Source: Halorubrum salinarum
GTDB lineage: Archaea > Halobacteriota > Halobacteria > Halobacteriales > Haloferacaceae
Direction: 5' to 3'
Length of the DNA: 64,000 bases
NCBI RefSeq assembly: GCF_013267195.1
Contig: NZ_CP053941.1
Coordinates: 682,001 to 746,000, forward strand
The translations under genes were made by a program, and so were the position numbers. The notes below the pieces were generated by a model. That model made no database searches and was not told where the DNA came from. It worked only from the letters and a program-made list of their open reading frames with translations. Positions 1 to 64,000 of the stretch are shown here, piece by piece; positions within the stretch are counted from its first letter, which is position 1, and every line of letters begins with the position of its first letter.

Positions 1-1059
1 CGTCCCAGCATCGAACGCCTCCCACGCAAGCGATTCACCAGGGCGGAATTGCGGTACCTCCTCGACAAGCGACGCTCCGCTACTGGAGACAGACACCGGA
101 ACGAGCACGTCGGTCGCGGTCTCCGCAGTTCCAGTCGGATTCGCTGTATCCGTTCCAGCAGGTTCGTGTGCCCAATACCCAGAGACCGGCCGATCAATAA
201 TCTCCGTCACTCCCTCGATGGCAGTATCAATCACTTCCTCGTAATTGTCTGCAGTCATCAGCTCTTCGGCAAGCGAACGTGTCTCCTCAAGGCGACGGAG
301 TCGGCGTTCTTGTTCGGTGAGATCGAGATTAACGCAGGTGATTCCCCCGTCGGGAAGCTGTGCGAGGGACACGCGCTGTGTAATCGGCGTGCCGTCCCGT
401 TTGACGCCGACCAACTCTCCGTCCCACGACCCCGTCTCCTCGACGACCGGGAGAACCTCGGTTTCGATTCGCTCGATGACGTCGTCCGCGTATATCTGCC
501 GCCAGGTCCCGCCGAGCAGCTCCTCGGCGTCGTCGTACCCGAACATCGTGACGTGGGCGTCGTTGAGGTACGTGTACTCACCGTCACCGTTTAATAACGC
601 AATACCGGAGGTCGTCAGGTCCATCGCGGCCGCCTGCTGTTCGAGCCGAGCCAAGTCCTCTATGCGTTCGCTGGCGTCTTGGAAGATTCCGAGGACGTAC
701 TCGGTGTCCGCGTGTGTAAACGTCGTTGACCTCACGTCGACGGGCACTGTCGACCCGTCGGCGCGCAGAATCGTTACCGGCTCCTCCGCGTCGGCGCGGA
801 CGTGTTTCTCCCGCCCGTCTTGGACTGCCTGAAACCCTTCTTGATGGCGCGTCTCAGTCTCTGGAGGGTGAAGTTCGGTCTGGTGCATCCCGATAAGCGA
901 AGAGCGGTTGCGACCGAACAGCTCGGTCGCAGCCTCGTTTACCGCCACGACGGTTCCGGTGGCGGCCTCTGCGGCGAGGATCGGTGCTGGACCTTCTATC
1001 GCCAGCCGCGCGAGGAACGCGTCGGCTCCGTAGTCGGGAGACGTGGGTTCCGGACTCAT
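1..1059 (-). CDS. PAS-PAS-GAF sensor protein, C-terminus cut by window edge (probable histidine kinase)
   Basis: Reading the minus strand from the ATG at 1059 gives 353 codons with no stop up to the window edge, so the C-terminus is missing. Residues about 15-135 form a PAS domain (AVNEAATELFGRNR, then a typical PAS core ending LGIFQDASER). Residues about 145-255 form a second PAS (YLNDAHVTMFGYDDAEELLG, ending NLDLTEQERR). A GAF-like start follows (LAEELMTADNYEEVIDTAI). In haloarchaea this layout usually continues into a HisKA/HATPase kinase or a Bat-type HTH regulator; the missing part decides which. No membrane segment is seen, so it is probably a cytoplasmic sensor. A TATA-like stretch at 1063-1072 lies too close to this ATG for a leaderless message, so the start is not certain. 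Confidence 0.8.
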   Translation of the reverse strand, partial: MSPEPTSPDYGADAFLARLAIEGPAPILAAEAATGTVVAVNEAATELFGRNRSSLIGMHQTELHPPETETRHQEGFQAVQDGREKHVRADAEEPVTILRADGSTVPVDVRSTTFTHADTEYVLGIFQDASERIEDLARLEQQAAAMDLTTSGIALLNGDGEYTYLNDAHVTMFGYDDAEELLGGTWRQIYADDVIERIETEVLPVVEETGSWDGELVGVKRDGTPITQRVSLAQLPDGGITCVNLDLTEQERRLRRLEETRSLAEELMTADNYEEVIDTAIEGVTEIIDRPVSGYWAHEPAGTDTANPTGTAETATDVLVPVSVSSSGASLVEEVPQFRPGESLAWEAFDAGT

Positions 1060-1361
1060 CTTGTTATATAATTCACTATTCTGGACCAATTTGAGAGTAT
1101 CGCCGTGATTGCCCATAACTGGATTTTACAGCCTAAGAGTGGGTTTCACAGGTAGTAGATTGATATATTCATTATTGACAAATGAATATCTATTAAAATC
1201 GTTAATAAATGAGTTGAGAACCAGTACTGACTCTTACTCCGGGTTTTGAACAGCACAACATCTGTTGAATAGAAGGCACACATCAAATATATCCTCCGAG
1301 GTTATGGCCGCTCGCGACGCCGAGCGCAACCGCTTTCGGAGCGGCGCCCCACGACAGCGAT
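1060..1361. other. AT-rich intergenic region between divergent genes
   Basis: About 300 bases without a supported gene. The middle part (1130-1215) is much richer in A and T than either flank and has several TATA-like stretches, for example around 1160-1200. It probably carries promoters for the leftward sensor gene and the rightward lipoate ligase gene. No RNA gene or repeat was recognised. Confidence 0.5.
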
Positions 1362-2210
1362 ATGACCGCGCCCGCCGTCGACTGGCGGCTGATCCGCGAG
1401 GAGGCCCGCCCCGGCCCGATGCAGATGGCGTTAGACGAGGTCGCCGCCGAGACCGCCGCGGCGGGCGGGCCCGCCACGCTCCGCGCCTACCGCTGGGAGC
1501 CGAGCTGTCTCACCCTCGGGCGCCACCAGGAGCCGGAGACGGTCGACTGGGGCTTCTGCGAGCGCGAGGGGATCGACGTGACCCGCCGGCAGACGGGCGG
1601 GGGCGGGATCTACCACGACGGCCGCGGGGACGTGGCGTACTCGATCGCGGTCCCCGCGGACGACGTGCCGGGCGAACTGCTCGACTGCTATCACCTGCTG
1701 TGCGAGCCCGTCCTCGACGCGTTCGACCGGCTCGGGATCGACGCCGACTACGTCGAGGATCCGCTGCCGGAGCTGTACCATCCGGCGTGTTACCTCCGCG
1801 AGCTTCACCCGGCCCACGACGTGGTGGCCGACGACGGCCGCGCCGGTCCGCGCAAGATCGCCGGCAACGCGCAGTACCGCAAGCGCGAGGCGGTGATACA
1901 GCACGGGTCGCTGACGTTCTCGGCGGAGGCGGACCGACACCTCGGCGTCTTCGACGACCCACCGGTGACACCCGAAGAGTTCCGGGAGCGCGTGGTCGGG
2001 ATGGACGAACTGGTCGACGCCGACCGCGCGGACGCGGTCGCGGCCGTCGAGGCGGCGCTGTCCGACTGGGCGGGAGCGGCGCCCGACGCAACCGTGGAGA
2101 CGGACGGCTCGTGGACGGACGCGGAGCTGGAGCGGGCCGAAGAGCTCGTCGCGGAGAAGTACCGCGACGAGGCGTGGGTCCGAACGCGCCCCGGCGGCGG
2201 CGGAGCGTAG
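1362..2210 (+). CDS. lipoate-protein ligase A family protein
   Basis: The 282-residue product matches the LplA/LipM (BPL_LplA_LipB) fold. These enzymes attach lipoate or octanoate to a lysine of 2-oxoacid dehydrogenase E2 or glycine-cleavage H proteins. The hallmarks are [11 protein letters not shown] near residue 52, the substrate loop [13 protein letters not shown] at about 76-88 and the [11 protein letters not shown] motif at about 165-175, whose lysine belongs to the adenylate-binding site. Length is normal for a single-domain ligase. It stands alone in front of nfo. The start at 1362 gives [14 protein letters not shown]; a longer reading frame running from 1265 into nfo is a different frame and not real. 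Ligase versus octanoyltransferase activity cannot be settled from sequence. Confidence 0.88.
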
Positions 2211-2275
2211 CGACCTCGGCGGGCGGGGATTCCCGGTTCCGAAGGGGCTTTTTCGGCCGCCTCCGTGTAGCCGGT

Positions 2276-3112
2276 ATGAGCCTCAAGGTCGGCGCGCACG
2301 TCTCCATCGCGGGCGGCGTGGACAACGCCGTGGCGAACCAGGTCGAGGTCGGCGGCAACTGCGGACAGATATTCACCCACTCGCCGCAGGTGTGGCAAGA
2401 CCCGGACATCGGCGACGACGAGGCCGAGCGGTTCCGCGAGGGGACCGAGCGCGACCTGGAGGGACCGTGGGTGATCCACACCTCCTACCTCGTGAACCTC
2501 TGTACGCCGAAGGAGGGGCTCCGGGAGAAGTCGCTCGACTCGATGCAAAAGGAGGTCGACGCGGCCGACAAGCTGGGCATCCCGTACGTCAACGTCCACC
2601 TCGGCGCGCACACGGGCGCCGGGGTCGAGGGCGGCCTCGACAACGCCGCGTCGGTGATCGACGACCTCGACGTGCCCGACGGCGTGACGGTCCTGATCGA
2701 GAGCGACGCGGGCGCGGGGACGAAGCTCGGCGGCGAGTTCGAGCACCTCGCGGGGATCATCGACCGCACGGAGACCGACATCGACGTCTGCGTCGACACG
2801 GCCCACGCGTTCGCGGCGGGCTACGACCTCTCGACGCCCGAGGCGGTCGACGAGACGGTCGCGGAGTTCGACGACGTGGTCGGGTTAGAGCACCTGAAGT
2901 ACATCCACCTCAACGACTCGAAACACGAGTGCGGCACCAACAAGGACGAACACGCCCACATCGGCGAGGGGCACATCGGCGAGGCGGGGATGGAGCGCAT
3001 CCTCAACCACCCCGATCTGGTCGACGTGCCGCTGGCCCTGGAGACGCCGACGGAGGACGGGAAGAGCTTCGCGTGGAACATCGATCGGGTCCGCGAACTC
3101 CGGCGCGACTGA
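2276..3112 (+). CDS. nfo: deoxyribonuclease IV (endonuclease IV, AP endonuclease)
   Basis: The 278-residue product is endonuclease IV, a TIM-barrel enzyme with three zinc ions that cuts DNA 5' of abasic sites in base excision repair. It starts [14 protein letters not shown], with the first metal histidine region near residue 8. It continues with [59 protein letters not shown] and ALETPTEDG, which together carry the conserved zinc ligands. Length matches the family. The start at 2276 is preferred because a TATA-like CTTTTTC at 2248-2254 lies about 25 bp upstream, which fits a leaderless message. Confidence 0.95.
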
Positions 3113-3205
3113 GCCGCGCGACGCGTCGGCGGCGGCCCGAGCCGACCCGGACGGCTGTCGCCCGTCCGACGCGGTTTTAAGTAACCTCGCGAGTGATCCA
3201 CGGAC

Positions 3206-3679
3206 ATGCCCACCACGAAGGCGTTGCTGTTGGGACGCCGTCGCGACCGCGCGGTCGGACTGGTGGTCGGGTTCGCCGGCGCCGTGGCGCTCGCGCTCGT
3301 CGCCGGGTTCCTCGCCGAGTCGGCGGGCGTGACGACGGCGAGCGCCCTGACCGACCGGCTCCTGCCGCTGCTGGTGTTCTACGCGCCCGGACCGCTGGCC
3401 GCCGCCGGCGCGTACGCGCGGTGCGGCGGCCCGGCGTGCCTGGCCGTCGGGGTCGTGCCGGCGGCCGTCCTCGGCGGGTTCGTCCTCCTCGGGACGGTGG
3501 TCGGCGTCCCCGGGATCAACGGGGGGAACCCGGCGATCGGCGACGTGACGGTGAGCTTCGCCGCGGTCGGGGTGACCAGCGCGTTCGTCGGCTACTGCGC
3601 CGGCGTGACCGCCGTCCTCGCCGCCGACCTGCTCGGGGTCGGGTCCGGCGAGGGGGACGGCGAAGGCGGCGACGAGTGA
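3206..3679 (+). CDS. hypothetical membrane protein
   Basis: The 157-residue product has about four hydrophobic segments: residues about 16-38, 48-68, 74-96 and 112-138. The N-terminus is basic (GRRRDR) and the tail is acidic and glycine-rich, so it is an integral membrane protein. I recognise no family. A TTTTAAG box at 3175-3181 sits about 27 bp before the ATG, supporting this start. It lies between nfo and a methyltransferase without clear functional linkage. Confidence 0.7.
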   Translation: MPTTKALLLGRRRDRAVGLVVGFAGAVALALVAGFLAESAGVTTASALTDRLLPLLVFYAPGPLAAAGAYARCGGPACLAVGVVPAAVLGGFVLLGTVVGVPGINGGNPAIGDVTVSFAAVGVTSAFVGYCAGVTAVLAADLLGVGSGEGDGEGGDE

Positions 3680-3741
3680 GGTGCCGGCCCCTCGCCGACC
3701 GATCTCCGGACGTTTATTTCCGCCCGCCGCGAAGCGAGGGC

Positions 3742-4575
3742 GTGCGACGCTTCTCCGCCGAGTACCTCGAACACACCCGCCGCGGGATGTGGGACGACGG
3801 CCGCGACGCGCTCGCGGACCTGGACCTGGGGAGCCGCGAGCGCGTCCTCGACGTGGGCTGCGGCACGGGGGAGCTGACCCGCGTGCTGGCCGCGGAGGCG
3901 GACGCGGCGGGCGACGCGGACGCGACCGTGATCGGCGTTGACGCCGACCGCGACCTCCTCGGGGTCGCCCGCGAGGAGAGCGACGGGCGGATCGGCTACC
4001 TGGCCGGGGACGCGACCCGGCTGCCGGTCGCCGACGGCGCGGTCGACCTGGCGGTCTGTCAGGCGCTCCTGATCAACCTCCCGGACCCGACCGCGGCGGT
4101 GCGTGAGCTCGCCCGGGTCTCCGGGGACCTCGTCGCCGCGGTCGAGCCGGACAACGCCGACGTGCGGGTGGCCTCGACGGTCGACGCCGAGGAGCGGCTG
4201 GAGCGCGAGGCGCGCGAGGCGTACGTCGCGGGCGTGGAGACGGACGTGGCGCTCGGCGACCGGGTGCGCGAGGCGTTCGACGCGGCCGGGATGGTCGACG
4301 TGCGGACCCGACGCTACGTCCACGAGAAGCGGACCGAGCCGCCGTACGCCGAGGCCGCGCTCCGGTCGGCGGCGCGGAAGGCCTCCGGCGCGGGCCTGGC
4401 CGACCACCGCGAGGAGCTGGTCGCCGCGACATCGGAGGCGGCCTACGACGACCTCCGGGGGCGCTGGCGCGAGATGGGCCGCGAGGTCGTCGACGCCATC
4501 GGCGCCGAGGAGTACGAGCGCGTCGAGTACGTCCCCTTCGACGTGACCGTGGGGCGCGTGCCGGACGGCGGCTGA
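3742..4575 (+). CDS. class I SAM-dependent methyltransferase
   Basis: The 277-residue protein has a Rossmann-type methyltransferase core: VLDVGCGTGELTR (motif I, residues about 35-47), GVDADRDLL (motif II), GDATRLPVADGAVDLAVCQALL (motif III/post-I) and an INLPDPTAAVRELARV segment. It resembles methyltransferases type 11/25, but the substrate is unknown. I chose the GTG at 3742 because a TTTATTT box at 3714-3720 is about 25 bp upstream and an earlier start would overlap the preceding membrane protein gene. The C-terminal third, with VHEKRTEPPYAEAALRSAARK, is not a recognised domain. Confidence 0.85.
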   Translation: MRRFSAEYLEHTRRGMWDDGRDALADLDLGSRERVLDVGCGTGELTRVLAAEADAAGDADATVIGVDADRDLLGVAREESDGRIGYLAGDATRLPVADGAVDLAVCQALLINLPDPTAAVRELARVSGDLVAAVEPDNADVRVASTVDAEERLEREAREAYVAGVETDVALGDRVREAFDAAGMVDVRTRRYVHEKRTEPPYAEAALRSAARKASGAGLADHREELVAATSEAAYDDLRGRWREMGREVVDAIGAEEYERVEYVPFDVTVGRVPDGG

Positions 4576-4598
4576 CCCCCGTTTCCCCGGGAGCCGGT

Positions 4599-5243
4599 TC
4601 AGACCATGTCGCCGCGCACGGACGCCCCCTCCTGTTCGGCGCGCTGCCGTTTGAGCACGTCCGCGGCCGCGTTCGCGGCGTCCTCGTCGGCGCCGAGCAT
4701 CCCGAGCGCGGCGGGCAGCGTCGGCATCGCCAGCGAGGCCTCGCGGAGGCGGTCGAACGCCTCGTCGTCGCGCTCCCCGTCGACCCACAGGCAGACCCCG
4801 CGGGGGTCGAGCACCTCCTCGTAGGCGTCGCGGGCGAGCGCGCCCTTCAGCCGCTGGCGGACGTTGTCCTCGAAGCCCGCGTTACACACTTCGAGGTGGA
4901 TCGGCTCGTCGTCCTCCACGAGTTCGGCCGCGAGACACTTCTCGGGCGCCGCGTAGCCGTTGTCGCTCGTCCGGACGCGGTCGGGGTTCGCCTCGGCCCA
5001 GTCGGCGTCGACCGTGGTGCCGACGCCCTTCACGCCGTACTCGCTCTCGAAGGCGGCGGCCGCGTCGCCGTCGCCGCCCATGATCACGTCCTTCGTGAGG
5101 TAGACGTCGAGCCGGTCGACCGGGTCGAGCCCGAGCGCCACGTCGCCGAACGCCCACACCTCGCGGACGGGCACCGGCATCGGCTCGCGCTCGACGCGGT
5201 CGACGAGCGACTCCAGGCGGTCGACGGCCCGTTCGCGTTCCAT
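4599..5243 (-). CDS. conserved haloarchaeal protein of unknown function (DUF7095-like)
   Basis: The 214-residue product begins with a helical segment, then VREVWAFGDVALGLDPVDRLDVYLTKD (residues about 27-53). That segment has the look of a nucleotidyltransferase core (AFG...DxxDxY), although the canonical GS and paired aspartates are not clear. It ends in a helical, acidic region (ADEDAANAAADVLKRQRAEQ). I believe proteins like this are widespread in haloarchaea, without a known role. It lies directly downstream of the Mut7-C/PolX pair on the same strand, with a gap of about 55 bp, so it could be cotranscribed. The nucleotidyltransferase resemblance is inference. Confidence 0.7.
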   Translation of the reverse strand: MERERAVDRLESLVDRVEREPMPVPVREVWAFGDVALGLDPVDRLDVYLTKDVIMGGDGDAAAAFESEYGVKGVGTTVDADWAEANPDRVRTSDNGYAAPEKCLAAELVEDDEPIHLEVCNAGFEDNVRQRLKGALARDAYEEVLDPRGVCLWVDGERDDEAFDRLREASLAMPTLPAALGMLGADEDAANAAADVLKRQRAEQEGASVRGDMV

Positions 5244-5297
5244 TACCGACCGGTACGCGGCGGGCGGGCAAACCGGTTACGCTCGGGCCCGAGCGGG

Positions 5298-5840
5298 TCA
5301 GAGCCCGTCCAGCCGCGCCGCGGCGTCGTCCCAGTGACCGCCCTTCCAGAACCACTGCCCGCACTCGATACAGCTCCATCCGGGCCGCTCGGTCCCCACG
5401 TCGTCCGGGACGTAGTCTGGACGGTCGGTCGGAGCGGGGTCTGCCTCGGGGTCGACGCGCTCGACGGGGCCGTTACACGAGCCGCACCGGGAGGGCTCGT
5501 CGGCGAGTTCGACGGCGAACCCCGCCGCGTCGAACTCGCGGAGCTGGTCGAGCACGTCGCGCTCGGTGAGGAGGACGGCCTCGGGGGAGCCGTCCGCCGC
5601 GTCGGCCCGCGCCGCGAGGTCGCGGTCGCGGGTGACCAGGGTCCGCCCCTCGTCGGCCGCGAGGTCGAGGAGCCGGTCGTCGGCCTCGACGCCGCGGTCG
5701 AGCGCGTAGGCGGCGTCGTAGCCGCACAGGCGCAGGTAGGTGGCCAGCTTCCCGCACATGACGTCGAGCAGGACCGGCGGGTTCCCCCCGGTGGCGGGCC
5801 CCCGGCCGTCGGGCGCGTCGCCGCCGTCACCGCTCGTCAT
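5298..5840 (-). CDS. Mut7-C RNase domain protein (DUF82/PIN-like with zinc ribbon)
   Basis: The 180-residue protein matches the Mut7-C family: a PIN-like fold (LLDVMCGKLATYLRLCGYDAAY, LVTRDRDLA) followed by a four-cysteine ribbon (CGSCNGPVERV, CIECGQWFWKGGHW). The conserved aspartates in LLDV and TRDRD are the presumed metal-binding residues. Family members are predicted RNases related to the C-terminus of Caenorhabditis Mut-7. The ATG at 5838-5840 overlaps the polX stop codon by four bases, so the two genes are translationally coupled. A longer reading frame upstream is the antisense-like shadow of polX and was not used. Confidence 0.88.
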   Translation of the reverse strand: MTSGDGGDAPDGRGPATGGNPPVLLDVMCGKLATYLRLCGYDAAYALDRGVEADDRLLDLAADEGRTLVTRDRDLAARADAADGSPEAVLLTERDVLDQLREFDAAGFAVELADEPSRCGSCNGPVERVDPEADPAPTDRPDYVPDDVGTERPGWSCIECGQWFWKGGHWDDAAARLDGL

Positions 5841-7627
5841 TCGAGCAGGAACGAGCGGACTCCGTTGAGCGAGCGGGCGTTGAGCACGTCGGCGGCCCGC
5901 GCCCATCCCCGCCGCGCGGTGTGGATCCCGTAGCGCGCGTTGTCGAGCTCGCGCGGGGCGTGCGCGTCCGTGTTGACGGCGATCGTCGCGCCCGCCTCGA
6001 TGGCGGCCCGGACGAACTCCCCGTCGGCGTCGAGCCGAGCGGGGTTCGCGTTCACCTCGATCGCGGTGCCGGCCGCCGACGCGGCCGTCGCGATCGCCTC
6101 CACGTCCGGGTCGAGCCCCGGCCGCTCGTTGATGAGGCGGCCGGTCGGGTGGCCGAGCACGTCGACGTGGGGGTGTTCGACCGCCCGGACCAGCCGCTCG
6201 GTGGCCGCCTCGCGGTCCTGTCCGAGAGCGGCGTGCGGCGACGCGACCACCAGGTCGAGGGCGGCGAGGGTCTCGTCGTCCGTCGAGAGCCCGCCCTCGG
6301 CGTCGATGTTCGCCTCGATCCCGTGGAAGATCGGGATCCCGACCTCGTCGGCCGCCTCGGCGACCGCCGCCGCCTGCTCCTCGATGTCGGACTCGTCGAG
6401 GCCGACCCCGCCGACCATCCCCGGCCCGGTCGCGTGGTCGGTGACGACGTAGTAGTCGTACCCGCGCTCGTCGGCCGCCCGCGCCATCTCCGCGATCGAG
6501 AAGCCGCCGTCGGACCAGTCGGTGTGGGTGTGGAGGTCGCCGCGGAGCTCGCCCTCGCCGATGAGGGGCGGGAGCCGGTGCTCGGCGGCCGCGTCGACCT
6601 CGCCGCGGTCCTCGCGCAGTTCGGGCGGGACCGGCTCCATGTCGAGCGCGCGGTACACCTCGTCCTCGCTCTCGCCGGCGACGCGCTCGCCGGCGCGGGT
6701 CGAGTCGGCCTCGGCGGCGTCTCCGCCGTCGTCCGCGTCGGCGGCGGGGTCCTCGTCGAGGTCGCTCACGTCGAAGAGCCCGTACTCGTTCAGCTTGAGC
6801 CCGCGGTCGATCGCCCGGTTGCGGACGGCGACGTTGTGCGCCCGCGACCCGGTGAAGTACTGGAGCGCGGCGCCGAACTCGTCGGGGTCGACGACCCGGA
6901 GGTCGACGCGGGTGCCGTCGGCGCGCACGCTCGCCTTCCCGGTGCCCGCCTCGATCGTCGCGTCCGCGGCGTCCCAGTCGGTGAACGCCTCGACGATCGG
7001 CTCGCGCTCCTCGCTGGCGACGAGCAGGTCCACGTCGCCGATCGTCGGCTTCCAGCGCCGGATCGAGCCGCACACCTCGACCGCCTCGACGGCGTCGCGG
7101 TCGGCGAGGTACCCGAGCGCGTCGTCCGCGACGGGCCGGGCGTCGCCGAGGCGCGTGCGCTCGCGGGCCTCGCGGGCGAACGGGACGTTCTCGAGGATGT
7201 TCTCCTCCGTCTTGGCGCCGAACCCGGACACCTCTTGGATCTCGCCGGCCTCCGCGGCGGCCTCGAGCTCGTCGAGGTCGGAGATCCCGAGCGCGTCGTA
7301 CAGCGAGCCGACCGTCTTGGGGCCGACGCCCTCGACCGCGGTCAGCCCGGCCATGTCGACCGGCAGCTCCTCGCGGAGCTCCGTCAGCTCCTCGATCTCG
7401 CCGGTCTCGACGTACTCGACGATCTTCGCGGCGATGGCGTCGCCGACCCGGTCGATCTCGGCGACGGCGTCCTCGCCGTCGGCCGCGAGCCCCTCGATCG
7501 GCTTGGGGTGGTCGCGGACGTTCTCGGCCGCCCGTCGGTAGGCGGTCGGCTTGTACTCGACGCCCGTCGCCTCGAGGAGGTCGGCGAACTCCTCCAAGCG
7601 AGTCGCGACCTCGTCGTTCCGGCTCAT
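5837..7627 (-). CDS. polX: DNA polymerase X family protein with C-terminal PHP domain
   Basis: The 596-residue protein has the bacterial/archaeal PolX layout. An N-terminal 8-kDa-like region (YKPTAYRRAAENVRDH) is followed by helix-hairpin-helix elements (LTAVEGVGPKTVGSLYDALG and VSGFGAKTEENIL). The nucleotidyltransferase core has VCGSIRRWKPTIGDVDLLVA, and FTGSRAHNVAVRNRA lies in the thumb. A PHP domain follows (LRGDLHTHTDWSDGG, VVTDHATG, ASPHAALGQ, NTDAHAP) with the metal-binding histidines and aspartates in place. Family members carry out gap-filling synthesis and PHP-dependent 3'-5' exonuclease or AP-endonuclease activity in base excision repair. The ATG at 7627 gives MSRNDEVATRLEEFADLLE, the usual family start. 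Confidence 0.94.
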   Translation of the reverse strand: MSRNDEVATRLEEFADLLEATGVEYKPTAYRRAAENVRDHPKPIEGLAADGEDAVAEIDRVGDAIAAKIVEYVETGEIEELTELREELPVDMAGLTAVEGVGPKTVGSLYDALGISDLDELEAAAEAGEIQEVSGFGAKTEENILENVPFAREARERTRLGDARPVADDALGYLADRDAVEAVEVCGSIRRWKPTIGDVDLLVASEEREPIVEAFTDWDAADATIEAGTGKASVRADGTRVDLRVVDPDEFGAALQYFTGSRAHNVAVRNRAIDRGLKLNEYGLFDVSDLDEDPAADADDGGDAAEADSTRAGERVAGESEDEVYRALDMEPVPPELREDRGEVDAAAEHRLPPLIGEGELRGDLHTHTDWSDGGFSIAEMARAADERGYDYYVVTDHATGPGMVGGVGLDESDIEEQAAAVAEAADEVGIPIFHGIEANIDAEGGLSTDDETLAALDLVVASPHAALGQDREAATERLVRAVEHPHVDVLGHPTGRLINERPGLDPDVEAIATAASAAGTAIEVNANPARLDADGEFVRAAIEAGATIAVNTDAHAPRELDNARYGIHTARRGWARAADVLNARSLNGVRSFLLE

Positions 7628-7735
7628 GCCGCGACCGTTCGACGGCGCGGCACTTATACGGCCGGCCGAACGCCCGACGGCCGCCGGGCGGCGACCCGCC
7701 GGTCGCTTATCCCGTCGGCGGCCGAACACCGTCCC

Positions 7736-8155
7736 ATGTCGACCGACGACTCCGACGGGGAGCCCGGCGAGCGCAACGTCTTCGGCGGCGACTTGGCCCC
7801 CTGCGGCGGCGAGCCGACGACCGGCTACCGCCGCGACGGGTACTGCCGCGACGTCGACGGCGACGTGGGCGAACACACGCTCTGTGCGGTCGTCACGGCC
7901 GAGTTCCTCCGGTACAGCCGCGACCGCGGCAACGACCTGATCGCGCCGCGCCCCGAGTTCGACTTCCCTGGGCTGGAGCCGGGCGACCGCTGGTGCCTCT
8001 GCGTCGGTCGCTGGACGGAGGCGGCCGAGGCGGGGGTCGCGCCGCCGGTCGTCCTCGAGGCAACGAACGAGTCCGTGCTGCGCGCGGTCGACGCCGACCG
8101 GCTCCGCGAGCACGAGTTCGACCCGGAGGCGTTCGAGCCCGGGAGCCTCGACTGA
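7736..8155 (+). CDS. DUF2237 family protein
   Basis: The 139-residue protein matches DUF2237 along nearly its whole length: NVFGGDLAPCGGEPTTGYRRDGYCR, VGEHTLCAVVTAEFLRYSRDRGNDL, FPGLEPGDRWCLCVGRWTEA and GVAPPVVLEATNE. Conserved cysteines and a tryptophan sit within these motifs; the biochemical role is unknown. A CTTATCC box at 7706-7712 lies about 27 bp before the ATG, supporting the start. It is divergent from polX. Confidence 0.9.
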   Translation: MSTDDSDGEPGERNVFGGDLAPCGGEPTTGYRRDGYCRDVDGDVGEHTLCAVVTAEFLRYSRDRGNDLIAPRPEFDFPGLEPGDRWCLCVGRWTEAAEAGVAPPVVLEATNESVLRAVDADRLREHEFDPEAFEPGSLD

Positions 8156-8202
8156 GCGCCGCGGGCGCGGTCAGGGGGGTGGTCAAGAGCCCGGCGGGCG
8201 CC

Positions 8203-9429
8203 TCACTCCGTCACCCAGAGGCCGGCGGCGACGACCGCCGCGAGTCCCATCGACCCGGCGAGGAGGGCGAATGCCGGCCGAAATCCGACCGCGTCGGCGA
8301 GGATGCCGACCGCGCTCGGCGCGAGCGCGCCGGCGCCCATCAGCAGCGTCCGGACGACGCCGAGCCCGCCGCCCGCCAGCCGCTCCGGGAGCAGTTCCAT
8401 CAGGTAGGCGCTGCGCACCGGCTGGAACCCGTGCGATCCGAACCCGAAGAGGGCGACGACGACCGCGGCGGCGACGGCGCCGAGCCCGAGGCTCGGCAGC
8501 GAGACGAGCGCGACGAGCGCCGCCGCCGCCAGCCCGAGCGCCGCGACCATCACCGGGAAGCGGCCGACGCGGTCCGAGAGGTCGCCGGTGACCAGCTGGA
8601 CGAACGTCACCGCGAACACGAGCGAGTACAGGAGGTTCGCGGTCGCGGCCGCGAGGCCCGCGGCCTCAGAGAGGTACAGCGGGAGGAACGCGACCAGCCC
8701 GTTGTGCGCGAACGAGAACCCGACGGTCACCAGCACGAACGCCGAGAAGCGCGGGTTCCGGAACAGCCGGAGGTACTCGCCCGCGCCGGGCGAGTCGCCG
8801 TCGCTCGCGGTCGCGCCGGTCGCCGCCGGCGACCCGGAGAGGCGGACCGCGGTGGCAACCGCGAGCCCGACCGCGAGGGCGCCGGTGAGGAGGAACGGCG
8901 CGCGCCAGTCGGCGCCCGGGAGCCGGGCGAGGACGGCGGCGAGCGCGGGCGGCGCCGAGAGGACGGCGACGACGACCGCGGGCGCGGCGACGCCGCCCAT
9001 CGCGCCGAGCGTGTCGTGCGCGCCGAGCATCCGCCCGGTGCGGGCGGGGTAGACGCGGGCGATCAGCCGCACCGAGACGGTCTTGTGGACGCCGGTGCCG
9101 GCCCCGATGACGAGCATCGCGGCGACCAGCGCGGCGAAGGGCGCGTCGAAGACGACCGCGAGCGACCCCGCGCCGGCGACGAGCGCGCCCGCGACGATCA
9201 CCCGCACCGGGCCGATCCGGTCCGCGACCGCGCCGCTCGGGAACTGGAGGAGGGCGTACACGATCATGAATCCCGTGAACGCGGTCCCGACGACGGCGTT
9301 GCTCACGCCGTAGGCGCCCTGTATCGACTCGAACAGCGGGGGGAAGAGATACCGGACGAACTTCCCGAGGAACCAGACGAGCGAGACGAGGATCAGGGCG
9401 TCGTACTCGCTGATCCGGTCTCGGTTCAT
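8203..9429 (-). CDS. major facilitator superfamily transporter
   Basis: The 408-residue protein has about 12 hydrophobic segments and the MFS signature after the second helix (GAVADRIGPVRVIVAGAL, residues about 66-83). A repeat of this motif comes in the second half (GDLSDRVGRFPVMVAAL). The pattern resembles sugar-phosphate or nitrate/nitrite-type MFS carriers, but no substrate can be assigned. It lies just downstream of the DUF2237 gene, convergent, and is followed by SRP54 on the same strand with about 90 bp between them. Confidence 0.88.
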   Translation of the reverse strand: MNRDRISEYDALILVSLVWFLGKFVRYLFPPLFESIQGAYGVSNAVVGTAFTGFMIVYALLQFPSGAVADRIGPVRVIVAGALVAGAGSLAVVFDAPFAALVAAMLVIGAGTGVHKTVSVRLIARVYPARTGRMLGAHDTLGAMGGVAAPAVVVAVLSAPPALAAVLARLPGADWRAPFLLTGALAVGLAVATAVRLSGSPAATGATASDGDSPGAGEYLRLFRNPRFSAFVLVTVGFSFAHNGLVAFLPLYLSEAAGLAAATANLLYSLVFAVTFVQLVTGDLSDRVGRFPVMVAALGLAAAALVALVSLPSLGLGAVAAAVVVALFGFGSHGFQPVRSAYLMELLPERLAGGGLGVVRTLLMGAGALAPSAVGILADAVGFRPAFALLAGSMGLAAVVAAGLWVTE

Positions 9430-9518
9430 CGAGTCGTCGTTGACCGGTCACCGAATTAAAAGGCCGGAAGGAGGCAGAGGACCGGTCGCGACGCGACCGG
9501 CGTCGACGGCCGACCCGA

Positions 9519-10910
9519 TTAGAACGGCCCCTTGCCGCCCCCCATCATGTCGCCGAGGCCGCCGCCCTCGCCGCCCATCTTCTTCATCATGCGCTGCATG
9601 TCGCCCTCGCCCATCCCCTGGAACTGGCCGATGGTCTCCTCCATCATCGAGTGCTGTTCGAGCAGCTGGCGGACCGTCTCCTCGTCGGTGCCGGAGCCGC
9701 GGGCGATCCGCTCGGTGCGCGACTGGCCGACGACGCGGGGGTTCTCCAGCTCCTCTTCGGTCATCGAGTCCATGATGCGCTCGAAGCGGCGCATCCGGTC
9801 TTGGGTGACGTCCATCGCGTCGTCCGGCAGCTCGTCCATCATCCCGCCGCCGAGCCCGGGGATCATGTCCATCACCTGGTCGAGCGGCCCCATCTTGTTC
9901 ATCGCGTCCATCTGCCGCTTCATGTCCTTCAGGGTGAACTCCCCCTTCAGCATGTCCTCGGGGTCCCAGTCCTCGTCCTCCTCCTGGGTCTCCTGCATCG
10001 CGCGCTCGACGCGCTCGGAGAGCTGCTTGAGGTCGCCCATCCCGAGCAGCCGCGAGATGAACCCGGAGGGCTCGAAGCGCTCGATGTCCTGGACCGTCTC
10101 CCCGGTGCCGAGGAAGGCGATGGAGGAGTCGGTCTCGTTGACCGCGGTGAGCGCGCCGCCCCCCTTCGCGGTCCCGTCGAGCTTGGTGATCACGACGCCC
10201 TCGATGCCGATCGACTCCTCGAACTGCCGGGCCTGCTCCTTCGCGCCCTGGCCGATCGCGGCGTCTAAGACGAGCAGCGAGCGGTCGGGGTCGACGACGC
10301 CCTCGATCTCTTCGATCTCCGCGATCAGGTCGTCTTCGAGGGCGTGGCGGCCCGCCGTGTCGACGATGTGAACGTCGGCGTCGGCCGTCTCTTCGAGGCC
10401 GGTCCGCGCGATGTCGACCGGGTCGTCGTTGTCGGGGTTCCCGTAGAAATCGACCTCGGCGCGCTCGCACATCTGCTTCGCCTGGTCGTACGCGCCCGGC
10501 CGGAAGGTGTCCGTCTGGATCACCGCGGGGCGGAGCCCCTTCTTCGAGAACCACCAGGCCATCTTCGCCGCGGAGGTGGTCTTCCCCGACCCCTGGAGGC
10601 CGGCGAGGAGGATCGTCTGGTTCTCTAAGGGGAGCTCGGTGGAGTCGCCGACCAGCTCGACCATCTCCTCGTAGACGATCTTGAGGACGTGGTCCTTCGC
10701 GGTGGTGCCGCCCGGCGGCTCCTCTTCGAGCGCGCGGGACTTGATCGAGTCCGACAGCTCCATCACGAGGGAGACGTCGACGTCGGCGGACAGCAGGGAG
10801 CGCTGGATCTCCTTGACGATCTCCTCGACGTCGCTCTCGGAGAGTCGGGACTTCCCCTGGAGCTTGTCGAGGCTGCTCCGCAGGGACGTACCGAGGTCGT
10901 CGAGTACCAT
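9519..10910 (-). CDS. srp54: signal recognition particle 54 kDa protein
   Basis: The 463-residue GTPase of the signal recognition particle has an N domain (residues 1-90) and a G domain with [15 protein letters not shown] (P-loop, about 109-123), [20 protein letters not shown] and [11 protein letters not shown]. The methionine-rich M domain (about 300-463) binds 7S RNA and signal sequences. The tail [16 protein letters not shown] is typical. It directs ribosomes making membrane and secreted proteins to the membrane with FtsY. Length is normal for archaea. The gene stands alone. Confidence 0.97.
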
Positions 10911-11063
10911 TTGCCGGAGCTAGGCGGGCGACGCGGTAAAGCTTTGTTCGTCGGCGGGCGGCGCGAGGGCTCGCCCCCGGCGGCCCGAGAGTCGACCGCC
11001 GCCACGGGTCCGAGATCCGGTCACTTTACCCGTGCGGCGCCGAACCGATCGGCGTCTCCGGCG

Positions 11064-11783
11064 ATGGACCTCGATCAGCTCCGCTACTACACTCGCTGGC
11101 ACGCGTTCGTGAACGAGGATCGATACCGTGCGCCGGCAGACCCGTGGGCGACGGTGCGGATCGACCCGACCGACCTGACACACCACAACCAGACGTTCCG
11201 TCTCGACCGCGGGGTCGGTCGCGTCGAGGGCGGCGACTGGGACATCGACGGACGGGAACCGTTCCGCGAGACGGCCGCGTACCGATCGATTCGGGGGCGC
11301 GAGGACGGCGACGCGTGGGAAGAGACGCCGATCTACCGCCGCGCGGCCGAACGCTTTGAGGCCGGAGAGCGCGTGCGCGGCTACGAGAGCATCGAGGAGT
11401 ACCGACAGGTCCGCTGCGAGTACCTCGACGATCTGATCCGGTCGATCGAAGAGGACGGGTATCGTCCGAACACAGAGGTCGGTCACGAGCCGGCTTCGGG
11501 CGAGAACGCCTTCGAGACGGCGTACGCCCACCGGCTCGAACCGATAGTCGCGATCGGACGTGACGGCGAGATGCAGCTGTGCGAGGGGTTCCACCGAGCG
11601 TCGATCGCGTCGGTGTTAGGGATCGACAGGATCCCGGTAAATGTCCTCTGCCGACACGAGGAGTGGCAGCGGGTGCGGGACCGGATCGCGACCGATCCGT
11701 CGGTGGTTCGTGGTCCCGACGCGCCGATCGACCGCCGCGACCATCCCGACTTACGAGGACTCCTCCCGGACGCGAGCGAGTGA
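11064..11783 (+). CDS. haloarchaeal protein with ParB/sulfiredoxin-like core
   Basis: The 239-residue acidic protein begins MDLDQLRYYTRWHAF. Its C-terminal half has LEPIVAIGRDGEMQLCEGFHRASIASVLGIDRIPVNVL (residues about 165-202). That resembles the ParB N-terminal fold, in which a GxHR-type motif and an (I/V)PV strand form the core. Central residues (TPIYRRAAERFEAGER, EYLDDLIRSIEEDGY) resemble proteins found next to haloarchaeal glycan genes. No DNA-binding HTH follows, so chromosome partition is unlikely. A CTTTACC box at 11027-11033 lies upstream. The fold call is inference from the short motif. Confidence 0.6.
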   Translation: MDLDQLRYYTRWHAFVNEDRYRAPADPWATVRIDPTDLTHHNQTFRLDRGVGRVEGGDWDIDGREPFRETAAYRSIRGREDGDAWEETPIYRRAAERFEAGERVRGYESIEEYRQVRCEYLDDLIRSIEEDGYRPNTEVGHEPASGENAFETAYAHRLEPIVAIGRDGEMQLCEGFHRASIASVLGIDRIPVNVLCRHEEWQRVRDRIATDPSVVRGPDAPIDRRDHPDLRGLLPDASE

Positions 11784-11827
11784 GCCGAGCGTGCGAGGAA
11801 ACCGGCTCACTGACCGTCGCCGACGAG

Positions 11828-11898
11828 CCGCGGCACCGCGGCGTCGTCGAGCGCGGCACCGCGGCGGACGCCGAGCGCGGCACCGCGGCGGACGCCGA
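11828..11898. repeat. short GC-rich tandem repeat (24-bp unit)
   Basis: Between the ParB-like gene and the convergent DICT gene a unit close to GAGCGCGGCACCGCGGCGGA is repeated every 24 bp: about two near-exact copies plus a diverged copy at the 5' end (CGCGGCACCGCGGCGTCGTC). No start or ribosome site is associated with it. It could be simple slippage or a structured 3' region between convergent transcripts. Confidence 0.7.
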
Positions 11899-11948
11899 CG
11901 AATCGCCCAAGGCAGGGTTGACTACCGATAGGCCGCGGTTCGCCCGCC

Positions 11949-12716
11949 TCAGACCTCCTCAGCGATGTACTTCTCGATCCGCGTCACGAGTTCCGGGCGG
12001 AACGTCCAGAACCCCTCCCAGACGTTCGGCTCGTCTTCGAGCGCGAGCAGCGCGACATGGTCGCCGTCGGCGCCGTCCGGGGGCGTGAACACGACGAACC
12101 ACGACCGCTGATACGGGTAGGAGGTCCCGGTGTGGACGGTGAGCGGAAGCCCCGAGAGCGAATCCGCGTCGCCCACCCCGTACACGTGGACGTCGACGCC
12201 GGTCCCGGCGACGCGCTCGTACACTGACCGGGTGCCGCGCTCGTCGTCGATCCGCGAGAGGCGCTGGAAGGAGGCGCGCAGCGTTCCCGACCCGTGTTCG
12301 GCTGCGATCCGCTCTATCACGCGAGAGATGATGATGAGGAGGAGCTTCTCCTTGTTCGAAGCGGGGTACCCGCGGAGTTGAAACGGGACCTCGTCGAGCC
12401 CCTCGAACACGGCCGGGAGCGCGACCTCGTCGAGTTCGATCGCGCCGGTCTTGTACAGGTCAGAGTTGATGAGCAGCACCGATTCGAGCAGTTCGTCGAG
12501 GGTCGAGCGCGCGACGACCGACCCCTCCTCGACGAGCGCGACCACGTCGTCGTCCGCCGCGGAGTCGGCCTCGACCTCGCTGACCGAGACGGGCTGGCCG
12601 TCGAGCAGCGAGTCTAACAGGTTTCGGACCGGGTCCGGCGACGACCGGTTCAGGAGGACGAGGTGCCGGTCCGGGGCCTCGATCTCGTCGAAGAACGAGC
12701 GGAGCGATTCGGCCAT
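11949..12716 (-). CDS. DICT sensory domain protein
   Basis: The 255-residue protein matches the haloarchaeal DICT-type family (a domain found with diguanylate cyclases and two-component systems). It starts MAESLRSFFDEIEAPDRHLV, with VLLNRSSPDPVRNLLDSLL. The C-terminal part (TSYPYQRSWFVVFTPP, VWEGFWTFRPELVTRIEKYI) is typical. These proteins are thought to sense a cellular signal; the ligand is unknown. No membrane segment is present. The start at 12716 begins the conserved domain; the frame stays open further upstream, but that would overlap the pantoate kinase gene. Confidence 0.75.
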   Translation of the reverse strand: MAESLRSFFDEIEAPDRHLVLLNRSSPDPVRNLLDSLLDGQPVSVSEVEADSAADDDVVALVEEGSVVARSTLDELLESVLLINSDLYKTGAIELDEVALPAVFEGLDEVPFQLRGYPASNKEKLLLIIISRVIERIAAEHGSGTLRASFQRLSRIDDERGTRSVYERVAGTGVDVHVYGVGDADSLSGLPLTVHTGTSYPYQRSWFVVFTPPDGADGDHVALLALEDEPNVWEGFWTFRPELVTRIEKYIAEEV

Positions 12717-12747
12717 ACGGCTATTCCGGCCGAGCGACTCAAAGCCC

Positions 12748-13680
12748 TTACTCCCCGTCGCGCCCGTCGACGAGCCGCGCGCCCGCCGCGTCGATCCGAC
12801 AGACCTCGGGGTCGTAGCCCGCGTCGGAGAGCCCGGTGCCGAGCGCGAAGACCGTCCGGCCGAGCATCGCCATCGCGGCCTCGCCGCCGGCCGCGTCGAC
12901 GGCCTCGACCGCCTCGGCGACTTCGGGGACGAGGAGGTCCGCCTCGCGGGCGAACTCACGGGCGGCGTCCATCAGCGTCGGCAGTCGCGGGTCCGCGCGG
13001 AGCCGGTCGAGCGCGTCCTCGCCGGCCGCCGTGAGCGCGTCCGTGTCGCCGTCGAGGACGGTCTCCGTCGACAGTTCGCCGAAGGTGACGTACTCGACGC
13101 GCGCGGTCGCCGGGACGCCGTCGAGCTCGCCGGCGCCCGGTGCGCCCGGTTCAAGCCGGACCGGGACGCCGCCGCGAGCCTGTGCGACCACGTCGCCGAG
13201 GCCGGTCCCGCGGCCGACCTCCGCGGCGTGGGCGATCCGGACGAGGTCGTTCTCGGTACAGGCGCGGTCGAACGCGTGGTTCGCGGCGAGGGCGGCCCCC
13301 AGCGCCGCGGCGCCGGAGACGCCGAAGCCGGCCCCGATCGGGAGGTCGGTCTCGACCGCGACGTCGGCTGCGGTCGCGTCCAGTTCGGCGAGGACGTCGT
13401 CGACGGCGCCGATCGAACCGGCCTCGCCGTCGATGGTGCGCGAACCGCCGTCGGTCGCGTCGCTGCCGCCTCCGTCGCGGTCGCTCGCGTCGACCGCGTC
13501 GCCGTCGTTCCCGTCGCCGTCGACCGCGTCGGCCGGCGCCGACACCCGGACGGTCACGCCGTCGGCGAGCGTCAGCCCGGCGCCGCGCGACCCGGCGACC
13601 GCCGGGTCGCCGGCGGGGTGCGCGCTGAAGAAGGCGGTGACGTGGCCCGGGACGAACGCGGTCGCCCGCTGGCTGCTCAT
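12748..13680 (-). CDS. pantoate kinase (GHMP kinase family)
   Basis: The 310-residue GHMP-type kinase has the ATP loop LPIGAGFGVSGAAALGAALAAN (residues about 115-136) and an N-terminus MSSQRATAFVPGHVTAFFSAH typical of archaeal pantoate kinase. This enzyme phosphorylates pantoate to 4-phosphopantoate in the archaeal route to coenzyme A, acting with phosphopantothenate synthetase. A haloarchaeal insertion rich in D and G (residues about 52-85) lies before the kinase core. The gene sits upstream of the DICT gene on the same strand, about 30 bp away, so the two may be cotranscribed. Confidence 0.85.
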   Translation of the reverse strand: MSSQRATAFVPGHVTAFFSAHPAGDPAVAGSRGAGLTLADGVTVRVSAPADAVDGDGNDGDAVDASDRDGGGSDATDGGSRTIDGEAGSIGAVDDVLAELDATAADVAVETDLPIGAGFGVSGAAALGAALAANHAFDRACTENDLVRIAHAAEVGRGTGLGDVVAQARGGVPVRLEPGAPGAGELDGVPATARVEYVTFGELSTETVLDGDTDALTAAGEDALDRLRADPRLPTLMDAAREFAREADLLVPEVAEAVEAVDAAGGEAAMAMLGRTVFALGTGLSDAGYDPEVCRIDAAGARLVDGRDGE

Positions 13681-13818
13681 GTGCCCGCCGACGAACGGGC
13701 CGCGATTAACGGTTGTTATCCCGGGCGGAGCGGTCGCGGACCGGGGGACGGCTCGGTCGACGGGGGCGCTCGGGGCGACACCGCAGGCCTAAGTACCGGC
13801 CGGTCGAAGCCGGGCCGT

Positions 13819-14331
13819 ATGCGAAACCAGTTGCGCCCCGTCCTCGCGGCCCTGCTCGCGCTGGTCTTCCCGGGGCTCGGCCACCTCGCGTTGCGCCGGT
13901 GGGGGCGGGCGCTGCTGTGGCACCTGACGATCGTCGGCGGCGGGGTCGCGCTGTTCGCGCTGTACGACGTAGAGCCCGTCGACCCGCTGGCCGACCCCGC
14001 GGCGCTGACGGCGGCGGTCCCGACGGACGTGACGCTGCCCATCGTGCTCCTGTCCGCGCTGTCGGCGCTCGACGCGTACCTCGTCGGCCGCGCCGACGCC
14101 GCCGAACGCGACCGCGCCGAGGCCGCCGCAGAGGCGATGCGACGGCGGGCCGCGAGCGGCGACGACGGACCGGGGGGCGACCAGTCCCCCCCGCCGGCGG
14201 CCGCGACCGGCGAGGACGGCGAGACCACGGAGGTGTCCTGTCCCAACTGCGGCAAGGAGGTCGACGCCGACCTCGACTTCTGTCACTGGTGTACCGAGCC
14301 GCTCCCGTGGGCCGAGTCGGACGCCCGGTGA
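13819..14331 (+). CDS. small membrane protein with C-terminal zinc ribbon (DUF7575-like)
   Basis: The 170-residue product has an N-terminal basic start and two or three membrane segments (residues about 7-24, 35-52, 70-90). A charged, alanine- and glycine-rich linker follows, then a four-cysteine ribbon CPNCGKEVDADLDFCHWCTEPLPW (about 139-162). This N-membrane, C-ribbon arrangement is common in haloarchaea, with no assigned role. The start at 13819 is supported by a CCTAAGT box about 28 bp upstream. Confidence 0.75.
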   Translation: MRNQLRPVLAALLALVFPGLGHLALRRWGRALLWHLTIVGGGVALFALYDVEPVDPLADPAALTAAVPTDVTLPIVLLSALSALDAYLVGRADAAERDRAEAAAEAMRRRAASGDDGPGGDQSPPPAAATGEDGETTEVSCPNCGKEVDADLDFCHWCTEPLPWAESDAR

Positions 14332-14410
14332 CGCGGACGGCCCACCGCTACCGAGAGACTGATTGCTCCGCCGCCCCGCGTGCCCGTGAACGGATGACTG
14401 GTGAGTCGCG

Positions 14411-15244
14411 ATGACCGCGGCGGCCGCCGGGTTCGTCGGGGTGGCCGGGCTCGTCGGCGGCGCTGCGCTCGCCGCGTTCGCGGTGCTGCTTCCGGTCTGC
14501 GTCGGTCCGGACCGCATCCGGGCCGTCCTCTCGGACCGCGACCTGCTCCGCGAGCGCGCCGTCGGGATCGCGCCGTACGTCGCGGGGCTCGCCCTCGTCC
14601 TCGCCGTCAACAAGGGGTCGATCCGGCGGATCGAGGCGTTCTCCTTCGAGTACGGCTACCGCGCGACGACCGCCATCTACGCGATAGAGGGCGACCTCGT
14701 GGCCGCGATACAGGACGCGGTCCCGCGGGCGGCGGTGTACTACTTCGGCCCGATGTACGTCGTCGGCTACGTCGTGCTGGTCGCGTTCCCGGTCGCGGCG
14801 TACGCGTTCGCCGAGCGGCTGCGCCCGCTGAAGCGGCTGGTCGCGGCGTACGCGGTCAACTACGCGGTGGCGATCGCCTGTTACGCCGGGATCGTCGCGT
14901 ACGGCCCGCGCAACTACCCGACCGTGCCGGGCGCGGACCCGAGCGCTGCGCCCGTCGAGCCGCTGCTCCTCGACTGGTTCGGGGGAGTCACCCAGCTCAC
15001 CTCGCAGGTGAACGCCGCCACGAACGTCTTCCCCTCCCTCCACACCGCGCTGTCGGTGACGGTGTTCCTCGCGGCCGTCTCGACCCACGAGGAGTTCCCG
15101 CGGTGGACCTACGTCGCGGGGGCGCTGGCCGGCAGCATCGTCGTCGCGACCGTGTTCCTCGGCATCCACTGGGTCACGGACGTCGTCGCCGGCGGCGTCC
15201 TCGCGGCGGGGAGCGTCGCGGCGGCGAACCGGATCGTCGACTGA
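14411..15244 (+). CDS. PAP2 superfamily membrane phosphatase/phosphotransferase
   Basis: The 277-residue integral membrane protein has about six hydrophobic segments. It carries the PAP2 signature parts: FPSLHTALSVTVFLA (residues about 206-220, the PSxH motif) and GIHWVTDVVAGGVLA (about 254-268, the HxxxD motif). The KxxxxxxRP motif is replaced by weaker basic residues, so it is closer to inositolphosphotransferase-type members (Aur1/Ipt1-like) than classical phosphatidate phosphatases. Probable role: dephosphorylation or phospho-headgroup transfer on lipids. It overlaps no neighbour. Confidence 0.8.
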   Translation: MTAAAAGFVGVAGLVGGAALAAFAVLLPVCVGPDRIRAVLSDRDLLRERAVGIAPYVAGLALVLAVNKGSIRRIEAFSFEYGYRATTAIYAIEGDLVAAIQDAVPRAAVYYFGPMYVVGYVVLVAFPVAAYAFAERLRPLKRLVAAYAVNYAVAIACYAGIVAYGPRNYPTVPGADPSAAPVEPLLLDWFGGVTQLTSQVNAATNVFPSLHTALSVTVFLAAVSTHEEFPRWTYVAGALAGSIVVATVFLGIHWVTDVVAGGVLAAGSVAAANRIVD

Positions 15245-15390
15245 GCGGCGAGGTCGACCCGCTCGCGGCGGAGGGAGATCGAACCGCCTCCCGGCCGCCC
15301 CGGTAGTTTCTCACCGCTGATAACTGAGAGCCAACTATCATATAACCCCGCCGAGACGGTTCGGGTACGGACGCGAACGACGGACGGAAC

Positions 15391-15876
15391 ATGAGTCTGA
15401 ATCCACGACGGTACGACGTACGGGAGCTGCGCCGGATCGCGGACGCGCCGCGAGACGGTGCGGACGGAGCGCCTCGGGAGCGGGCGCTCCGGCGGCCGAA
15501 CCGGAACCGAGCCGAGCAGGCGGCGCGCTCGGCCGCGTTCACGGAGCTGCTCCAGCGTCGGCGTGGTGCGCAGTTGAACGGCGGCGGCGCGGGGGAGAAG
15601 CCGTACCTGACGGCGATTCCCGCGTCGCCCGCGGCGGAACGCGAGATCGGCGAGTGGCTCGGCTACCTCGTCGACGTCGGCGGCCACGTGCGGAGCCGGG
15701 ACGCGCTGTCCTACTACGGCGAACTCGACTGGGTCGGCGACGACGCGGTCGCGGCGCTGACGCGCCGCCTAGAGGGGTTCGACGCCCCGACGCGCGACCG
15801 ACCGTTCACGCCGGCGGACCACCGGATCAGCCTCGTCTCCATCGTCCGGATCGCTTCGTGTGCGAGTGACCAATGA
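15391..15876 (+). CDS. archaellum FlaD/E-type domain protein coupled to a salactin-like actin
   Basis: The 161-residue product has an Arg-rich N-terminal half and a C-terminal domain that reads like the archaellar accessory D/E domain (Arch_fla_DE). That domain shows KPYLTAIPASPAAEREIGEW, LGYLVDVGG, DALSYYGELDWVGDDAV. In archaella this domain belongs to cytosolic motor-associated proteins (ArlD/ArlE). Here it is a stand-alone gene whose stop overlaps the start of the actin-like gene by four bases (ATGA), so the two are probably coexpressed. A CATATAAC box lies at 15339-15346, leaving a short 5' leader. The function in the actin context is unknown. Confidence 0.75.
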   Translation: MSLNPRRYDVRELRRIADAPRDGADGAPRERALRRPNRNRAEQAARSAAFTELLQRRRGAQLNGGGAGEKPYLTAIPASPAAEREIGEWLGYLVDVGGHVRSRDALSYYGELDWVGDDAVAALTRRLEGFDAPTRDRPFTPADHRISLVSIVRIASCASDQ

Positions 15877-16925
15877 GCGACGACGAATCCACGGACATCA
15901 ACGAATCGGACGAATCGGCAGCGGTCGGCGTGAAATTAGGCAGCACCCGAACGGTGCTCGACATCCCCGACGGCCGGGGCGGCCGCGAGCGCCACTCGGT
16001 GCTGACCTGCTTAGCGACCTACGAGGACGCCATCACCGGCGAGGAGAAGGTGCTGTTCGGCGAGGAGGCCGCGGTCGAGTACCCCGACCGCGTGCGCTTC
16101 ATGCTGCGCTCGGGGCTCCCCGAGGACGACGACAGCGTCGCGGACGCCGAGCGCTTCTTCGAGGCGGTCGTGGACGCCCACGACGTGCCCGAGGACAGCG
16201 CGGTCGTCTACGCCGTGCCGACCATCGACAACGAGGCCGGCGTCGAGAACCTCAAGTCGGTGATCGAGGGCTCCTCGATCGGCGGGGTCGAGACGCGGAG
16301 CTACCCCGAGTCGCTGTGCGGGGCGATCCCCGCCTACGGCGACGACCTCGACGCGATCGACGAGGTGTTCGTGTCGGTGAACCTCGGCTCGACGACGATG
16401 GAGGCGTGCGCCTACCGGCGCGGCGAGCAGCTCTCGCCGTTCTCGACCGGCTCGGTGACGGGCAACGAGGTCGACCGCCGCATCGTCGCCGCCGTGGAGG
16501 AAGAGACGCAGGGCCGCGTCCACATCGACCGGACGACCGCTCGGGAGTACAAAGAGCAGCACGGCGACGTGTACGACTTCGAGCCGTTCACCGACGTGGT
16601 CCAGCAGCCGGGCGGCGGGAGCCACGAGTTCACCGTCGACCGCGGCGTCCAGGAGCCGATCGACCGGTACATCGACGAGGCGGTCGACGTCGTCGCCAAC
16701 GAGTTCCTTCCCGAGCTCGCGAACGACCACATGAAGCCCTACCAGCTGGCGCTCGGACGCCCGCTCGCCATCACCGGCGGCATGGCGTGCATCCCGGGGC
16801 TCACCGAGGAGTTCGAGAAGCGCCTCAGCGAGGAGCTCGACCGCGACGTCGAGGTCGTCTCGCCCGAGGACCCGGCGACCGCGGCCGCGGACGGCGCGGC
16901 GCGCATCGCGGCGCGGCTCGTCTGA
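15873..16925 (+). CDS. salactin-like actin/MreB-superfamily filament protein
   Basis: The 350-residue product has the actin/Hsp70-type ATPase layout: VGVKLGSTRTVLDIPD (phosphate 1, residues about 18-33), VSVNLGSTTMEACAYR (phosphate 2, about 168-183), SVTGNEVDRRIV (connect region) and LAITGGMACIPGL (adenosine motif, about 291-303). It reads as a member of the haloarchaeal salactin group, dynamically unstable actin filaments described in Halobacterium; that identity is from memory, not a search. Length is normal for a single actin-fold protein. It starts by a four-base overlap with the archaellum D/E-domain gene. Confidence 0.8.
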   Translation: MSDDESTDINESDESAAVGVKLGSTRTVLDIPDGRGGRERHSVLTCLATYEDAITGEEKVLFGEEAAVEYPDRVRFMLRSGLPEDDDSVADAERFFEAVVDAHDVPEDSAVVYAVPTIDNEAGVENLKSVIEGSSIGGVETRSYPESLCGAIPAYGDDLDAIDEVFVSVNLGSTTMEACAYRRGEQLSPFSTGSVTGNEVDRRIVAAVEEETQGRVHIDRTTAREYKEQHGDVYDFEPFTDVVQQPGGGSHEFTVDRGVQEPIDRYIDEAVDVVANEFLPELANDHMKPYQLALGRPLAITGGMACIPGLTEEFEKRLSEELDRDVEVVSPEDPATAAADGAARIAARLV

Positions 16926-17216
16926 GCGGCGCGCGAGCGGTGCGATTTCCCCGTATTTTCGGACCCACAGCGGCGGCTCCGGGATTCGCTGACCGGGACC
17001 GACTCAGTGGCGCGTGCCGACGAACGCCCGGAGGGCGTGAGTCGCACGCGCGAGGTCGCCGGAGCGAAGCGACGGCGACTGACGAGGCTGGGGAGGCGTG
17101 AGGTTGCGGTCGCGGCGTGGGGCTTCGGCGGTGTTCGCTGACGACTCATCGGCAATCAGTCATCCGCAGTCACCCGACGCGTCAGCGACGGGAACTCTCG
17201 ATGTACCGGCCGCTAT
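16926..17216. other. intergenic region, no gene seen
   Basis: The region downstream of the actin gene holds no credible coding frame. It has a short AT-rich patch at about 16945-16965 and purine-rich stretches such as the CTGGGGAGGCGTGAGG segment near 17088, a kind of sequence common in haloarchaeal intergenic DNA. Two convergent genes end here, so terminators are likely, but none is clearly visible. Confidence 0.5.
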
Positions 17217-17705
17217 TTACACGTCGAAGAGCCGCTCGGCGTCGTCCGCCTGCCGGCGGTAGATGCCCCGGCCCTTCAGCCGCGGGACCTCGTGACGGTG
17301 GAGCCGCTCCGCCTCGGTGTCGTACACGAGCGGGAACACGTTCGTCCGGCGCTTCGCGACCGTGAACCCGGACATCGCGTCGAGCAGCGCCGCGTCCGGG
17401 TCCGGCGTCGCGAGCGTCACGTAGCCGACGGGCGTCGGCGCCTCGCCGCCGTCGGCGCGTCCCGGGCGGGGGTCGACGGTGTCGGCCAGCACGTCGCGGA
17501 ACGCCGCCGCGGCGTCGAGCAGCGTCTCCGCGTCCGCACCGTCGGCCTCGACGAGCGTCGCCAACACGACCACCTCGCCGAGCGTGTCGTCCGTCTCCCG
17601 CGCCGTCCACAGTCGGTCGAACTCGTCCGTCCGCCCGTCGACCGCCTCGAAGCCGTGTTCGCGCCGGTTCGCCGCGACCGCCGCCCGGTAATCGGAGATG
17701 TCCAT
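17217..17705 (-). CDS. conserved haloarchaeal protein of unknown function
   Basis: The 162-residue acidic protein starts MDISDYRAAVAANRREHGFE and has a strand-rich middle (EVVVLATLVEADGADAETLLDAAAAFRDVL, PVGYVTLATPDPDAALLDAM). It ends VPRLKGRGIYRRQADDAERLFDV. No family is recognised and no membrane segment is present. I prefer the ATG at 17705 over one 39 bases upstream, because a T-rich box (TTTTTTACC in gene orientation, about 17728-17736) sits 25-30 bp before it, fitting a leaderless start. Confidence 0.65.
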   Translation of the reverse strand: MDISDYRAAVAANRREHGFEAVDGRTDEFDRLWTARETDDTLGEVVVLATLVEADGADAETLLDAAAAFRDVLADTVDPRPGRADGGEAPTPVGYVTLATPDPDAALLDAMSGFTVAKRRTNVFPLVYDTEAERLHRHEVPRLKGRGIYRRQADDAERLFDV

Positions 17706-17810
17706 GCGACACCCACGATCCGCATGGTAAAAAATGACACACACGATCGGCGGGTGGACAGTCTCCCGACAACAATGCTATACGCGCGCCGGTGCTGTCG
17801 GACCTGTCAC

Positions 17811-17960
17811 CAACCCCCCGCTAAAGTAAAGGGGTGGGCTTGTCGGTGGACTCCCGTTCTGGCCGACCCTACTGGGTGGCAGGCGAGTAGCCGCCATTCA
17901 CGTTCAGCGTCCCCGACTTCAGGGCGAGGTGACGTGTCGCCCCTCCGTGCGGAGACTTTT
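17811..17960 (-). ncRNA. candidate omega RNA (TnpB guide RNA) at the element's right end
   Basis: In this element group a guide RNA is processed from the 3' end of the tnpB transcript; its scaffold ends at the right-end hairpin and the guide comes from DNA just outside. Here the stem-loop at 17814-17838 is the predicted scaffold end, and the bases below about 17812 would be the guide. Presence and length are inferred from the element architecture; the 5' boundary is a guess. Confidence 0.4.
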
Positions 17961-19083
17961 GCCCCGCACGGAGTAGCCGAAATCCGATGTTCTTCGCCGC
18001 GTTGTAGTCTGCGTTGATCTCGTACCCACACTTCTGGCAACAGAACTTCGCTTGCGACTGCCGGTTCTCGTCCAGCGTCGTCCCGCATTTCGAACACCGC
18101 TTGGACGTGTACGCCGGGTCTACCTGCGTGGCTTCGATACCTTCTGCTTCAGCCTTGTACGCCACGTAGTCGTACAACTGGCGGAACGCCCACATATGGA
18201 ACTTCTTTGCTCCCGGCATCCGGTCGCGGATGTCCGTCAACTCCTCGAATGCGATCCAGTCACACCCGTGCGCGACGGCTTCTTGGACGATGGCTTTCGA
18301 GATACGGTGGAGGTAGTCCGCTACCCACCGCGTCTCGCGGTCACCTATTTGTTCGATCGTTCGATGGTCTGACTCCGTGCCCGTCCGTTGAAGCCCGGCA
18401 CGCACACGCTCGTACTCTCGGCGACGGTGGTTGAGGTAGTCGCCGCTCCAGAACATCCCGGTCGACGTTACGGCGATCTGTTCGATACCGAGGTCGACGC
18501 CGAGGACTGTGCTGTTCTCGGCGTCGCCTGCGTCCGGTATCTCTGACTCCACGTCGGCCTTCGTTCCGATGTGGAGGAAAAACGTGTCCGTCGCGTCGCG
18601 GTACTGGAGCGTCGCACCCGTGATCTCGTACTCGTCGTTGCGGAGGTATGTCGTCTGCGGGTTATCGCCTTCCGGCGGGAGGACGTACTCGGCTTCGATA
18701 CGTCCGTTTACCGTGGAGAGGGACACGTGGTCGGCGTGGAACGTCGCACTCCGTTTGTCGTAGCGGACGGAGGGCGTTGTGAAATTCGGTTGTGACGCCT
18801 TCTTGCCGTTCTTCCACCGGGCGATCACGCCTTTAATGGCTTCGGCGGCACGGTTGCGTGCGGATTGAACGAGATTCGCTTGGAGGCGCGTCTGTTCGCG
18901 CACGTCGGAGTACGTCCGGTCGTGGAGTTTGTTCTTTGATGTCAGTTTGTAGTCGTCCTGCCAGGCGTCGCGGACAACGTAGTTACACGCCCACAGATAC
19001 TCCTCGACAGTTTTGTGGAGGAGAGTCGCGTCGCTGTCGTCCAGATCAAGTTTGACGACGACCGTGCGACGCACTTCCGCCAT
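17869..19083 (-). CDS. tnpB: RNA-guided nuclease TnpB (OrfB), apparently intact
   Basis: The 404-residue protein has a full RuvC-type core. D197 is in LGVDLGIEQIAV, E280 in WIAFEELTDIR and D359 in YEINADYNAAKNIG. A zinc ribbon sits between the last two (C330, C333, with a CC pair near 348-349, then C352). The N-terminal MAEVRRTVVVKLDLDDSDATLL is the usual haloarchaeal OrfB start. TnpB cuts DNA at sites specified by the omega RNA and helps retain the element. All catalytic residues are present, so it could be active. A TTATAAAT box at about 19104-19111 lies roughly 25 bp upstream of the ATG. Confidence 0.92.
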   Translation of the reverse strand: MAEVRRTVVVKLDLDDSDATLLHKTVEEYLWACNYVVRDAWQDDYKLTSKNKLHDRTYSDVREQTRLQANLVQSARNRAAEAIKGVIARWKNGKKASQPNFTTPSVRYDKRSATFHADHVSLSTVNGRIEAEYVLPPEGDNPQTTYLRNDEYEITGATLQYRDATDTFFLHIGTKADVESEIPDAGDAENSTVLGVDLGIEQIAVTSTGMFWSGDYLNHRRREYERVRAGLQRTGTESDHRTIEQIGDRETRWVADYLHRISKAIVQEAVAHGCDWIAFEELTDIRDRMPGAKKFHMWAFRQLYDYVAYKAEAEGIEATQVDPAYTSKRCSKCGTTLDENRQSQAKFCCQKCGYEINADYNAAKNIGFRLLRAGQKSPHGGATRHLALKSGTLNVNGGYSPATQ

Positions 19084-19218
19084 ACTTCATACGTATAGGT
19101 GTACATTTATAAGAATATGATGTCGTGGAGCAGTCTGACTGTCGTTTCTCGGTGGGTGTTTCCCACCACGTCAGCTTCCTCCCAAGCCTAAAGCCGTGGG
19201 TTCCCGTCTTGAATAGTT

Positions 19219-19845
19219 ATGACACCCACGAGACGGCGGTATCTCCGGTGGGTCGGCGGCGCGACGGCGGGCGGACTGGCCTGCCTCGCCGGCTGTGCGT
19301 CGACTCCCGAGGGCCTGCCGGGGTCGGACGGGAACGACAGCGACGCCGGCGGGACGCGCCCCGAGGGGACCGGCGGCCCGGGCGTCTCGATCGTCGCCAC
19401 CGACGGCGACGTGGACTTCCCGGTCCGGCCGAGCGTGGCGGTCACGCGCGAGGCCGCGACGACCGACCACCCGCCGCAGTTGCGCACGACGCTGACGAAC
19501 ACGGGCGACGAACGGGTGCGCGTCGGCGAGGGGCGCGCCGTCCACTTCGAGTACGTCTCCGACGGGGACAACGCGCTCGTCTGCCTGCCTGCGGACGGCG
19601 AGTACCCCGCCGAACCCGACTGCTGGCGGCTGACCGACGCGATCGCCACGACGGAGGAGTACCGGACGTTCGCGCTCGACCCCGGGGAGTCGAGCGAGCG
19701 GCTCGTCGACCTGTACGCGACGCCCGGCGAGGACGCCTGCCTCCCGGTGGGCGAGTACCGGTTCGAGACGACGGTGTCGGTCGTGGCCGACGACGCCGAG
19801 CCCCGGTCGTCGGCGGCGTGGGGGTTCTCGGTAGTGCTGGAGTGA
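19219..19845 (+). CDS. Tat-exported lipoprotein of unknown function
   Basis: The 208-residue protein begins MTPTRRRYLRWVGGATAGGLACLAGCAS. It has a twin-arginine motif, a hydrophobic stretch and a lipobox LAGC, so a haloarchaeal Tat lipoprotein anchored outside the membrane is expected. The mature part (residues about 55-208) has alternating strands with phrases such as LRTTLTNTGDERVRVGEGRAVHF and DPGESSERLVDLY, which suggest an immunoglobulin-like fold. Homologues are not identified. The IS element ends a few bases before its start, so its native promoter may have been displaced or replaced. Confidence 0.78.
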   Translation: MTPTRRRYLRWVGGATAGGLACLAGCASTPEGLPGSDGNDSDAGGTRPEGTGGPGVSIVATDGDVDFPVRPSVAVTREAATTDHPPQLRTTLTNTGDERVRVGEGRAVHFEYVSDGDNALVCLPADGEYPAEPDCWRLTDAIATTEEYRTFALDPGESSERLVDLYATPGEDACLPVGEYRFETTVSVVADDAEPRSSAAWGFSVVLE

Positions 19846-19944
19846 CCGCCGGACGCCGATCGGCTCCGCGGTCGCCGCGGGAAATATATATCCCCCAATA
19901 GCCCTCTTAGGAAGCGTTAATCCGGCGGGTCGAAACGACCAGGT

Positions 19945-20367
19945 ATGAACGACGACGCCGTGACGTTCGGGTTCGTCTGCGTCCAGAACGCCGGCCGCAG
20001 TCAGATGTCGGCGGCGTTCGCGGAGCGCGAGCGCCGCGAGCGCGGCCTCGACGACCGCGTCGAGGTCGTCACCGGCGGCACGCACCCGGCCGAGGAGGTC
20101 CACCCCGAGGTCGTGGAAGCGATGGGGGAACTCGGTATCGACCTCTCCGATCGCGTCCCTCGCGAGGTCTCGACCGCGGAGCTGAACGCCTGCGACGTCG
20201 TCGCCACCATGGGATGTTCGACGCTGACGCTCGCCGACGGCGTCGAGACCCGTGACTGGGGACTCGACGACCCGCACGGGCAGGAGATCGAGCGCGTCCG
20301 CGAGATCCGCGACGAGATAGAGGGGCGAGTCGTCGCCCTCTTCGACGAGTTCCTCGACGAGGCGTAG
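19945..20367 (+). CDS. low-molecular-weight phosphatase family protein (ArsC-like)
   Basis: The 140-residue product has the low-molecular-weight phosphotyrosine phosphatase/ArsC loop CVQNAGRSQMSAAFAE (residues about 12-27), where CX5R is the catalytic motif. It also has GTHPAEEVHPEVVEAM and GIDLSDRVPREV and ends in an acidic helix. The DPHGQ segment near residue 110 (DWGLDDPHGQEIERVREIRDEI) is typical of thioredoxin-coupled arsenate reductases, which use a cysteine cascade. Only the catalytic cysteine and a CDVVATMGCS pair (C76, C84) are present, so arsenate reduction is plausible but not shown. Confidence 0.8.
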   Translation: MNDDAVTFGFVCVQNAGRSQMSAAFAERERRERGLDDRVEVVTGGTHPAEEVHPEVVEAMGELGIDLSDRVPREVSTAELNACDVVATMGCSTLTLADGVETRDWGLDDPHGQEIERVREIRDEIEGRVVALFDEFLDEA

Positions 20368-20409
20368 GCGGCGGACAGCGGACTCTGCGGCCTACGGAAT
20401 CGGTGAAAA

Positions 20410-20561
20410 TAGTCCCGGGCGGATTCGAACCGCCGTCAATGGCTGACTTCGGGCATCCGACGGGGCGTTCCAGCAGAAACGCCCAACAGCCGCGTTTGAG
20501 CCGCGGACGCGGACGGATTCCCTCCAAAGGCCATTATGATTGGCCACTACACCACGGGACT
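20410..20561 (-). tRNA. tRNA-Gln (anticodon TTG) with an intron
   Basis: On the minus strand the gene begins AGTCCCG and ends CGGGACT plus discriminator A at 20410, forming a perfect seven-pair acceptor stem. The anticodon stem is ATGGC/GCCAT with loop CTTTGGA, giving anticodon TTG (Gln). The T arm is GGCGG-TTCGAAT-CCGCC. Without the inserted 79 nt the product is 73 nt, a normal size. The CCA end is not encoded. The intron lies at the usual archaeal position in the anticodon loop, next to position 37. Confidence 0.92.
20445..20523 (-). other. archaeal tRNA intron in tRNA-Gln
   Basis: The 79-nt insertion between the two exons can fold with the anticodon stem into a bulge-helix-bulge for the splicing endonuclease. 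The 5' flank reads GCCTTTGGAGGGAATCC and the 3' flank GGATGCCCGAAGTCAGCCA, with GGATGCC opposing GGAATCC. Internal sequence includes the self-complementary segments CGTCCGCGTCCGCGG and GGGCGTTTCTGCTGGAACGCCC, the latter able to form a clear hairpin. The junction is ambiguous by one base. Confidence 0.8.
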
Positions 20562-20629
20562 ACGAGTTCGGCTAACCGGCGGGCACTCAAGTACGTTACT
20601 CTCCGCGGCGCGTCGGGAGCGTTCCCCGA

Positions 20630-21220
20630 CTACGCGCCCTCCTCGATCCGGTCGAACCGTTCCTCGAAGTTCTCCCGGCAGGAGCCGCAACAGAAGTGGT
20701 ACAGCGTCCCGTCGATCCGGGCCGACTCCCCCTCGGCGGTGACGGTGTTCCCGCACTCGACGCACTCGACCGCGAGGTCCGCGTCGCCGACGGCGGGCGA
20801 CCACTCGTGCGCGTCGAGCGGTCGGACCGACAGCTCGGTCACGGCGTCTAAGCCGACCGCGTCGTCGACGAGGTCGCGGGCGGTCCCCTCCTCGACGCGC
20901 GCGACGACCGTCACCTCGCCGTCGGCGGTGAGGAAGGCGTGTTCGACGCGCTCGTGGGCGGCGACCGCCTCGTGGACGCGCTCGGCGTCCGCGGGCGCGA
21001 CGGCGAGCGTCGCGAGGACCCGCAGCCCGTCGGAGAGCGCGTCGCCGTCGATCCGGAGCGTGAACCCCTCGATCACGCCCACCTCGCGGAGGCGGTCGAC
21101 GCGGTCCGACACCGCGGGCGCCGACAGGTCCACGCGCTCGGCGATGTCGCTGTACGGGCGCCGCGCGTCGGCCAGCAGCAGCCGGATGATCTCCCGGTCC
21201 GTCTCGTCGAGGGTGCGCAT
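20630..21220 (-). CDS. Lrp/AsnC regulator with C-terminal TRASH metal-binding domain
   Basis: The 196-residue regulator starts MRTLDETDREIIRLLLADAR. It has an AsnC-type winged HTH (residues about 8-55, YSDIAERVDLSAPAVSDRVDRL), a RAM-like middle and a TRASH domain (about 150-190). The cysteines are in CVECGNTVTAEGES and FCCGSCRENF. In Halobacterium such a protein (VNG1179C) was reported as a copper-responsive activator. Here it is divergent from a small HMA-type metallochaperone gene, about 120 bp away, so a shared copper response is likely. The family and role are known; this particular link is inference. Confidence 0.88.
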   Translation of the reverse strand: MRTLDETDREIIRLLLADARRPYSDIAERVDLSAPAVSDRVDRLREVGVIEGFTLRIDGDALSDGLRVLATLAVAPADAERVHEAVAAHERVEHAFLTADGEVTVVARVEEGTARDLVDDAVGLDAVTELSVRPLDAHEWSPAVGDADLAVECVECGNTVTAEGESARIDGTLYHFCCGSCRENFEERFDRIEEGA

Positions 21221-21337
21221 GGACGGGCGTTCGACCGGCGCGGGCAAAAACCGTCGGGGAGGGGCGGTGAGTCGGAAAAACGGACCGCATCGGCGGCGAC
21301 GGAAAGGCAGTTGTGTCCGCGACGCCAACCGCCACAC

Positions 21338-21532
21338 ATGACGACGATAGACGTCGACGGCATGGCCTGTACCGGCTGCGAGGACAACGTGACCGACGCG
21401 CTCGGCGAGCTGCCGGGCGTCGAGTCCGCGAGCGCCGACCACGAGGCGGGGACCGCGACCGTCGAGGGCGACGTGGACGTCGACGCCGTCGTGGCCGCCA
21501 TCGAGGACGCCGGCTACGAGGCCTCGGCGTAG
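21338..21532 (+). CDS. heavy-metal-associated (HMA) domain protein, copper chaperone-like
   Basis: The 64-residue product is a single HMA domain: MTTIDVDGMACTGCEDNVTDAL with the metal-binding GMACTGC motif (residues about 8-14), then GVESASADHEAGTATVEGDVD and AAIEDAGYEASA. This fits a CopZ-like chaperone that delivers copper to a P-type ATPase. It is divergent from the Lrp-TRASH regulator. No P-type ATPase is found in this window, so the partner lies elsewhere. Confidence 0.9.
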   Translation: MTTIDVDGMACTGCEDNVTDALGELPGVESASADHEAGTATVEGDVDVDAVVAAIEDAGYEASA

Positions 21533-21707
21533 GCGAGGGCCCCGAGCCCGAGCGCGATCGGATTTTTGCTACTAGTTGGCACGACTCGCACGCGCAGCGC
21601 GAGCAGAGCCAGCATACCCGGCGGCGTCCGCCCCGGCCGACGCGACCGACGCGACGGAGCGTCCCGGGATCGTCGCACCTATGTCCCGGAGTCGCGCTCG
21701 CGGTGAC

Positions 21708-22589
21708 ATGGACACCGTACTTGTCACGGGAAGCGCCGGCGGCGTCGGCGCGCGGACGGTCGACGCGCTCGCCGACGCGGGCCGCGAGGTCGTCGCCGTC
21801 GACCGGCGGACGCCCCCGAGCGATGAGCGCCGCGACGGCGTCGACTACGCGGCGGCGGACCTCACCGACTACGGGGAGACGCGACAGGTGATCGAGGCGG
21901 CCGCGCCCGACGCGGTCGTCCACCTGGCCGCGATCCCGCACCCCGAGGACCACGCCGGCTCGCGGGTGTTCGCGAACAACGTCGAGAGCGCGTACAACGT
22001 CTTCGACGCGGCCGGCGCCGCGGGCGCCCGGATCGCGTGGGCGTCGAGCGAGAGCCTCTACGGCACCGTCTTCGCCGACGACGACTGGCTCCCCGACCGC
22101 CTCCCGATCGACGAGGCGACGCCGACCGAGCCGGAGGACCCGTACGGCCTCTCGAAGGTCGTCGGCGAGGAGGTCGCGGCCGCGGCCGCCCGCCGCCACG
22201 GCGTCCCCGTCGTCTCGCTGCGCCTCTCGTGGGTGACCTACCCGGGCGACGAGCGGCGCCGCGAGGCCCGGGAGACGTTCGACCCCGCGACCGCCGACCC
22301 GAGCGGCAACTGCTGGTCGTACGTCGACGTGCGGGACGCGGTCTCGGCGATCGAGGCCGCGATCGACCCCGAGACCGCGATCGAGGGCCACGAGGCGGTG
22401 CTGATCGTCGCCGCGGAGAACTTCCTCGGCCGCGACACCGCCGCGACGATCGAGGCGGCGTTCGGCGACCTGCCCGCCGACTGCGACCTCGACGGCGACG
22501 AGTCCGTCTTCGACTGTACGAAGGCGGAGCGGCTGCTCGGGTGGGAGCCGGAACACTCCTGGCGCGACGAGGTCACAAACACCAGCTGA
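21708..22589 (+). CDS. NAD-dependent epimerase/dehydratase family protein (extended SDR)
   Basis: The 293-residue product is an extended SDR. Its nucleotide-binding motif is VLVTGSAGGVGARTVDALAD (residues about 4-23), the VVHLAAIPHPED segment follows (about 70-81), and the catalytic pair is in a YGLSK motif (YxxxK, about 146-150). The substrate, usually a nucleotide sugar or steroid-like molecule in this family, is unknown. I chose the ATG at 21708. It is the last clearly GC-rich gene before the composition changes. Confidence 0.85.
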   Translation: MDTVLVTGSAGGVGARTVDALADAGREVVAVDRRTPPSDERRDGVDYAAADLTDYGETRQVIEAAAPDAVVHLAAIPHPEDHAGSRVFANNVESAYNVFDAAGAAGARIAWASSESLYGTVFADDDWLPDRLPIDEATPTEPEDPYGLSKVVGEEVAAAAARRHGVPVVSLRLSWVTYPGDERRREARETFDPATADPSGNCWSYVDVRDAVSAIEAAIDPETAIEGHEAVLIVAAENFLGRDTAATIEAAFGDLPADCDLDGDESVFDCTKAERLLGWEPEHSWRDEVTNTS

Positions 22590-22704
22590 CGCCTTCTCTC
22601 ACGGAATGGCGGGCTTTGTATGAGTTCTATAAACGCTGTTCTCGCCCAATTAGGGGCTAGGATGCCAAATTCTTGAACGTAGGTGATACACGAGAGGTTG
22701 ACAC

Positions 22705-22718
22705 ACAAATTTATATAT
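22705..22718 (+). promoter_or_regulatory. strong TATA-box promoter
   Basis: The stretch AAATTTATATATTTTG starts about 40 bp upstream and its TTTATATA core ends about 27 bp before the ATG at 22745. This is the expected archaeal spacing for a leaderless transcript. It is one of the clearest TATA boxes in the window and argues that the downstream ATG is the real start. Confidence 0.6.
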
Positions 22719-22744
22719 TTTGAAACTACTTGTGAAACATTGTC

Positions 22745-23275
22745 ATGTCGCGGCGTACAGATCGGCCAGGTCGCCCCCAGAACGAACAAACAGACTGGCG
22801 GGACCGGGACAGTCGCGAACACCGGGGGGATCGGGACAGAAGACAGAAAGGAAGACTATCCGAGCGATCACCGCGCCACGCCGGATCTCGACGGCTCCGA
22901 AGTGCGAATCGAAGTTTCCTCTCGGTGTCTGGAATCGCGCTACTGACCGCGACGAAGGCGGCTGACGCGGCTACGACTGCAGTCGGACTCGCGTACGTTC
23001 CCGGGGTCTACGAGGCGAACACCGCGGTCGCGTTCCTGGTCCAGCAAACAGGCGTCGCTACCGGACTTCTCGTTACCTCCTTCGCGGTCGTGATCGCGAT
23101 AACACTCGTCACCGAAGTCGCTTCTATCACCGTGTGTGCGCGTCGGTCAGACGCCCACCTCGCAGCGGTGATCCGCTTGGTGGGATACGGCCTCCCGTCT
23201 GTGCTGTTCGCGGCTGTGTCGATGTACAACGTCACTAAACTGCTGGCCGGTATCGAAGCAGCACAGCTGTTTTGA
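22745..23275 (+). CDS. membrane protein (DUF5658-like) with a basic arginine-rich N-terminal tail
   Basis: The 176-residue protein starts with about 60 residues rich in R, D and Q. Three or four hydrophobic segments follow (residues about 58-80, 92-118, 130-150 and 152-170). The motif YVPGVYEANTAVAFLVQQTG resembles haloarchaeal DUF5658-type membrane proteins, and a similar domain is fused to a receiver domain at 33.3 kb. The strong TATA box upstream supports the start, so the basic tail appears genuine. That is unusual for a halophile, whose proteins are mostly acidic. Function unknown. Confidence 0.7.
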   Translation: MSRRTDRPGRPQNEQTDWRDRDSREHRGDRDRRQKGRLSERSPRHAGSRRLRSANRSFLSVSGIALLTATKAADAATTAVGLAYVPGVYEANTAVAFLVQQTGVATGLLVTSFAVVIAITLVTEVASITVCARRSDAHLAAVIRLVGYGLPSVLFAAVSMYNVTKLLAGIEAAQLF

Positions 23276-23315
23276 CAGTACTCTGACGGCTAACACGCAG
23301 GTCCGTAGCAGGTGT

Positions 23316-24293
23316 TCACTTACGGTTCGACGGCGGGGAGGGTCGACCGTTAGTCCGGAGTGTCGGTTTTGAGAATGGGTTCCACGGCGTCGACGCTTCG
23401 ATGTCCCGGAACTGTTTATCACACGAGGGGCACGACGCCTCCGACAACATCGACAGATCGACGGTCATGTCGCAGTTTTCGCAGCGTCCGGTATCGATTC
23501 CCTTTCGGACCGCCTGCTTTCGGAGCGTGTCGAGCGCCTCGCGGTCCTGTTTGGCGTCAACCATGGTATCGACGGAACTCGAAAGGTCGGTCACCCGGCC
23601 GTCAAACTCACGAACCGTATCAAGGATTTGGCTAAATAGGGCCTCGATCTGATCGAATTCCTCGTCGATCCACGTCTCGAACTCGGCTTGCGTCTCTTCA
23701 ACGTCTTCAAGCCTCGCTTCGACGGAGTCGATTCGGTTTGCTAAATCGCCGTCATCCTGATCCACGCGAGATTCGAGCGACTGGATCTCGCTGTGAAGCC
23801 GGGTCACGTCGTCGGAAAGCCGGTCAGTAAACTCCTCTTGTCTGGATCGCTGCTGCTCGACATCGAGCGAGAGGTCAGCGACCTGCCGTCGCATCTCGGC
23901 GACCCGTCTGGTGAGTTCGACCTCTGTCGGGCTGAGGTCATCTCGAGGGTCGAGGTCGTCCGGGCTGATTCGGTCTCCCGACTCCGAGTCCGATGAATTC
24001 GGTGTGGACGCCTCGTTGCTGCCCGGCGTCTCCGTTTCAGACGGCGCATCGTTCTCGGTTGGTCTCCCCCGAGGCGGGTTCCAATCTTGGTCCTTCTCTG
24101 ACGCTGTGTTTCCCGGAGCAGACGCAGAATCAAGGGCGATGTCGCCCATCTCGTCGAGGGCCCAGAATGCGGAAACAAGTTGGTTCAGGAGTTCGTGTTC
24201 CGTCATACCTCGGGACTCCGCGGTGTGTTTCACCCACTGCTGGAAGGTATCGGCGTCGACCGCGGTGTCGTTTTCGTTGTCCCGAGTACCCAT
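23316..24293 (-). CDS. coiled-coil protein with C-terminal zinc ribbon
   Basis: The 325-residue acidic protein has a helical N-terminus (DTFQQWVKHTAESRGMTEHELLNQL), a disordered linker rich in S, E and P (residues about 60-110) and a long predicted coiled coil (about 115-255, VEARLEDVEETQAEFETWID). A zinc ribbon follows (CENCDMTVDLSMLSEASCPSCDKQF, about 275-299). There is no signal peptide. Related coiled-coil/ribbon proteins occur in haloarchaea, but no role is known. It lies between a DUF5658-like gene and a divergent DUF7504 gene. Confidence 0.7.
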   Translation of the reverse strand: MGTRDNENDTAVDADTFQQWVKHTAESRGMTEHELLNQLVSAFWALDEMGDIALDSASAPGNTASEKDQDWNPPRGRPTENDAPSETETPGSNEASTPNSSDSESGDRISPDDLDPRDDLSPTEVELTRRVAEMRRQVADLSLDVEQQRSRQEEFTDRLSDDVTRLHSEIQSLESRVDQDDGDLANRIDSVEARLEDVEETQAEFETWIDEEFDQIEALFSQILDTVREFDGRVTDLSSSVDTMVDAKQDREALDTLRKQAVRKGIDTGRCENCDMTVDLSMLSEASCPSCDKQFRDIEASTPWNPFSKPTLRTNGRPSPPSNRK

Positions 24294-24547
24294 TACGTCA
24301 GTAAGCTACGAGATTTGCCTGTTTAATTCTTGGGTGTTGACGCTTACTCGCGGCGAAATAGGCGTCTTGGGGGATTAAGCTCCACCGAGAGTTGGTTAAA
24401 AACGTCTGATTCCGTAGAAAACTGGAATAGCCCGCGCTGAATCCGTTCGGTTACGATAGTTTTATAATATGAAACTACTAGTACGATAAATAGTATCAGG
24501 ATGTCAGAACGCGACGGCCGCCTCATCGTGCGGGCCCGATCCGACCG

Positions 24548-25996
24548 ATGGCCGCAGCCCTCTTTTCCGTCCCGACAGCGAACCGCGTCGGAGGACGACC
24601 ACCGACAGCCATCGGCGACGCGGACCGAGCGTCGCCCGCAGACGCTTCCCCGGCAATGACTGGATCCGACGGGTCCGACGAAGAGCCCTCGGGAAACCGG
24701 TCCGATCGCGCCAGCAGGTTCAGCGAGATCGCCTCTGAGTTCTCCGACGAGTTCGACGTACAATCGGAGGGCGGCCCCGATCCAGACCGCGAGAGCGAGT
24801 CACCGGATACCGACGCCGACACAGGCGATCGAACGGGCGAATCGAACGCCGACAACTGGGAGTGGATCGGCGACGGCGAGTCCGAGGTTGCGACCGATCG
24901 AAGCCCGTCCGCGTCGCGAGCGAGCAATGCCTCAGAAGGATCGAACAGCGGCAGTCGGCTGTGGAACGGCGCGCAGATGGACGACAAACCGGTCGAGAGG
25001 GATCCGACAGACAGTGAACCGATCGGAAGTGGGCCTACAGACAGCAAACCGACTGAGGACAGACCGACAGACGACGAATCAGTCTGGGACAGTTCAACGG
25101 AGGACGACAAATCGGTCTGGGGAAGTGTAACGGACGACGAATCGGTCAAGGACAGTCCGACGGGAGGCGGCACGGAGCAGACCACGGTTGACGCGGCCGG
25201 AGCAGGATCCGAACCGAGCCCGAACAGGAGAACCGACACGACGAGCTCAGACGGAAGCACCGACGCGGCGGGCAACCGGATCTGGAACGAGAGCGTGACG
25301 GCGAAAGAGCCCTCCACGACAACCAGAACAGCTCGCGCGCCGTCAGACGGAGGCGTGTCGACTGAGTCCCCAGTGACCGACACCCCGGGAGCGCCGGACG
25401 CGTCCGGCCTCACAGAAGACGAGTCGGTCCTTGACGGTGATCGATTCGACCGCGGAACGAACGTGCTGATCCAGTCGGAGTCGCGGGCGGAACGGACCCA
25501 AGACGGCTGTCACGAGCTGCTGTTTGGGCGCGGAAGCGACCGTGATCCGTACGTGCTGCTCGTCCGCTACCAGCCGATGGACGGCGAACGGCTGGAAGGC
25601 ATCGCCTCGAAGGGGCATCGTGTCCACGTGATCTCTGTCGGGTACGCGCAGTCGGTCCCCCCCACAGCTGATGGAACGGTCGAGGTCACGCAGATCAACA
25701 ATCCGAACGACATTACCCGGCTCGGGATTGTCGTCTCGAGACTCACACAGGAGTGGTCGACCGACGACCGCGAGATACGCGTCTGTTATGACTCGCTGAA
25801 CGTCCTGCTGAACTACCGAGATGTGAAGAACGTGTTCCGATTCCTCCACGTGTTTCTCAGTACGTTCACCAAGACGGACGCCGTCGCACACTTTCACGCC
25901 GACCCGCTCGAAGGCGATCCGCAGTCGATTAACACGCTCAAGCCACTGTTCGACGAGGTCGTCTCGATGGACTCAACCGGAACGTACGTAGAATAA
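24548..25996 (+). CDS. DUF7504-type RecA-like regulatory protein with long acidic linker
   Basis: The 482-residue product has a disordered, acidic N-terminal 290 residues with imperfect short repeats built on DDESVWDSSTEDD and TDSKPTEDRPTD. Its C-terminal domain (about 295-475) matches DUF7504: GTNVLIQSES, YVLLVRYQPMDGERL, ITRLGIVVSRLTQEW, FRFLHVFLSTFTKTDAVAHFHAD. No Walker A motif is visible, so ATP binding is doubtful. The start is uncertain: an ATG at 24501, about 30 bp after a TATTATAAAACTA-type box, lies in another frame that ends after about 50 codons, and a later ATG at 24656 is also possible. It is the first gene of a rightward pair with DUF5305. Confidence 0.7.
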   Translation: MAAALFSVPTANRVGGRPPTAIGDADRASPADASPAMTGSDGSDEEPSGNRSDRASRFSEIASEFSDEFDVQSEGGPDPDRESESPDTDADTGDRTGESNADNWEWIGDGESEVATDRSPSASRASNASEGSNSGSRLWNGAQMDDKPVERDPTDSEPIGSGPTDSKPTEDRPTDDESVWDSSTEDDKSVWGSVTDDESVKDSPTGGGTEQTTVDAAGAGSEPSPNRRTDTTSSDGSTDAAGNRIWNESVTAKEPSTTTRTARAPSDGGVSTESPVTDTPGAPDASGLTEDESVLDGDRFDRGTNVLIQSESRAERTQDGCHELLFGRGSDRDPYVLLVRYQPMDGERLEGIASKGHRVHVISVGYAQSVPPTADGTVEVTQINNPNDITRLGIVVSRLTQEWSTDDREIRVCYDSLNVLLNYRDVKNVFRFLHVFLSTFTKTDAVAHFHADPLEGDPQSINTLKPLFDEVVSMDSTGTYVE

Positions 25997-26049
25997 ATGA
26001 GCGTGGATAGACCAGAGACACCGCAGAAAGCGCCCGTTGAGATATCGCC

Positions 26050-27168
26050 GTGAGCGACATCGATCGATCACTCCGGATCCGCGCCTTCTTACAGAAGTGG
26101 TCGGGCGTCCTCCTTGCTCTGCTCCTCATTCTCGCCGCAGTCGGCGGGTGGTGGAGCTATCAGGTCCACGCGACGCAGGAAATCGAACGTGAACAGGTCA
26201 CCGTCGAACAGTGGAGCGAGTCGACGGCGTACGAACACAGCGCGGTGATCACGAACGACTCCCTCGTGTTCAATGAGGGGGAACGCGTCCGAGACCGACC
26301 GGTGTACTACGTGAATCTATCTAGGGAACTCGACGTGACGTACGTGTACGAACACACGGCCGAGACCGGCTCGGTGAACGTCACCACCGATGTCCGGCTC
26401 CAGTACCGCGGGGTCGAGGGAGAGACAGTGCTCTGGCAGTACGCCGAGCCGCTGGCAAGCGGCCAAGACGAGGGGGTTACGAACGAGGACAACCACACCG
26501 TTGACGCGGCCGTAGAGATCGAGTCTGTGTTCGAGACGATCCGAACGATCGAACAGCAGCTCGGCGTAGCCGGAACGATAGAGATCCGGATCGTCGCGGT
26601 GTCGTCCGTCGAGGGGACGCTGGGGGGGCAGTCGGTGAGCGAGACCTACGAGAGCACGATGCCGATGACGGTCAACCCGCAGACGTTCCGCGTGCTGGAG
26701 ACGAACACCGTCGACGAGCCGGGCCAGCAGACGGAGACGGTCGAGCGCCCGGTCGATCCGGGGACAGTTGAGGCAGTCGGGTCGATCCTGCTTGTGCTCC
26801 TCGGTGCCGGCGGCGCTTTGGGTCTAGTTTTCGCGCAGCGGAGCGGGTATGCCACCGTTTCTCCCGAAGAGCGTGAGATTCTGGAGATCCGACAGCAGGA
26901 ACAGGAGTTCTCCGAGTGGATAACCAATGGGACGTTCCCGTCGGAACGCGACTACGAAGCGACAATCCTCGTCGACGACTTAGAGGGGTTAGTCGACGTC
27001 GCGATAGACACGAACAAACGCGTCATCAAAGACGAGCAGCTCGGGGTGTGTACGGTCCTCGACGGCGAGTTCGCGTATTTGTACGTCCAACCAGATTCGC
27101 CCGCGAGCGACTGGCTCGTCAACTACGCCGACATGACAATGGACGAGTTCCAAGAGTTCGACTTCTGA
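26050..27168 (+). CDS. DUF5305 family membrane protein
   Basis: The 372-residue product starts at GTG (VSDIDRSLRIRAFLQKW). A membrane segment (residues about 15-38) is followed by a large extracellular domain (about 40-250), a second membrane segment (IGS-ILLVLLGAGGALGLVF, about 252-272) and a C-terminal cytosolic domain with LVDDLEGLVDVAID and ASDWLVNYADM. This is the DUF5305 layout. Such proteins often occur with SipW-like signal peptidases in haloarchaea (my recollection, not a search), and here one lies 8 kb away. It follows the DUF7504 gene by 53 bp. The role is unknown; an assembly or anchoring function for surface proteins is inference. Confidence 0.8.
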   Translation: MSDIDRSLRIRAFLQKWSGVLLALLLILAAVGGWWSYQVHATQEIEREQVTVEQWSESTAYEHSAVITNDSLVFNEGERVRDRPVYYVNLSRELDVTYVYEHTAETGSVNVTTDVRLQYRGVEGETVLWQYAEPLASGQDEGVTNEDNHTVDAAVEIESVFETIRTIEQQLGVAGTIEIRIVAVSSVEGTLGGQSVSETYESTMPMTVNPQTFRVLETNTVDEPGQQTETVERPVDPGTVEAVGSILLVLLGAGGALGLVFAQRSGYATVSPEEREILEIRQQEQEFSEWITNGTFPSERDYEATILVDDLEGLVDVAIDTNKRVIKDEQLGVCTVLDGEFAYLYVQPDSPASDWLVNYADMTMDEFQEFDF

Positions 27169-27190
27169 GGGCGCCCGCAGCGGGTTGGAC

Positions 27191-28237
27191 TCAGGGACGA
27201 TCGCCCTCGATCACGCTGTCCTCCGTTTCGACCTCAACTTCGCTGCCGCCGCGAGCGTCGACGGTGAGGTCGCCGCGGATCGCGCTGCCTTCCATCTCAA
27301 CGCCGACCTCGCTGCCGCCGCCTGTGGTGATCTCGGTGTCGTCGCCGATCTCGCTGTTTTCCATCGAAAGAGCGACTTCGCCGCCGCCCCCGAGAGTCAT
27401 GGAGACGCCACCACCGATCTCGCTGCCTTCCATCGAAAGGGCGACTTCGGCACCGCCCGGCGTCTCGATGCGGACCGCGCCGTCAATCTGGCTGTTCTCC
27501 AGGGAGAGGTCGACCGAGACGCCGCCGCGGATTTCGATCCGGAGGTCGCCGCGGATCCGACTTCCTTCGAGCTCGACAGACACCTCGCCACCGCCGCCGA
27601 GCGTGACAGTAGCATCGCCGTCGACCGTGCTTCCCTCGGCCTCGATCGCGACATCTCCACCGCCTCGGAGGCCGACGTCGATACAGGGCACCGTCTCCGA
27701 CTCGAGTCCGATCTCTGGGCCGGTGAGACACGACGCCGCAGCTTCACACGTGACCGAGGTGGAGCGGGCCAGCTCCACCGATGCGTCGCGGTCGCTCGTC
27801 GCCGCGCGGATTCCGATCTCCACGTCGTCGGTGGTGTCGGATGAACACGATAGCTCCGCGGCGATGTCCGTCGCCTCGCCCGGCCCGAGCGTTCGTTGGC
27901 CGATATCGAGATCGCTCCGACCGATCCCGAGCGACCCGGACGAGCGCACGCCGACGCGGTCGAGAACGAGCGTTTCGTCGAACCGGTTCGTGAGCGTGAA
28001 CAGTCGCACCGTCCCGCCCGAATCGCCGGTGGGATCAGCCGGCTCGATCCCGAGCAGGGCGTTCTCGTCGGCGGCGGTGGCGACGCTGAACTCCCGGTCA
28101 CCGGCAATCGACGAGAACGCGCCGGTACCCTGGACGCCGGCGGCGCCGCCCGCGCCAACCACCAACAGGCCGAGGACGGCCCGACGGCTCACGCGATCGC
28201 CATCGTCTCCTCGACTGCGTCGGCGTTTTCGTCCCAT
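27191..28237 (-). CDS. secreted TasA/DUF1102-like protein with six 23-residue repeats
   Basis: The 348-residue product begins MGRKRRRSRGDDGD then RRAVLGLLVVGAGGAAGVQ and GTGAFSSIAGDREFSVAT. This twin-arginine, glycine-rich signal with a GTGAF boundary is of the SipW-cognate/TasA (DUF1102) type. Residues about 50-165 are an Ig-like domain (LFTLTNRFDETLVLDRV). Residues 204-341 are six exact 23-residue repeats, each like EIGGG-VSMT-GGGGEVALSMEN-S (a strand-turn pattern of a beta-solenoid). It ends shortly after the last repeat. The ATG at 28237 is preferred; longer starts are possible. It is convergent with DUF5305. Confidence 0.8.
   Translation of the reverse strand: MGRKRRRSRGDDGDRVSRRAVLGLLVVGAGGAAGVQGTGAFSSIAGDREFSVATAADENALLGIEPADPTGDSGGTVRLFTLTNRFDETLVLDRVGVRSSGSLGIGRSDLDIGQRTLGPGEATDIAAELSCSSDTTDDVEIGIRAATSDRDASVELARSTSVTCEAAASCLTGPEIGLESETVPCIDVGLRGGGDVAIEAEGSTVDGDATVTLGGGGEVSVELEGSRIRGDLRIEIRGGVSVDLSLENSQIDGAVRIETPGGAEVALSMEGSEIGGGVSMTLGGGGEVALSMENSEIGDDTEITTGGGSEVGVEMEGSAIRGDLTVDARGGSEVEVETEDSVIEGDRP
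27215..27628 (-). repeat. six tandem 69-bp (23-codon) repeats inside the TasA-like gene
   Basis: The six units encode residues 204-341 of the protein at 27191-28237. Each has 23 codons with a glycine-glycine and an E-V/S-V block and ends in ENS, EGS or EDS; DNA identity is lower than the protein pattern. The regular length fits a coil-per-repeat beta-solenoid fold, resembling bactofilin or other polymer-forming rod domains in periodicity only. Inference: a stalk or polymerising rod. Confidence 0.75.
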
Positions 28238-28439
28238 GTTGACCCCCGTCAATTGACGTACCGTCACTAGCCGCGCGAAGGTTTCACCCCTCTGTCGGTG
28301 GAGAGTGGACCTACATTCGGCTAGTGTCGATCTATCAAATAGTTTGTCCTGTGGACGTATAGTATTGCTGTGCTTTCGCGGGCGACAAACGGCAAATGCT
28401 AAGTGGCGTCCAGAAGCAAGATCCTTCTGGCTACAGCAC

Positions 28440-28985
28440 TCACGGCGGATCCTCGATATCGCCAAGGCGATACCGCCGGTTCTGGATCACCTGTGCGACA
28501 GAGGACGCCAGGAACACCGCGATGATAGCCGCCGTCCACCCGAGCGCCGGGACCGTTTCTGTCGGGACGAACCCGGACCAAACGCCGCCGAGGACGACAA
28601 CGGATAGCAGCGAGAGCCCCAGGTAGTAGACACCCCACGGGATCGAGCCTTCGGGAACGACGTCGAGGTAAACGTCGAGTGTTTTGGCCTCCTCGGTGAG
28701 TTCGATTTCGTCGCCGTCGTAGTCGATCATTCCCGCGTCGGCCAGCCGGTCAAGATGGGTCTGCTGGAGTGAGGTGTACACCCGCTTGCGCTCTGCGGAG
28801 GTGAGTTCGGGGACGGACTTGTCCTGCTCGCGCGCAGCCACCATCTCCGCGAGGTCCGACAGAGTGAGCGGCTCATCGGCTTGCTTACAGAAGTGGATCA
28901 CGTATCGCCGGCGGTGGTTGCTCAATAGGTCGTAGAGCTCGTCTTTTTCAGGGGGTGTGTACTCCCGCTGGTCGGTTATTGACAT
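28440..28985 (-). CDS. DUF7344-type winged-helix protein with membrane segments
   Basis: The 181-residue product (from the ATG at 28985) has a winged-helix domain (residues about 12-105). It shows YDLLSNHRRRYVIHFCKQADEPLTLSDLAEMVA, then LTSAERKRVYTSLQQTHLDRLADAGMIDYD, which is the DUF7344 pattern. Two membrane segments follow (about 120-140 and 145-165). A tethered transcription regulator is likely. The frame is open 57 codons further upstream to a TTG at 29156 near a TATA-like AATTATAC; the longer form would add an arginine-rich leader. Its position among the secreted subunits suggests it regulates them; this is inference. Confidence 0.75.
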   Translation of the reverse strand: MSITDQREYTPPEKDELYDLLSNHRRRYVIHFCKQADEPLTLSDLAEMVAAREQDKSVPELTSAERKRVYTSLQQTHLDRLADAGMIDYDGDEIELTEEAKTLDVYLDVVPEGSIPWGVYYLGLSLLSVVVLGGVWSGFVPTETVPALGWTAAIIAVFLASSVAQVIQNRRYRLGDIEDPP

Positions 28986-29202
28986 CAGTACACCCTCTTC
29001 GATGTCAGCTGAGCCCAATCGAGCGAGTCGTTCGTCTGAGATACCGCCGTCATCTCCGGACCTCTCGTGCGTCAGTCCCGGGGATCGTAAGTCGTCTGGA
29101 GACCCGCGCCCATCCAACCTCCGGGAGCCGACGTATGCTCCCACACATACTGTCAAAGGAACTGACGTGATTCAGTATAATTATTCGGGTCTCCGCGCGA
29201 AC

Positions 29203-29793
29203 TCACGCGAGTCCAAGCGCGCTCGCGACCGCGTCGGCGTCAGCGATGTCGATCGCTGCGGCGTCCTCCCGGAGCGATCGGAATCGCTCGATGTGACCGT
29301 TTATTATGTCGGCGTCGGCGCCGTCGTGGGCGGCTCGTGCGGCTGAGAGTGCGGCGTCGGTTGCGTCCGCCTGAAGTGCCGTCTCGTCAACCGCCGTTTC
29401 GCAGAGATCGACCGCCTCGTTCGCGTCGATCTCCGTCGCGAGGTCGACAGCCTCGGCGAAGCAGTCCTCGGCACTTACAAAGTTTGAGAGGGCGGTCTCG
29501 ATCGCGTCGATCGCATCGGTGTACGCCTCCTCATTGAACGCCGAGATACCCTCGTCGCGCGCAGCTACTGCGTCGTTACGGGCGGTTACCGCCTCGTCGT
29601 ACGTGACAACTATCTCACGGGACTGTGTATTACCATCTGGGCCCGTTCCGGGTAGTTCCTCGTCATCCTCACCGAGACAGCCGGAAACGAGAGTGCTCGC
29701 TGTCGCAGCGATTCCGAGAAGGTACTGTCGTCGACTGGTGCGTGATCGTGATCCTCTGTCGTTGTGTTGGAACACATCAAGTGAGACGATCAA
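29203..29793 (-). CDS. Tat-type lipoprotein
   Basis: The 196-residue product has SRRQYLLGIAATASTLVSGCLGED (residues about 18-42), a twin-arginine signal with lipobox VSGC. A helical alpha-rich domain follows (DEAVTARNDAVAARDEGISAFNEEAY). The C-terminal two thirds consist of alanine-rich helices resembling a four-helix bundle. It is probably membrane-anchored outside the cell. No family recognised. The true start may be at a later ATG, since the first 15 residues are not signal-like. Confidence 0.7.
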   Translation of the reverse strand: MIVSLDVFQHNDRGSRSRTSRRQYLLGIAATASTLVSGCLGEDDEELPGTGPDGNTQSREIVVTYDEAVTARNDAVAARDEGISAFNEEAYTDAIDAIETALSNFVSAEDCFAEAVDLATEIDANEAVDLCETAVDETALQADATDAALSAARAAHDGADADIINGHIERFRSLREDAAAIDIADADAVASALGLA

Positions 29794-29842
29794 TTCGAAC
29801 GGTTTAGTACTGAGAGCGATGTCGTGGGCAGCCTGCTGGTTA

Positions 29843-30574
29843 TTAGTTGGTCGTCGTTAGGTCAGTTTCCGTTCCGACGACGATCTCCTGAACGAGCGTC
29901 GTTTTGGCTCGACTTTCCACGTCGAACGGGTTCCCGCTCGGATTTGCCGCCTGATTGATAGCCTTGACAACCGGATCTGGTGCGTCGACGACGAGATCGA
30001 TTGCTAACGTCGCACCGGCCGGGATCTGCTTGTAATTTTGGGGGGCGTCTGCTTGGCTTGAGCTCCCGGGGGAGATGTCGGTTCCGTCATCGCTGCTGAT
30101 ACCATTTGAGTCAGTTGTGTTTACTTGAAAACTGTACATTCCCTGAACCTGTTTTTCAGTGACTTGACCGTCTCCAGCGGTTGTGTTATCACCGTCGACG
30201 ACGATGGTGCCGAACGTGCTAAATCCGAACCCCACACTGACGGGCTCCGTACCGTTGTTTTCGACGTCAAGCAGATGAGTCAACGACTGGTTAGAGGCGC
30301 TGTTACGCGTTGCCACGTTGACATTTAGACTATCACTTTGCGTGTCACCCGTGACGTGCGCCTGCGGGAGGTCACTGGCGTCCGAGATGCTGATTCCGGT
30401 ATCCCCTTGATCGTACTCGGTGCTACCGCGGGTGACGTTCAACTCTTGAACGGTATACACTTGGAACGCAGCGGTGCTCGCGCTCGTACTTTGTAGTGCT
30501 GCCGACGAGAAGACCGCACCACTCCCTGTTGCCAACGCTCCGAGTCCGACGACCATGCTGCGTCGCTTAACCAT
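29843..30574 (-). CDS. secreted TasA/DUF1102-like protein (Thr/Ser-rich subunit)
   Basis: The 243-residue product starts MVKRRSMVVGLGALATGSGAV then FSSAALQSTSASTAAFQ, a twin-arginine and glycine-rich signal like the other TasA-type proteins here. The body has alternating strands (LTHLLDVENNGTEPVSVGFGF, GAT-LAIDLVVDAP). Asparagine and serine are unusually frequent. Homology to DUF1102 is by resemblance of the signal and the LDVENNGTEPV core. It is separated from the next subunit gene by about 240 bp. A fibre or biofilm subunit role is inference. Confidence 0.65.
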   Translation of the reverse strand: MVKRRSMVVGLGALATGSGAVFSSAALQSTSASTAAFQVYTVQELNVTRGSTEYDQGDTGISISDASDLPQAHVTGDTQSDSLNVNVATRNSASNQSLTHLLDVENNGTEPVSVGFGFSTFGTIVVDGDNTTAGDGQVTEKQVQGMYSFQVNTTDSNGISSDDGTDISPGSSSQADAPQNYKQIPAGATLAIDLVVDAPDPVVKAINQAANPSGNPFDVESRAKTTLVQEIVVGTETDLTTTN

Positions 30575-30818
30575 GTGGCTTCCACCTACTCGTTTACTGT
30601 AGGGGTGTCCACTTAGTATTAATTCACCTGAAACGTTTGAAGGGCTGGCCTGAACCGGAACGCAACTTCCAGATACGGTTCAAGCAGGGCTTGATAGCTG
30701 AAAAAGAGTCCTCAATTCGATATACAGAGGCCTGATAGCTCTCATCGACCATCGAACATGAGTTGAGGTATCACGCATCCACCGACGAATCCGGTCCGAT
30801 CCTCTCAGCGATCGGTCA

Positions 30819-31382
30819 CTACTCCTCGACCGCAGAAATCTCCAGCGTGACGCTCGACTCCTCGGGAAGTTCTACAAGGTCGCCGGGTGCTTCGTCGGGG
30901 ATCAGGTTCACGACCATCCCAAAGGACACCGTGTCGCCGGCGTCGAAAGTCTGGTCAGAGTCAGCGAGGAGGGTCGTCCGTCCTTGCGCGTCCGTCTCCG
31001 TCGGCTCGTCGGCGGAGACGGCCCGAAGCGTCTCCGCGACCGCTTCGCTCGACTGGTTCGGATTGTCACCGGATGGCGAAAACGAGAAGGCGAGTCGGTC
31101 GTACGGCACATCGCCGTTGTTCGTCACCTCAATGAGTTCCTCAAATCGGGAGATCGCTCGCTGGTTCAGCTGTTCGATCACGACTGCCTCGACCTCGCTG
31201 TCGTCGTCAGTCCTGACGTACTCCTCGCCCGCGCGGCCAGGGCTTAAGGAGAGCTCCGAGGAGACGACCACCCGCAGATCCGCGGCCGCGGTCGTGCCGG
31301 AGAGGAACGATGCAGAGCTGACGACGGCACTACCGAGCGCCATCGAGGCGAGGCCGAGCGTGGTCTGTCGTCGCGTGGGCAT
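30819..31382 (-). CDS. secreted TasA/DUF1102-like protein
   Basis: The 187-residue product from the ATG at 31382 begins MPTRRQTTLGLASMALGSAVVSSASF then SGTTAAADLRVVVSS, the TasA-type signal. The domain has ISRFEELIEVTNNGDVPYDRLAFSFSP (a TNNGD strand-turn also seen in its relatives) and ends DLVELPEESSVTLEISAVEE. Twelve extra codons upstream (MSSEQQPPLRTT) are possible but add nothing to the signal. It is divergent from the subunit gene at 31599, so the intervening 215 bp probably holds two promoters. Confidence 0.65.
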   Translation of the reverse strand: MPTRRQTTLGLASMALGSAVVSSASFLSGTTAAADLRVVVSSELSLSPGRAGEEYVRTDDDSEVEAVVIEQLNQRAISRFEELIEVTNNGDVPYDRLAFSFSPSGDNPNQSSEAVAETLRAVSADEPTETDAQGRTTLLADSDQTFDAGDTVSFGMVVNLIPDEAPGDLVELPEESSVTLEISAVEE

Positions 31383-31598
31383 CGTGGTTCGGAGCGGAGG
31401 TTGCTGCTCGGACGACACTTCGTCGCTCGACCGCTTTGTATTGAGGGGCTTTCCGCAGTGACCGCGGGAGCCCGGAAATGTTCCACTTGTTCAGCCCCCG
31501 CGATACGCGGTTCAAGGGCACCGATACCGCAGTTCGGACCGGTACTCCGGTGGTTCAAGCAACTCAATACAAAGTGGGTAAAGCCACATATAGAAGAC

Positions 31599-32177
31599 AT
31601 GGCAAGCAGACGCAGCGTCCTGATCGGATTAGGTAGTTTAGTTGCGGGCGGCGGCGCAGTCCTTGGTACCGGTGCGTTCGATACAGTGACGGCACAGCGG
31701 ACGGTTTCGGTCGAAACGACCGGCGACGCAAACGCGCTGCTGGCGCTCACACCCGTTGACGACGACGGCCCGTACGTCGACGACTCGGGCGACACGATTC
31801 AGCTCACGCTCGGCGACGCGGACGGGAACGGACTTAATCAAAACGCCGTGACGACGTTCGACGAACTGGTCAGCATTACAAACAACGGAACACAGACGGT
31901 CGACTCGATCACCTTCACGATCGACGTGACCGGTGCGGGATCCGATGAGGCCAACACAGATCACGAAGAGGCGTTCGGCATCGTCGCCAACGGTGAGACG
32001 ATTGCGGCGACGGGAGACACGAACATCCTCTCTGACGACTACTACGACACGAGCCTTGACAGCGGAGAGGCCGTCAACTTCGGGGCCGAAATCGACCTGC
32101 TCAACGGCGACATCTCGGATCTCACAGACGGAGCGACATTCAATCTCACGATCAGCGCCGAGGCGACCGACAACTGA
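31599..32177 (+). CDS. secreted TasA/DUF1102-like protein
   Basis: The 192-residue product starts MASRRSVLIGLGSLVAGGGAV then LGTGAFDTVTAQRTVSVETTGDANALLAL, a classical SipW-cognate signal (GTGAF boundary) followed by a DUF1102 core. The core shows TTFDELVSITNNGTQTVDSITF and VNFGAEIDLLNGDISDL. Twin arginines occur at positions 4-5. Known TasA-like proteins form extracellular fibres after cleavage by SipW. It is the first of two rightward subunit genes. Confidence 0.85.
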   Translation: MASRRSVLIGLGSLVAGGGAVLGTGAFDTVTAQRTVSVETTGDANALLALTPVDDDGPYVDDSGDTIQLTLGDADGNGLNQNAVTTFDELVSITNNGTQTVDSITFTIDVTGAGSDEANTDHEEAFGIVANGETIAATGDTNILSDDYYDTSLDSGEAVNFGAEIDLLNGDISDLTDGATFNLTISAEATDN

Positions 32178-32235
32178 GTGGCGTTGGTCCTTCCGGACCT
32201 CGGTGGGCGCAGGGATCCAGTTGGACTGACTCCTA

Positions 32236-33252
32236 ATGCCAACCAGACGCACAACGGTTATCACGCTTGGAACGCTCCTCGCCGGCGGCGGCGCGGTCCT
32301 CGGCACGGGCGCGTTTGACACGATCGAGGCCGAGCGGTCGGTCTCGCTGGAGACCGCCCCCGACTCCAAAGCCCTCCTCGCGTTCGAAATCATCGACGAC
32401 GAACACGTTAGCCAAACGAGTGGAACGATCGACTTCGACCTGATCGCTAGGGCGACCACGGCGTTTCGAGAGCTCGTGAAAGTCAGGAACAACGGGACGC
32501 AACCCGTCACCTTGCTCCGCTTCGAGTTCGATGTCACCGGCGGCGATCAGTCCCCAGGCGACGTCGAGGACGCCCTCCGGATCGTCTCCGGCGATGCGAC
32601 CATCGACGCGGTCAACGAGGCGAATCTCCTCGCGATAAGCGACGCGGGTGACGCCGGAAACAACGAGCTCTCGCCGGGGGAGGCAGTCCCGTTCGGGGTC
32701 GAGGTCGACCTGACCGGCGACGTCACGGAGATCACCGGCGACCCGGAGATCACGCTGACGATCGTCGCTGACACGGGCGGCGAGAGCGAGACTGGCGATG
32801 GCAACGAAAGCGGGGAAGGCGATCCCGAACCCGGACCCCCTACCTTCGGGTACGTCGAGGGACCGAACCGGGACCCGTCGGACACGCCGTCGAGAAGCCT
32901 GACGTTCACCATCGAGAACACGGGCGGGGCGACGACTGTCGTAGGGTTCGCAGTGGATATCGACACTCCAGGGAACAGTCCGTCGCCCGGGGTATTCGAT
33001 GGATTCGAGATTGAGCCGGCCGCGGCCGGCGAGCCAACGGTGGACGAGAGCAGTACGGACGACGACCTCGCGGTCGGTGAGGACATCGAACACGCTGGCT
33101 ACGTGATCCCATCCGACTCGACCGCCGCGTACACAATCGAGACGTTCGACCGCGATCCGTCGCAGAACGGCGAGCTGTCCCTCAGGGTGTTCACGACGGG
33201 AGGAGCGTTTTCCCTCCCGCGGACTGGGTTCGAGTCGCTCGGGAACGCGTAG
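32236..33252 (+). CDS. secreted TasA/DUF1102-like protein with extra C-terminal domain
   Basis: The 338-residue product starts MPTRRTTVITLGTLLAGGGAV then LGTGAFDTIEAERSVSLETAPDSKALLAF, nearly the same signal and first strands as the gene before it. The N-domain (about 30-180) has TAFRELVKVRNNGTQPVTLL. After an acidic linker (EGDPEPGPP, about 193-205) comes a second domain (about 205-338) of immunoglobulin-like strands (LTFTIENTGGATTVVGFAVDIDTP). It lies 58 bp after the previous gene and probably belongs to the same operon. A cap, anchor or minor subunit is possible. Confidence 0.85.
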   Translation: MPTRRTTVITLGTLLAGGGAVLGTGAFDTIEAERSVSLETAPDSKALLAFEIIDDEHVSQTSGTIDFDLIARATTAFRELVKVRNNGTQPVTLLRFEFDVTGGDQSPGDVEDALRIVSGDATIDAVNEANLLAISDAGDAGNNELSPGEAVPFGVEVDLTGDVTEITGDPEITLTIVADTGGESETGDGNESGEGDPEPGPPTFGYVEGPNRDPSDTPSRSLTFTIENTGGATTVVGFAVDIDTPGNSPSPGVFDGFEIEPAAAGEPTVDESSTDDDLAVGEDIEHAGYVIPSDSTAAYTIETFDRDPSQNGELSLRVFTTGGAFSLPRTGFESLGNA

Positions 33253-33327
33253 AGGGGTCGTCGTTCCGTGGTCCGCCGATTCCCTCGGGCTTATGACGCC
33301 GACGCCGCAAACCGGGATACGAATCGG

Positions 33328-34272
33328 ATGGTCCGCGAGGCCGACGCGACGGTTTTGATAATCGAGGACGACCGCGAGCAGGCCGAGGAGTACGCCGACT
33401 GGCTGGACGACTACGACGTCCGGCTGGCCGCCGGCGAGCGCGCGCTCGACGCGCTCGAGGAGGTCGACGTGATCCTCCTCGACGGCGACCTCCCCGACCC
33501 GCCGGCAGCGGAGCTGCTCGGCCGGATCCGCGCGCGCCGGCAAGACTGTCAGATCGGGCTCCTCTCCGGCGTGAGCGTCGGCGACGATGTCCTCCGTCTC
33601 GACATCGACGAGTACGTACCGCGACCGCTCGACCGCGACGAGCTCCGCGAGACGGTCATACGCCTCGTCGACCGCGGCGCCGTGTCGGACGCGATCGAAA
33701 CGTACCTTTCGCTCGTGGCGCGGCGGCGACGGGTGGAGCGACGGAAAGACGAGACAGAGTTAGCAGACGACGAGCACTATCAAGAGCTGACGGGTGAGAT
33801 CACCGGCCGCCGTCGGCAGATCGACACACTGCTCGCTGAGATCGACGATTCAACTGCGAGACGGGGGAACGGCGAGGACGAACCGCGCGTCGCGTCACGG
33901 GTCGCGGACATCGAATCGGCGGACCCCGCTGTCGGTCGAGCGTTGTACCGGACTCGTCCCCGTGAGTTCTACGCACTCTGGTTGCTCGCCGCACTCACCT
34001 ACGGCGTGGGCGACGTCGTTTCAACGCTGTACGCCACCCTTGCCGTTCCAGGAGCCATCGAGGGGAACCCCATCGTCAGCGGGCTGTTGAGCGCCGGCGG
34101 ACTCCCCGGATTCCTCCTGTTGAAGCTACTCGTGTTGTTCGTGTTGATCTCTATCAGCGTCCAAGGCGCGCGACAACGCGAACGGTTCTCGTACTACTGG
34201 CCGCCGGTCGTCGCAACCGGGATCGGACTGCTGCTCACCGGCTGGAACCTGCGGCTGGCAATTGGCATGTGA
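33328..34272 (+). CDS. response receiver with HalX domain fused to a membrane domain
   Basis: The 314-residue product starts at the ATG at 33328. Residues 6-110 are a receiver domain with acidic pair D13-D14 and phospho-site D52 in VILLDGDLP. The usual switch lysine is replaced by R99 (YVPRPLD). Residues about 115-175 are a HalX-like helical domain (VARRRRVERRK, YQELTGEITGRRRQIDTLLAEID). From about residue 205 to the end is a membrane domain with four segments (LLAALTYGVGDVVSTLYATL, GAIEGNPIVSGLL) like the DUF5658-like protein at 22.7 kb. I do not know this fusion from haloarchaea; the signal direction is unknown. Confidence 0.8.
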   Translation: MVREADATVLIIEDDREQAEEYADWLDDYDVRLAAGERALDALEEVDVILLDGDLPDPPAAELLGRIRARRQDCQIGLLSGVSVGDDVLRLDIDEYVPRPLDRDELRETVIRLVDRGAVSDAIETYLSLVARRRRVERRKDETELADDEHYQELTGEITGRRRQIDTLLAEIDDSTARRGNGEDEPRVASRVADIESADPAVGRALYRTRPREFYALWLLAALTYGVGDVVSTLYATLAVPGAIEGNPIVSGLLSAGGLPGFLLLKLLVLFVLISISVQGARQRERFSYYWPPVVATGIGLLLTGWNLRLAIGM

Positions 34273-34293
34273 TTGTTGTGGACTACGGACCGT

Positions 34294-35478
34294 TCACCGC
34301 CACCGTCGAAGTATCCGCCGGATGCGATCAGAAAGCGATAAGTCACGCTTTCGGTCGCGGAACCGAAACGGCGAGAGTCCAACGGCAGACACATACACTG
34401 CGGTAACCATGGCGATGATAACCGCGTTGATCGCGACGACGGCGACAAATGGATGAACCGAGTGAAGCGAAAGGATGACCGACGCCGGAAGGAACTGGAC
34501 ATACTGCCACTCAGAGACGGACCTGACGTATGCGCCGGTTTCTGCTGGGGCGTGGAGCGTGACCGTAGTCGTGGCTGTCTTCCCCCGCTCGGCCACGAGA
34601 GAGTTCTGTGCGACATCGACGCCTGTGCTTGCCGCGTCCACGACCGCGATTCGGGGGATAGGTCCATCGTTGGTGAAGTTGTACGTGTACTCGACGGAGC
34701 CCCCCTGCTCGATAACAGTCGGGTCAGAACTTGGTGTCTGTGAGCTCACGATCGTAATGTCGTTCGTCCCTGAGGGAATCACCATGCTCGCTGTTGCCGG
34801 TATAGCGATGAGAAGGAGGATCGCGATCAGCACGACTACGGCGCTCGTCTCGCTACGCCGTTCGTGCGAACGATCTTCGCGGCCCTGCCGACGGTTTCTT
34901 CCGCCGACGGCCTCGGCGGCGAGGCTGTACCCCAAGAGCAACAGCCCGACGAGCACCATCGACGAGCCCACGTCGCCCTCGGCTAGCCCACCCAGTCCAG
35001 GAACACCGGAGAGAGCCGAAGAAGCCGCCGAGAAAGCGCCTTGGATTGCCAACACGGCCACACCAATTCGCGGAATGACAACGACATCGCCGCCCACCTG
35101 AAGGGCGACCGCTTTAATCTGTGAATCCTGAACCGGTGGTTCGGGGCCATCCTGATCGGTGAACGGATTGGCGTCACCGCGCGTGATATATCCTTGTTCA
35201 GTCTCATCAACAATCCGGTGTGTCGTCAAGCCGCCTCCCTGAAGCTCCTGCGCCTCAAACGTCACGACATCGTCTTCGCCGATATCACCGGCGAGCGCTG
35301 GTGGCACGGCGATGAATCCATCGCCGGGCGCCATGTTCGCTGGCTCAGCGTTCATACTGCCGGTCAGTACGAACCCGAGCACGATCGGCTGGCCAAGCTG
35401 TTGGCCGACGAGCATGGCGACCACGAGGACGACGAGGAGGGCCGTCACACCGGATCCGGCCAGCGATCGGAGATTCAT
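34294..35478 (-). CDS. SipW-like signal peptidase I with a fused extracellular domain
   Basis: The 394-residue product has an N-terminal membrane segment (residues 11-27) and the S26 signature. Nucleophile S41 lies in LTGSMNAEPANMAPGDG, H87 in GGGLTTHRIVDE replaces the lysine of bacterial type I enzymes, and acidic GDANPFTDQD follows (about 101-110). The serine-histidine arrangement is the archaeal/ER/SipW type. A second part has membrane segments near residues 175-195 and 215-235, a folded extracellular domain (about 240-330) and a final membrane segment (about 345-370) with a basic tail. It probably cleaves the neighbouring GTGAF-type signals; this is inference. Confidence 0.85.
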   Translation of the reverse strand: MNLRSLAGSGVTALLVVLVVAMLVGQQLGQPIVLGFVLTGSMNAEPANMAPGDGFIAVPPALAGDIGEDDVVTFEAQELQGGGLTTHRIVDETEQGYITRGDANPFTDQDGPEPPVQDSQIKAVALQVGGDVVVIPRIGVAVLAIQGAFSAASSALSGVPGLGGLAEGDVGSSMVLVGLLLLGYSLAAEAVGGRNRRQGREDRSHERRSETSAVVVLIAILLLIAIPATASMVIPSGTNDITIVSSQTPSSDPTVIEQGGSVEYTYNFTNDGPIPRIAVVDAASTGVDVAQNSLVAERGKTATTTVTLHAPAETGAYVRSVSEWQYVQFLPASVILSLHSVHPFVAVVAINAVIIAMVTAVYVSAVGLSPFRFRDRKRDLSLSDRIRRILRRWR

Positions 35479-35869
35479 TGTGGCGCGTGCGGGGTAGCGA
35501 CGCTGGGTTAGTGATAAGACCGTCTCACGTATATGTGGTTCGACGGACCACCTGTCGGTTGATATCCTCTCAGCCCTGAAGAGGTGGCTTTCGCTCGCAA
35601 CGTGGCAGTCACGAACCTACCACTGGTGGCGGCCAGAACGGAGGACCACACGGGAATCGCACCCACAAGAATGTGAATCGGGAAGCCCCGAACGAGAAAG
35701 ATGGAGTAGCCAACACGGAGTCGAGTGTGGCCGCGCAACGAGTTGCTCCGCTGAGAGGGATCTCGCCTGGCAGTTTCGGAAAATAAGTCAGTAGACACAT
35801 ACACAATTTTATACAATAACATCTAAACAAAATGGTTCGATATTTAACACATGATAACAATATATCAGT
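35479..35869. other. AT-rich intergenic region with no convincing gene
   Basis: The first part contains a relic IS605-type end at 35564-35597. From about 35600 to 35780 there are long open frames but no start, signal or family resemblance, and base use differs from real genes. From 35800 to 35869 the DNA is AT-rich with a TATA-like box (CGATATTTAAC) at 35837-35847, the promoter of the small membrane gene at 35870. Confidence 0.55.
35564..35597. mobile_element. relic IS200/IS605-type terminal hairpin
   Basis: The sequence CCTCTCAGCCCTGAAGAGG at 35566-35584 followed by TGGCTTTCGCTC resembles the intact left end of the tnpA-tnpB element at 59.7 kb (CCCCGCCCTGAAGGGCGAGGC then TTTCGCCTC). No transposase gene is nearby. 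It is probably the scar of a lost or decayed element. Confidence 0.45.
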
Positions 35870-36157
35870 ATGCGGAAACCACGGGTCCGCGATGAACAGA
35901 GAGTCCCATCATCGACGCAGACCTACGAGAGCAACGCCAAATTGCTTGGACTCCTTCTGTGGACCCTGGTTGTGGCTCAGATGTCTGTGTTTATTCTTCT
36001 TCGCGACCAGCTACGCATCCTCTCTCCAGGACAAATAGTGTCGCTCCTATTCAGTATCGGTAGTGTTGTTGCGGTCATGCTGATCGCTTGGCCACTGCTG
36101 TATCGATTACTCAGTGGGTGGCGTCACACAGATCACGATGTAACCGATATTCTCTAA
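35870..36157 (+). CDS. small membrane protein of unknown function
   Basis: The 95-residue product has two hydrophobic helices (residues about 24-45 and 56-78) with a polar start rich in R and S. A TATA box lies 25-30 bp upstream. No family recognised. Base composition is low in GC, as in the rest of this half of the window. Confidence 0.55.
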   Translation: MRKPRVRDEQRVPSSTQTYESNAKLLGLLLWTLVVAQMSVFILLRDQLRILSPGQIVSLLFSIGSVVAVMLIAWPLLYRLLSGWRHTDHDVTDIL

Positions 36158-36384
36158 ACAGTCCAAACGTCGGGCGAAATCCAGAAGGACCCAATACAGA
36201 AGACTGACTGAGAACTATTCACTCGTGGGAGACTCACCTCTAATGAGGTCGGGTCACAGAGCTCTTACAGACGGTATTGTGCTAAGGATCGAAATTAGGC
36301 CCACCATATCAGTGGCAAGACGAGAGTCAACGGCTTCAGCTATGAGAGAGACGTAATCCCGAAATTAACAAGCGTCAACATCCG

Positions 36385-37353
36385 TCAGTCGTTCGGTACA
36401 GACCGATCCTGGTGTGTTTCTGTATCTTCAGTCGGGTTCCTCGTGTCGGTGCGAACGATGTCCACAAACCGTGCCGCCGTCTTTGCTGAAAGCTGATCAC
36501 GAAGCCGTTGGATCAGGTGTGTTCGGCGCCGGACCTCCGTTTGGCTAACCGCACGAACGAGCGAGAGCGCACGACGGAGTTGAGTCTCCTGCCACGACTG
36601 CTCACGGGCTTCATACGTACGAATGGCCCGGGCAAATTCGACTTTACTGAATTCTGGCCAATACGGTGTACAAAAGTAAACGGCGGCCTCATTGCCGCTC
36701 GCATGCCACGGGAGGAAATTTGAGGTGCGTTCGTCTCCGCCAGTTCGGATAACTAAGTCGACATCCTGAACGGGCTGCTGATACAATTGCTCGCCGATCA
36801 TCTCTGCCGTGATTTCCTCCGGTTTCAATTCACTATCCGCAACTTGTCGTGTGAGCCGCTGTGCTGTCCGCAACAGTTCATTTCGACCGCCGTATGCTAA
36901 AGCGATGTTCAGTTTGAGTGTGTCGTACTGTTGGGTTCGGTCTTCAGCGTACGCAACCGCATCGACCACGCGGTCGGGAAGCCGTTGGATTTCACCTAAT
37001 CCGTGTATCGAGACCTCGTTATCATGAACCAGGTCAGCATCCGCAAACGAATACAATCGGTCCTCAATGAGATCAAAGAGGTCAGTGAGTTCCTCATCTG
37101 GTCGTGCAAAATTCTCTGTTGAGAAGGTGTACAATGTGACTTCAGTAATATCGAACTCGGAACACCAATGTAGCATGTCTTCAGTGGTCTCCGCACCGTG
37201 AGCATGCCCATCTGACGGATCAAGACCTCGTTCACGGGCGTACCGCCGGTTTCCGTCCTGGATCACAGCAACGTGATCTGGTGTCAGAGCAAGTGACTGC
37301 TTAATCTCGCCAATATAGATGTTGCGAAGCCACTGTCTCGCCCGCTTAAACAT
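36385..37353 (-). CDS. uppS: cis-prenyltransferase (undecaprenyl/polyprenyl diphosphate synthase family)
   Basis: The 322-residue product matches the UppS family, which makes the long isoprenoid carriers used for glycan transfer. It has VAVIQDGNRRYARERG (residues about 29-44, catalytic D), HGAETTEDMLHWC, TLYTFSTENF, RTGGDERTSNFLPW with the family arginine, and YWPEF. Length is somewhat above bacterial enzymes because of a C-terminal helical tail (about 265-322). The start at 37353 gives MFKRARQWLRNIYIGEIKQSL, the usual archaeal start, and a TATA-like TTAATTAAC lies about 30 bp upstream. Haloarchaea normally also carry a core copy elsewhere; this one has island-like composition. Confidence 0.9.
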   Translation of the reverse strand: MFKRARQWLRNIYIGEIKQSLALTPDHVAVIQDGNRRYARERGLDPSDGHAHGAETTEDMLHWCSEFDITEVTLYTFSTENFARPDEELTDLFDLIEDRLYSFADADLVHDNEVSIHGLGEIQRLPDRVVDAVAYAEDRTQQYDTLKLNIALAYGGRNELLRTAQRLTRQVADSELKPEEITAEMIGEQLYQQPVQDVDLVIRTGGDERTSNFLPWHASGNEAAVYFCTPYWPEFSKVEFARAIRTYEAREQSWQETQLRRALSLVRAVSQTEVRRRTHLIQRLRDQLSAKTAARFVDIVRTDTRNPTEDTETHQDRSVPND

Positions 37354-37746
37354 TTTGTGTGAGTATACCTCATCACGTGTGTTAATTAAGGTGTTCACTT
37401 GACATGGTGCGGCGGAGAATTACCGTACCCTGTGTGCTCACGGCTGATGCTGGTCGTCTGTGAGGCGAAACTGCCTTGCTCCAGTACGATTACGTCCCTG
37501 TCCATTTCGAAGTCACGGTAGAATACGGGGATGTCCACACAGTCACATCGGCCTCGCTGTCGAAATACAGACTCACCGTCGTTTGAAAGTGGAGGTGTAG
37601 CGCCGTATTCAGCTCAGACCTGAGATTCAACAGGAAGTGTATGGCTTCAGGAGTTCAGGCCGAAGCTAGTGGGCTTTCACCTCGCTACCGTGAACACAGC
37701 CACAGTTCTGTGGGGCCGACGCGAGACGCATGAAGATGCGAGCCAA
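37354..37746. other. intergenic region, possible decayed gene, nothing supported
   Basis: Roughly 390 bases between uppS and the ABC permease genes. One leftward stretch (about 37500-37650) reads open for 55-60 codons but lacks a start and any family resemblance. Composition is near the local average. It may hold a remnant of an older gene. No RNA or repeat seen. Confidence 0.4.
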
Positions 37747-38982
37747 TTAATTAATCAAGCCGCGAGCGGACGTCACACGAGTAACACGCCACACTCCCAA
37801 GATTCCTCCAAGCAGTGCGAATCCACCAGCAACAATTCCACCAGCAACGTAGGCATACCCTGGCACCTGGACGAGTCCCTCGAATCCGGTCACAGTAAAC
37901 GCAAGCTGGTCAAGGGCAGCCGCAAGCGGCGGGGTAAAAGCGATGCCCAGAAGATATCCTCCGAAGGCAATACTGACTGCTTGGACGATCGCAATACCAG
38001 CAATACCACGCCGAGTTGCCCCAGTGGCACGGAGCACAGCAAACGGTTTGCGCTGGATGTACACTAACGATAAGAGCAGATTCAATGCGAGCATCCCACC
38101 AGCAACTACACCTAACACCACAAGGCTCGTACCGGCAGCGAGTACAACCGCCTGCTGTTGGAGTACTTCGACGAACTGCTCTTGATTCGTGCGGAATGTA
38201 TACTCGGGATATGCGGTGGCAAGGTCTTTCCGAACGGCCTCGCGGTCGGCACCGTCGACAGTGCTGATGGTAATCAGGGTTGCGCTATCATCATACGCAT
38301 TACCAGTAAGCGTCTGGAGTTCGCTCAGCCGCAGGGTAACAGTGGATGTCCCCAAGAAATTCGAAAAAGTGGGCGAGACCCCCACAATTTCGAACTCGTG
38401 AGCGCGGGCACTCGCAATGGTCCCACCGACGTGGATGGAATCTCCGACAGTCACGTTGTGTTGCGCGGCAAACTCAGGCGAAACCAGCGCTTGATGAGTG
38501 AAATTCCCGCTGTAATTGCCATCAGCGTAGTGTGTATTTGGACCAGTAAATCCCTCGCCGGCTGTTATGCGGACGGAACCACCTGCTCCTGGTGTTCCGC
38601 TGCCAACAATCGTCTCGAACTCTTCACCGTCAGTGCTGACGTAGACAACTTGGAATGCCAGTGGGACTGCTGTTTGGACATCCTCGTGTTGTTCGATCTG
38701 TGTAGCGACTGTGTGTGCGTTTGGAACTGGATTTTGGAAGCCGCCAACAGAGCCGGGCGCGAGATTGATTGGACCGCCGGTAACCCACAGATCACGGTCT
38801 GCTTCGTTGAATAACTCATTTCCAGTTTCGGTGACGCCCGTCCCAACACCAGCAAGCAGGGTCACAGATAAGACGGCAAGCGCAATACCGATGACAGCAA
38901 GGACAGTTCGGGTTTTATCCCAGCGTAGCTGTCGAAAGGCAATCCATATCTGCCCGAAAATCTGTCTGAGTCGTGTGTTCAT
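37747..38982 (-). CDS. FtsX/MacB-like ABC transporter permease
   Basis: The 411-residue permease has an N-terminal membrane segment (residues about 25-47), a long extracellular domain (about 48-255) and three C-terminal segments (about 275-300, 325-350 and 370-395). This is the MacB/FtsX four-helix layout. The first helix region is RTVLAVIGIALAVLSVTLLAG, as in LolE-like permeases. The upstream permease and ATPase genes overlap each other, and this one overlaps the middle gene by four bases. It probably acts in a complex that moves or pulls on surface proteins or lipids. Confidence 0.85.
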   Translation of the reverse strand: MNTRLRQIFGQIWIAFRQLRWDKTRTVLAVIGIALAVLSVTLLAGVGTGVTETGNELFNEADRDLWVTGGPINLAPGSVGGFQNPVPNAHTVATQIEQHEDVQTAVPLAFQVVYVSTDGEEFETIVGSGTPGAGGSVRITAGEGFTGPNTHYADGNYSGNFTHQALVSPEFAAQHNVTVGDSIHVGGTIASARAHEFEIVGVSPTFSNFLGTSTVTLRLSELQTLTGNAYDDSATLITISTVDGADREAVRKDLATAYPEYTFRTNQEQFVEVLQQQAVVLAAGTSLVVLGVVAGGMLALNLLLSLVYIQRKPFAVLRATGATRRGIAGIAIVQAVSIAFGGYLLGIAFTPPLAAALDQLAFTVTGFEGLVQVPGYAYVAGGIVAGGFALLGGILGVWRVTRVTSARGLIN

Positions 38983-40211
38983 GAGCGGGTGAGTGCTGCC
39001 AACACGTCTGTCTGTGTTGTGAGGTACAACGGGTACGGAACAGCAAGCACGCCGACCGCGACGGCTGCGGCCAGCGCATACAGGATGATACCGGGTGTGA
39101 GTGTCGCCAGCGTCGTAACACCGACAAACTCCGCGATAGCGACGTTCAGACCAACAACTCCGACACTCCCGAGAGCAACACCAAGCAGCCCGCCAAGCAC
39201 GGCAACAGTAACCGTCTCCGTAATGACAACCAGGACCCGAGCCCGTGCCGAGAAGCCGACAGCGCCGAGGATAGCGATCTCTTGACGGCTCGCAGTTAGC
39301 TCTAAGCCCATCATTGTCGCGACGAACGCGACCCCAATCCCCCCAGCAACAACAGTGGCAGCCAGCGCCATCGCGAGCGGTAAGCTCGTGGCCGATGTTT
39401 CTGCGCCAGTCAGCCCGACACGTGAAACCACGCTCGTCCCCGGATAAATATCAGTAAGCAGTGAGTGAACGCTGGGGTCAGTCGTACTCACCAGAATCTG
39501 GTCAGCGGTATCACTGCTGGTCTGGCCCGTGAGTGTTTGAAGTTCAGCAAGCGGCATCACAACCGCTGGCACCTCACCCACGCCAGCGTCGAGATTCGTG
39601 TCTGTCACGTGGGAGACGGTCCCAGTTCGGGTGCTCCCACCGAGTGTGAGTTCATCCTGTTGTGTCACGTTGAGTTCAGTGGCAACAGCAGGGGAGATGA
39701 CCATCTGTCCTGTCCACGGCCCAGCGTATGACCCGCTGTCATAATGGACGTATGAGTCCGCTAATGGAGTCGTATTGAGTCCGGCAACATGTCGCCCGGA
39801 TTCGGGGATCACGCCCAGCGCGAGGACATACGTCTGCTCGTCGGTTGCTGGGTGCCGAAGCTGAATCGGGGTGATCGCAACGGGAGTGACGTAGTCAATC
39901 CGTGAATCCGCGCGTAACTGGGCCGTAATGCGATGGACCTCGCTCAGTTGGGCTCCCTCTGCGTTGAGTGGGACGCTCCCTGCGCCCGACTCGTCAGGGA
40001 CGATCCAGTAGTCGATATCCTCACTCTGGACGGTTGCGCCACCAGCGAGCCCCGCTGACAGACTCGTGACAACGACCAACAAGGCGACCGCAAGGGCAAC
40101 ACCGGTGATTGAGACGAGTGTGCGGCCGCGCGCGCCTGTTCGGAGGCGCCCAACAACGCGTCGCACACCGAGGCCACAGACCCCTGCCAATTGACGTAGC
40201 CGGCTACTCAC
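38979..40211 (-). CDS. FtsX/MacB-like ABC transporter permease
   Basis: The 410-residue permease has the same layout as its neighbour: first membrane segment at about residues 30-52, a large extracellular part (YWIVPDESGAGSVPLNAEG onward) and three C-terminal segments (about 275-395, with ALAATVVAGGIGVAFVATMM). Both ends overlap neighbours by four bases (ATGA type), so the genes are translationally coupled. It forms a heteromeric transporter with the other permease and the LolD-like ATPase. Confidence 0.85.
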   Translation of the reverse strand: MSSRLRQLAGVCGLGVRRVVGRLRTGARGRTLVSITGVALAVALLVVVTSLSAGLAGGATVQSEDIDYWIVPDESGAGSVPLNAEGAQLSEVHRITAQLRADSRIDYVTPVAITPIQLRHPATDEQTYVLALGVIPESGRHVAGLNTTPLADSYVHYDSGSYAGPWTGQMVISPAVATELNVTQQDELTLGGSTRTGTVSHVTDTNLDAGVGEVPAVVMPLAELQTLTGQTSSDTADQILVSTTDPSVHSLLTDIYPGTSVVSRVGLTGAETSATSLPLAMALAATVVAGGIGVAFVATMMGLELTASRQEIAILGAVGFSARARVLVVITETVTVAVLGGLLGVALGSVGVVGLNVAIAEFVGVTTLATLTPGIILYALAAAVAVGVLAVPYPLYLTTQTDVLAALTRS

Positions 40212-40912
40212 GTCTCTCGGCGTCCATCACGCAGTTTGATCACGCGGTCTGTTCGGGAGAGGGTATACTCATCGTGTGACGCGATGACGACGGCCCGGTC
40301 CGTAGCAATATCAGTCAACACATCAAGCACCTGTTTGCCGGTCTCGCGATCGAGTTCGCCGGTCGGTTCATCAGCAATCACGACCGCTGGATCCGCAGCG
40401 AGTGCCCGGGCGATCGCGACGCGCTGTTGTTCGCCGCCGCTTAACGAGCCGGGGCGGTGTTTGTGACGCCCGTCGAGGCCGACCGCGTCAAGCAACTCCG
40501 TGGCGCGGTCACGCCGTTTGCGACGGCTGTCACCGGCCTGAACAAGCGGCAGCGCGACGTTTTCAACAGCGGTGAGCGCGGGCAAGAGGTGAAAGCGTTG
40601 GAATACCATCCCAATATGCGACCGGCGAAATGCGGTTCGTTCACGCGACGAGAGGGTTTGGATTGAGGTTCCGTAGATCTGAATATCACCGGCCGTTGGC
40701 GTATCAAGGCCTGCGAGCAGGTGAAGCAGTGTGGATTTGCCGCTGCCACTCGGTCCCGCAACCCCGACGACCGACCCGTGTGTGATTTCACACGAGACGT
40801 TGTCGAGCGCCGTCACGGTGGTCCCGCTCGTCCCGAACCGGCCTGTGCTGCCGTCGTACCGACGGGTCACGTCCGAGCAGACGACCGGGGCTGAGCTGTG
40901 CTGAGTTGCCAT
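40208..40912 (-). CDS. LolD/MacB-type ABC transporter ATPase
   Basis: The 234-residue ATPase has Walker A GPSGSGKSTLLHLLAG (residues about 52-67), a Q-loop near FQRF, signature LSGGEQQRVAIARAL (about 157-171), Walker B VVIADEPTGELD and the H-loop (VVIASHDEY). The DEPTGELD phrase and the short length are typical of LolD/MacB-family subunits. It is the first gene of a three-gene operon with two FtsX-like permeases. Next upstream, on the same strand, lies a large surface glycoprotein gene, a possible substrate or partner. Confidence 0.92.
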   Translation of the reverse strand: MATQHSSAPVVCSDVTRRYDGSTGRFGTSGTTVTALDNVSCEITHGSVVGVAGPSGSGKSTLLHLLAGLDTPTAGDIQIYGTSIQTLSSRERTAFRRSHIGMVFQRFHLLPALTAVENVALPLVQAGDSRRKRRDRATELLDAVGLDGRHKHRPGSLSGGEQQRVAIARALAADPAVVIADEPTGELDRETGKQVLDVLTDIATDRAVVIASHDEYTLSRTDRVIKLRDGRRET

Positions 40913-40946
40913 GTGGAGGGCGGGTGAAAGAGTCGTGTGTTAGCGA

Positions 40947-43475
40947 CTACTCTTGCTCATTGACGAAGTAGTAGATGAACCCGCCGGCAATCAGAAGGCC
41001 AAACAGGAGGGCAACGAGAGCGATGCCGATGTTCCCGCCGTCATCGCCGTCATCCCCACCAGTACCATCGGTACCGTCAGTACCGTCGGTGCCATCTGTA
41101 TCGGCACTCACCACAGAGACATCACCGGCGCTGACCGCGTTGACGGTGACTTCGAAGTCACCTGTTTCGGCGACGCTCACCTCAAATGTTTCCTCCGTGG
41201 TTTCACCACCATCAATGGTCACCGTTCGCGTCTCAACGACGTCTCCGTCAACGAGCACTTCCAACTCGGTTTCTCCGGTCTCATCACCGGTATTTTCGAC
41301 CGTCGCTACGACATCGAACGCCTCATCGACCGTAACTTCGGTTGCGCTGAGGCTAGCCTCGGTGACCGAAAGGGAAGCGGGCTCAACTGCCGTGATTGCG
41401 AACGTGGAGAAGCCAGGCACCTCAGCCACGAACTCGCCATTGCCGCGGTGCGTCGTCTCGAAGCGTTCCCACGCACCCCGTGTCTCGTTGTACCGCTGGA
41501 GTTGGACGTTTTCCGGAGCCACGTCGTTTTCCTCAAGCCGCTCGAGGTCAACCGTGAAGTCCCACTCAACACTGTTGTAGTCCTCATCGGTGAGGTTCCC
41601 TGCGTCCACGTCGACGTACGTGAAGGGGGTGCCAGTCTCAACCGGCGGTGCCGTTTCCGGCGGATCGTCGCTCGTCGAGACGTTCACGGAGAAGGTGTCG
41701 CGATCCTGTGCGAGATTCACCGTGAAGTTCCGGACTGAGGCCCCGTTCCGGGACACGTTCCGGCCGACACCGAACCGGGTCGGCGTATTCGCGCGGATGT
41801 TTTGGACCGTGACTGACGCGCCACCCTCACGCTCAACAATCGTGAGATCCTCCGGCGCTGGTTCGACGACCTCTGGTGGCTCGTCATCAGCAGGTTCGTC
41901 GTCGGGATCACTGGGATCATCGTCGTCATCATCATCGCCGGGGCCGGGACCCGGACCCGGACCCGGACCGGAGCCGGGACTCGTATCGATACTATCGACG
42001 ATGTCGATGGTGGTCCGGCTCGTGCTGATGTTGCCGTCTTCTTGATCAGCGGCAATATGGAGCACAGTATACTCACCAGTCTCCCACGCATCAAGCGTCT
42101 CAACCTCGATCGTCTCCTCCCCAGTGGCGTTGCCAATGGCGGTCATCGAGGCATTAAGCGTTGTATCACCAACAGCGTTGAACGTGGCTGCGTCACCAGC
42201 CTGGTCGCGAACGTTGAATCCATCGACAATCGCATTCCGAATATCAAAGAAGCTGCTCGCTTGCTCCTCAGTACTCACGGTGCCTGAGAAGCGGCCAGCC
42301 GCAATCTCCGTACCAGAGATTCTGACATTTGGCGCGACGTTCGCAACACCCTGAATCTCGGCGATTGACGAGTTGACTGTAACATTGCCAGTCCGTAGGT
42401 CACGCGAGAACTCATCGTCGATGATGATCCGACTGGAGCTTTGACTAAACGTACTCTCGTCCATCACGACGACAGCGTGTGAAACATCGCCGTCCGCAGC
42501 AAGGTTAGCCGTCGCATCTACGGAGACATTGGTACCTGCTTCAACCTCACCATTTGTCGTGGCGACATCAATTGTCGATGCCGCTTCTTGAGCAGTGACA
42601 GCATCAACTGAGAGGGCGGTCGTTCCGTTGAAGAACGGCCGATCATCGCCTGCTTCATACACCTCGCCACCGACATGACCGATTAAAAGGTACGTCCCTG
42701 CCTCGTCGAGGTTAATGGTCGCTTCTGCCTTCCCATTATCAATCACGCCTCCAGATGTAGTACTGAATTCGGTGAGATTCAAGAACTCTTCAGAAGTAAG
42801 TGCTTGCTCAAACCGCTCTGTCGTCAGCGTCTGGTTCGCTTCAAACGAGTCGGCAAACTGCTCGAACTTCTCAGTCCCATCGAAGAAGTCACGAACTGTC
42901 CCGAACCGCACCTCGTTTTGATCTTGGACAGTCTGATTAAAGTCGTCGTACCCATCGACGTCTTCAAGCGCTCGCTCGACTTCTTCAACCGTGACATTTT
43001 GAGCGTCAAGGAACACCTCTGTCGTATCTCGCTCCGCATCGATCCGAGTAACAAGGACCTTAAATTCTTGTCCATCGAATTTGTACGTGTCTGCCAAGTT
43101 TTGCGAAGATAATTTGAAAGAAATTTGTGTATCTTGGTTGAACACCCCCTCTTGTGCGGTTCCAATTTCAATGAATGCTCTCGGGGTGTCCAAATTTACC
43201 GTTGGGCTATCAATGAGTGTAGCCGCGTTACTCCGATCAACAACCGCAGGCCGAAGCGGGGCTCGTTCCCAAACAGCTAATTCATCGGTGATGTTTACCG
43301 TTTCAACGTCGTGCGTAACCACTGGATCCCCCGGCTGAACTGCGGCCGGCGTTCCTGTTTGCGTGGCGCCGCCTGTTGCGGCAAGCGCTCCCCCGACGAA
43401 TGGCCCCATCAGTGAGGTAATCATGATGAGGCTGAATAAAATAGCGAGTACGGTCTGTCTCGCTGAACGTGTCAT
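40947..43475 (-). CDS. large surface glycoprotein with PGF-pre-PGF and CARDB domains
   Basis: The 842-residue protein has an N-terminal signal peptide (MTRSARQTVLAILFSLIMI, cleavage near VGGALA), a long secreted part and a C-terminal membrane helix (GNIGIALVALLFGLLIAGGFIYYF) before NEQE. Residues about 495-520 form an acidic and proline-rich linker. A PGF-pre-PGF domain lies at about 535-700 (TPFTYVDVDAGNLTDEDYNSVEWDF, PGFSTFAITAV). A CARDB-like Ig domain follows (about 705-795). Several NxT/S sites suggest N-glycosylation. The final anchor is a plain membrane helix rather than a PGF-CTERM. A GATATAAACC box lies about 25 bp upstream of the ATG. Confidence 0.85.
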   Translation of the reverse strand: MTRSARQTVLAILFSLIMITSLMGPFVGGALAATGGATQTGTPAAVQPGDPVVTHDVETVNITDELAVWERAPLRPAVVDRSNAATLIDSPTVNLDTPRAFIEIGTAQEGVFNQDTQISFKLSSQNLADTYKFDGQEFKVLVTRIDAERDTTEVFLDAQNVTVEEVERALEDVDGYDDFNQTVQDQNEVRFGTVRDFFDGTEKFEQFADSFEANQTLTTERFEQALTSEEFLNLTEFSTTSGGVIDNGKAEATINLDEAGTYLLIGHVGGEVYEAGDDRPFFNGTTALSVDAVTAQEAASTIDVATTNGEVEAGTNVSVDATANLAADGDVSHAVVVMDESTFSQSSSRIIIDDEFSRDLRTGNVTVNSSIAEIQGVANVAPNVRISGTEIAAGRFSGTVSTEEQASSFFDIRNAIVDGFNVRDQAGDAATFNAVGDTTLNASMTAIGNATGEETIEVETLDAWETGEYTVLHIAADQEDGNISTSRTTIDIVDSIDTSPGSGPGPGPGPGPGDDDDDDDPSDPDDEPADDEPPEVVEPAPEDLTIVEREGGASVTVQNIRANTPTRFGVGRNVSRNGASVRNFTVNLAQDRDTFSVNVSTSDDPPETAPPVETGTPFTYVDVDAGNLTDEDYNSVEWDFTVDLERLEENDVAPENVQLQRYNETRGAWERFETTHRGNGEFVAEVPGFSTFAITAVEPASLSVTEASLSATEVTVDEAFDVVATVENTGDETGETELEVLVDGDVVETRTVTIDGGETTEETFEVSVAETGDFEVTVNAVSAGDVSVVSADTDGTDGTDGTDGTGGDDGDDGGNIGIALVALLFGLLIAGGFIYYFVNEQE

Positions 43476-43672
43476 GGATAGTAATTTTTGGCATTCGGTT
43501 TATATCTTTCCTACTTGTCGGGGTACTATGAATTAGCCTCACCTGAAGCATCGCTCACAAGCAACGCTCATTTTTCAAGAGTTTCACTCTTTCTCGCTCC
43601 CAAAGAATCGGCTTTCACCTCGACCCCGATGTGATCACAAAACTGATACTGTTCTACCTATCCAGTTAACAC

Positions 43673-44908
43673 ATGGAAATCCGGTATGCCCTCCTCGCTG
43701 TTTTTTTATGTATGGTTCTCGCGGTCGGAACGCTTGGTGTTGCTGGTCAGTCACCCGCTGAGTTCTCATTAGAGTCTGAGTCAACAGTCGCTACCCCCCC
43801 ACAAACAATTTCAAATCAACTCACCGACGGTGAACTCACAGTTCGACAGACCGCGGTGGTTGAGCCCGATGCGGCACTCACGGGTACAGCTACCGTTCCA
43901 GACCCAGATAATCAAACGTACGTTATCCAGTTGGTTAATTCAGACCAACAAATTATCGATGATACCACGACCGATGAGGCTGAAACCTCATATGAGTTTG
44001 ATGCTGGTCCGGAGTCCCCAGGCAGCTATGCGGTCAGTATCTGGGATCCGAACGAACAACTTGTTAAGTCGGTGTTACCGGTCGTCATCGCCTCACACGA
44101 TGTGTCCTCGATACAGATCAACAGTTCCACCCCATCAAATGCCGATGTGGCACCATCTGAGACCGTCCCCGTAGCCGTATCGCTTACCACACTGGAAGCA
44201 ACGACAGTTGAGAGGGTTAACCTGACTGTCTGGAATGACGATGAGGAGCTCTCAACCACCCTCGAGAACACTACGACAAACGAATACGAGGGCACGCTTC
44301 CCTCACTTGATGAGGGTGAGTATCAGGTCCAAGTACGTGTTCGTGGTGGAGAGACGGTGGATGGACGCCCGTCACTCATCGGATTGAGTAACGCACACTC
44401 GCTGACCGTGTCTTCGACACAGGAGTCTGACGGCGACAGTACAGATACGGGGTCATCAGGTGACGATAGTGGAGACAGTGGCAGTCCCGGTGGGTCGACA
44501 GGTGGTGAGGACGGCACAGACGACTCCAACAGTACTGACGGCTCCAACGGCACAGACGACTCCAACAGTACTGACGGCTCCAACGGCACAGACGACTCCA
44601 ACAGTACTGATAGCTCCAACGGCACAGACGACTCCAACAGTACTGATAGCTCCAACGGCACAGACGACTCCGACAGCACAGATGGAGACTCAACCAACAC
44701 AAACGGGACAGACACGGGAGCAAACGATTCTGGGTCTGGTAGCTCCTCGGACGCAACTGGAAATGGCAGTGACGAAACTATCACACCGAACGATGGATCC
44801 GTGTCATCAGGAGAGACTGATGAGAGTACGCCACTGTACGCCGTCCAAGTGCTGTTATTGACTGTTGTATGTGGTGGTGGGCTTCGCCGATTCAGACGAG
44901 CCAACTAA
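43673..44908 (+). CDS. surface protein with Asn/Ser/Asp-rich repeat stalk
   Basis: The 411-residue product has a signal peptide (MEIRYALLAVFLCMVLAVGTLG VAGQ), an extracellular Ig-like region (residues about 45-245, VNLTVWNDDEEL) and a stalk of four exact 12-residue repeats (DDSNSTDGSNGT or DDSNSTDSSNGT, about 283-330). An acidic and serine-rich stretch and a C-terminal hydrophobic helix (about 387-405) with RRFRRAN follow. NxT/S sites are numerous, so heavy glycosylation is likely. It is divergent from the large glycoprotein gene. No enzyme domain. Confidence 0.78.
   Translation: MEIRYALLAVFLCMVLAVGTLGVAGQSPAEFSLESESTVATPPQTISNQLTDGELTVRQTAVVEPDAALTGTATVPDPDNQTYVIQLVNSDQQIIDDTTTDEAETSYEFDAGPESPGSYAVSIWDPNEQLVKSVLPVVIASHDVSSIQINSSTPSNADVAPSETVPVAVSLTTLEATTVERVNLTVWNDDEELSTTLENTTTNEYEGTLPSLDEGEYQVQVRVRGGETVDGRPSLIGLSNAHSLTVSSTQESDGDSTDTGSSGDDSGDSGSPGGSTGGEDGTDDSNSTDGSNGTDDSNSTDGSNGTDDSNSTDSSNGTDDSNSTDSSNGTDDSDSTDGDSTNTNGTDTGANDSGSGSSSDATGNGSDETITPNDGSVSSGETDESTPLYAVQVLLLTVVCGGGLRRFRRAN
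44519..44680 (+). repeat. four and a half tandem 36-bp coding repeats
   Basis: The unit GACGACTCCAACAGTACTGA continues to 36 bp and codes for 12 residues. Four full copies start at 44519, 44555, 44591 and 44627, followed by a partial copy. Copies 3 and 4 differ from 1 and 2 by one codon (AGC instead of GGC). The repeat sits inside a surface-protein stalk and is not a CRISPR: there are no spacers. Confidence 0.9.
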
Positions 44909-44967
44909 AATCAGAGATACGAAGAGAATTAACCGAACACTACACATATCCGGATCGTACTGAATCA

Positions 44968-45243
44968 ATGGCACTCGAAAAACGGCGGCGGTTTGTGTAC
45001 GCACTCGTTGCGTGGATGGTGAGTGTAATTCTTCTATTGGCCGCCCTCAACGCCTTAGAACTAGAGTTATTTTTTGTTGTGTCCCTCATTGGCCTACTCG
45101 TGGTCGTTGAGCTTACTGCCCCGTTCAATGTCACACCGCAGTGGCGGCGACGACTCCTTCCAGTGATCCTCGCGGGCCTTGCGGGGTTCAGCTATATTGT
45201 CATCCGCCGCATTATCGAAATTCTCCCAGAGGGGACCTTCTAA
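44968..45243 (+). CDS. small membrane protein in the MoxR/DUF58 gene cluster
   Basis: The 91-residue product from the ATG at 44968 has basic start residues (MALEKRRRFVY) and three hydrophobic segments (about 10-28, 33-50 and 63-82). It ends immediately before the DUF4350 gene (45244), so the two are probably cotranscribed. It reads like the small hydrophobic protein often present beside DUF4350/MoxR genes in haloarchaea; function unknown. Confidence 0.7.
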   Translation: MALEKRRRFVYALVAWMVSVILLLAALNALELELFFVVSLIGLLVVVELTAPFNVTPQWRRRLLPVILAGLAGFSYIVIRRIIEILPEGTF

Positions 45244-46353
45244 ATGCGAACGCCACCACTGCCACGACTCGTATTGTATGTCCTCATCGGACTCCTCGCA
45301 GGTGTGCTTATTTTTGCCGCGAGCACCTCGACGGCCTCGTTTGGGGCGTACAACTCCCAGTGGGACGGGACAAGTGAGTTCCGGACGCTCATTGAGGAGC
45401 GCCCAGACAGCCGGATCGTCTTCGAGACAACACCATACGAAACAGCGAATGCGACAAACACCGTTGCGATCATTCTGGCGCCCACAGAGCCGTATTCAGC
45501 CACTGAATCACAACGTATCCGAAATTTCGTTGAGCGAGGTGGAACCGTTGTCATTGCTGATGACTTCGGCCCACACAGCAACCCACTCCTTGCGTCGATC
45601 GGCGCAGACGCACGCTTCAGCCGACTCCAACTCCGGGATGAACGAGAGTATTACCGTGGGCCGTCACTCCCGCTCGCACCGAATGTGACAGCAGCGCCGT
45701 ACACCCAGAATGTCTCACAACTCACGCTCAATGGAGCTACTGCGGTTGAGCCGGGGAATGCCACTCCGGTTGTGACAAGTTCTGAGCTTGCCTATCTGGA
45801 TCGGAATGGGACAGGGAGCCTCTCGGCTGGCGATGAACTCGGTGCGTATCCTGTTGTCGCATCCGAGTCAATCGAAGGAGGCCAGGTCATTACTATCAGC
45901 GACCCCAGTATCTTCATCAATTCGATGTTGACACAGCCCGATAACCATGTCTTTGCGACACAACTCATCGACACCCACGAACGAGCGATTCTTGATTATT
46001 CACACGCAGGCGCGCAACCGCCGCTTGCGCGCGCGCTGGTACTACTTCGGACATCACCGCTTCTCCAAGTTGGTGGGGGCCTCGGGACACTCGGTGTGTG
46101 GCTGCTGATATGGCGCCGTGTCCGTGGAGGTACAGTCGGCAGCGCTGTGGAGACGCTGCTACCAGTGCGTGTGCTGTCACTCCTACCGCGGTGGGTCTGG
46201 GACCGCTCCAAGAGCGGACAATCGGTTGACCTTGACGCAGACGCGCTCCGATCAGAGCTGAATGAGAAGTACCCTGATCTCGATGAGCCGCAGCTTCAAC
46301 AGGTGATGACAGCTGTTTTATCTGAGCGGTCACGAGACGAACACGATGAGTAG
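45244..46353 (+). CDS. DUF4350 domain membrane protein
   Basis: The 369-residue protein has an N-terminal membrane segment (residues about 9-29), an extracellular glutamine-amidotransferase-like DUF4350 domain (about 40-245; TNTVAIILAPTEPYS, NFVERGGTVVIADDFG) and a second membrane segment (about 270-290). The cytosolic tail ends in a charged region. It starts directly after the small membrane gene and overlaps the MoxR gene by eight bases, so it belongs to one operon. DUF4350 proteins accompany MoxR ATPases and DUF58 proteins in many prokaryotes; the activity is unknown. Confidence 0.85.
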   Translation: MRTPPLPRLVLYVLIGLLAGVLIFAASTSTASFGAYNSQWDGTSEFRTLIEERPDSRIVFETTPYETANATNTVAIILAPTEPYSATESQRIRNFVERGGTVVIADDFGPHSNPLLASIGADARFSRLQLRDEREYYRGPSLPLAPNVTAAPYTQNVSQLTLNGATAVEPGNATPVVTSSELAYLDRNGTGSLSAGDELGAYPVVASESIEGGQVITISDPSIFINSMLTQPDNHVFATQLIDTHERAILDYSHAGAQPPLARALVLLRTSPLLQVGGGLGTLGVWLLIWRRVRGGTVGSAVETLLPVRVLSLLPRWVWDRSKSGQSVDLDADALRSELNEKYPDLDEPQLQQVMTAVLSERSRDEHDE

Positions 46354-47335
46354 CCCCGAGGCGCTGTACGAAACGCTCCGTGAGGCAGTTGGTGATGTTA
46401 TCGTCGGCAATGAGGAGGTGCTTGAAGGCCTGACAATTGCGCTACTTACTGATGGCCATCTTCTCTTGGAGGGTGTTCCAGGCGTCGCAAAGACAACGAT
46501 TGCTAACGCCTTCGCACGGGCATCTGGACTCTCGTATAGCCGGATTCAGATGACGCCCGATATGGTGCCCGCTGACGTCGTCGGAACGAACGTCTACCAG
46601 CAGGCGACTGGCGAATTCCAGCTCAAAAAGGGGCCCGTCTTTGCAAATCTGGTTGTAGCCGACGAGATCAACCGGGCCACGCCAAAGACACAGAGTGCGC
46701 TGCTTGAAGCGATGGAGGAGTCAACGGTCACCATCGACGGCGACACCCTCGATCTGCCGGCGCCGTTCATGGTGATTGCGACGCAGAACCCAATTGAGAT
46801 GGAGGGGGTCTTCGAACTTCCAGAGGCCCAACGTGACCGCTTCCAGCTGAAATACACGGTTGAGATTCCTGACCGGGCTGGAGAGCGCAAAGTACTCGAT
46901 CGGTTTGATACGGCGCCCGGTCTTGGTCCGTCAGCGGTTGAACAGGTCATCGAACCGGAGACACTCCAGCACGCGAGCGATGCTGTCAGTGAGGTCTACA
47001 TTGCTGAGCCGGTCAAAGAGTACATTCTGGATCTCGTGGCGGCCACACGGGCGTCACCGATGTTACAACACGGCGGATCCCCGCGGGCAACGCTCGCCTT
47101 CTTGAGCGCTGGCAAGGCTCGGGCTGCGATTCAGGGGCGTGAGTACGTGATTCCAGACGATATCAAATCACTCGCCGCACCTGTGCTCAAGCACCGTGTG
47201 ATCCGCACAACTGATGCTGAACTCGCTGACGAATCTGTGTCTGCGATTATTGACGAGATACTTGCCGATGTGACGCCGCCAAGCGCCGACACGACGTTTG
47301 CTGAGACAGACGAGCAGGCAGTCGCTAGCGAATGA
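46346..47335 (+). CDS. MoxR-type AAA ATPase
   Basis: The 329-residue AAA ATPase has Walker A LEGVPGVAKTTIANAF (residues about 45-60), Walker B FANLVVADEINRATPKTQSALLEAM (about 96-121), a sensor with IATQNPIEMEGVFELPEAQRDRF and a C-terminal lid domain. MoxR proteins act as chaperones that assemble or activate VWA- or DUF58-containing partners. DUF58, DUF4350 and DUF4129-type genes surround it. The start overlaps the end of DUF4350. Confidence 0.95.
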   Translation: MSSPEALYETLREAVGDVIVGNEEVLEGLTIALLTDGHLLLEGVPGVAKTTIANAFARASGLSYSRIQMTPDMVPADVVGTNVYQQATGEFQLKKGPVFANLVVADEINRATPKTQSALLEAMEESTVTIDGDTLDLPAPFMVIATQNPIEMEGVFELPEAQRDRFQLKYTVEIPDRAGERKVLDRFDTAPGLGPSAVEQVIEPETLQHASDAVSEVYIAEPVKEYILDLVAATRASPMLQHGGSPRATLAFLSAGKARAAIQGREYVIPDDIKSLAAPVLKHRVIRTTDAELADESVSAIIDEILADVTPPSADTTFAETDEQAVASE

Positions 47336-47381
47336 GACGCGATCTCAGCTGACGAAAATAGGTGCCAGTGGCACCCGCTAG

Positions 47382-48257
47382 TTAAGTTGTGTCTTCGTCG
47401 CGACCATATCGACAGGTCACCGTAAGCGGATCATCCGCCGTGACCGTAACCTCAACAGGTTCAGCGAGAGCTTCAACGAGACTGACGGCAAGAAATGAGG
47501 AAATGGGGTGATCAACAGCTGTCGGGTCACCTAACCCGGCACCACTGATCTCAAACGTGATGCGCTGGGTGTCGGTATCGACTGCCGACTCAGCGCTATC
47601 AGCGAGTTCAAACACCTCAACCAACGCATCAGCAATAACTGGCGCAGCCGACTGTGGGCGGGGGCCAAGCGACTGATCGATTGTATCTGAAAACTCCTCG
47701 AACAGGGGCACCCCCGTCGGATGAAACGCAACGCCACCTGTCGTGGGGTCTTCAGGCACGACAAACAAATCGAGATCGGTCGCTAATCCGGGGAGCGGCG
47801 CATCTGCGTCTCGCGGGACAAACAGCCGGACCGCCTCTCCCGGGATGTACACTGGCTCCCCCCGCAGCCCTAACTCATCAATCGTTGCTTCACGGTCGGC
47901 ACGAACCGCCTCAAAAATTTGCCCACCAATCTGCGCTGAGATGAAGCGCTCGGGGGTGATGAAGTACGTAAGCACGCCGGCAAAGACGCCTGTGCCACCA
48001 AGTGCGAACAGGACGGTGCGAGCGTCAGTAAACACAACACCGCCAGCAATAGCAACTAACCCAACAAGTAAGAGACTCACTGCGGTTCGGCGGTACGTGG
48101 TCTGGCGGGCGCGAGCATACTCCTCGCGGAGCTGTCTGTTTTTAGCTTCAAGCACCGCCACGCGGGTCTGGAGTGGTTCTGACGTGTCGGCTGTGGACGC
48201 CGACTCATCAGATACCGGTGAGTGTTCAGACTCGGTGCCGCCAGAGTGAGCCATCAC
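47382..48257 (-). CDS. haloarchaeal coiled-coil membrane protein of unknown function
   Basis: The 291-residue protein has a coiled coil (residues about 28-55, VLEAKNRQLREEYARARQT), two membrane segments (about 57-77 and 82-102) and a large C-terminal domain that starts ITPERFISAQIGGQIFEAVR and contains VPRDADAPLPGLATDLDLFVVPED. It is in the MoxR/DUF58 cluster, convergent with MoxR. I recognise no enzymatic motif. The second ATG (48254) could also be the start. Confidence 0.7.
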   Translation of the reverse strand: MMAHSGGTESEHSPVSDESASTADTSEPLQTRVAVLEAKNRQLREEYARARQTTYRRTAVSLLLVGLVAIAGGVVFTDARTVLFALGGTGVFAGVLTYFITPERFISAQIGGQIFEAVRADREATIDELGLRGEPVYIPGEAVRLFVPRDADAPLPGLATDLDLFVVPEDPTTGGVAFHPTGVPLFEEFSDTIDQSLGPRPQSAAPVIADALVEVFELADSAESAVDTDTQRITFEISGAGLGDPTAVDHPISSFLAVSLVEALAEPVEVTVTADDPLTVTCRYGRDEDTT

Positions 48258-48285
48258 GGTGTCCTCCGATTCATGTCTGTATCAA

Positions 48286-48807
48286 TCATCCTTGTGTTTT
48301 CAGGTTTGACTCGTCTGCTGGCTCGGCGGGAGTAACAAGATTGAGACGGACGAGCGTGACTCGATACGTGACGTATATGCCAGCCCCGACAGCGAGGGTG
48401 ATTAGCCCGCCTGTAACGAACACCCCTTGGTCATGTATACCCACCACAAGTGCTAGAAGGGCAGCCCAGCTACTGCCAGTTACGACCAACGTAACTGTAT
48501 CAGACGGCGACCGGGCAGGCTCTGTCAGGACGGCGAGAAGGCCAAGCTGGGCGACGCCCGCGAGCGGCGAGATACTACTCAGGACAGGGACAAGCGCGAC
48601 TTGCCCGAGCACGAACGCGAACGGTGCGGATCGCACGACCCCCGCAGCGCCGAGGACCGCCAGTGAGACAATAGGTAGCGACGCTGATGCGCTCACTAGC
48701 GCGACCGCAACGAGGCTGAGCCCAAGTACGCTGCCCCAGCCACGGGCCCGCAGATCAAAGGAGGCAGGGTCGTCTGGATTGGGTAGCTCCGGTGTGTGCT
48801 CTGTCAT
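48286..48807 (-). CDS. small multi-pass membrane protein (possibly DUF7519-type)
   Basis: The 173-residue protein has four or five hydrophobic segments between residues about 25 and 155 (SVLGLSLVAVALVSASASL, ALLALVVGIHD, GLITLAVGAGIYVTYRVTLV). It overlaps the upstream DUF58 gene by four bases, so it is translated from the same transcript. Proteins of this size and shape are usual members of haloarchaeal DUF58/MoxR clusters; the DUF name is a recollection, not a search result. Confidence 0.65.
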   Translation of the reverse strand: MTEHTPELPNPDDPASFDLRARGWGSVLGLSLVAVALVSASASLPIVSLAVLGAAGVVRSAPFAFVLGQVALVPVLSSISPLAGVAQLGLLAVLTEPARSPSDTVTLVVTGSSWAALLALVVGIHDQGVFVTGGLITLAVGAGIYVTYRVTLVRLNLVTPAEPADESNLKTQG

Positions 48808-50231
48808 TGTGTGGTGATTGCTGCTGCTTGTCGGTGCGCAAGGACCTGCTGGATACGTGAGGAGGGTGCCACCTCAAACGCACTGACCCGAGGATGCCGC
48901 TCGAGGTCACGCCGGACCTCTTCGAACTCGCGATACCGCTCATACAGCGCGTCCAGATCGGAGAGTGCTGGCGGCTCGAACAGACAGTGCGGTGTAATAA
49001 ATACCAAAATCCGACTGTCACCGTGGATAGCTGTTTTGACTGCCTCTTGGAGTTTTACCGGATCCTTATCGCTGGTGACGATCACAATGAGTCCTTCACC
49101 CCCGCCGTTTGCGTGTACTTGACGAACAGTACTCACAAGCGGGTCAGCCCTGAAGCGCTGGACGTACTGTGTTTGATCCCCGACGTATGCGCCGAGGACG
49201 GTCCCAAAGCGGCTCGTATCGCCGTCAAGCCGGGTGGCAAGCCGGCGTGCTTGGGGTGCCGACCGGGTTCCCTCTGTACTCGTCTCGGCGGTTAGCTGGA
49301 GAGAATACAGTGCTGACTCAATCCGGGAGTACGTCTGTGGCGTTGTCCCCGCTGTGATCTGTGTTGTAATCCCTTGTGAACCAACCGCACGGAACCCAAG
49401 TGGGTCACCGTGTTCTGCGGCCGTCTGTGCGATCCCACCAGCCACTTCACGCGCGTATTCGAGCATCGTCCCGCCATCGGTTCCAGCAGCCATTCGATTG
49501 CGATGGTCGACAATGAGAAGCGTCCGCCGATCGGTTTCTCCCTCCGTTTCACGGACATACGTTTCTCCAAGGCGAGCCGTCGCGTTCCAGTCAATCTGTT
49601 GGACGTCGTCGCCCGGCACATACTCACGCAGCTCCCGGGTTGTCACGCCCGGCCCGGGACGATCTGAGCGGTGTTGACCATACGCGCTTTGGACGCCGGT
49701 TCCGCCTTGGCCGACATGGAGCTCTGGCGTGTGGGGTTGAGCGGTGAGCGTGGGGGTCTCCGTGTACGGGAGCGCCACCTTGTATAACTGGTAGCGGTCC
49801 CCGATCGAGATGGTTGCTGGTGGAAACTCAAACCGACCAACAACTGATGATGAAATCGTACAGGTTGTTGTCTGGGTTGTCTCTCCAGCCTGAAGCGCGA
49901 CAGACGGTGATTCAGTCTCAGCCGAGATGCCGGGTGGGAGTTCAGCGTCGATAACGATTGGTTCCTGTGCCGTCTCTGGGGGACGGGATACACGAAGCGT
50001 GAGCTCAGCCGCTGTGTCGACAAAGATCTCGGTGGTGGCAAGTGTGTACTCGATCGTGAGCTGGCGTTGCTGAGCAGCAAACGATTGGCTAGCGGTGATC
50101 GCTGCCCCAAGTAGCCACGCACCAAGGCCCGCTGCGGCAGCAAGAAACACAAGTTGGTCTGCGAGGACTCCGAGGCCGACTAGCAGCAGGCCGGCGCTCG
50201 CAAGCGTCCACCACTGCTCAGTGACCTCCAT
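48804..50231 (-). CDS. DUF58 domain protein
   Basis: The 475-residue product (ATG at 50231) begins with two membrane segments (residues about 8-26 and 30-48), then an Ig-like region with ELTLRVSRPPETAQEPIVID. The DUF58 domain (about 190-330) has TRELREYVPGDDVQQIDWNATARLGETYVRETEGE. It ends in a VWA-like or helical part (RTLLIVDHRNRMAAGTDGG). DUF58 proteins are partners of MoxR ATPases. Seven extra codons upstream are open but add nothing. It overlaps the small membrane gene at its 3' end. Confidence 0.88.
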   Translation of the reverse strand: MEVTEQWWTLASAGLLLVGLGVLADQLVFLAAAAGLGAWLLGAAITASQSFAAQQRQLTIEYTLATTEIFVDTAAELTLRVSRPPETAQEPIVIDAELPPGISAETESPSVALQAGETTQTTTCTISSSVVGRFEFPPATISIGDRYQLYKVALPYTETPTLTAQPHTPELHVGQGGTGVQSAYGQHRSDRPGPGVTTRELREYVPGDDVQQIDWNATARLGETYVRETEGETDRRTLLIVDHRNRMAAGTDGGTMLEYAREVAGGIAQTAAEHGDPLGFRAVGSQGITTQITAGTTPQTYSRIESALYSLQLTAETSTEGTRSAPQARRLATRLDGDTSRFGTVLGAYVGDQTQYVQRFRADPLVSTVRQVHANGGGEGLIVIVTSDKDPVKLQEAVKTAIHGDSRILVFITPHCLFEPPALSDLDALYERYREFEEVRRDLERHPRVSAFEVAPSSRIQQVLAHRQAAAITTQ

Positions 50232-50345
50232 TACCTCTCTCTCAGTGCGGGGCAAATTGAAACTTGGCTTCTCGACTCTCGTGGTGGGTGCCGCTCATGG
50301 GAGTGGCCATAAAGTTGAAACTCAAAGCTGTAGTCTAACTGAACT

Positions 50346-51713
50346 ATGACTGACGAGGATACGGAGTTGGCACAACAGTCACAGTGGGAACGATGGACCG
50401 ACGACAGTGGCCCCTTCTACCGCTCGTGTGCCGTCTGGCCGTTCGATCCGGGAAGCGAATCCACGACGTCAGGAAACCACGATCGACCAGCAGTACAGTT
50501 TACCACAGGCAGTACACGACAGCTGCTTCGGCACCTACCAACATTCTTGGGAGTCTCAATGGTACTGTATTTTGGTATTAATTTGGCCCGAAGTGTTGGA
50601 ACCGGAGAGGTTCAGCTTATGTTCCCACAGCTCACACCCCGCAGCGGTGCGGTTCTCGTGGGTGCGATTGGAGTTGGGTTGGTGTGGGCGTATCTCGTCT
50701 ACCGGCTGGTGACATCCGGGATACGTGGTTCTGGGATGTATCGGGGGGTGGTATTTTTCGCAACAGCGCTTCCACTGGTAGCTGGAACAGCCTACGCGGT
50801 CTACAGGGCAGTGACAGTGGATGGAAGCGGTGCTGACCCTGCGCTAACTGTTCAAGCCGGCTACTTTTTGTTTGTCTTGGTTGCCGGACACCTCGTCTAT
50901 GATGGATTGGCGCTCAAAACTGAGAATCTATTTACTCAACTGAAAGACAGCAGTATTGTCTCACAGCCCGCGTATGACGAGTTTTATGCCGAACTTACGA
51001 CCGTATTAGGTGATACGCTCACTGTTGGGCCGATAGCGATATCACGATCAGTGGCGTTTGCGCTCGTTGTTGCGTTGGGCCCACTACTGTTGCCAGTTAT
51101 TGTGAGCCCGTGGGCCGGATGGGGTGAGATTGCGTATGTGGTCTATGCCATTGTAACACTGTTTGTGATCGCGATGCTATATGACGTGTTTCTGTTGGTG
51201 TACAAATTTACGGACCTTCTCCAGCGAGATATCCTCACATATCAGCCATTCCATCCCGACGATCATGGTGGCTTTCGTGATTTCGGTCGGTTTGCAACTC
51301 GTGTCAACGTGATATTGGTGATCGCTGGAGGCTACGTTGCGTATCGGTTTTACGCTGAAGGGGTGCTTAATATTCCCGCGGATGGGATCGAGCCAACGCT
51401 GCTGGGCCTCACGTGGGTAGTGTTGTATATCGGCCCGATTGCCGCGTATGCCGCGTTAGCGTTGTTCTGGCTGTATCACTCGTTTTGGCGTCTTCATCAA
51501 AAAATGGAAGACGGACGCCAGAAGCGGATCGAAGAGCTCCAACGAGAGACAAAGGGGGACGACCAACAGCCACGACAAGACTTCGCTGACCTAGACGTGT
51601 CCGCTCCAGCGTGGGAATCGCTCCGAGATGCCCCAACATGGCCGATCAAACGACAAGGGCTGTTTGGCATCCTCGTAATGGATGCCGTGCCAATTGCCAT
51701 TACGTTTGTGTGA
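50346..51713 (+). CDS. multi-pass membrane protein of unknown function
   Basis: The 455-residue protein has a polar start (TDEDTELAQQSQWERW) and about nine membrane segments between residues 60 and 385. There is a charged helical tail (KMEDGRQKRIEELQRETKGDDQQPRQ, about 385-410) before a last short hydrophobic stretch. I recognise no family. It is divergent from DUF58 and next to the DUF4129-like gene, so it may belong to the same cell-surface cluster. The GC content is low here. Confidence 0.6.
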   Translation: MTDEDTELAQQSQWERWTDDSGPFYRSCAVWPFDPGSESTTSGNHDRPAVQFTTGSTRQLLRHLPTFLGVSMVLYFGINLARSVGTGEVQLMFPQLTPRSGAVLVGAIGVGLVWAYLVYRLVTSGIRGSGMYRGVVFFATALPLVAGTAYAVYRAVTVDGSGADPALTVQAGYFLFVLVAGHLVYDGLALKTENLFTQLKDSSIVSQPAYDEFYAELTTVLGDTLTVGPIAISRSVAFALVVALGPLLLPVIVSPWAGWGEIAYVVYAIVTLFVIAMLYDVFLLVYKFTDLLQRDILTYQPFHPDDHGGFRDFGRFATRVNVILVIAGGYVAYRFYAEGVLNIPADGIEPTLLGLTWVVLYIGPIAAYAALALFWLYHSFWRLHQKMEDGRQKRIEELQRETKGDDQQPRQDFADLDVSAPAWESLRDAPTWPIKRQGLFGILVMDAVPIAITFV

Positions 51714-51803
51714 TAACAACCGAGATCTGACCAGCAGCCGAACGGTTACGCTGTGAGCGTTCGTCGTCGCGCTTTTTAATATGGTCGCCATTAGAGGGCA
51801 ACT

Positions 51804-53903
51804 GTGTCGGCTCGTATGCGTCGGTTCGCACTCATCCTGGCCACGATCATTCTCGTGAGTGGACTTGCGGTCACCGCGAGTGCGACAACACCTGCTCCCG
51901 AGCCACTCAATTCGACAGACACGAACACTACGCCGTCACATCAGAACCCAACCGAAGTGTCTGAGAGCGGCGACAGCCAGCAAGTTGGGACGTACCTGGC
52001 TCGGCAGCTTGCAGCCCGACTCAACGCGAGTGCTATTGCCACTAGTAATGAGGAGTACGAGGAGGGGCGTACCCTCATCGGCGACGAGTATGATGTCATA
52101 TTAGAGCAGTATGCCACTGTCGCCGCCGGTACCGACCTCGAGGAGACAGCAGAACAGTTCAATCTCACGCGCGAGCAGCAGCGTGAGATCATTGCGTCGG
52201 CCCAGCAACTCAACCAGACGGCTACCGCTTATCAGCAGGCTGTTGAGAACGGGAACCAGGAAGAAGCACGCGCACTCGCGCGGGATCTGGTTCAAAATGC
52301 GAGCGAACTAAACCAGAGTACGACGACCCTTGTCCAGCAGTACGACCAACTCGAAACACAGACCAATCTAAACTTTGACCCCGCACAGGACGCACTCAAC
52401 ACGAGCCAACGGCGGCTCACACAAGCGGCTGCCGCCGTGGCGACCCGTGAATTTACCGAAACGAATCTCACTGTCCGGCCGGCGCGCTCGAACCTGTCAG
52501 CGGCAGAGCCAACAACGGTGCGTGGGCGACTGACGGCAGCCAACGGGACGGCAATCGCAAACGCCACGATCCAGGTTGGAATTGGTGAGGATACAGTTAC
52601 CACCGACACCGACGCAAATGGCACGTATACAACGACGTATCAGCCACTCGTCGTGGCATCGGATGCGTCCACGCTCACGGCGACATATACGCCGGAGCCG
52701 GCAGCACCGTATCTGTCAAGCACGGCGACTACACCCATCGCAGTTCGTGGACAATCAGCGACTTCGATTACGGTGACAAACGCAACCACGACAGCGCGGT
52801 TTAGAGATTCAGTGGATGTCTCCGGATATATCAATATCACTGGTGTGGACGTTCGGTCAACCGCAGGACTGCCGATCACAGTACAGGTTGCTGGTGAGCA
52901 ACTGGCGAGAACTGAGACCACAACTAATGGCGGCTTTGTCGTTCAAGCAGTGCTTCCCGAGCGGATCCCTGCTGGTGAGACAACACTTCGGGTTGCGCTT
53001 GCTACCGAGGACCTGATTCTGGGACCGTCGAACACAACCGTTCCACTAACCGTCGTCTCGACACCGACCTCACTCTCAGTTGAGACGGTCACTGACGAGC
53101 AGGAGACGCAGAACGTGTCGGTTACAGGGAGACTTACAACCGACGCCGGCGAACCGCTGGCGGATCGGTCCCTACAACTCCACCTCGGGGACACACCCGT
53201 TGAAACTGTTGAGACAGACGCGACTGGACAGTATCAAACCACCATCGATCGGGCTACTATTGCTGCGGAAGGCCAAACACTCACCGTTCAGTTTGCTCCC
53301 ACCGGAAGTAGTCTCGAAGGCAGTACAGCAGAGCAGACACTGCCAATTGCGTCGACGAGTCCGGTTCGTCGCCCGGCACTTGTTGGCGGAATACTCATCC
53401 TACTGGGTGGAGGTAGCCTGCTCGTGAGTCGCTGGCGAGACGGAGCAGTTTGGACACAGCTCCGCAGCCGACTGGGGGGGACAGCGACGACACAGTTGGC
53501 ATCTCCGACACCAGCAGAGACACAAACCGGGGAGCCCGCAGTCGCCGCGACACGTGATGACAGCAGGGTGCGGGCTGAGACCTCTCTCATCGACCGTGCA
53601 CAGATGGCGCTTGATGCGGGTGATCCAGATGCGGCTGTCCAGCTTGCGTACGCCGCGTTCAGAGCTCACGCAGCAGAGGTTGTTACAGACGCCCCGCAGA
53701 CACATTGGGAGTTGTATGAGCAGTACCAGGAGGATCACGCTGAGGCCACAGAAGTGTATCAGCTCACCACCGCGTACGAGCAAGCGACGTTTGCTCCTGA
53801 CTCAGTCTCTGTTGAGACTGCGCAAACGGTAATTGGGATACTGCCTTCAGCCACGGCAGGATTCGATTCGGCATCAGACGGTGCGTCCGTTAGTGACGAC
53901 TAG
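51804..53903 (+). CDS. secreted membrane protein with repeat Ig-like domains and C-terminal DUF4129-like domain
   Basis: The 699-residue product starts at GTG (VSARMRRFALILATIILVSGL), a signal peptide with cleavage near VTASA. A helical region (about 55-215) is followed by carboxypeptidase-regulatory-like domains (about 225-500, with TNATTTARFRDSVDVSG and VTGRLTTDAGEPLADRSLQLHLGD). A membrane helix (about 515-535) and a cytosolic tail (about 590-690) with LIDRAQMALDAGDPDAAVQLAYAAF resemble DUF4129. The TTTTTAATATG box at 51773-51783 lies about 25 bp before the GTG, favouring that start. It probably works with the DUF58/MoxR genes. Confidence 0.78.
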   Translation: MSARMRRFALILATIILVSGLAVTASATTPAPEPLNSTDTNTTPSHQNPTEVSESGDSQQVGTYLARQLAARLNASAIATSNEEYEEGRTLIGDEYDVILEQYATVAAGTDLEETAEQFNLTREQQREIIASAQQLNQTATAYQQAVENGNQEEARALARDLVQNASELNQSTTTLVQQYDQLETQTNLNFDPAQDALNTSQRRLTQAAAAVATREFTETNLTVRPARSNLSAAEPTTVRGRLTAANGTAIANATIQVGIGEDTVTTDTDANGTYTTTYQPLVVASDASTLTATYTPEPAAPYLSSTATTPIAVRGQSATSITVTNATTTARFRDSVDVSGYINITGVDVRSTAGLPITVQVAGEQLARTETTTNGGFVVQAVLPERIPAGETTLRVALATEDLILGPSNTTVPLTVVSTPTSLSVETVTDEQETQNVSVTGRLTTDAGEPLADRSLQLHLGDTPVETVETDATGQYQTTIDRATIAAEGQTLTVQFAPTGSSLEGSTAEQTLPIASTSPVRRPALVGGILILLGGGSLLVSRWRDGAVWTQLRSRLGGTATTQLASPTPAETQTGEPAVAATRDDSRVRAETSLIDRAQMALDAGDPDAAVQLAYAAFRAHAAEVVTDAPQTHWELYEQYQEDHAEATEVYQLTTAYEQATFAPDSVSVETAQTVIGILPSATAGFDSASDGASVSDD

Positions 53904-53949
53904 CTGGATTGGTCAGTATCCAGCGGGGACTTCCAACAGGTGATTATCC

Positions 53950-54230
53950 CACACGCAACCCGTTCGTTTCTGTTTCTAGTGAACAAAATAATTAGCAGGT
54001 CTGGAAACCTCGCACGCACCGTATTGAGCACGTCAATACCGTCCATCACCGGCAGTTCATAGTTAGAGACCACGCCAATCTGTGGGTGCTGAGGTGTGGT
54101 CTAACGCATCTGAAACCGTCGTCGCTATTGTCACTGTAATTTGGTCATCCTGTTGTTCAAGATACGTCACCGCCAGATCCACAATCATAGGGCCGTCATC
54201 AACGTGTACTACAGACACATCGCTCGGTAT
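53950..54230 (-). pseudogene. broken receiver-domain (response regulator) gene remnant
   Basis: Reading leftward from 54230, one frame gives IPSDVSVVHVDDGPMIVDLA (continuing with VTYLEQQDDQITVTIATTVSDALDH), the beginning of a receiver domain. After about 45 codons a frameshift near 54090 moves the reading to another frame: VVSNYELPVMDGIDVLNTVR then ARFPDLLIILFTRNRN, the middle of the same domain. Normally the VVSDYxxPxMDG motif has the phospho-acceptor aspartate; here it is asparagine. Both frames are then interrupted. Similar receiver-PAS kinases are frequent in haloarchaea, so this is a decayed copy. Confidence 0.75.
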
Positions 54231-54338
54231 TCATGGCACACTACCCCCATGATGATAGGATGGGTGACTAGAACAACAGAGATCTCGTAAAATTACTGGT
54301 CGTGGTACCCACGCCGTGCCCAAGACTGGTGGTGATGG

Positions 54339-55700
54339 TCACGCCGCCTGGTCACTCGCTTCGATCAGCCGCGAGAGCACCTCCTGCCTATCTGGGGGCT
54401 CTGACCCCTGTGTAATCCGGCCGGTCACGAGATCTATCAGGTTGTACTGTCGCAGGATTGTGCGAGTCTGGGTGTCATCAACGCCGAGTTCCCGCCGAAC
54501 CTCATACACGGTTCGTGAGTCGGTGAGGACTGAGACGAGCTCGGCCACGGACACCTCACCAGGCAGTTCAAGTGATTCAACCGCAGAAAGTGTCGGTTGT
54601 GTTCCACCGTCGGTCGCTGTCGACGTGGTTGTGGGAGTGGCACGGGCGGCCTCATCCGATGGATCAGCAGCCGTGTCGGCGGTCTTGCTGCCTCTGGTTT
54701 GTGCCTCTGTCGTCACTGTCTTGTCGTCATCTGCGTGGGCAGACGCTGTGGCGCCACTCTCCTCCGATTCAACTAACTCAGTGGCCGTATCAGCCTTTCC
54801 GGCTGTAGAAGTCTCGGGGGCACTAGTGTCGTCCCCCTGGGTATCGCCGCCTGATGGCTGTGAGTGTTCCTCGTTGGCTGGAGCGGTCTCTGCTGATGTC
54901 GGCTGCGACTCACTAGTTTCGGGGTCTGGAGTCTTCGCGTCATGCTCAGATTGGATCTCGGCACTCGTCACTTCTTCGCCGTCCACGTGCGTCTCGGTGA
55001 GCGTATCGCTGGTCCGTGAGGTTGGCTCATGGATACCATGTTCAATCATATATTTCCGGACCGTTTGCGGTGTCACGTCCACTCCGAGCGCATCGGTCAT
55101 TTCGGGGAACGTCGCCTCCGGATCGTACACCGCAGTGAGCTTGTCGGGATCGCGATACGCTGGACAATCGTCATCTACAGACGCATCGCTGTCAGCGGCG
55201 GCTTCGCTGTGTGCTGAGTCGGCAGCGCCTTCAGCCTCCGACTGTGTTGAATCGTGCTCGGCGGGGGCGGGCTCATCATCTGTCGATCCCGCGGAGGCAC
55301 CTGTATTGTCAGGGCGTGATGAGTCGGAGGCAGCCGATGAGGTCTCACCACCCGCTGCCGACTGATCGGCGCCGGCGGGGGAGTCAGCGCCGTCCCCGTC
55401 AGGTGTCTCAGTTGTCGCAGCCGCTGGTGGGGTTGTCTCGTCGTGTGTCGTCTCCAGCGTCTCTGTGCCGACGTCAAGCTCGATCTGAAGTGTACTATCA
55501 GTGAGCGTTGCGGCGGCGAGATCGAACTCACACGCAGTGTCTACACCTTCTTCGATAATCGGCACCGAGACCTGCGCTGTGCCATGGCCGCCGTCGTCGT
55601 CGACAGTGACACGCAAATCAGTGATCTCGTTTCCGGCAGCCTCGATCGCAGCAGCGACATCCGCGACTGTCTCCAGTCTGTCGCTGGGTGTCTGTCCCAT
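54339..55700 (-). CDS. acidic protein with two HTH-like domains joined by a long disordered linker
   Basis: The 453-residue product has an N-terminal folded domain (residues about 5-75, VADVAAAIEAAGNEITDLRVTVDDD) and a disordered, acidic, serine- and threonine-rich linker. A helix-turn-helix-like segment follows (about 195-230, YDPEATFPEMTDALGVDVTPQTVRKYMIEHGI), then a second long acidic linker and a final HTH-like domain (about 380-430, VSVAELVSVLTDSRTVYEVRRELGVDDTQTRTIL). A TTTATATG box at 55724-55731 is 25 bp before the start. It may be a DNA-bridging or regulatory protein; the role is unknown. Confidence 0.65.
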   Translation of the reverse strand: MGQTPSDRLETVADVAAAIEAAGNEITDLRVTVDDDGGHGTAQVSVPIIEEGVDTACEFDLAAATLTDSTLQIELDVGTETLETTHDETTPPAAATTETPDGDGADSPAGADQSAAGGETSSAASDSSRPDNTGASAGSTDDEPAPAEHDSTQSEAEGAADSAHSEAAADSDASVDDDCPAYRDPDKLTAVYDPEATFPEMTDALGVDVTPQTVRKYMIEHGIHEPTSRTSDTLTETHVDGEEVTSAEIQSEHDAKTPDPETSESQPTSAETAPANEEHSQPSGGDTQGDDTSAPETSTAGKADTATELVESEESGATASAHADDDKTVTTEAQTRGSKTADTAADPSDEAARATPTTTSTATDGGTQPTLSAVESLELPGEVSVAELVSVLTDSRTVYEVRRELGVDDTQTRTILRQYNLIDLVTGRITQGSEPPDRQEVLSRLIEASDQAA

Positions 55701-55959
55701 AGTGGCATGGAAGTATTAGCTCATATAAATCTCTTTTGTGGCGACATTTTTTAGCTTGCTACGTTCAGCGGAACACACAGATCGGTTTCCATACCACATA
55801 TTAGTGAATTCAGCACCACCGAATCATGGTTACATAAGTTCGATATATACAAAAATCGTCTCGGAAAGCTACGTGCTCGGTGACTAGAAACGCATCGACG
55901 AGAGATTGCTGAACGTTTGCGCATAAAACGAATTCAAACAGCAGGTGGTTCTCAGCGTA

Positions 55960-56523
55960 TTAATTCTGAGAGGAAGCCAGATACTGGCGCACGCGAAGCC
56001 ACACAAACACAACGGTAGCAACAACGATGAGGGTAATCTGGGGATGTGTGCTCATTTCTTGGTAAATTTCGAAGAGTCGAATCCACGGCGCAATATCGTC
56101 ACCCGGAGACTCCGGGACGGGAAACAGCGGATACAGCAAAAACCGTGCGGCCCGCAGATCACCGGAGAGTAAGAACCGGTAGGTGTCGCCAAGGAGGTGA
56201 CTCGCATAGCCGATGGCGAACGCTGCGGGGGTGACGATTCGAAGTCGTTCAGTGCGCGTCTCGACACCCCAACGCCCACGAAGCCAGGTGGCGAGCCACC
56301 AAACGATCAACGTACACAAAGCGAACGTGAACAGCGAGTGAGCGAGTGAGCGACCATACGTGAGCACCCCAATGTACGCGAGTGGTTTGTCAATGAGATC
56401 TGGAAATTGGCTGCCGAACGCAAGCGGGAGCAGCGCAAGCCGAGCCGGGAGCCGATGAGTGCTGTTGGCCGCGTACAGTGCGTACCAGAGATACGCGAAA
56501 GCAAGGTGGCCTAGTGGGAGCAC
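55960..56523 (-). CDS. YdjM-like (DUF457) metal-dependent membrane hydrolase family protein
   Basis: The 187-residue protein begins MLPLGHLAFAYLWYALY, with conserved histidine, and continues with FGSQFPDLIDKPLAY and RSLAHSLFTFAL, then GYASHLLGDTYRFLL, the hallmarks of the LexA-regulated YdjM/DUF457 family. Four hydrophobic segments are visible. These are predicted metal-dependent phosphohydrolases in the membrane. It lies upstream of the two-HTH gene. Confidence 0.8.
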   Translation of the reverse strand: MLPLGHLAFAYLWYALYAANSTHRLPARLALLPLAFGSQFPDLIDKPLAYIGVLTYGRSLAHSLFTFALCTLIVWWLATWLRGRWGVETRTERLRIVTPAAFAIGYASHLLGDTYRFLLSGDLRAARFLLYPLFPVPESPGDDIAPWIRLFEIYQEMSTHPQITLIVVATVVFVWLRVRQYLASSQN

Positions 56524-56592
56524 AGGCGGAAGATGTGAGGTGACATGAATAAGCCTCGCTGATCGAGAGAGCTAACCGACCCTCAGAGGTGG

Positions 56593-57504
56593 CTACTGGT
56601 ACGGTTCACAGACCCGCGACACACCCTCTTCGAACGTAATTGTTGGCTCCCAGCCAGTGGCCGCATGAAGTTTTGAGTAGTCTGCCATCGTATCGTGGAC
56701 GTACTCATCCAGCGGATTCTCAATGTACTTAGGGTCGACGTTGGTCCCAAGCTCCGCATTAATCAGCTCGACCATCTCGTTGAACGAGTAGCTCTCTTCA
56801 GTGCCCACGTTGTAAATCCCTTGGAGTTCGTGGTCGGCAGCAAGTTCGCACGCGCGGACAACGTCGTCGACATGTGTGAAATCGCGTGTCTGGGTGCCAT
56901 CACCAAACAGCTCCGGGCGCTCTCCGTTCGCAATCTTATCGGTGAACTGTGCGACCGTGTTCGCGAACTCACCTTTGTGCTTTTCAGCGCCACCAAAGCC
57001 CTGATAGACGGAAAAAAAGCGCATCCCAGCGAGGGTCATCTCATGGAAGTTGTGGAAATACTCTGCGTAGCGTTCGCGAGCGAGTTTGGAGGCTTCATAC
57101 CCGGTGCGGGCTTCGACGGCCATGGTTTCGGGTGAGGGTTCGGTGCGATCCCCATAGATTGAGGAGGTCGTTGCGTACACAACAGTATCACAGCCGCCCT
57201 GACGTGCTTGCTCGACCGTGTTCACAAATCCCTCAACGTTGACTCGAGCGCCCTGTGCGGGATCCTCCTCATGCATTTTGTAGGATGAGAGAGCAGCAAG
57301 ATGGAACACAACGTCAACGTCAGTCGGGAGATCGTCGTCGATGACCGAGGCGTTGACGAACTCGACGTCGTCGCTGAGGTTGTCGGGCGTTCCGAGGTAG
57401 CAGTCGTCGACAGCGATCACGTCGTTGTGTTCTGCCAGGTGGTTCGCGAGATTCGAGCCGATGAACCCGGCACCACCCGTGACGAGGACACGTTGGCCAT
57501 CCAT
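56593..57504 (-). CDS. UDP-sugar 4-epimerase/dehydratase family protein (extended SDR)
   Basis: The 303-residue protein has the Rossmann motif VLVTGGAGFIGSNLANHLAE (residues about 6-25), VVFHLAALSSYKMHEEDPAQGARVNV, the catalytic YEASKLARERYAEYF (about 130-145, YxxxK) and GDGTQTRDFTHVDDVVRACELA (about 205-225). It matches the GalE/WbpP/RmlB-like branch, including UDP-GlcNAc 4-epimerases. It sits in the low-GC surface island with UppS and GlmU/GlmS, so a nucleotide-sugar role in glycosylation is likely. Confidence 0.88.
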   Translation of the reverse strand: MDGQRVLVTGGAGFIGSNLANHLAEHNDVIAVDDCYLGTPDNLSDDVEFVNASVIDDDLPTDVDVVFHLAALSSYKMHEEDPAQGARVNVEGFVNTVEQARQGGCDTVVYATTSSIYGDRTEPSPETMAVEARTGYEASKLARERYAEYFHNFHEMTLAGMRFFSVYQGFGGAEKHKGEFANTVAQFTDKIANGERPELFGDGTQTRDFTHVDDVVRACELAADHELQGIYNVGTEESYSFNEMVELINAELGTNVDPKYIENPLDEYVHDTMADYSKLHAATGWEPTITFEEGVSRVCEPYQ

Positions 57505-57701
57505 ACATGGTTTAGCTCAACGGTTCGTTGAAAGAGTTGTGATATTGAAAGAACAGTCCTCAGTCGTCGTGCCGTCGCCGTTCAGGCATACTGAAAAAAA
57601 CAGAAGCCGCACTAAGTCAGACTTTCAGCTCTACAGTAGGCTATGACGCGAGGAGGCACCGGAGAGACTGCGGGTCGCAGAAGAGAGTACGCGTGATCCC
57701 A

Positions 57702-57815
57702 CTACTGGCGTTTGTCCTGCTGTCTTCGACACCGATCGCACTGCGCTGCCGCTGAGAGTCCTCGTGGAATCCGCCGCCCACAGGAACAACGCGGGCCGTC
57801 TAGATTCTCTGACAT
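57702..57815 (-). CDS. 37-residue CxC...CxxC zinc-finger micro-protein
   Basis: Reading the minus strand from the ATG at 57815 gives MSENLDGPRCSCGRRIPRGL, then SAAAQCDRCRRQQDKRQ and a stop at 57704-57702. Four cysteines form C10xC12 and C26xxC29, a zinc-finger-like arrangement, in a basic body. A box like AACTATACC at about 57838-57846 lies 25-30 bp upstream of the ATG, giving a leaderless promoter. Small zinc-finger proteins of this kind are a known but poorly explored class in haloarchaea. Confidence 0.6.
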   Translation of the reverse strand: MSENLDGPRCSCGRRIPRGLSAAAQCDRCRRQQDKRQ

Positions 57816-57922
57816 AAACTATTGATAGAGGTAACTCGGTATAGTTCTTTCCTAGCAATCACTTGGTTTACTCAGATTGTATTGACTGGTACACGTTAAT
57901 CTATTGGCACGCATTCACACAA

Positions 57923-59626
<1,704 letters not shown>

Positions 59627-59680
59627 CTGTACATACTATCACAGTCGGACGGGTTAAAGACTGCGTTAGAACCCCGTCTG

Positions 59681-59711
<31 letters not shown>

Positions 59712-59886
59712 AGCTTCATCCCCGCCCTGAAGGGCGAGGCTTTCGCCTCGTATTTTCCGTAACTGTACTCGGAGTGACGCCCGATGTGTCGGACTTCTCT
59801 TGGCGGATATCAAGGAACACGCTACTGTCTGTTTGACCCGCTCTCGAGGGGCGAAATAATGTCAAAATACCCAAAAATATATTATA

Positions 59887-59904
59887 CTGAACTAACTAGT
59901 TCAG
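59887..59904. promoter_or_regulatory. operator-like inverted repeat at the promoter of the response regulator gene
   Basis: The arms CTGAAC (59887-59892) and GTTCAG (59899-59904) are inverted around a 6-bp spacer. They lie between the TATA-like AATATATTATAC (about 59875-59886) and the ATG at 59908, where transcription starts. A binding site over the start would fit autoregulation by the encoded or another regulator. The palindrome is short, so chance is possible. Confidence 0.4.
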
Positions 59905-59907
59905 GTT

Positions 59908-60276
59908 ATGACTGCTGAGAAGATTATCCTTCTCGTGGAGGATAACGATGATCTCGCGTCTCTCTACCAACACTATCTTATAAATGCTTATCGAGTACGC
60001 TTGGCTCAGACAGGCAAAGAGGCGATCCGAAAGGCGACCCCAGCTGTCGATCTGATTATTCTTGATTACAAACTGCCAGATATGCTTGGCACGGATGTGT
60101 ATGACCAGCTCCGTGCGAATGGGTCAACGACGCCAGTAGTACTGATCTCTGGCAGCGATCCCGAGTCACTCCCGGATCGTGCTGATCCGGTTACGTGGCT
60201 TACGAAACCATTCTACAAAGAGAAACTCCATAACACGGTTCAAAAGGAGCTTAGCCCGACTGAAGAGTCGGTATAA
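59908..60276 (+). CDS. single-domain response regulator (CheY-like receiver)
   Basis: The 122-residue product is one receiver domain: acidic pair E11-D12-N13-D14 region (LLVEDNDDLASLYQ), phospho-site D53 in LIILDYKLPDMLG, S/T switch in LISGSD and conserved lysine in LTKPF. No output domain is fused. It follows an AT-rich promoter with an inverted repeat. The partner kinase is not in this window apart from the unrelated truncated sensor at the left edge. Confidence 0.9.
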   Translation: MTAEKIILLVEDNDDLASLYQHYLINAYRVRLAQTGKEAIRKATPAVDLIILDYKLPDMLGTDVYDQLRANGSTTPVVLISGSDPESLPDRADPVTWLTKPFYKEKLHNTVQKELSPTEESV

Positions 60277-60315
60277 GCGCTAGACGGTCAATATGTCGTT
60301 CCTAGCTCCGACCGA

Positions 60316-60513
60316 TCACTGCTGGACAAGCCAATACGCCAAGCCGAGCGCCTCGCGCAACATGACGCCAGCAGCAAATACATAAACCGCCTCTAGGGGA
60401 AGCGGGAGGAAGTCAATGGTCGCAACAGCTACCGACATGATGATACCCATCCCAACCCACGCGAACGCGAACTGCCGGTCAGCGCTTGTTGACTGTGTCC
60501 CCAGCCGAGCCAT
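60316..60513 (-). CDS. small two-helix membrane protein
   Basis: The 65-residue product has two hydrophobic helices (residues about 14-34 and 39-60; MGIIMSVAVATIDFLPLPLEAVYVFAAGVML). A TTGTTAAAC box about 25 bp upstream supports transcription. It lies convergent to the response regulator gene. No family is known to me. Confidence 0.55.
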   Translation of the reverse strand: MARLGTQSTSADRQFAFAWVGMGIIMSVAVATIDFLPLPLEAVYVFAAGVMLREALGLAYWLVQQ

Positions 60514-60611
60514 ACCATCTGTTCTCGCGAGTTTAACAAAAAATTTCGCTCGTAAGGGGCCCGAAGCCGAGGGGGGTCGGTAGTCGGCCTGAACCGATGG
60601 CGAGTTTATGA

Positions 60612-60630
60612 CCTAGCAGACACTGCTAGG
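60612..60630. other. perfect 8-bp inverted repeat, hairpin
   Basis: CCTAGCAG at 60612-60619 and CTGCTAGG at 60623-60630 are separated by ACA. The palindrome lies in a long gene-free interval between the small membrane gene and the 87-residue protein. It may be an operator, a terminator-like hairpin or a recombination site; there is no evidence to choose. Confidence 0.45.
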
Positions 60631-60775
60631 TGGCTCTCGCATAGTAGGGACCAACCTGTAGAGCGAAAGATAGTGACTGAGGTTGTGGCTACTGTCTTAT
60701 CATTGGCCTAGTTTCGCAATCGTATCCAGAAATGTATGTGAAACTATATTACAGGGTGGGTGTAACATAGGTCAC

Positions 60776-61039
60776 ATGGGATCCGACAGCAGGCGCACGC
60801 GTGATTGTCCAGAGCCCTGTCGTGATGTCCTCAACATTGTCTCAAGAGAGGAAACAACACTTGTAGATGCTGTATCGAGCGGCGAACTTGATCGCAGAGA
60901 TATTGAAACGTTTCTTCACTATGCGGCTGATCATGATGTCGAACCCGGAATCGTTCCTCTCGTCAAAATCGTCGATACGCTGCTTGAGGAACGCAATGTT
61001 CAAACGGGCGGAGATGCGGGTGCGGCGTCGACGGGCTAG
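60776..61039 (+). CDS. small helical protein of unknown function
   Basis: The 87-residue product from the ATG at 60776 begins with a charged region (MGSDSRRTRDCPEPCRDVL) and has helices LVDAVSSGELDRRDIETFLHYAADHD and VPLVKIVDTLLEERN. The two cysteines near the start (CPEPC) could bind a metal. A CTATATTA box at 60744-60751 lies about 28 bp before the ATG. No family recognised. It is convergent with the TRAM gene. Confidence 0.55.
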   Translation: MGSDSRRTRDCPEPCRDVLNIVSREETTLVDAVSSGELDRRDIETFLHYAADHDVEPGIVPLVKIVDTLLEERNVQTGGDAGAASTG

Positions 61040-61047
61040 GCACGATT

Positions 61048-61485
61048 TTATTCTTGACTACGTGGGTGACGGTCCACAACCTCCCCGAACGCGACATTTT
61101 CTCGGACCTGTTGTACTTTGACGGTGACACGGTCGCCGACGCTCGTGTCAGGCACAATCACAACGTAGCCGCGCTCAACTTTTGCGATTCCGTCGCCTTG
61201 ATCACCAAGGTGCTCGATTTCAACGTCTCGGTGTTCGCCCTCCGTGACAGGCGGCTCGTTGTGCTCTGGTTGGTTCTCATCGGGGTCTGCCTCATGATTT
61301 GAAACAGATTCGGTAGTATCAGTATTTGACTTGGGGGTCGAGATGAGCGCAATACGGTATGTCTCACCTTCTGTAAGTGTCCCGGCCGCTAGTTCTCGTT
61401 CTGGCACCGAGATTTGATAGGTACCATCATCAGCATGCTCAATCGGCGCAGTGTAGAGTGATTTGAGTGTCTCGGAGACATCCAT
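61048..61485 (-). CDS. TRAM domain protein
   Basis: The 145-residue protein has an N-terminal conserved start (MDVSETLKSLYTAPIEHADDGTYQISVPE) and an acidic linker. The C-terminal TRAM domain (residues about 80-140) reads HRDVEIEHLGDQGDGIAKVERGYVVIVPDTSVGDRVTVKVQQVRENVAFGEVVD. TRAM domains bind RNA; stand-alone archaeal TRAM proteins have been proposed to act like cold-shock proteins as RNA chaperones. Length is longer than the minimal archaeal TRAM protein because of the acidic insert. Confidence 0.88.
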   Translation of the reverse strand: MDVSETLKSLYTAPIEHADDGTYQISVPERELAAGTLTEGETYRIALISTPKSNTDTTESVSNHEADPDENQPEHNEPPVTEGEHRDVEIEHLGDQGDGIAKVERGYVVIVPDTSVGDRVTVKVQQVRENVAFGEVVDRHPRSQE

Positions 61486-61730
61486 AAATGCGTGTTACAC
61501 TGATTATTTTTCGATGACTTTATTCCAGCGATCCAACCGTAAAATGGCACTCAGGTGTCTTAGTGGCCCAGATACAGGAACGATGATCCAGAGCTGTTTG
61601 AGGTTAATAGTATACTAGTCACATGTACGACAGCCACGGTTGCGTATATGCGTTACAATTCCTACCCGAGTGATCAGATTTGGTTGCCGGAGCAACGTGC
61701 TTTAATATGTAGACAAATGACAGGAAGTGT

Positions 61731-62909
61731 ATGAGCGAGTCACCGGTACAGGCAGTCATTCTCGCGGCAGGTGAGGGCCGTCGGCTGACCCCACTCACCA
61801 ACCGACGGCCAAAGCCGATGCTTCCTGTCGCAAACAAGCCACTACTCGACTATATCGTCGAAGCGGTTGCGGCCGCCGGGATTGACCACCTCACGCTCGT
61901 TGTCGGGTATCACCAAGAACGCATCCGGAACCATTTCGCTGACGGTGATGAGTGGGGGGTGACAATAACCTACGTTGAGCAACCGACCCAACTTGGGACT
62001 GGCCACGCTGTCCTCCAGGCTGAATCGGCTGTCGACGGTCCGTTCGTTGTGCTCAACGGCGACCGCATCATTGAGCCGGAAATCATCGAGCGTGTTGCGG
62101 CTGCGGTCAAGGATGGAACCCACCCGGTCGTGACGACAACAACCGTCGAAACACCACGTGAATACGGCGTCATCACTACTGATGGCGAGACCGTGACAAA
62201 CATCAACGAGAAACCTGATGGACCGATCGAAACGAACCAGATCAACGCTGGCATCTACGGCCTTGCGCCGGAGTTCTTTGAGACAATTCGAACCACACAC
62301 ACTACCGGTGAGCTAACGCTGACTGCCGCGCTCAACGAGTACGCACGTGAGGCTGGCGGCATTGAGCGTCTCACCTACACGGGACAGTGGCTCGACGTCT
62401 CGAATTTGTGGGATCTACTACGGGTCAACGCAGGCCTGATTGAGACGACAACCACAGGCAACAGCGAAACGGGGAGGACACACGACCGAGCGAGTGTTGC
62501 TAATGATGTCGTGCTCGCAGACAGCGCTCGCATCGGGTCGAACGTGACGATTGGGGGGAACACGGCCATCGGCCGGAATGTGACGATTGAATCGAACGCC
62601 GTTGTGGAGAATGCGATCGTGTTCCCAGACACCGTCATTGGGGCGGGGACCGTGATTCGGGATGCGGTGATTGCGAGTAATGTTCGTCTTGGCCCGAACG
62701 TGACCATTACGGGCCCACCAGACACGATGGTCATCGAAGATACTGTCCATCACGATATTGAATTGGGTGGCGTCGTCGGCGATAACACCACAATCGGGCC
62801 GAGTGCGACGCTGACAACCGGCGCGGTTGTCGGCGACGATGTCGAGACGGATGCGGCCGTCACGATTGACAGTCGAATTGCGGCGGGCACGACGGTGCGG
62901 CGAGGATAA
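61731..62909 (+). CDS. glmU: bifunctional sugar-1-phosphate nucleotidyltransferase/acetyltransferase (GlmU-type)
   Basis: The 392-residue product has an N-terminal nucleotidyltransferase domain: LAAGEGRRLTPLTNRRPKPMLPVANKP (residues about 10-36), GHAVLQAESAVDGPFVVLNGD and INAGIYGL. A C-terminal left-handed beta-helix of hexapeptide repeats follows (about 250-390, IGSNVTIGGNTAIGRNVTIES). Such archaeal proteins make UDP-GlcNAc from GlcN-1-P or activate other sugars. A TATA-like TTTAATATG at 61701-61709 lies about 25 bp upstream. It is followed two bases later by glmS, so both belong to amino-sugar nucleotide synthesis. Confidence 0.9.
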   Translation: MSESPVQAVILAAGEGRRLTPLTNRRPKPMLPVANKPLLDYIVEAVAAAGIDHLTLVVGYHQERIRNHFADGDEWGVTITYVEQPTQLGTGHAVLQAESAVDGPFVVLNGDRIIEPEIIERVAAAVKDGTHPVVTTTTVETPREYGVITTDGETVTNINEKPDGPIETNQINAGIYGLAPEFFETIRTTHTTGELTLTAALNEYAREAGGIERLTYTGQWLDVSNLWDLLRVNAGLIETTTTGNSETGRTHDRASVANDVVLADSARIGSNVTIGGNTAIGRNVTIESNAVVENAIVFPDTVIGAGTVIRDAVIASNVRLGPNVTITGPPDTMVIEDTVHHDIELGGVVGDNTTIGPSATLTTGAVVGDDVETDAAVTIDSRIAAGTTVRRG

Positions 62910-62911
62910 TC

Positions 62912-64000
62912 ATGTGTGGAATCATCGGATACGTTCAAGCGGCCGGCGAACAGGCGTCAGCAACCGCGGCAGCGAGCGACGGTGGGCTCAAACAGGCGAC
63001 CGGCGCGATCATCCACGAGGGACTCCAGAATCTGGAGTACCGCGGGTACGATTCCGTCGGGGTCGCACTTGTGGGGGGGTCCAGTGGGCTCACCGTTAGG
63101 AAACAGTCGGGGAAGGTTGATGGGCTCGACATCCCTGAGATTAGTGACGCAACACACGGGATTGGCCACACCCGCTGGAGTACGCACGGTCCGCCCACTG
63201 ATACAAATGCGCATCCGCACACCGATTGCGTCGGTGATGTCGCGGTCGTCCACAACGGGATCGTCGAAAACTACGAGACGCTCAAAGAGGAGTTGGCTGA
63301 GCACGAATTTACGAGTGACACCGACACCGAAGTCATCCCACACCTAATTGAGGAGGAACTCGCTGCGGATGCCGAGGCTGATCTGTTGGCCGCAGTCCGG
63401 CGTGTTGAAACACGGCTGGAGGGGAGTTACGCGATCTGTACAGTTCGCGAGGATGATGATCGGATCATTGTGGCGCGCCGTGGGAGTCCGCTTGTGGTGG
63501 GCCATGGCGACACCACTGCCTTCGTTGCGAGCGATGTGACCGCCTTCTTAGAGCATACCCGCGACGTGACCTATCTTGAGGATGGAGACGTCGCGGCGCT
63601 TGAGGGTGGGGATGTGTCCGTGTTCCACGATGGTGAAGCCGTTGACCGTGACATCGAGACTGTCACGTGGGAGGCTGATGCCGCTGAAAAAGGTGGCTAT
63701 GAACACTATATGCGCAAAGAGATCCATGAGCAACCTGAGGCGCTCCGTCAGACGCTTGCGGGTCGACTTGATGTCGATGCGGGGAATGTGGATCTCGATG
63801 TATCGTTCCCGCCGGGCTTCCTCGCCGATCTTGAGGAGATTCGGATTGTCGCCTGTGGCACGTCGTATTATGCCGGGCGGTACGCCACACAGCTGTTCGA
63901 AGAGCTCTCAGGTGTGCGTGCCAGCGTCGAGATTGCGAGTGAGTATGAGTTCGGAGCAGGTCGGACTCCCGACCGAACGCTCGTCGTTGCGGTTACACAG
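62912..64000 (+). CDS. glmS: glutamine-fructose-6-phosphate aminotransferase, partial at window end
   Basis: The gene begins at 62912 and runs off the right edge after 363 codons. MCGIIGYVQAAG carries the nucleophile C2 of the Ntn-type glutaminase domain. LQNLEYRGYDSVGVAL, GHTRWSTHG and HNGIVENYETLKEEL are typical of GlmS. The start of the SIS isomerase domain, RIVACGTSYYAGRYATQLFEELSG, is seen at about residues 312-335. The reaction makes glucosamine-6-phosphate from fructose-6-phosphate and glutamine, the entry to UDP-GlcNAc. It forms an operon with glmU. Confidence 0.95.
   Translation, partial: MCGIIGYVQAAGEQASATAAASDGGLKQATGAIIHEGLQNLEYRGYDSVGVALVGGSSGLTVRKQSGKVDGLDIPEISDATHGIGHTRWSTHGPPTDTNAHPHTDCVGDVAVVHNGIVENYETLKEELAEHEFTSDTDTEVIPHLIEEELAADAEADLLAAVRRVETRLEGSYAICTVREDDDRIIVARRGSPLVVGHGDTTAFVASDVTAFLEHTRDVTYLEDGDVAALEGGDVSVFHDGEAVDRDIETVTWEADAAEKGGYEHYMRKEIHEQPEALRQTLAGRLDVDAGNVDLDVSFPPGFLADLEEIRIVACGTSYYAGRYATQLFEELSGVRASVEIASEYEFGAGRTPDRTLVVAVTQ

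Follow-up and report, generated by a model that had tools for sequence, protein, structure and literature searches.

A gene cluster of Halorubrum salinarum, lying within the 64-kb stretch of DNA analyzed here (hereafter, the window), is very likely (we put the probability at roughly 0.85) a divergent haloarchaeal Tat-fimbria (tafi) locus, as judged from its sequences, which would produce a thin surface fiber of Tat-exported subunits. Gene content, homology, a single subunit fold, and co-conservation constitute the demonstrated layer of this reading. Haloarchaeal Tat-fimbriae (TafA to TafF) are a recently described class (Galeva et al. 2025, iScience 28:111793, as cited in PMC12687288), and a solved relative is the pilus of Natrinema sp. 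J7-2 (PDB 9P0A). Since the tafi are published and the fold is published or deposited, class-level news is limited: class and fold are already known, and the locus is a divergent type within that class, marked by subunits that all fall below the Taf cut-offs, a TafC slot carrying a 23-residue repeat rod, a REC-HalX protein, and an upstream extension.

Composition and extent of the cluster

The cluster holds five Tat-signal proteins (S1 to S5), a Ser-His membrane signal peptidase, a DUF5305 protein, and two further membrane proteins, one of winged-helix and one of REC-HalX type, and every cluster gene has an open reading frame in the window. An earlier note on this DNA had spanned the cluster from 26050 to 35478; the genes within that span were confirmed, and the five genes with twin arginines and glycine-rich signals, three of them with GTGAF, lie at or very near where it had placed them, but its limits do not hold, the upstream boundary reaching 23316. 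Its gene list stands as named with two amendments: a Tat-type lipoprotein (29203-29793) also belongs, and the best start of S1 is the ATG at 28237 rather than that of the longer ORF. Genome-wide, TafE-like matches fall inside the cluster in 5/5 cases, as do the genome's single DUF5305 gene and its single close peptidase relative. GC content (61.6% in the cluster vs. 62.3% in the window) gives no sign of recent import. A tRNA-Leu called by ARAGORN at 28070-28164 was dropped, having no Rfam match and being missing in three related loci.

Putative fiber subunits

All five subunits begin with an (S/T/K)RR signal followed by a glycine/alanine-rich stretch, and the Tat-type motif (RR, then a hydrophobic stretch), present in 5/5, suggests export by the Tat pathway. 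GTGAF occurs in the products of 27191, 31599, and 32236 (S1, S4, and S5); S2 and S3 do not have it, so that their own cleavage sites are less evident, a point against the tafi reading. No further ORF in the 64-kb window carries RR followed after 12-45 residues by G[TS]GAF, and shuffling residues within ORFs gave 0.035 hits of the same motif on average. With the signals removed, profile comparison still links the five mature domains to one another as homologs, S2 (29843) being the weakest link.

S1 (27191..28237, minus strand) occupies the TafC slot (NF052521 TafC, E 1.5e-21, residues 2-150) and is laid out as an extended basic n-region, Tat signal, GTGAF, pilin-like domain, and about seven 23-residue repeats (autocorrelation 0.49 at 23 residues) resembling a beta-solenoid-like rod. 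S2 (29843..30574, minus strand; TafE, E 5e-4) is a divergent Taf-like subunit, while the TafE-like S3 (30819..31382, minus strand; TafE, E 4.3e-7) is the most conserved subunit, with 68-84% identity between loci of the divergent type. On the plus strand, S4 (31599..32177) is TafE/TafA-like (TafE, E 6.5e-20; TafA, E 5e-12), and S5 (32236..33252; TafE, E 8e-17) is TafE-like with a second C-terminal domain and is missing from the H. trapanicum locus.

Matches to TafA, TafC, and TafE were thus obtained for 5/5 subunits (E 1.5e-21 to 5e-4). Scored against the NCBIfam equivalog cut-offs (TafC 410, TafE 155, and TafA 190 bits), the top scores of the five subunits were 77, 72, and 46 bits, respectively, and TafF had no NCBIfam match among the window proteins. 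Because they are homologous but score below the cut-offs, we assign the subunits to the wider Taf class, outside these equivalogs. No TasA or camelysin family of Pfam or NCBIfam matched the subunits, and DUF1102 (PF06510) had no match in the window proteins or in a profile search of the same genome; among relatives it matched 24/70 (best 9.9e-10).

Subunit fold

The structure model covers the mature domain of S4, one of the five subunits, which is modeled as a beta-sandwich (pLDDT 84). Foldseek ranked the Pyrobaculum bundling pilus 7ueg first (E 4.8e-4, prob 1.00) and the TasA fiber 8aur sixth (E 7.1e-3, prob 0.72), the latter a weak match for TasA itself. The highest VIA score was with self-complemented FimA (Z 8.4 over 122 residues), followed by 9P0A (Z 8.1, rmsd 3.1 over 122 residues) and 7ueg (Z 7.7), a range of 7.7-8.4 that is moderate, tied with other beta-sandwiches, and counted against the tafi reading. 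In profile searches, 9P0A (the tafi pilus of Natrinema) was matched at E 1.1e-19, and by S5 at E 3.6e-11, and 8aur and 5of1 were absent from the subunit profile hits. A literature search found no structure paper for 9P0A, in which 188 of 215 residues are modeled, as would fit a mature protein that begins at F28 of GTGAF. The first 11 residues of the S4 mature model are unordered in the monomer (pLDDT under 50) and represent a putative donor strand. The TasA-like reading of the earlier note is therefore upheld, in that S4 matches 7ueg and, more weakly, the TasA fiber, and the five mature domains are homologous; its expectation of this fold in all five products was borne out by modeling for 31599, a beta-sandwich near 7ueg and 8aur, the other four being linked by profile homology.

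Signal peptidase and DUF5305 protein

The peptidase (34294..35478, minus strand) is a membrane signal peptidase of the Ser-His (SipW/archaeal) type with an extra external Ig-like domain. Its TIGR02228 score (43.1 bits) is below the cut-off of 51.85 bits; the ortholog in one related locus, L104, passes it with 68.1 bits, and a peptidase ortholog matches the SipW model at 5e-11. S41, H87, D102, and D108 are invariant across 15 aligned sequences, in agreement with the Ser-His assignment made earlier and pointing to catalysis by Ser and His (not Lys) with a conserved Asp. The C-terminal domain is marked as Ig-like by weak Pfam matches in relatives, and its profile retrieved only unrelated designed or receptor proteins among PDB sequences.

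The DUF5305 membrane protein (26050..27168, plus strand; PF17231, E 5.7e-52) is modeled (pLDDT 89.5) as a helix, an external beta-sandwich, a second helix, and a small internal domain. Fold searches led to generic sandwiches alone (Ig-, transglutaminase-, and arrestin-like), which name no function. The peptidase and DUF5305 make up a conserved membrane pair, which we propose serves as a processing and assembly platform; no specific fold match stands behind the role proposed for either DUF5305 or the Ig-like domain.

Putative regulatory and accessory genes

The winged-helix protein (28440..28985, minus strand; DUF7344, PF24035, E 9.1e-28) has two C-terminal membrane helices (TM-like segments 114-132 and 144-162), and its gene occurs in 63/80 peptidase loci. 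REC, HalX, and a hydrophobic C-terminal region, DUF5658-like at a level below the cut-off (Pfam 2.8e-3), make up a membrane-tethered receiver (33328..34272, plus strand; HalX 5.4e-10, REC 1.7e-8) that is present in all loci of the divergent type. The family matches (PF17231, DUF7344, and HalX/REC) agree with the earlier description of the genes at 26050, 28440, and 33328 as encoding membrane proteins of these kinds. The cluster extends upstream through a DUF7504 protein (24548..25996, plus strand; PF24336, E 1.1e-38), relatives of which are near DUF5305 in 15/80 loci, and a coiled-coil protein ending in a zinc-ribbon-like segment (23316..24293, minus strand; weak coiled-coil and zinc-ribbon matches only), relatives of which adjoin DUF5305 in Haloferax, Halobellus, and Natronomonas loci. 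These four proteins probably control expression or activity. The accessory lipoprotein (29203..29793, minus strand), recognized from its sequence, is small and secreted, with an SRRQYLLG Tat-type signal and an SGC lipobox, and has relatives in five Halorubrum/Natronomonas loci of the divergent type.

Distribution and relation to known systems

Among 243 genomes of the order scored for subunit, peptidase, and DUF5305, all three occurred together in 152 and none in 68, a strong joint conservation, so that the DUF1102-SipW-DUF5305 co-occurrence suggested earlier holds for subunit, peptidase, and DUF5305 (152/243) but not under the DUF1102 name, which has no match in the window proteins. L104 carries TafA, TafC, TafE, and TafF above cut-off beside the same set of peptidase, winged helix, TafC-type gene, and DUF5305.

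The window locus resembles tafi and 9P0A in its homologous subunits, RR signals, and matching fold, in a TafC-slot gene adjoining the winged-helix gene, and in the same peptidase and DUF5305 neighbors; it differs in having no TafF match, subunits under the Taf cut-offs, an altered gene order, a TafC slot filled by a repeat rod and not by LamG, and additional REC-HalX, lipoprotein, DUF7504, and coiled-coil genes. With Bacillus TasA/camelysin and SipW it shares a Ser-His signal peptidase, a similar signal boundary, and a related fold, whereas its RR (Tat-type) signals, its DUF5305 and winged-helix genes, and subunits without sequence match to the TasA or camelysin families set it apart. The Pyrobaculum bundling pilus (7ueg), although the top Foldseek match of S4, is only 12-15% identical, has another locus and signal type, and contrasts with the several subunits of the window. 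Chaperone-usher pili (FimA) gave the S4 model its highest VIA score, but no chaperone or usher family is among the Pfam matches of the cluster genes and flanks. A multi-subunit haloarchaeal system with its own peptidase, as first suggested, is thus supported, and its kind is already known as Tat-fimbriae.

The subunits might instead be separate camelysin-like surface or matrix proteins, processed by the dedicated peptidase and then released or anchored, with no single mixed fiber. Such a reading would accommodate subunits that are in several cases very divergent from each other (S2) or bear large extra domains or rods, and the cluster is known here from its genes; the synteny and homology with taf loci, however, together with the fact that a close relative builds a pilus (9P0A), make it unlikely. 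We give still less credence to a decaying or silent copy, in which a formerly functional tafi locus is shedding subunits: two Halorubrum species (L123 and L124) do retain the peptidase and REC-HalX alone, with subunits, winged helix, and DUF5305 all missing, whereas the window genes are all open and the machinery is 73-90% identical to that of relatives across its entire length.

Proposed mechanism and evolution

In the tafi reading that we favor, S1-S5 would be exported by the Tat pathway and cleaved by the membrane Ser-His peptidase at a predicted GTGA|F site, and the mature subunits, each presumably a TasA/AbpA/FimA-like beta-sandwich, would assemble into a thin fiber, the freed N-terminal segment most likely completing the sheet of a neighbor as donor strand. 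S4 would be the main fiber subunit, the conserved S3 an adaptor or base, S1, in the TafC slot, a tip or decoration bearing its beta-solenoid-like rod, and S2 and S5 minor subunits, with the peptidase, its Ig-like domain, and DUF5305 as platform and the winged-helix, REC-HalX, DUF7504, and coiled-coil proteins as probable regulators. Through this platform, DUF5305, a Pfam DUF family, and the Ig-domain peptidase would be tied to fiber assembly in most haloarchaea and beyond, and the cluster offers a direct knockout test of usher-free fiber building.

Between loci, the fiber subunits (mean 46-54% identity) diverge faster than the machinery (67-87%), as their lower mean identity indicates, and the TafC slot contains a LamG lectin or bactofilin-like solenoid elsewhere vs. 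the 23-residue repeat rod in the window. We tentatively raise the possibility of a modular tafi, in which the Ser-His peptidase, its Ig-like domain being of chaperone type, joins DUF5305 in a conserved membrane platform that assembles fast-evolving, mutually exchangeable subunits and carries swappable TafC-slot tips (LamG lectin, bactofilin-like solenoid, or 23-residue repeat rod), this subtype being under membrane-tethered receiver control and subunit variation serving to evade viruses or mark kin. Conserved machinery, fast-diverging subunits, and exchangeable presumed tips form the pattern expected if viruses or neighboring cells exert pressure. In the peptidase tree, and despite the GC content, the divergent type groups with Natronomonas and a genome of another family, not with other Halorubrum (92/90 support, though the fork is open and some of the branches are long).

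Gene content and relation to Tat-fimbriae

The cluster that the earlier note had proposed as a TasA-like fibre system (26050-35478) holds every open reading frame named there, and its inference of class, a fibre system, was correct, as judged by homology to Taf proteins and by neighbours shared with a locus from another, probably Haloarcula-like, genome (L104). There, TafF, TafE, TafA, and TafC score above cut-off within one 7 kb locus that also carries a DUF5305 gene, a winged-helix homologue of 28440, and a peptidase homologue of 34294. The taf genes are reportedly the "Tat-fimbriae" (tafi) of Galeva and colleagues in 2025. Searches with the NCBIfam fimbrial models (TafA, TafC, TafE, and TafF) matched all five window subunits, every score falling below cut-off: 27191 to TafC (1.5e-21), 31599 to TafE (6.5e-20) and TafA (5e-12), and 32236, 30819, and 29843 to TafE (8e-17, 4e-7, and 5e-4). 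A genome scan placed the window-type locus in Halorubrum trapanicum, H. halodurans, H. californiense, and others, which marks the window itself as Halorubrum DNA. According to a later article, tafi components are exported by Tat and TafA is the core (PMC12687288, citing Galeva et al. 2025). The class itself is already known, and therefore what is new here is the variant itself, the tie between DUF5305 and the peptidase, and the pairing of a conserved machine with a variable fibre.

The five products begin with the described RR-type signals, three with GTGAF, and a pattern of RR, 12-45 residues, and G[TS]GAF found three ORFs only in the 64 kb, all of them the GTGAF subunits (0.035 expected from residue shuffles). 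Domain searches bore out the remaining assignments: DUF5305 for 26050 (6e-52), DUF7344 for the winged-helix membrane gene 28440 (9e-28), and receiver (2e-8) and HalX (5e-10) for 33328. The Ser-His peptidase (34294) matched the archaeal signal peptidase model TIGR02228 at 4e-11, a score below that model's cut-off, and its S41, H87, D102, and D108 are invariant in an alignment of 15 peptidases. The proposed extent was right as to its genes and too short upstream, because relatives of a DUF7504 gene (24548) and a coiled-coil gene (23316) adjoin DUF5305 in Haloferax, Halobellus, and others. The downstream flank (36385-38982) is ordinary, with an undecaprenyl-diphosphate-synthase-like gene and a MacB/FtsX-type permease; H. 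trapanicum and H. californiense likewise have the permease next to their copy of the locus. A tRNA-Leu(cag) called by ARAGORN inside the 27191 gene (28070-28164, minus strand) is spurious, having no Rfam match and being absent from related loci.

Subunit fold and cut site

A model of 31599, built from an alignment of 70 mature domains, reached a mean pLDDT of 84, and the top PDB match by sequence profile was chain C of 9P0A, "Structure of Natrinema sp. J7-2 Tafi pilus" (E 1.1e-19). In the structural comparison with TasA/AbpA folds suggested earlier, carried out for this one subunit, Foldseek ranked the Pyrobaculum bundling pilus first (E 4.8e-4, probability 1.00), FimA next, and the TasA fibre sixth (E 7e-3), while VIA Z scores were moderate and tied (FimA 8.4, 9P0A 8.1, and the bundling pilus 7ueg 7.7). 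With signals removed, profile searches interlinked all five mature domains, 29843 most weakly. The mature 9P0A chain probably starts at F28, since GTGAF occupies positions 24-28 and 188 of the 215 residues are modelled; the putative cut in the window's GTGAF subunits, by analogy, is GTGA|F.

Co-conservation and proposed mechanism

A survey of 243 genomes from the order found the peptidase in 166, DUF5305 in 168, and a TafE-like gene in 157, and presence and absence of the three clearly go together: all three are found in 152 genomes and none in 68, in agreement with the expectation that peptidase and subunits are conserved jointly. Pairwise co-occurrence gave Fisher p values of 6e-41 to 8e-49, which kinship among the genomes makes overstate independence. 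The peptidase and DUF5305 lie less than 12 kb apart in 97 of 103 genomes compared, and 80 peptidase-centred loci contain subunits (71), DUF5305 (70), and the winged helix (63).

The peptidase-DUF5305 pair recurs beyond haloarchaea. Several other euryarchaeal genomes hold a signal peptidase and DUF5305 together (L199-L208), one of them (L207) with a nearby protein bearing a camelysin/TasA-like boundary, GTLAYFSDTE. A non-haloarchaeal genome of the same phylum has a complete tafi-like locus (L206, 7762-13443, G425:C2) with DUF5305, peptidase, three Taf-like subunits, and a winged helix. Its subunit signals lack RR, which suggests that the change to Tat export took place in haloarchaea.

Beside the parts, their homology, one fold, and their co-conservation, which are established, we propose a mechanism in which subunits would be exported by Tat, have their signals cleaved by the Ser-His peptidase, assemble via donor strand once mature, and play differing roles in the fibre. 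The DUF5305 protein is confidently predicted to be membrane-bound, with an external beta-sandwich and a small internal domain (pLDDT 89.5; fold matches generic), and an extra external domain of the peptidase gives weak Ig-like matches. The two may act jointly as a processing/assembly platform, which is the most tentative part of the scheme. Domain type is the sole ground for suggesting regulatory roles for the winged-helix, REC-HalX, DUF7504, and coiled-coil proteins.

Conserved machinery and variable fibre

Halorubrum loci of the window's type share on average 80-87% identity in the machinery (peptidase, winged helix, and DUF5305) and 54% in the subunits; in the other Halorubrum type, the corresponding means are 67-85% and 46%. 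Mean subunit identity fell below peptidase identity in 130 of 130 locus pairs, which are not independent, and subunits were paired by best match, which may join non-orthologous ones. The exception is 30819 (68-84%), a degree of conservation that would suit a base or adaptor.

Variation also marks the TafC-type protein, which adjoins the winged-helix gene in most loci and joins a pilin-like N-terminal domain to a variable C-terminal part. A LamG lectin makes up this part in L104 and one other locus (L105); several further loci have a bactofilin- or FapA-like solenoid there, and single cases match beta-helix or filamentous-haemagglutinin proteins. The window's protein (27191) ends in a rod made up of some seven repeats of 23 residues each (autocorrelation 0.49 at a 23-residue lag). 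Such variety suggests that this part may serve as an exchangeable tip or decoration.

Locus types within Halorubrum

The window's type, marked by the receiver-HalX-membrane protein and frequently also encoding a small Tat-type lipoprotein, occurs with subunits in six further Halorubrum genomes (L119-L122, L125/L140, and L129), and also in a Natronomonas bin, in L126, and in genome G043. Other Halorubrum have a second type (peptidase about 45% identical), and in the peptidase tree the window's type groups with Natronomonas and G043 (92/90), apart from the ten other Halorubrum. Both types lie adjacent in Halorubrum sp. GN11 (L125, 1675-13952), and the two peptidases there share 36% and 83% identity with that of the window. 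Remnants in H. laminariae (L123, 10001-12204) and H. salinum (L124, 10001-12169) retain the peptidase and REC-HalX genes alone, with no subunits, winged helix, or DUF5305 within 10 kb either side. The L126 contig (PULR01000059.1), labelled "Mollicutes bacterium", holds a haloarchaeal tafi locus of the window's type and is probably mis-binned or mislabelled.
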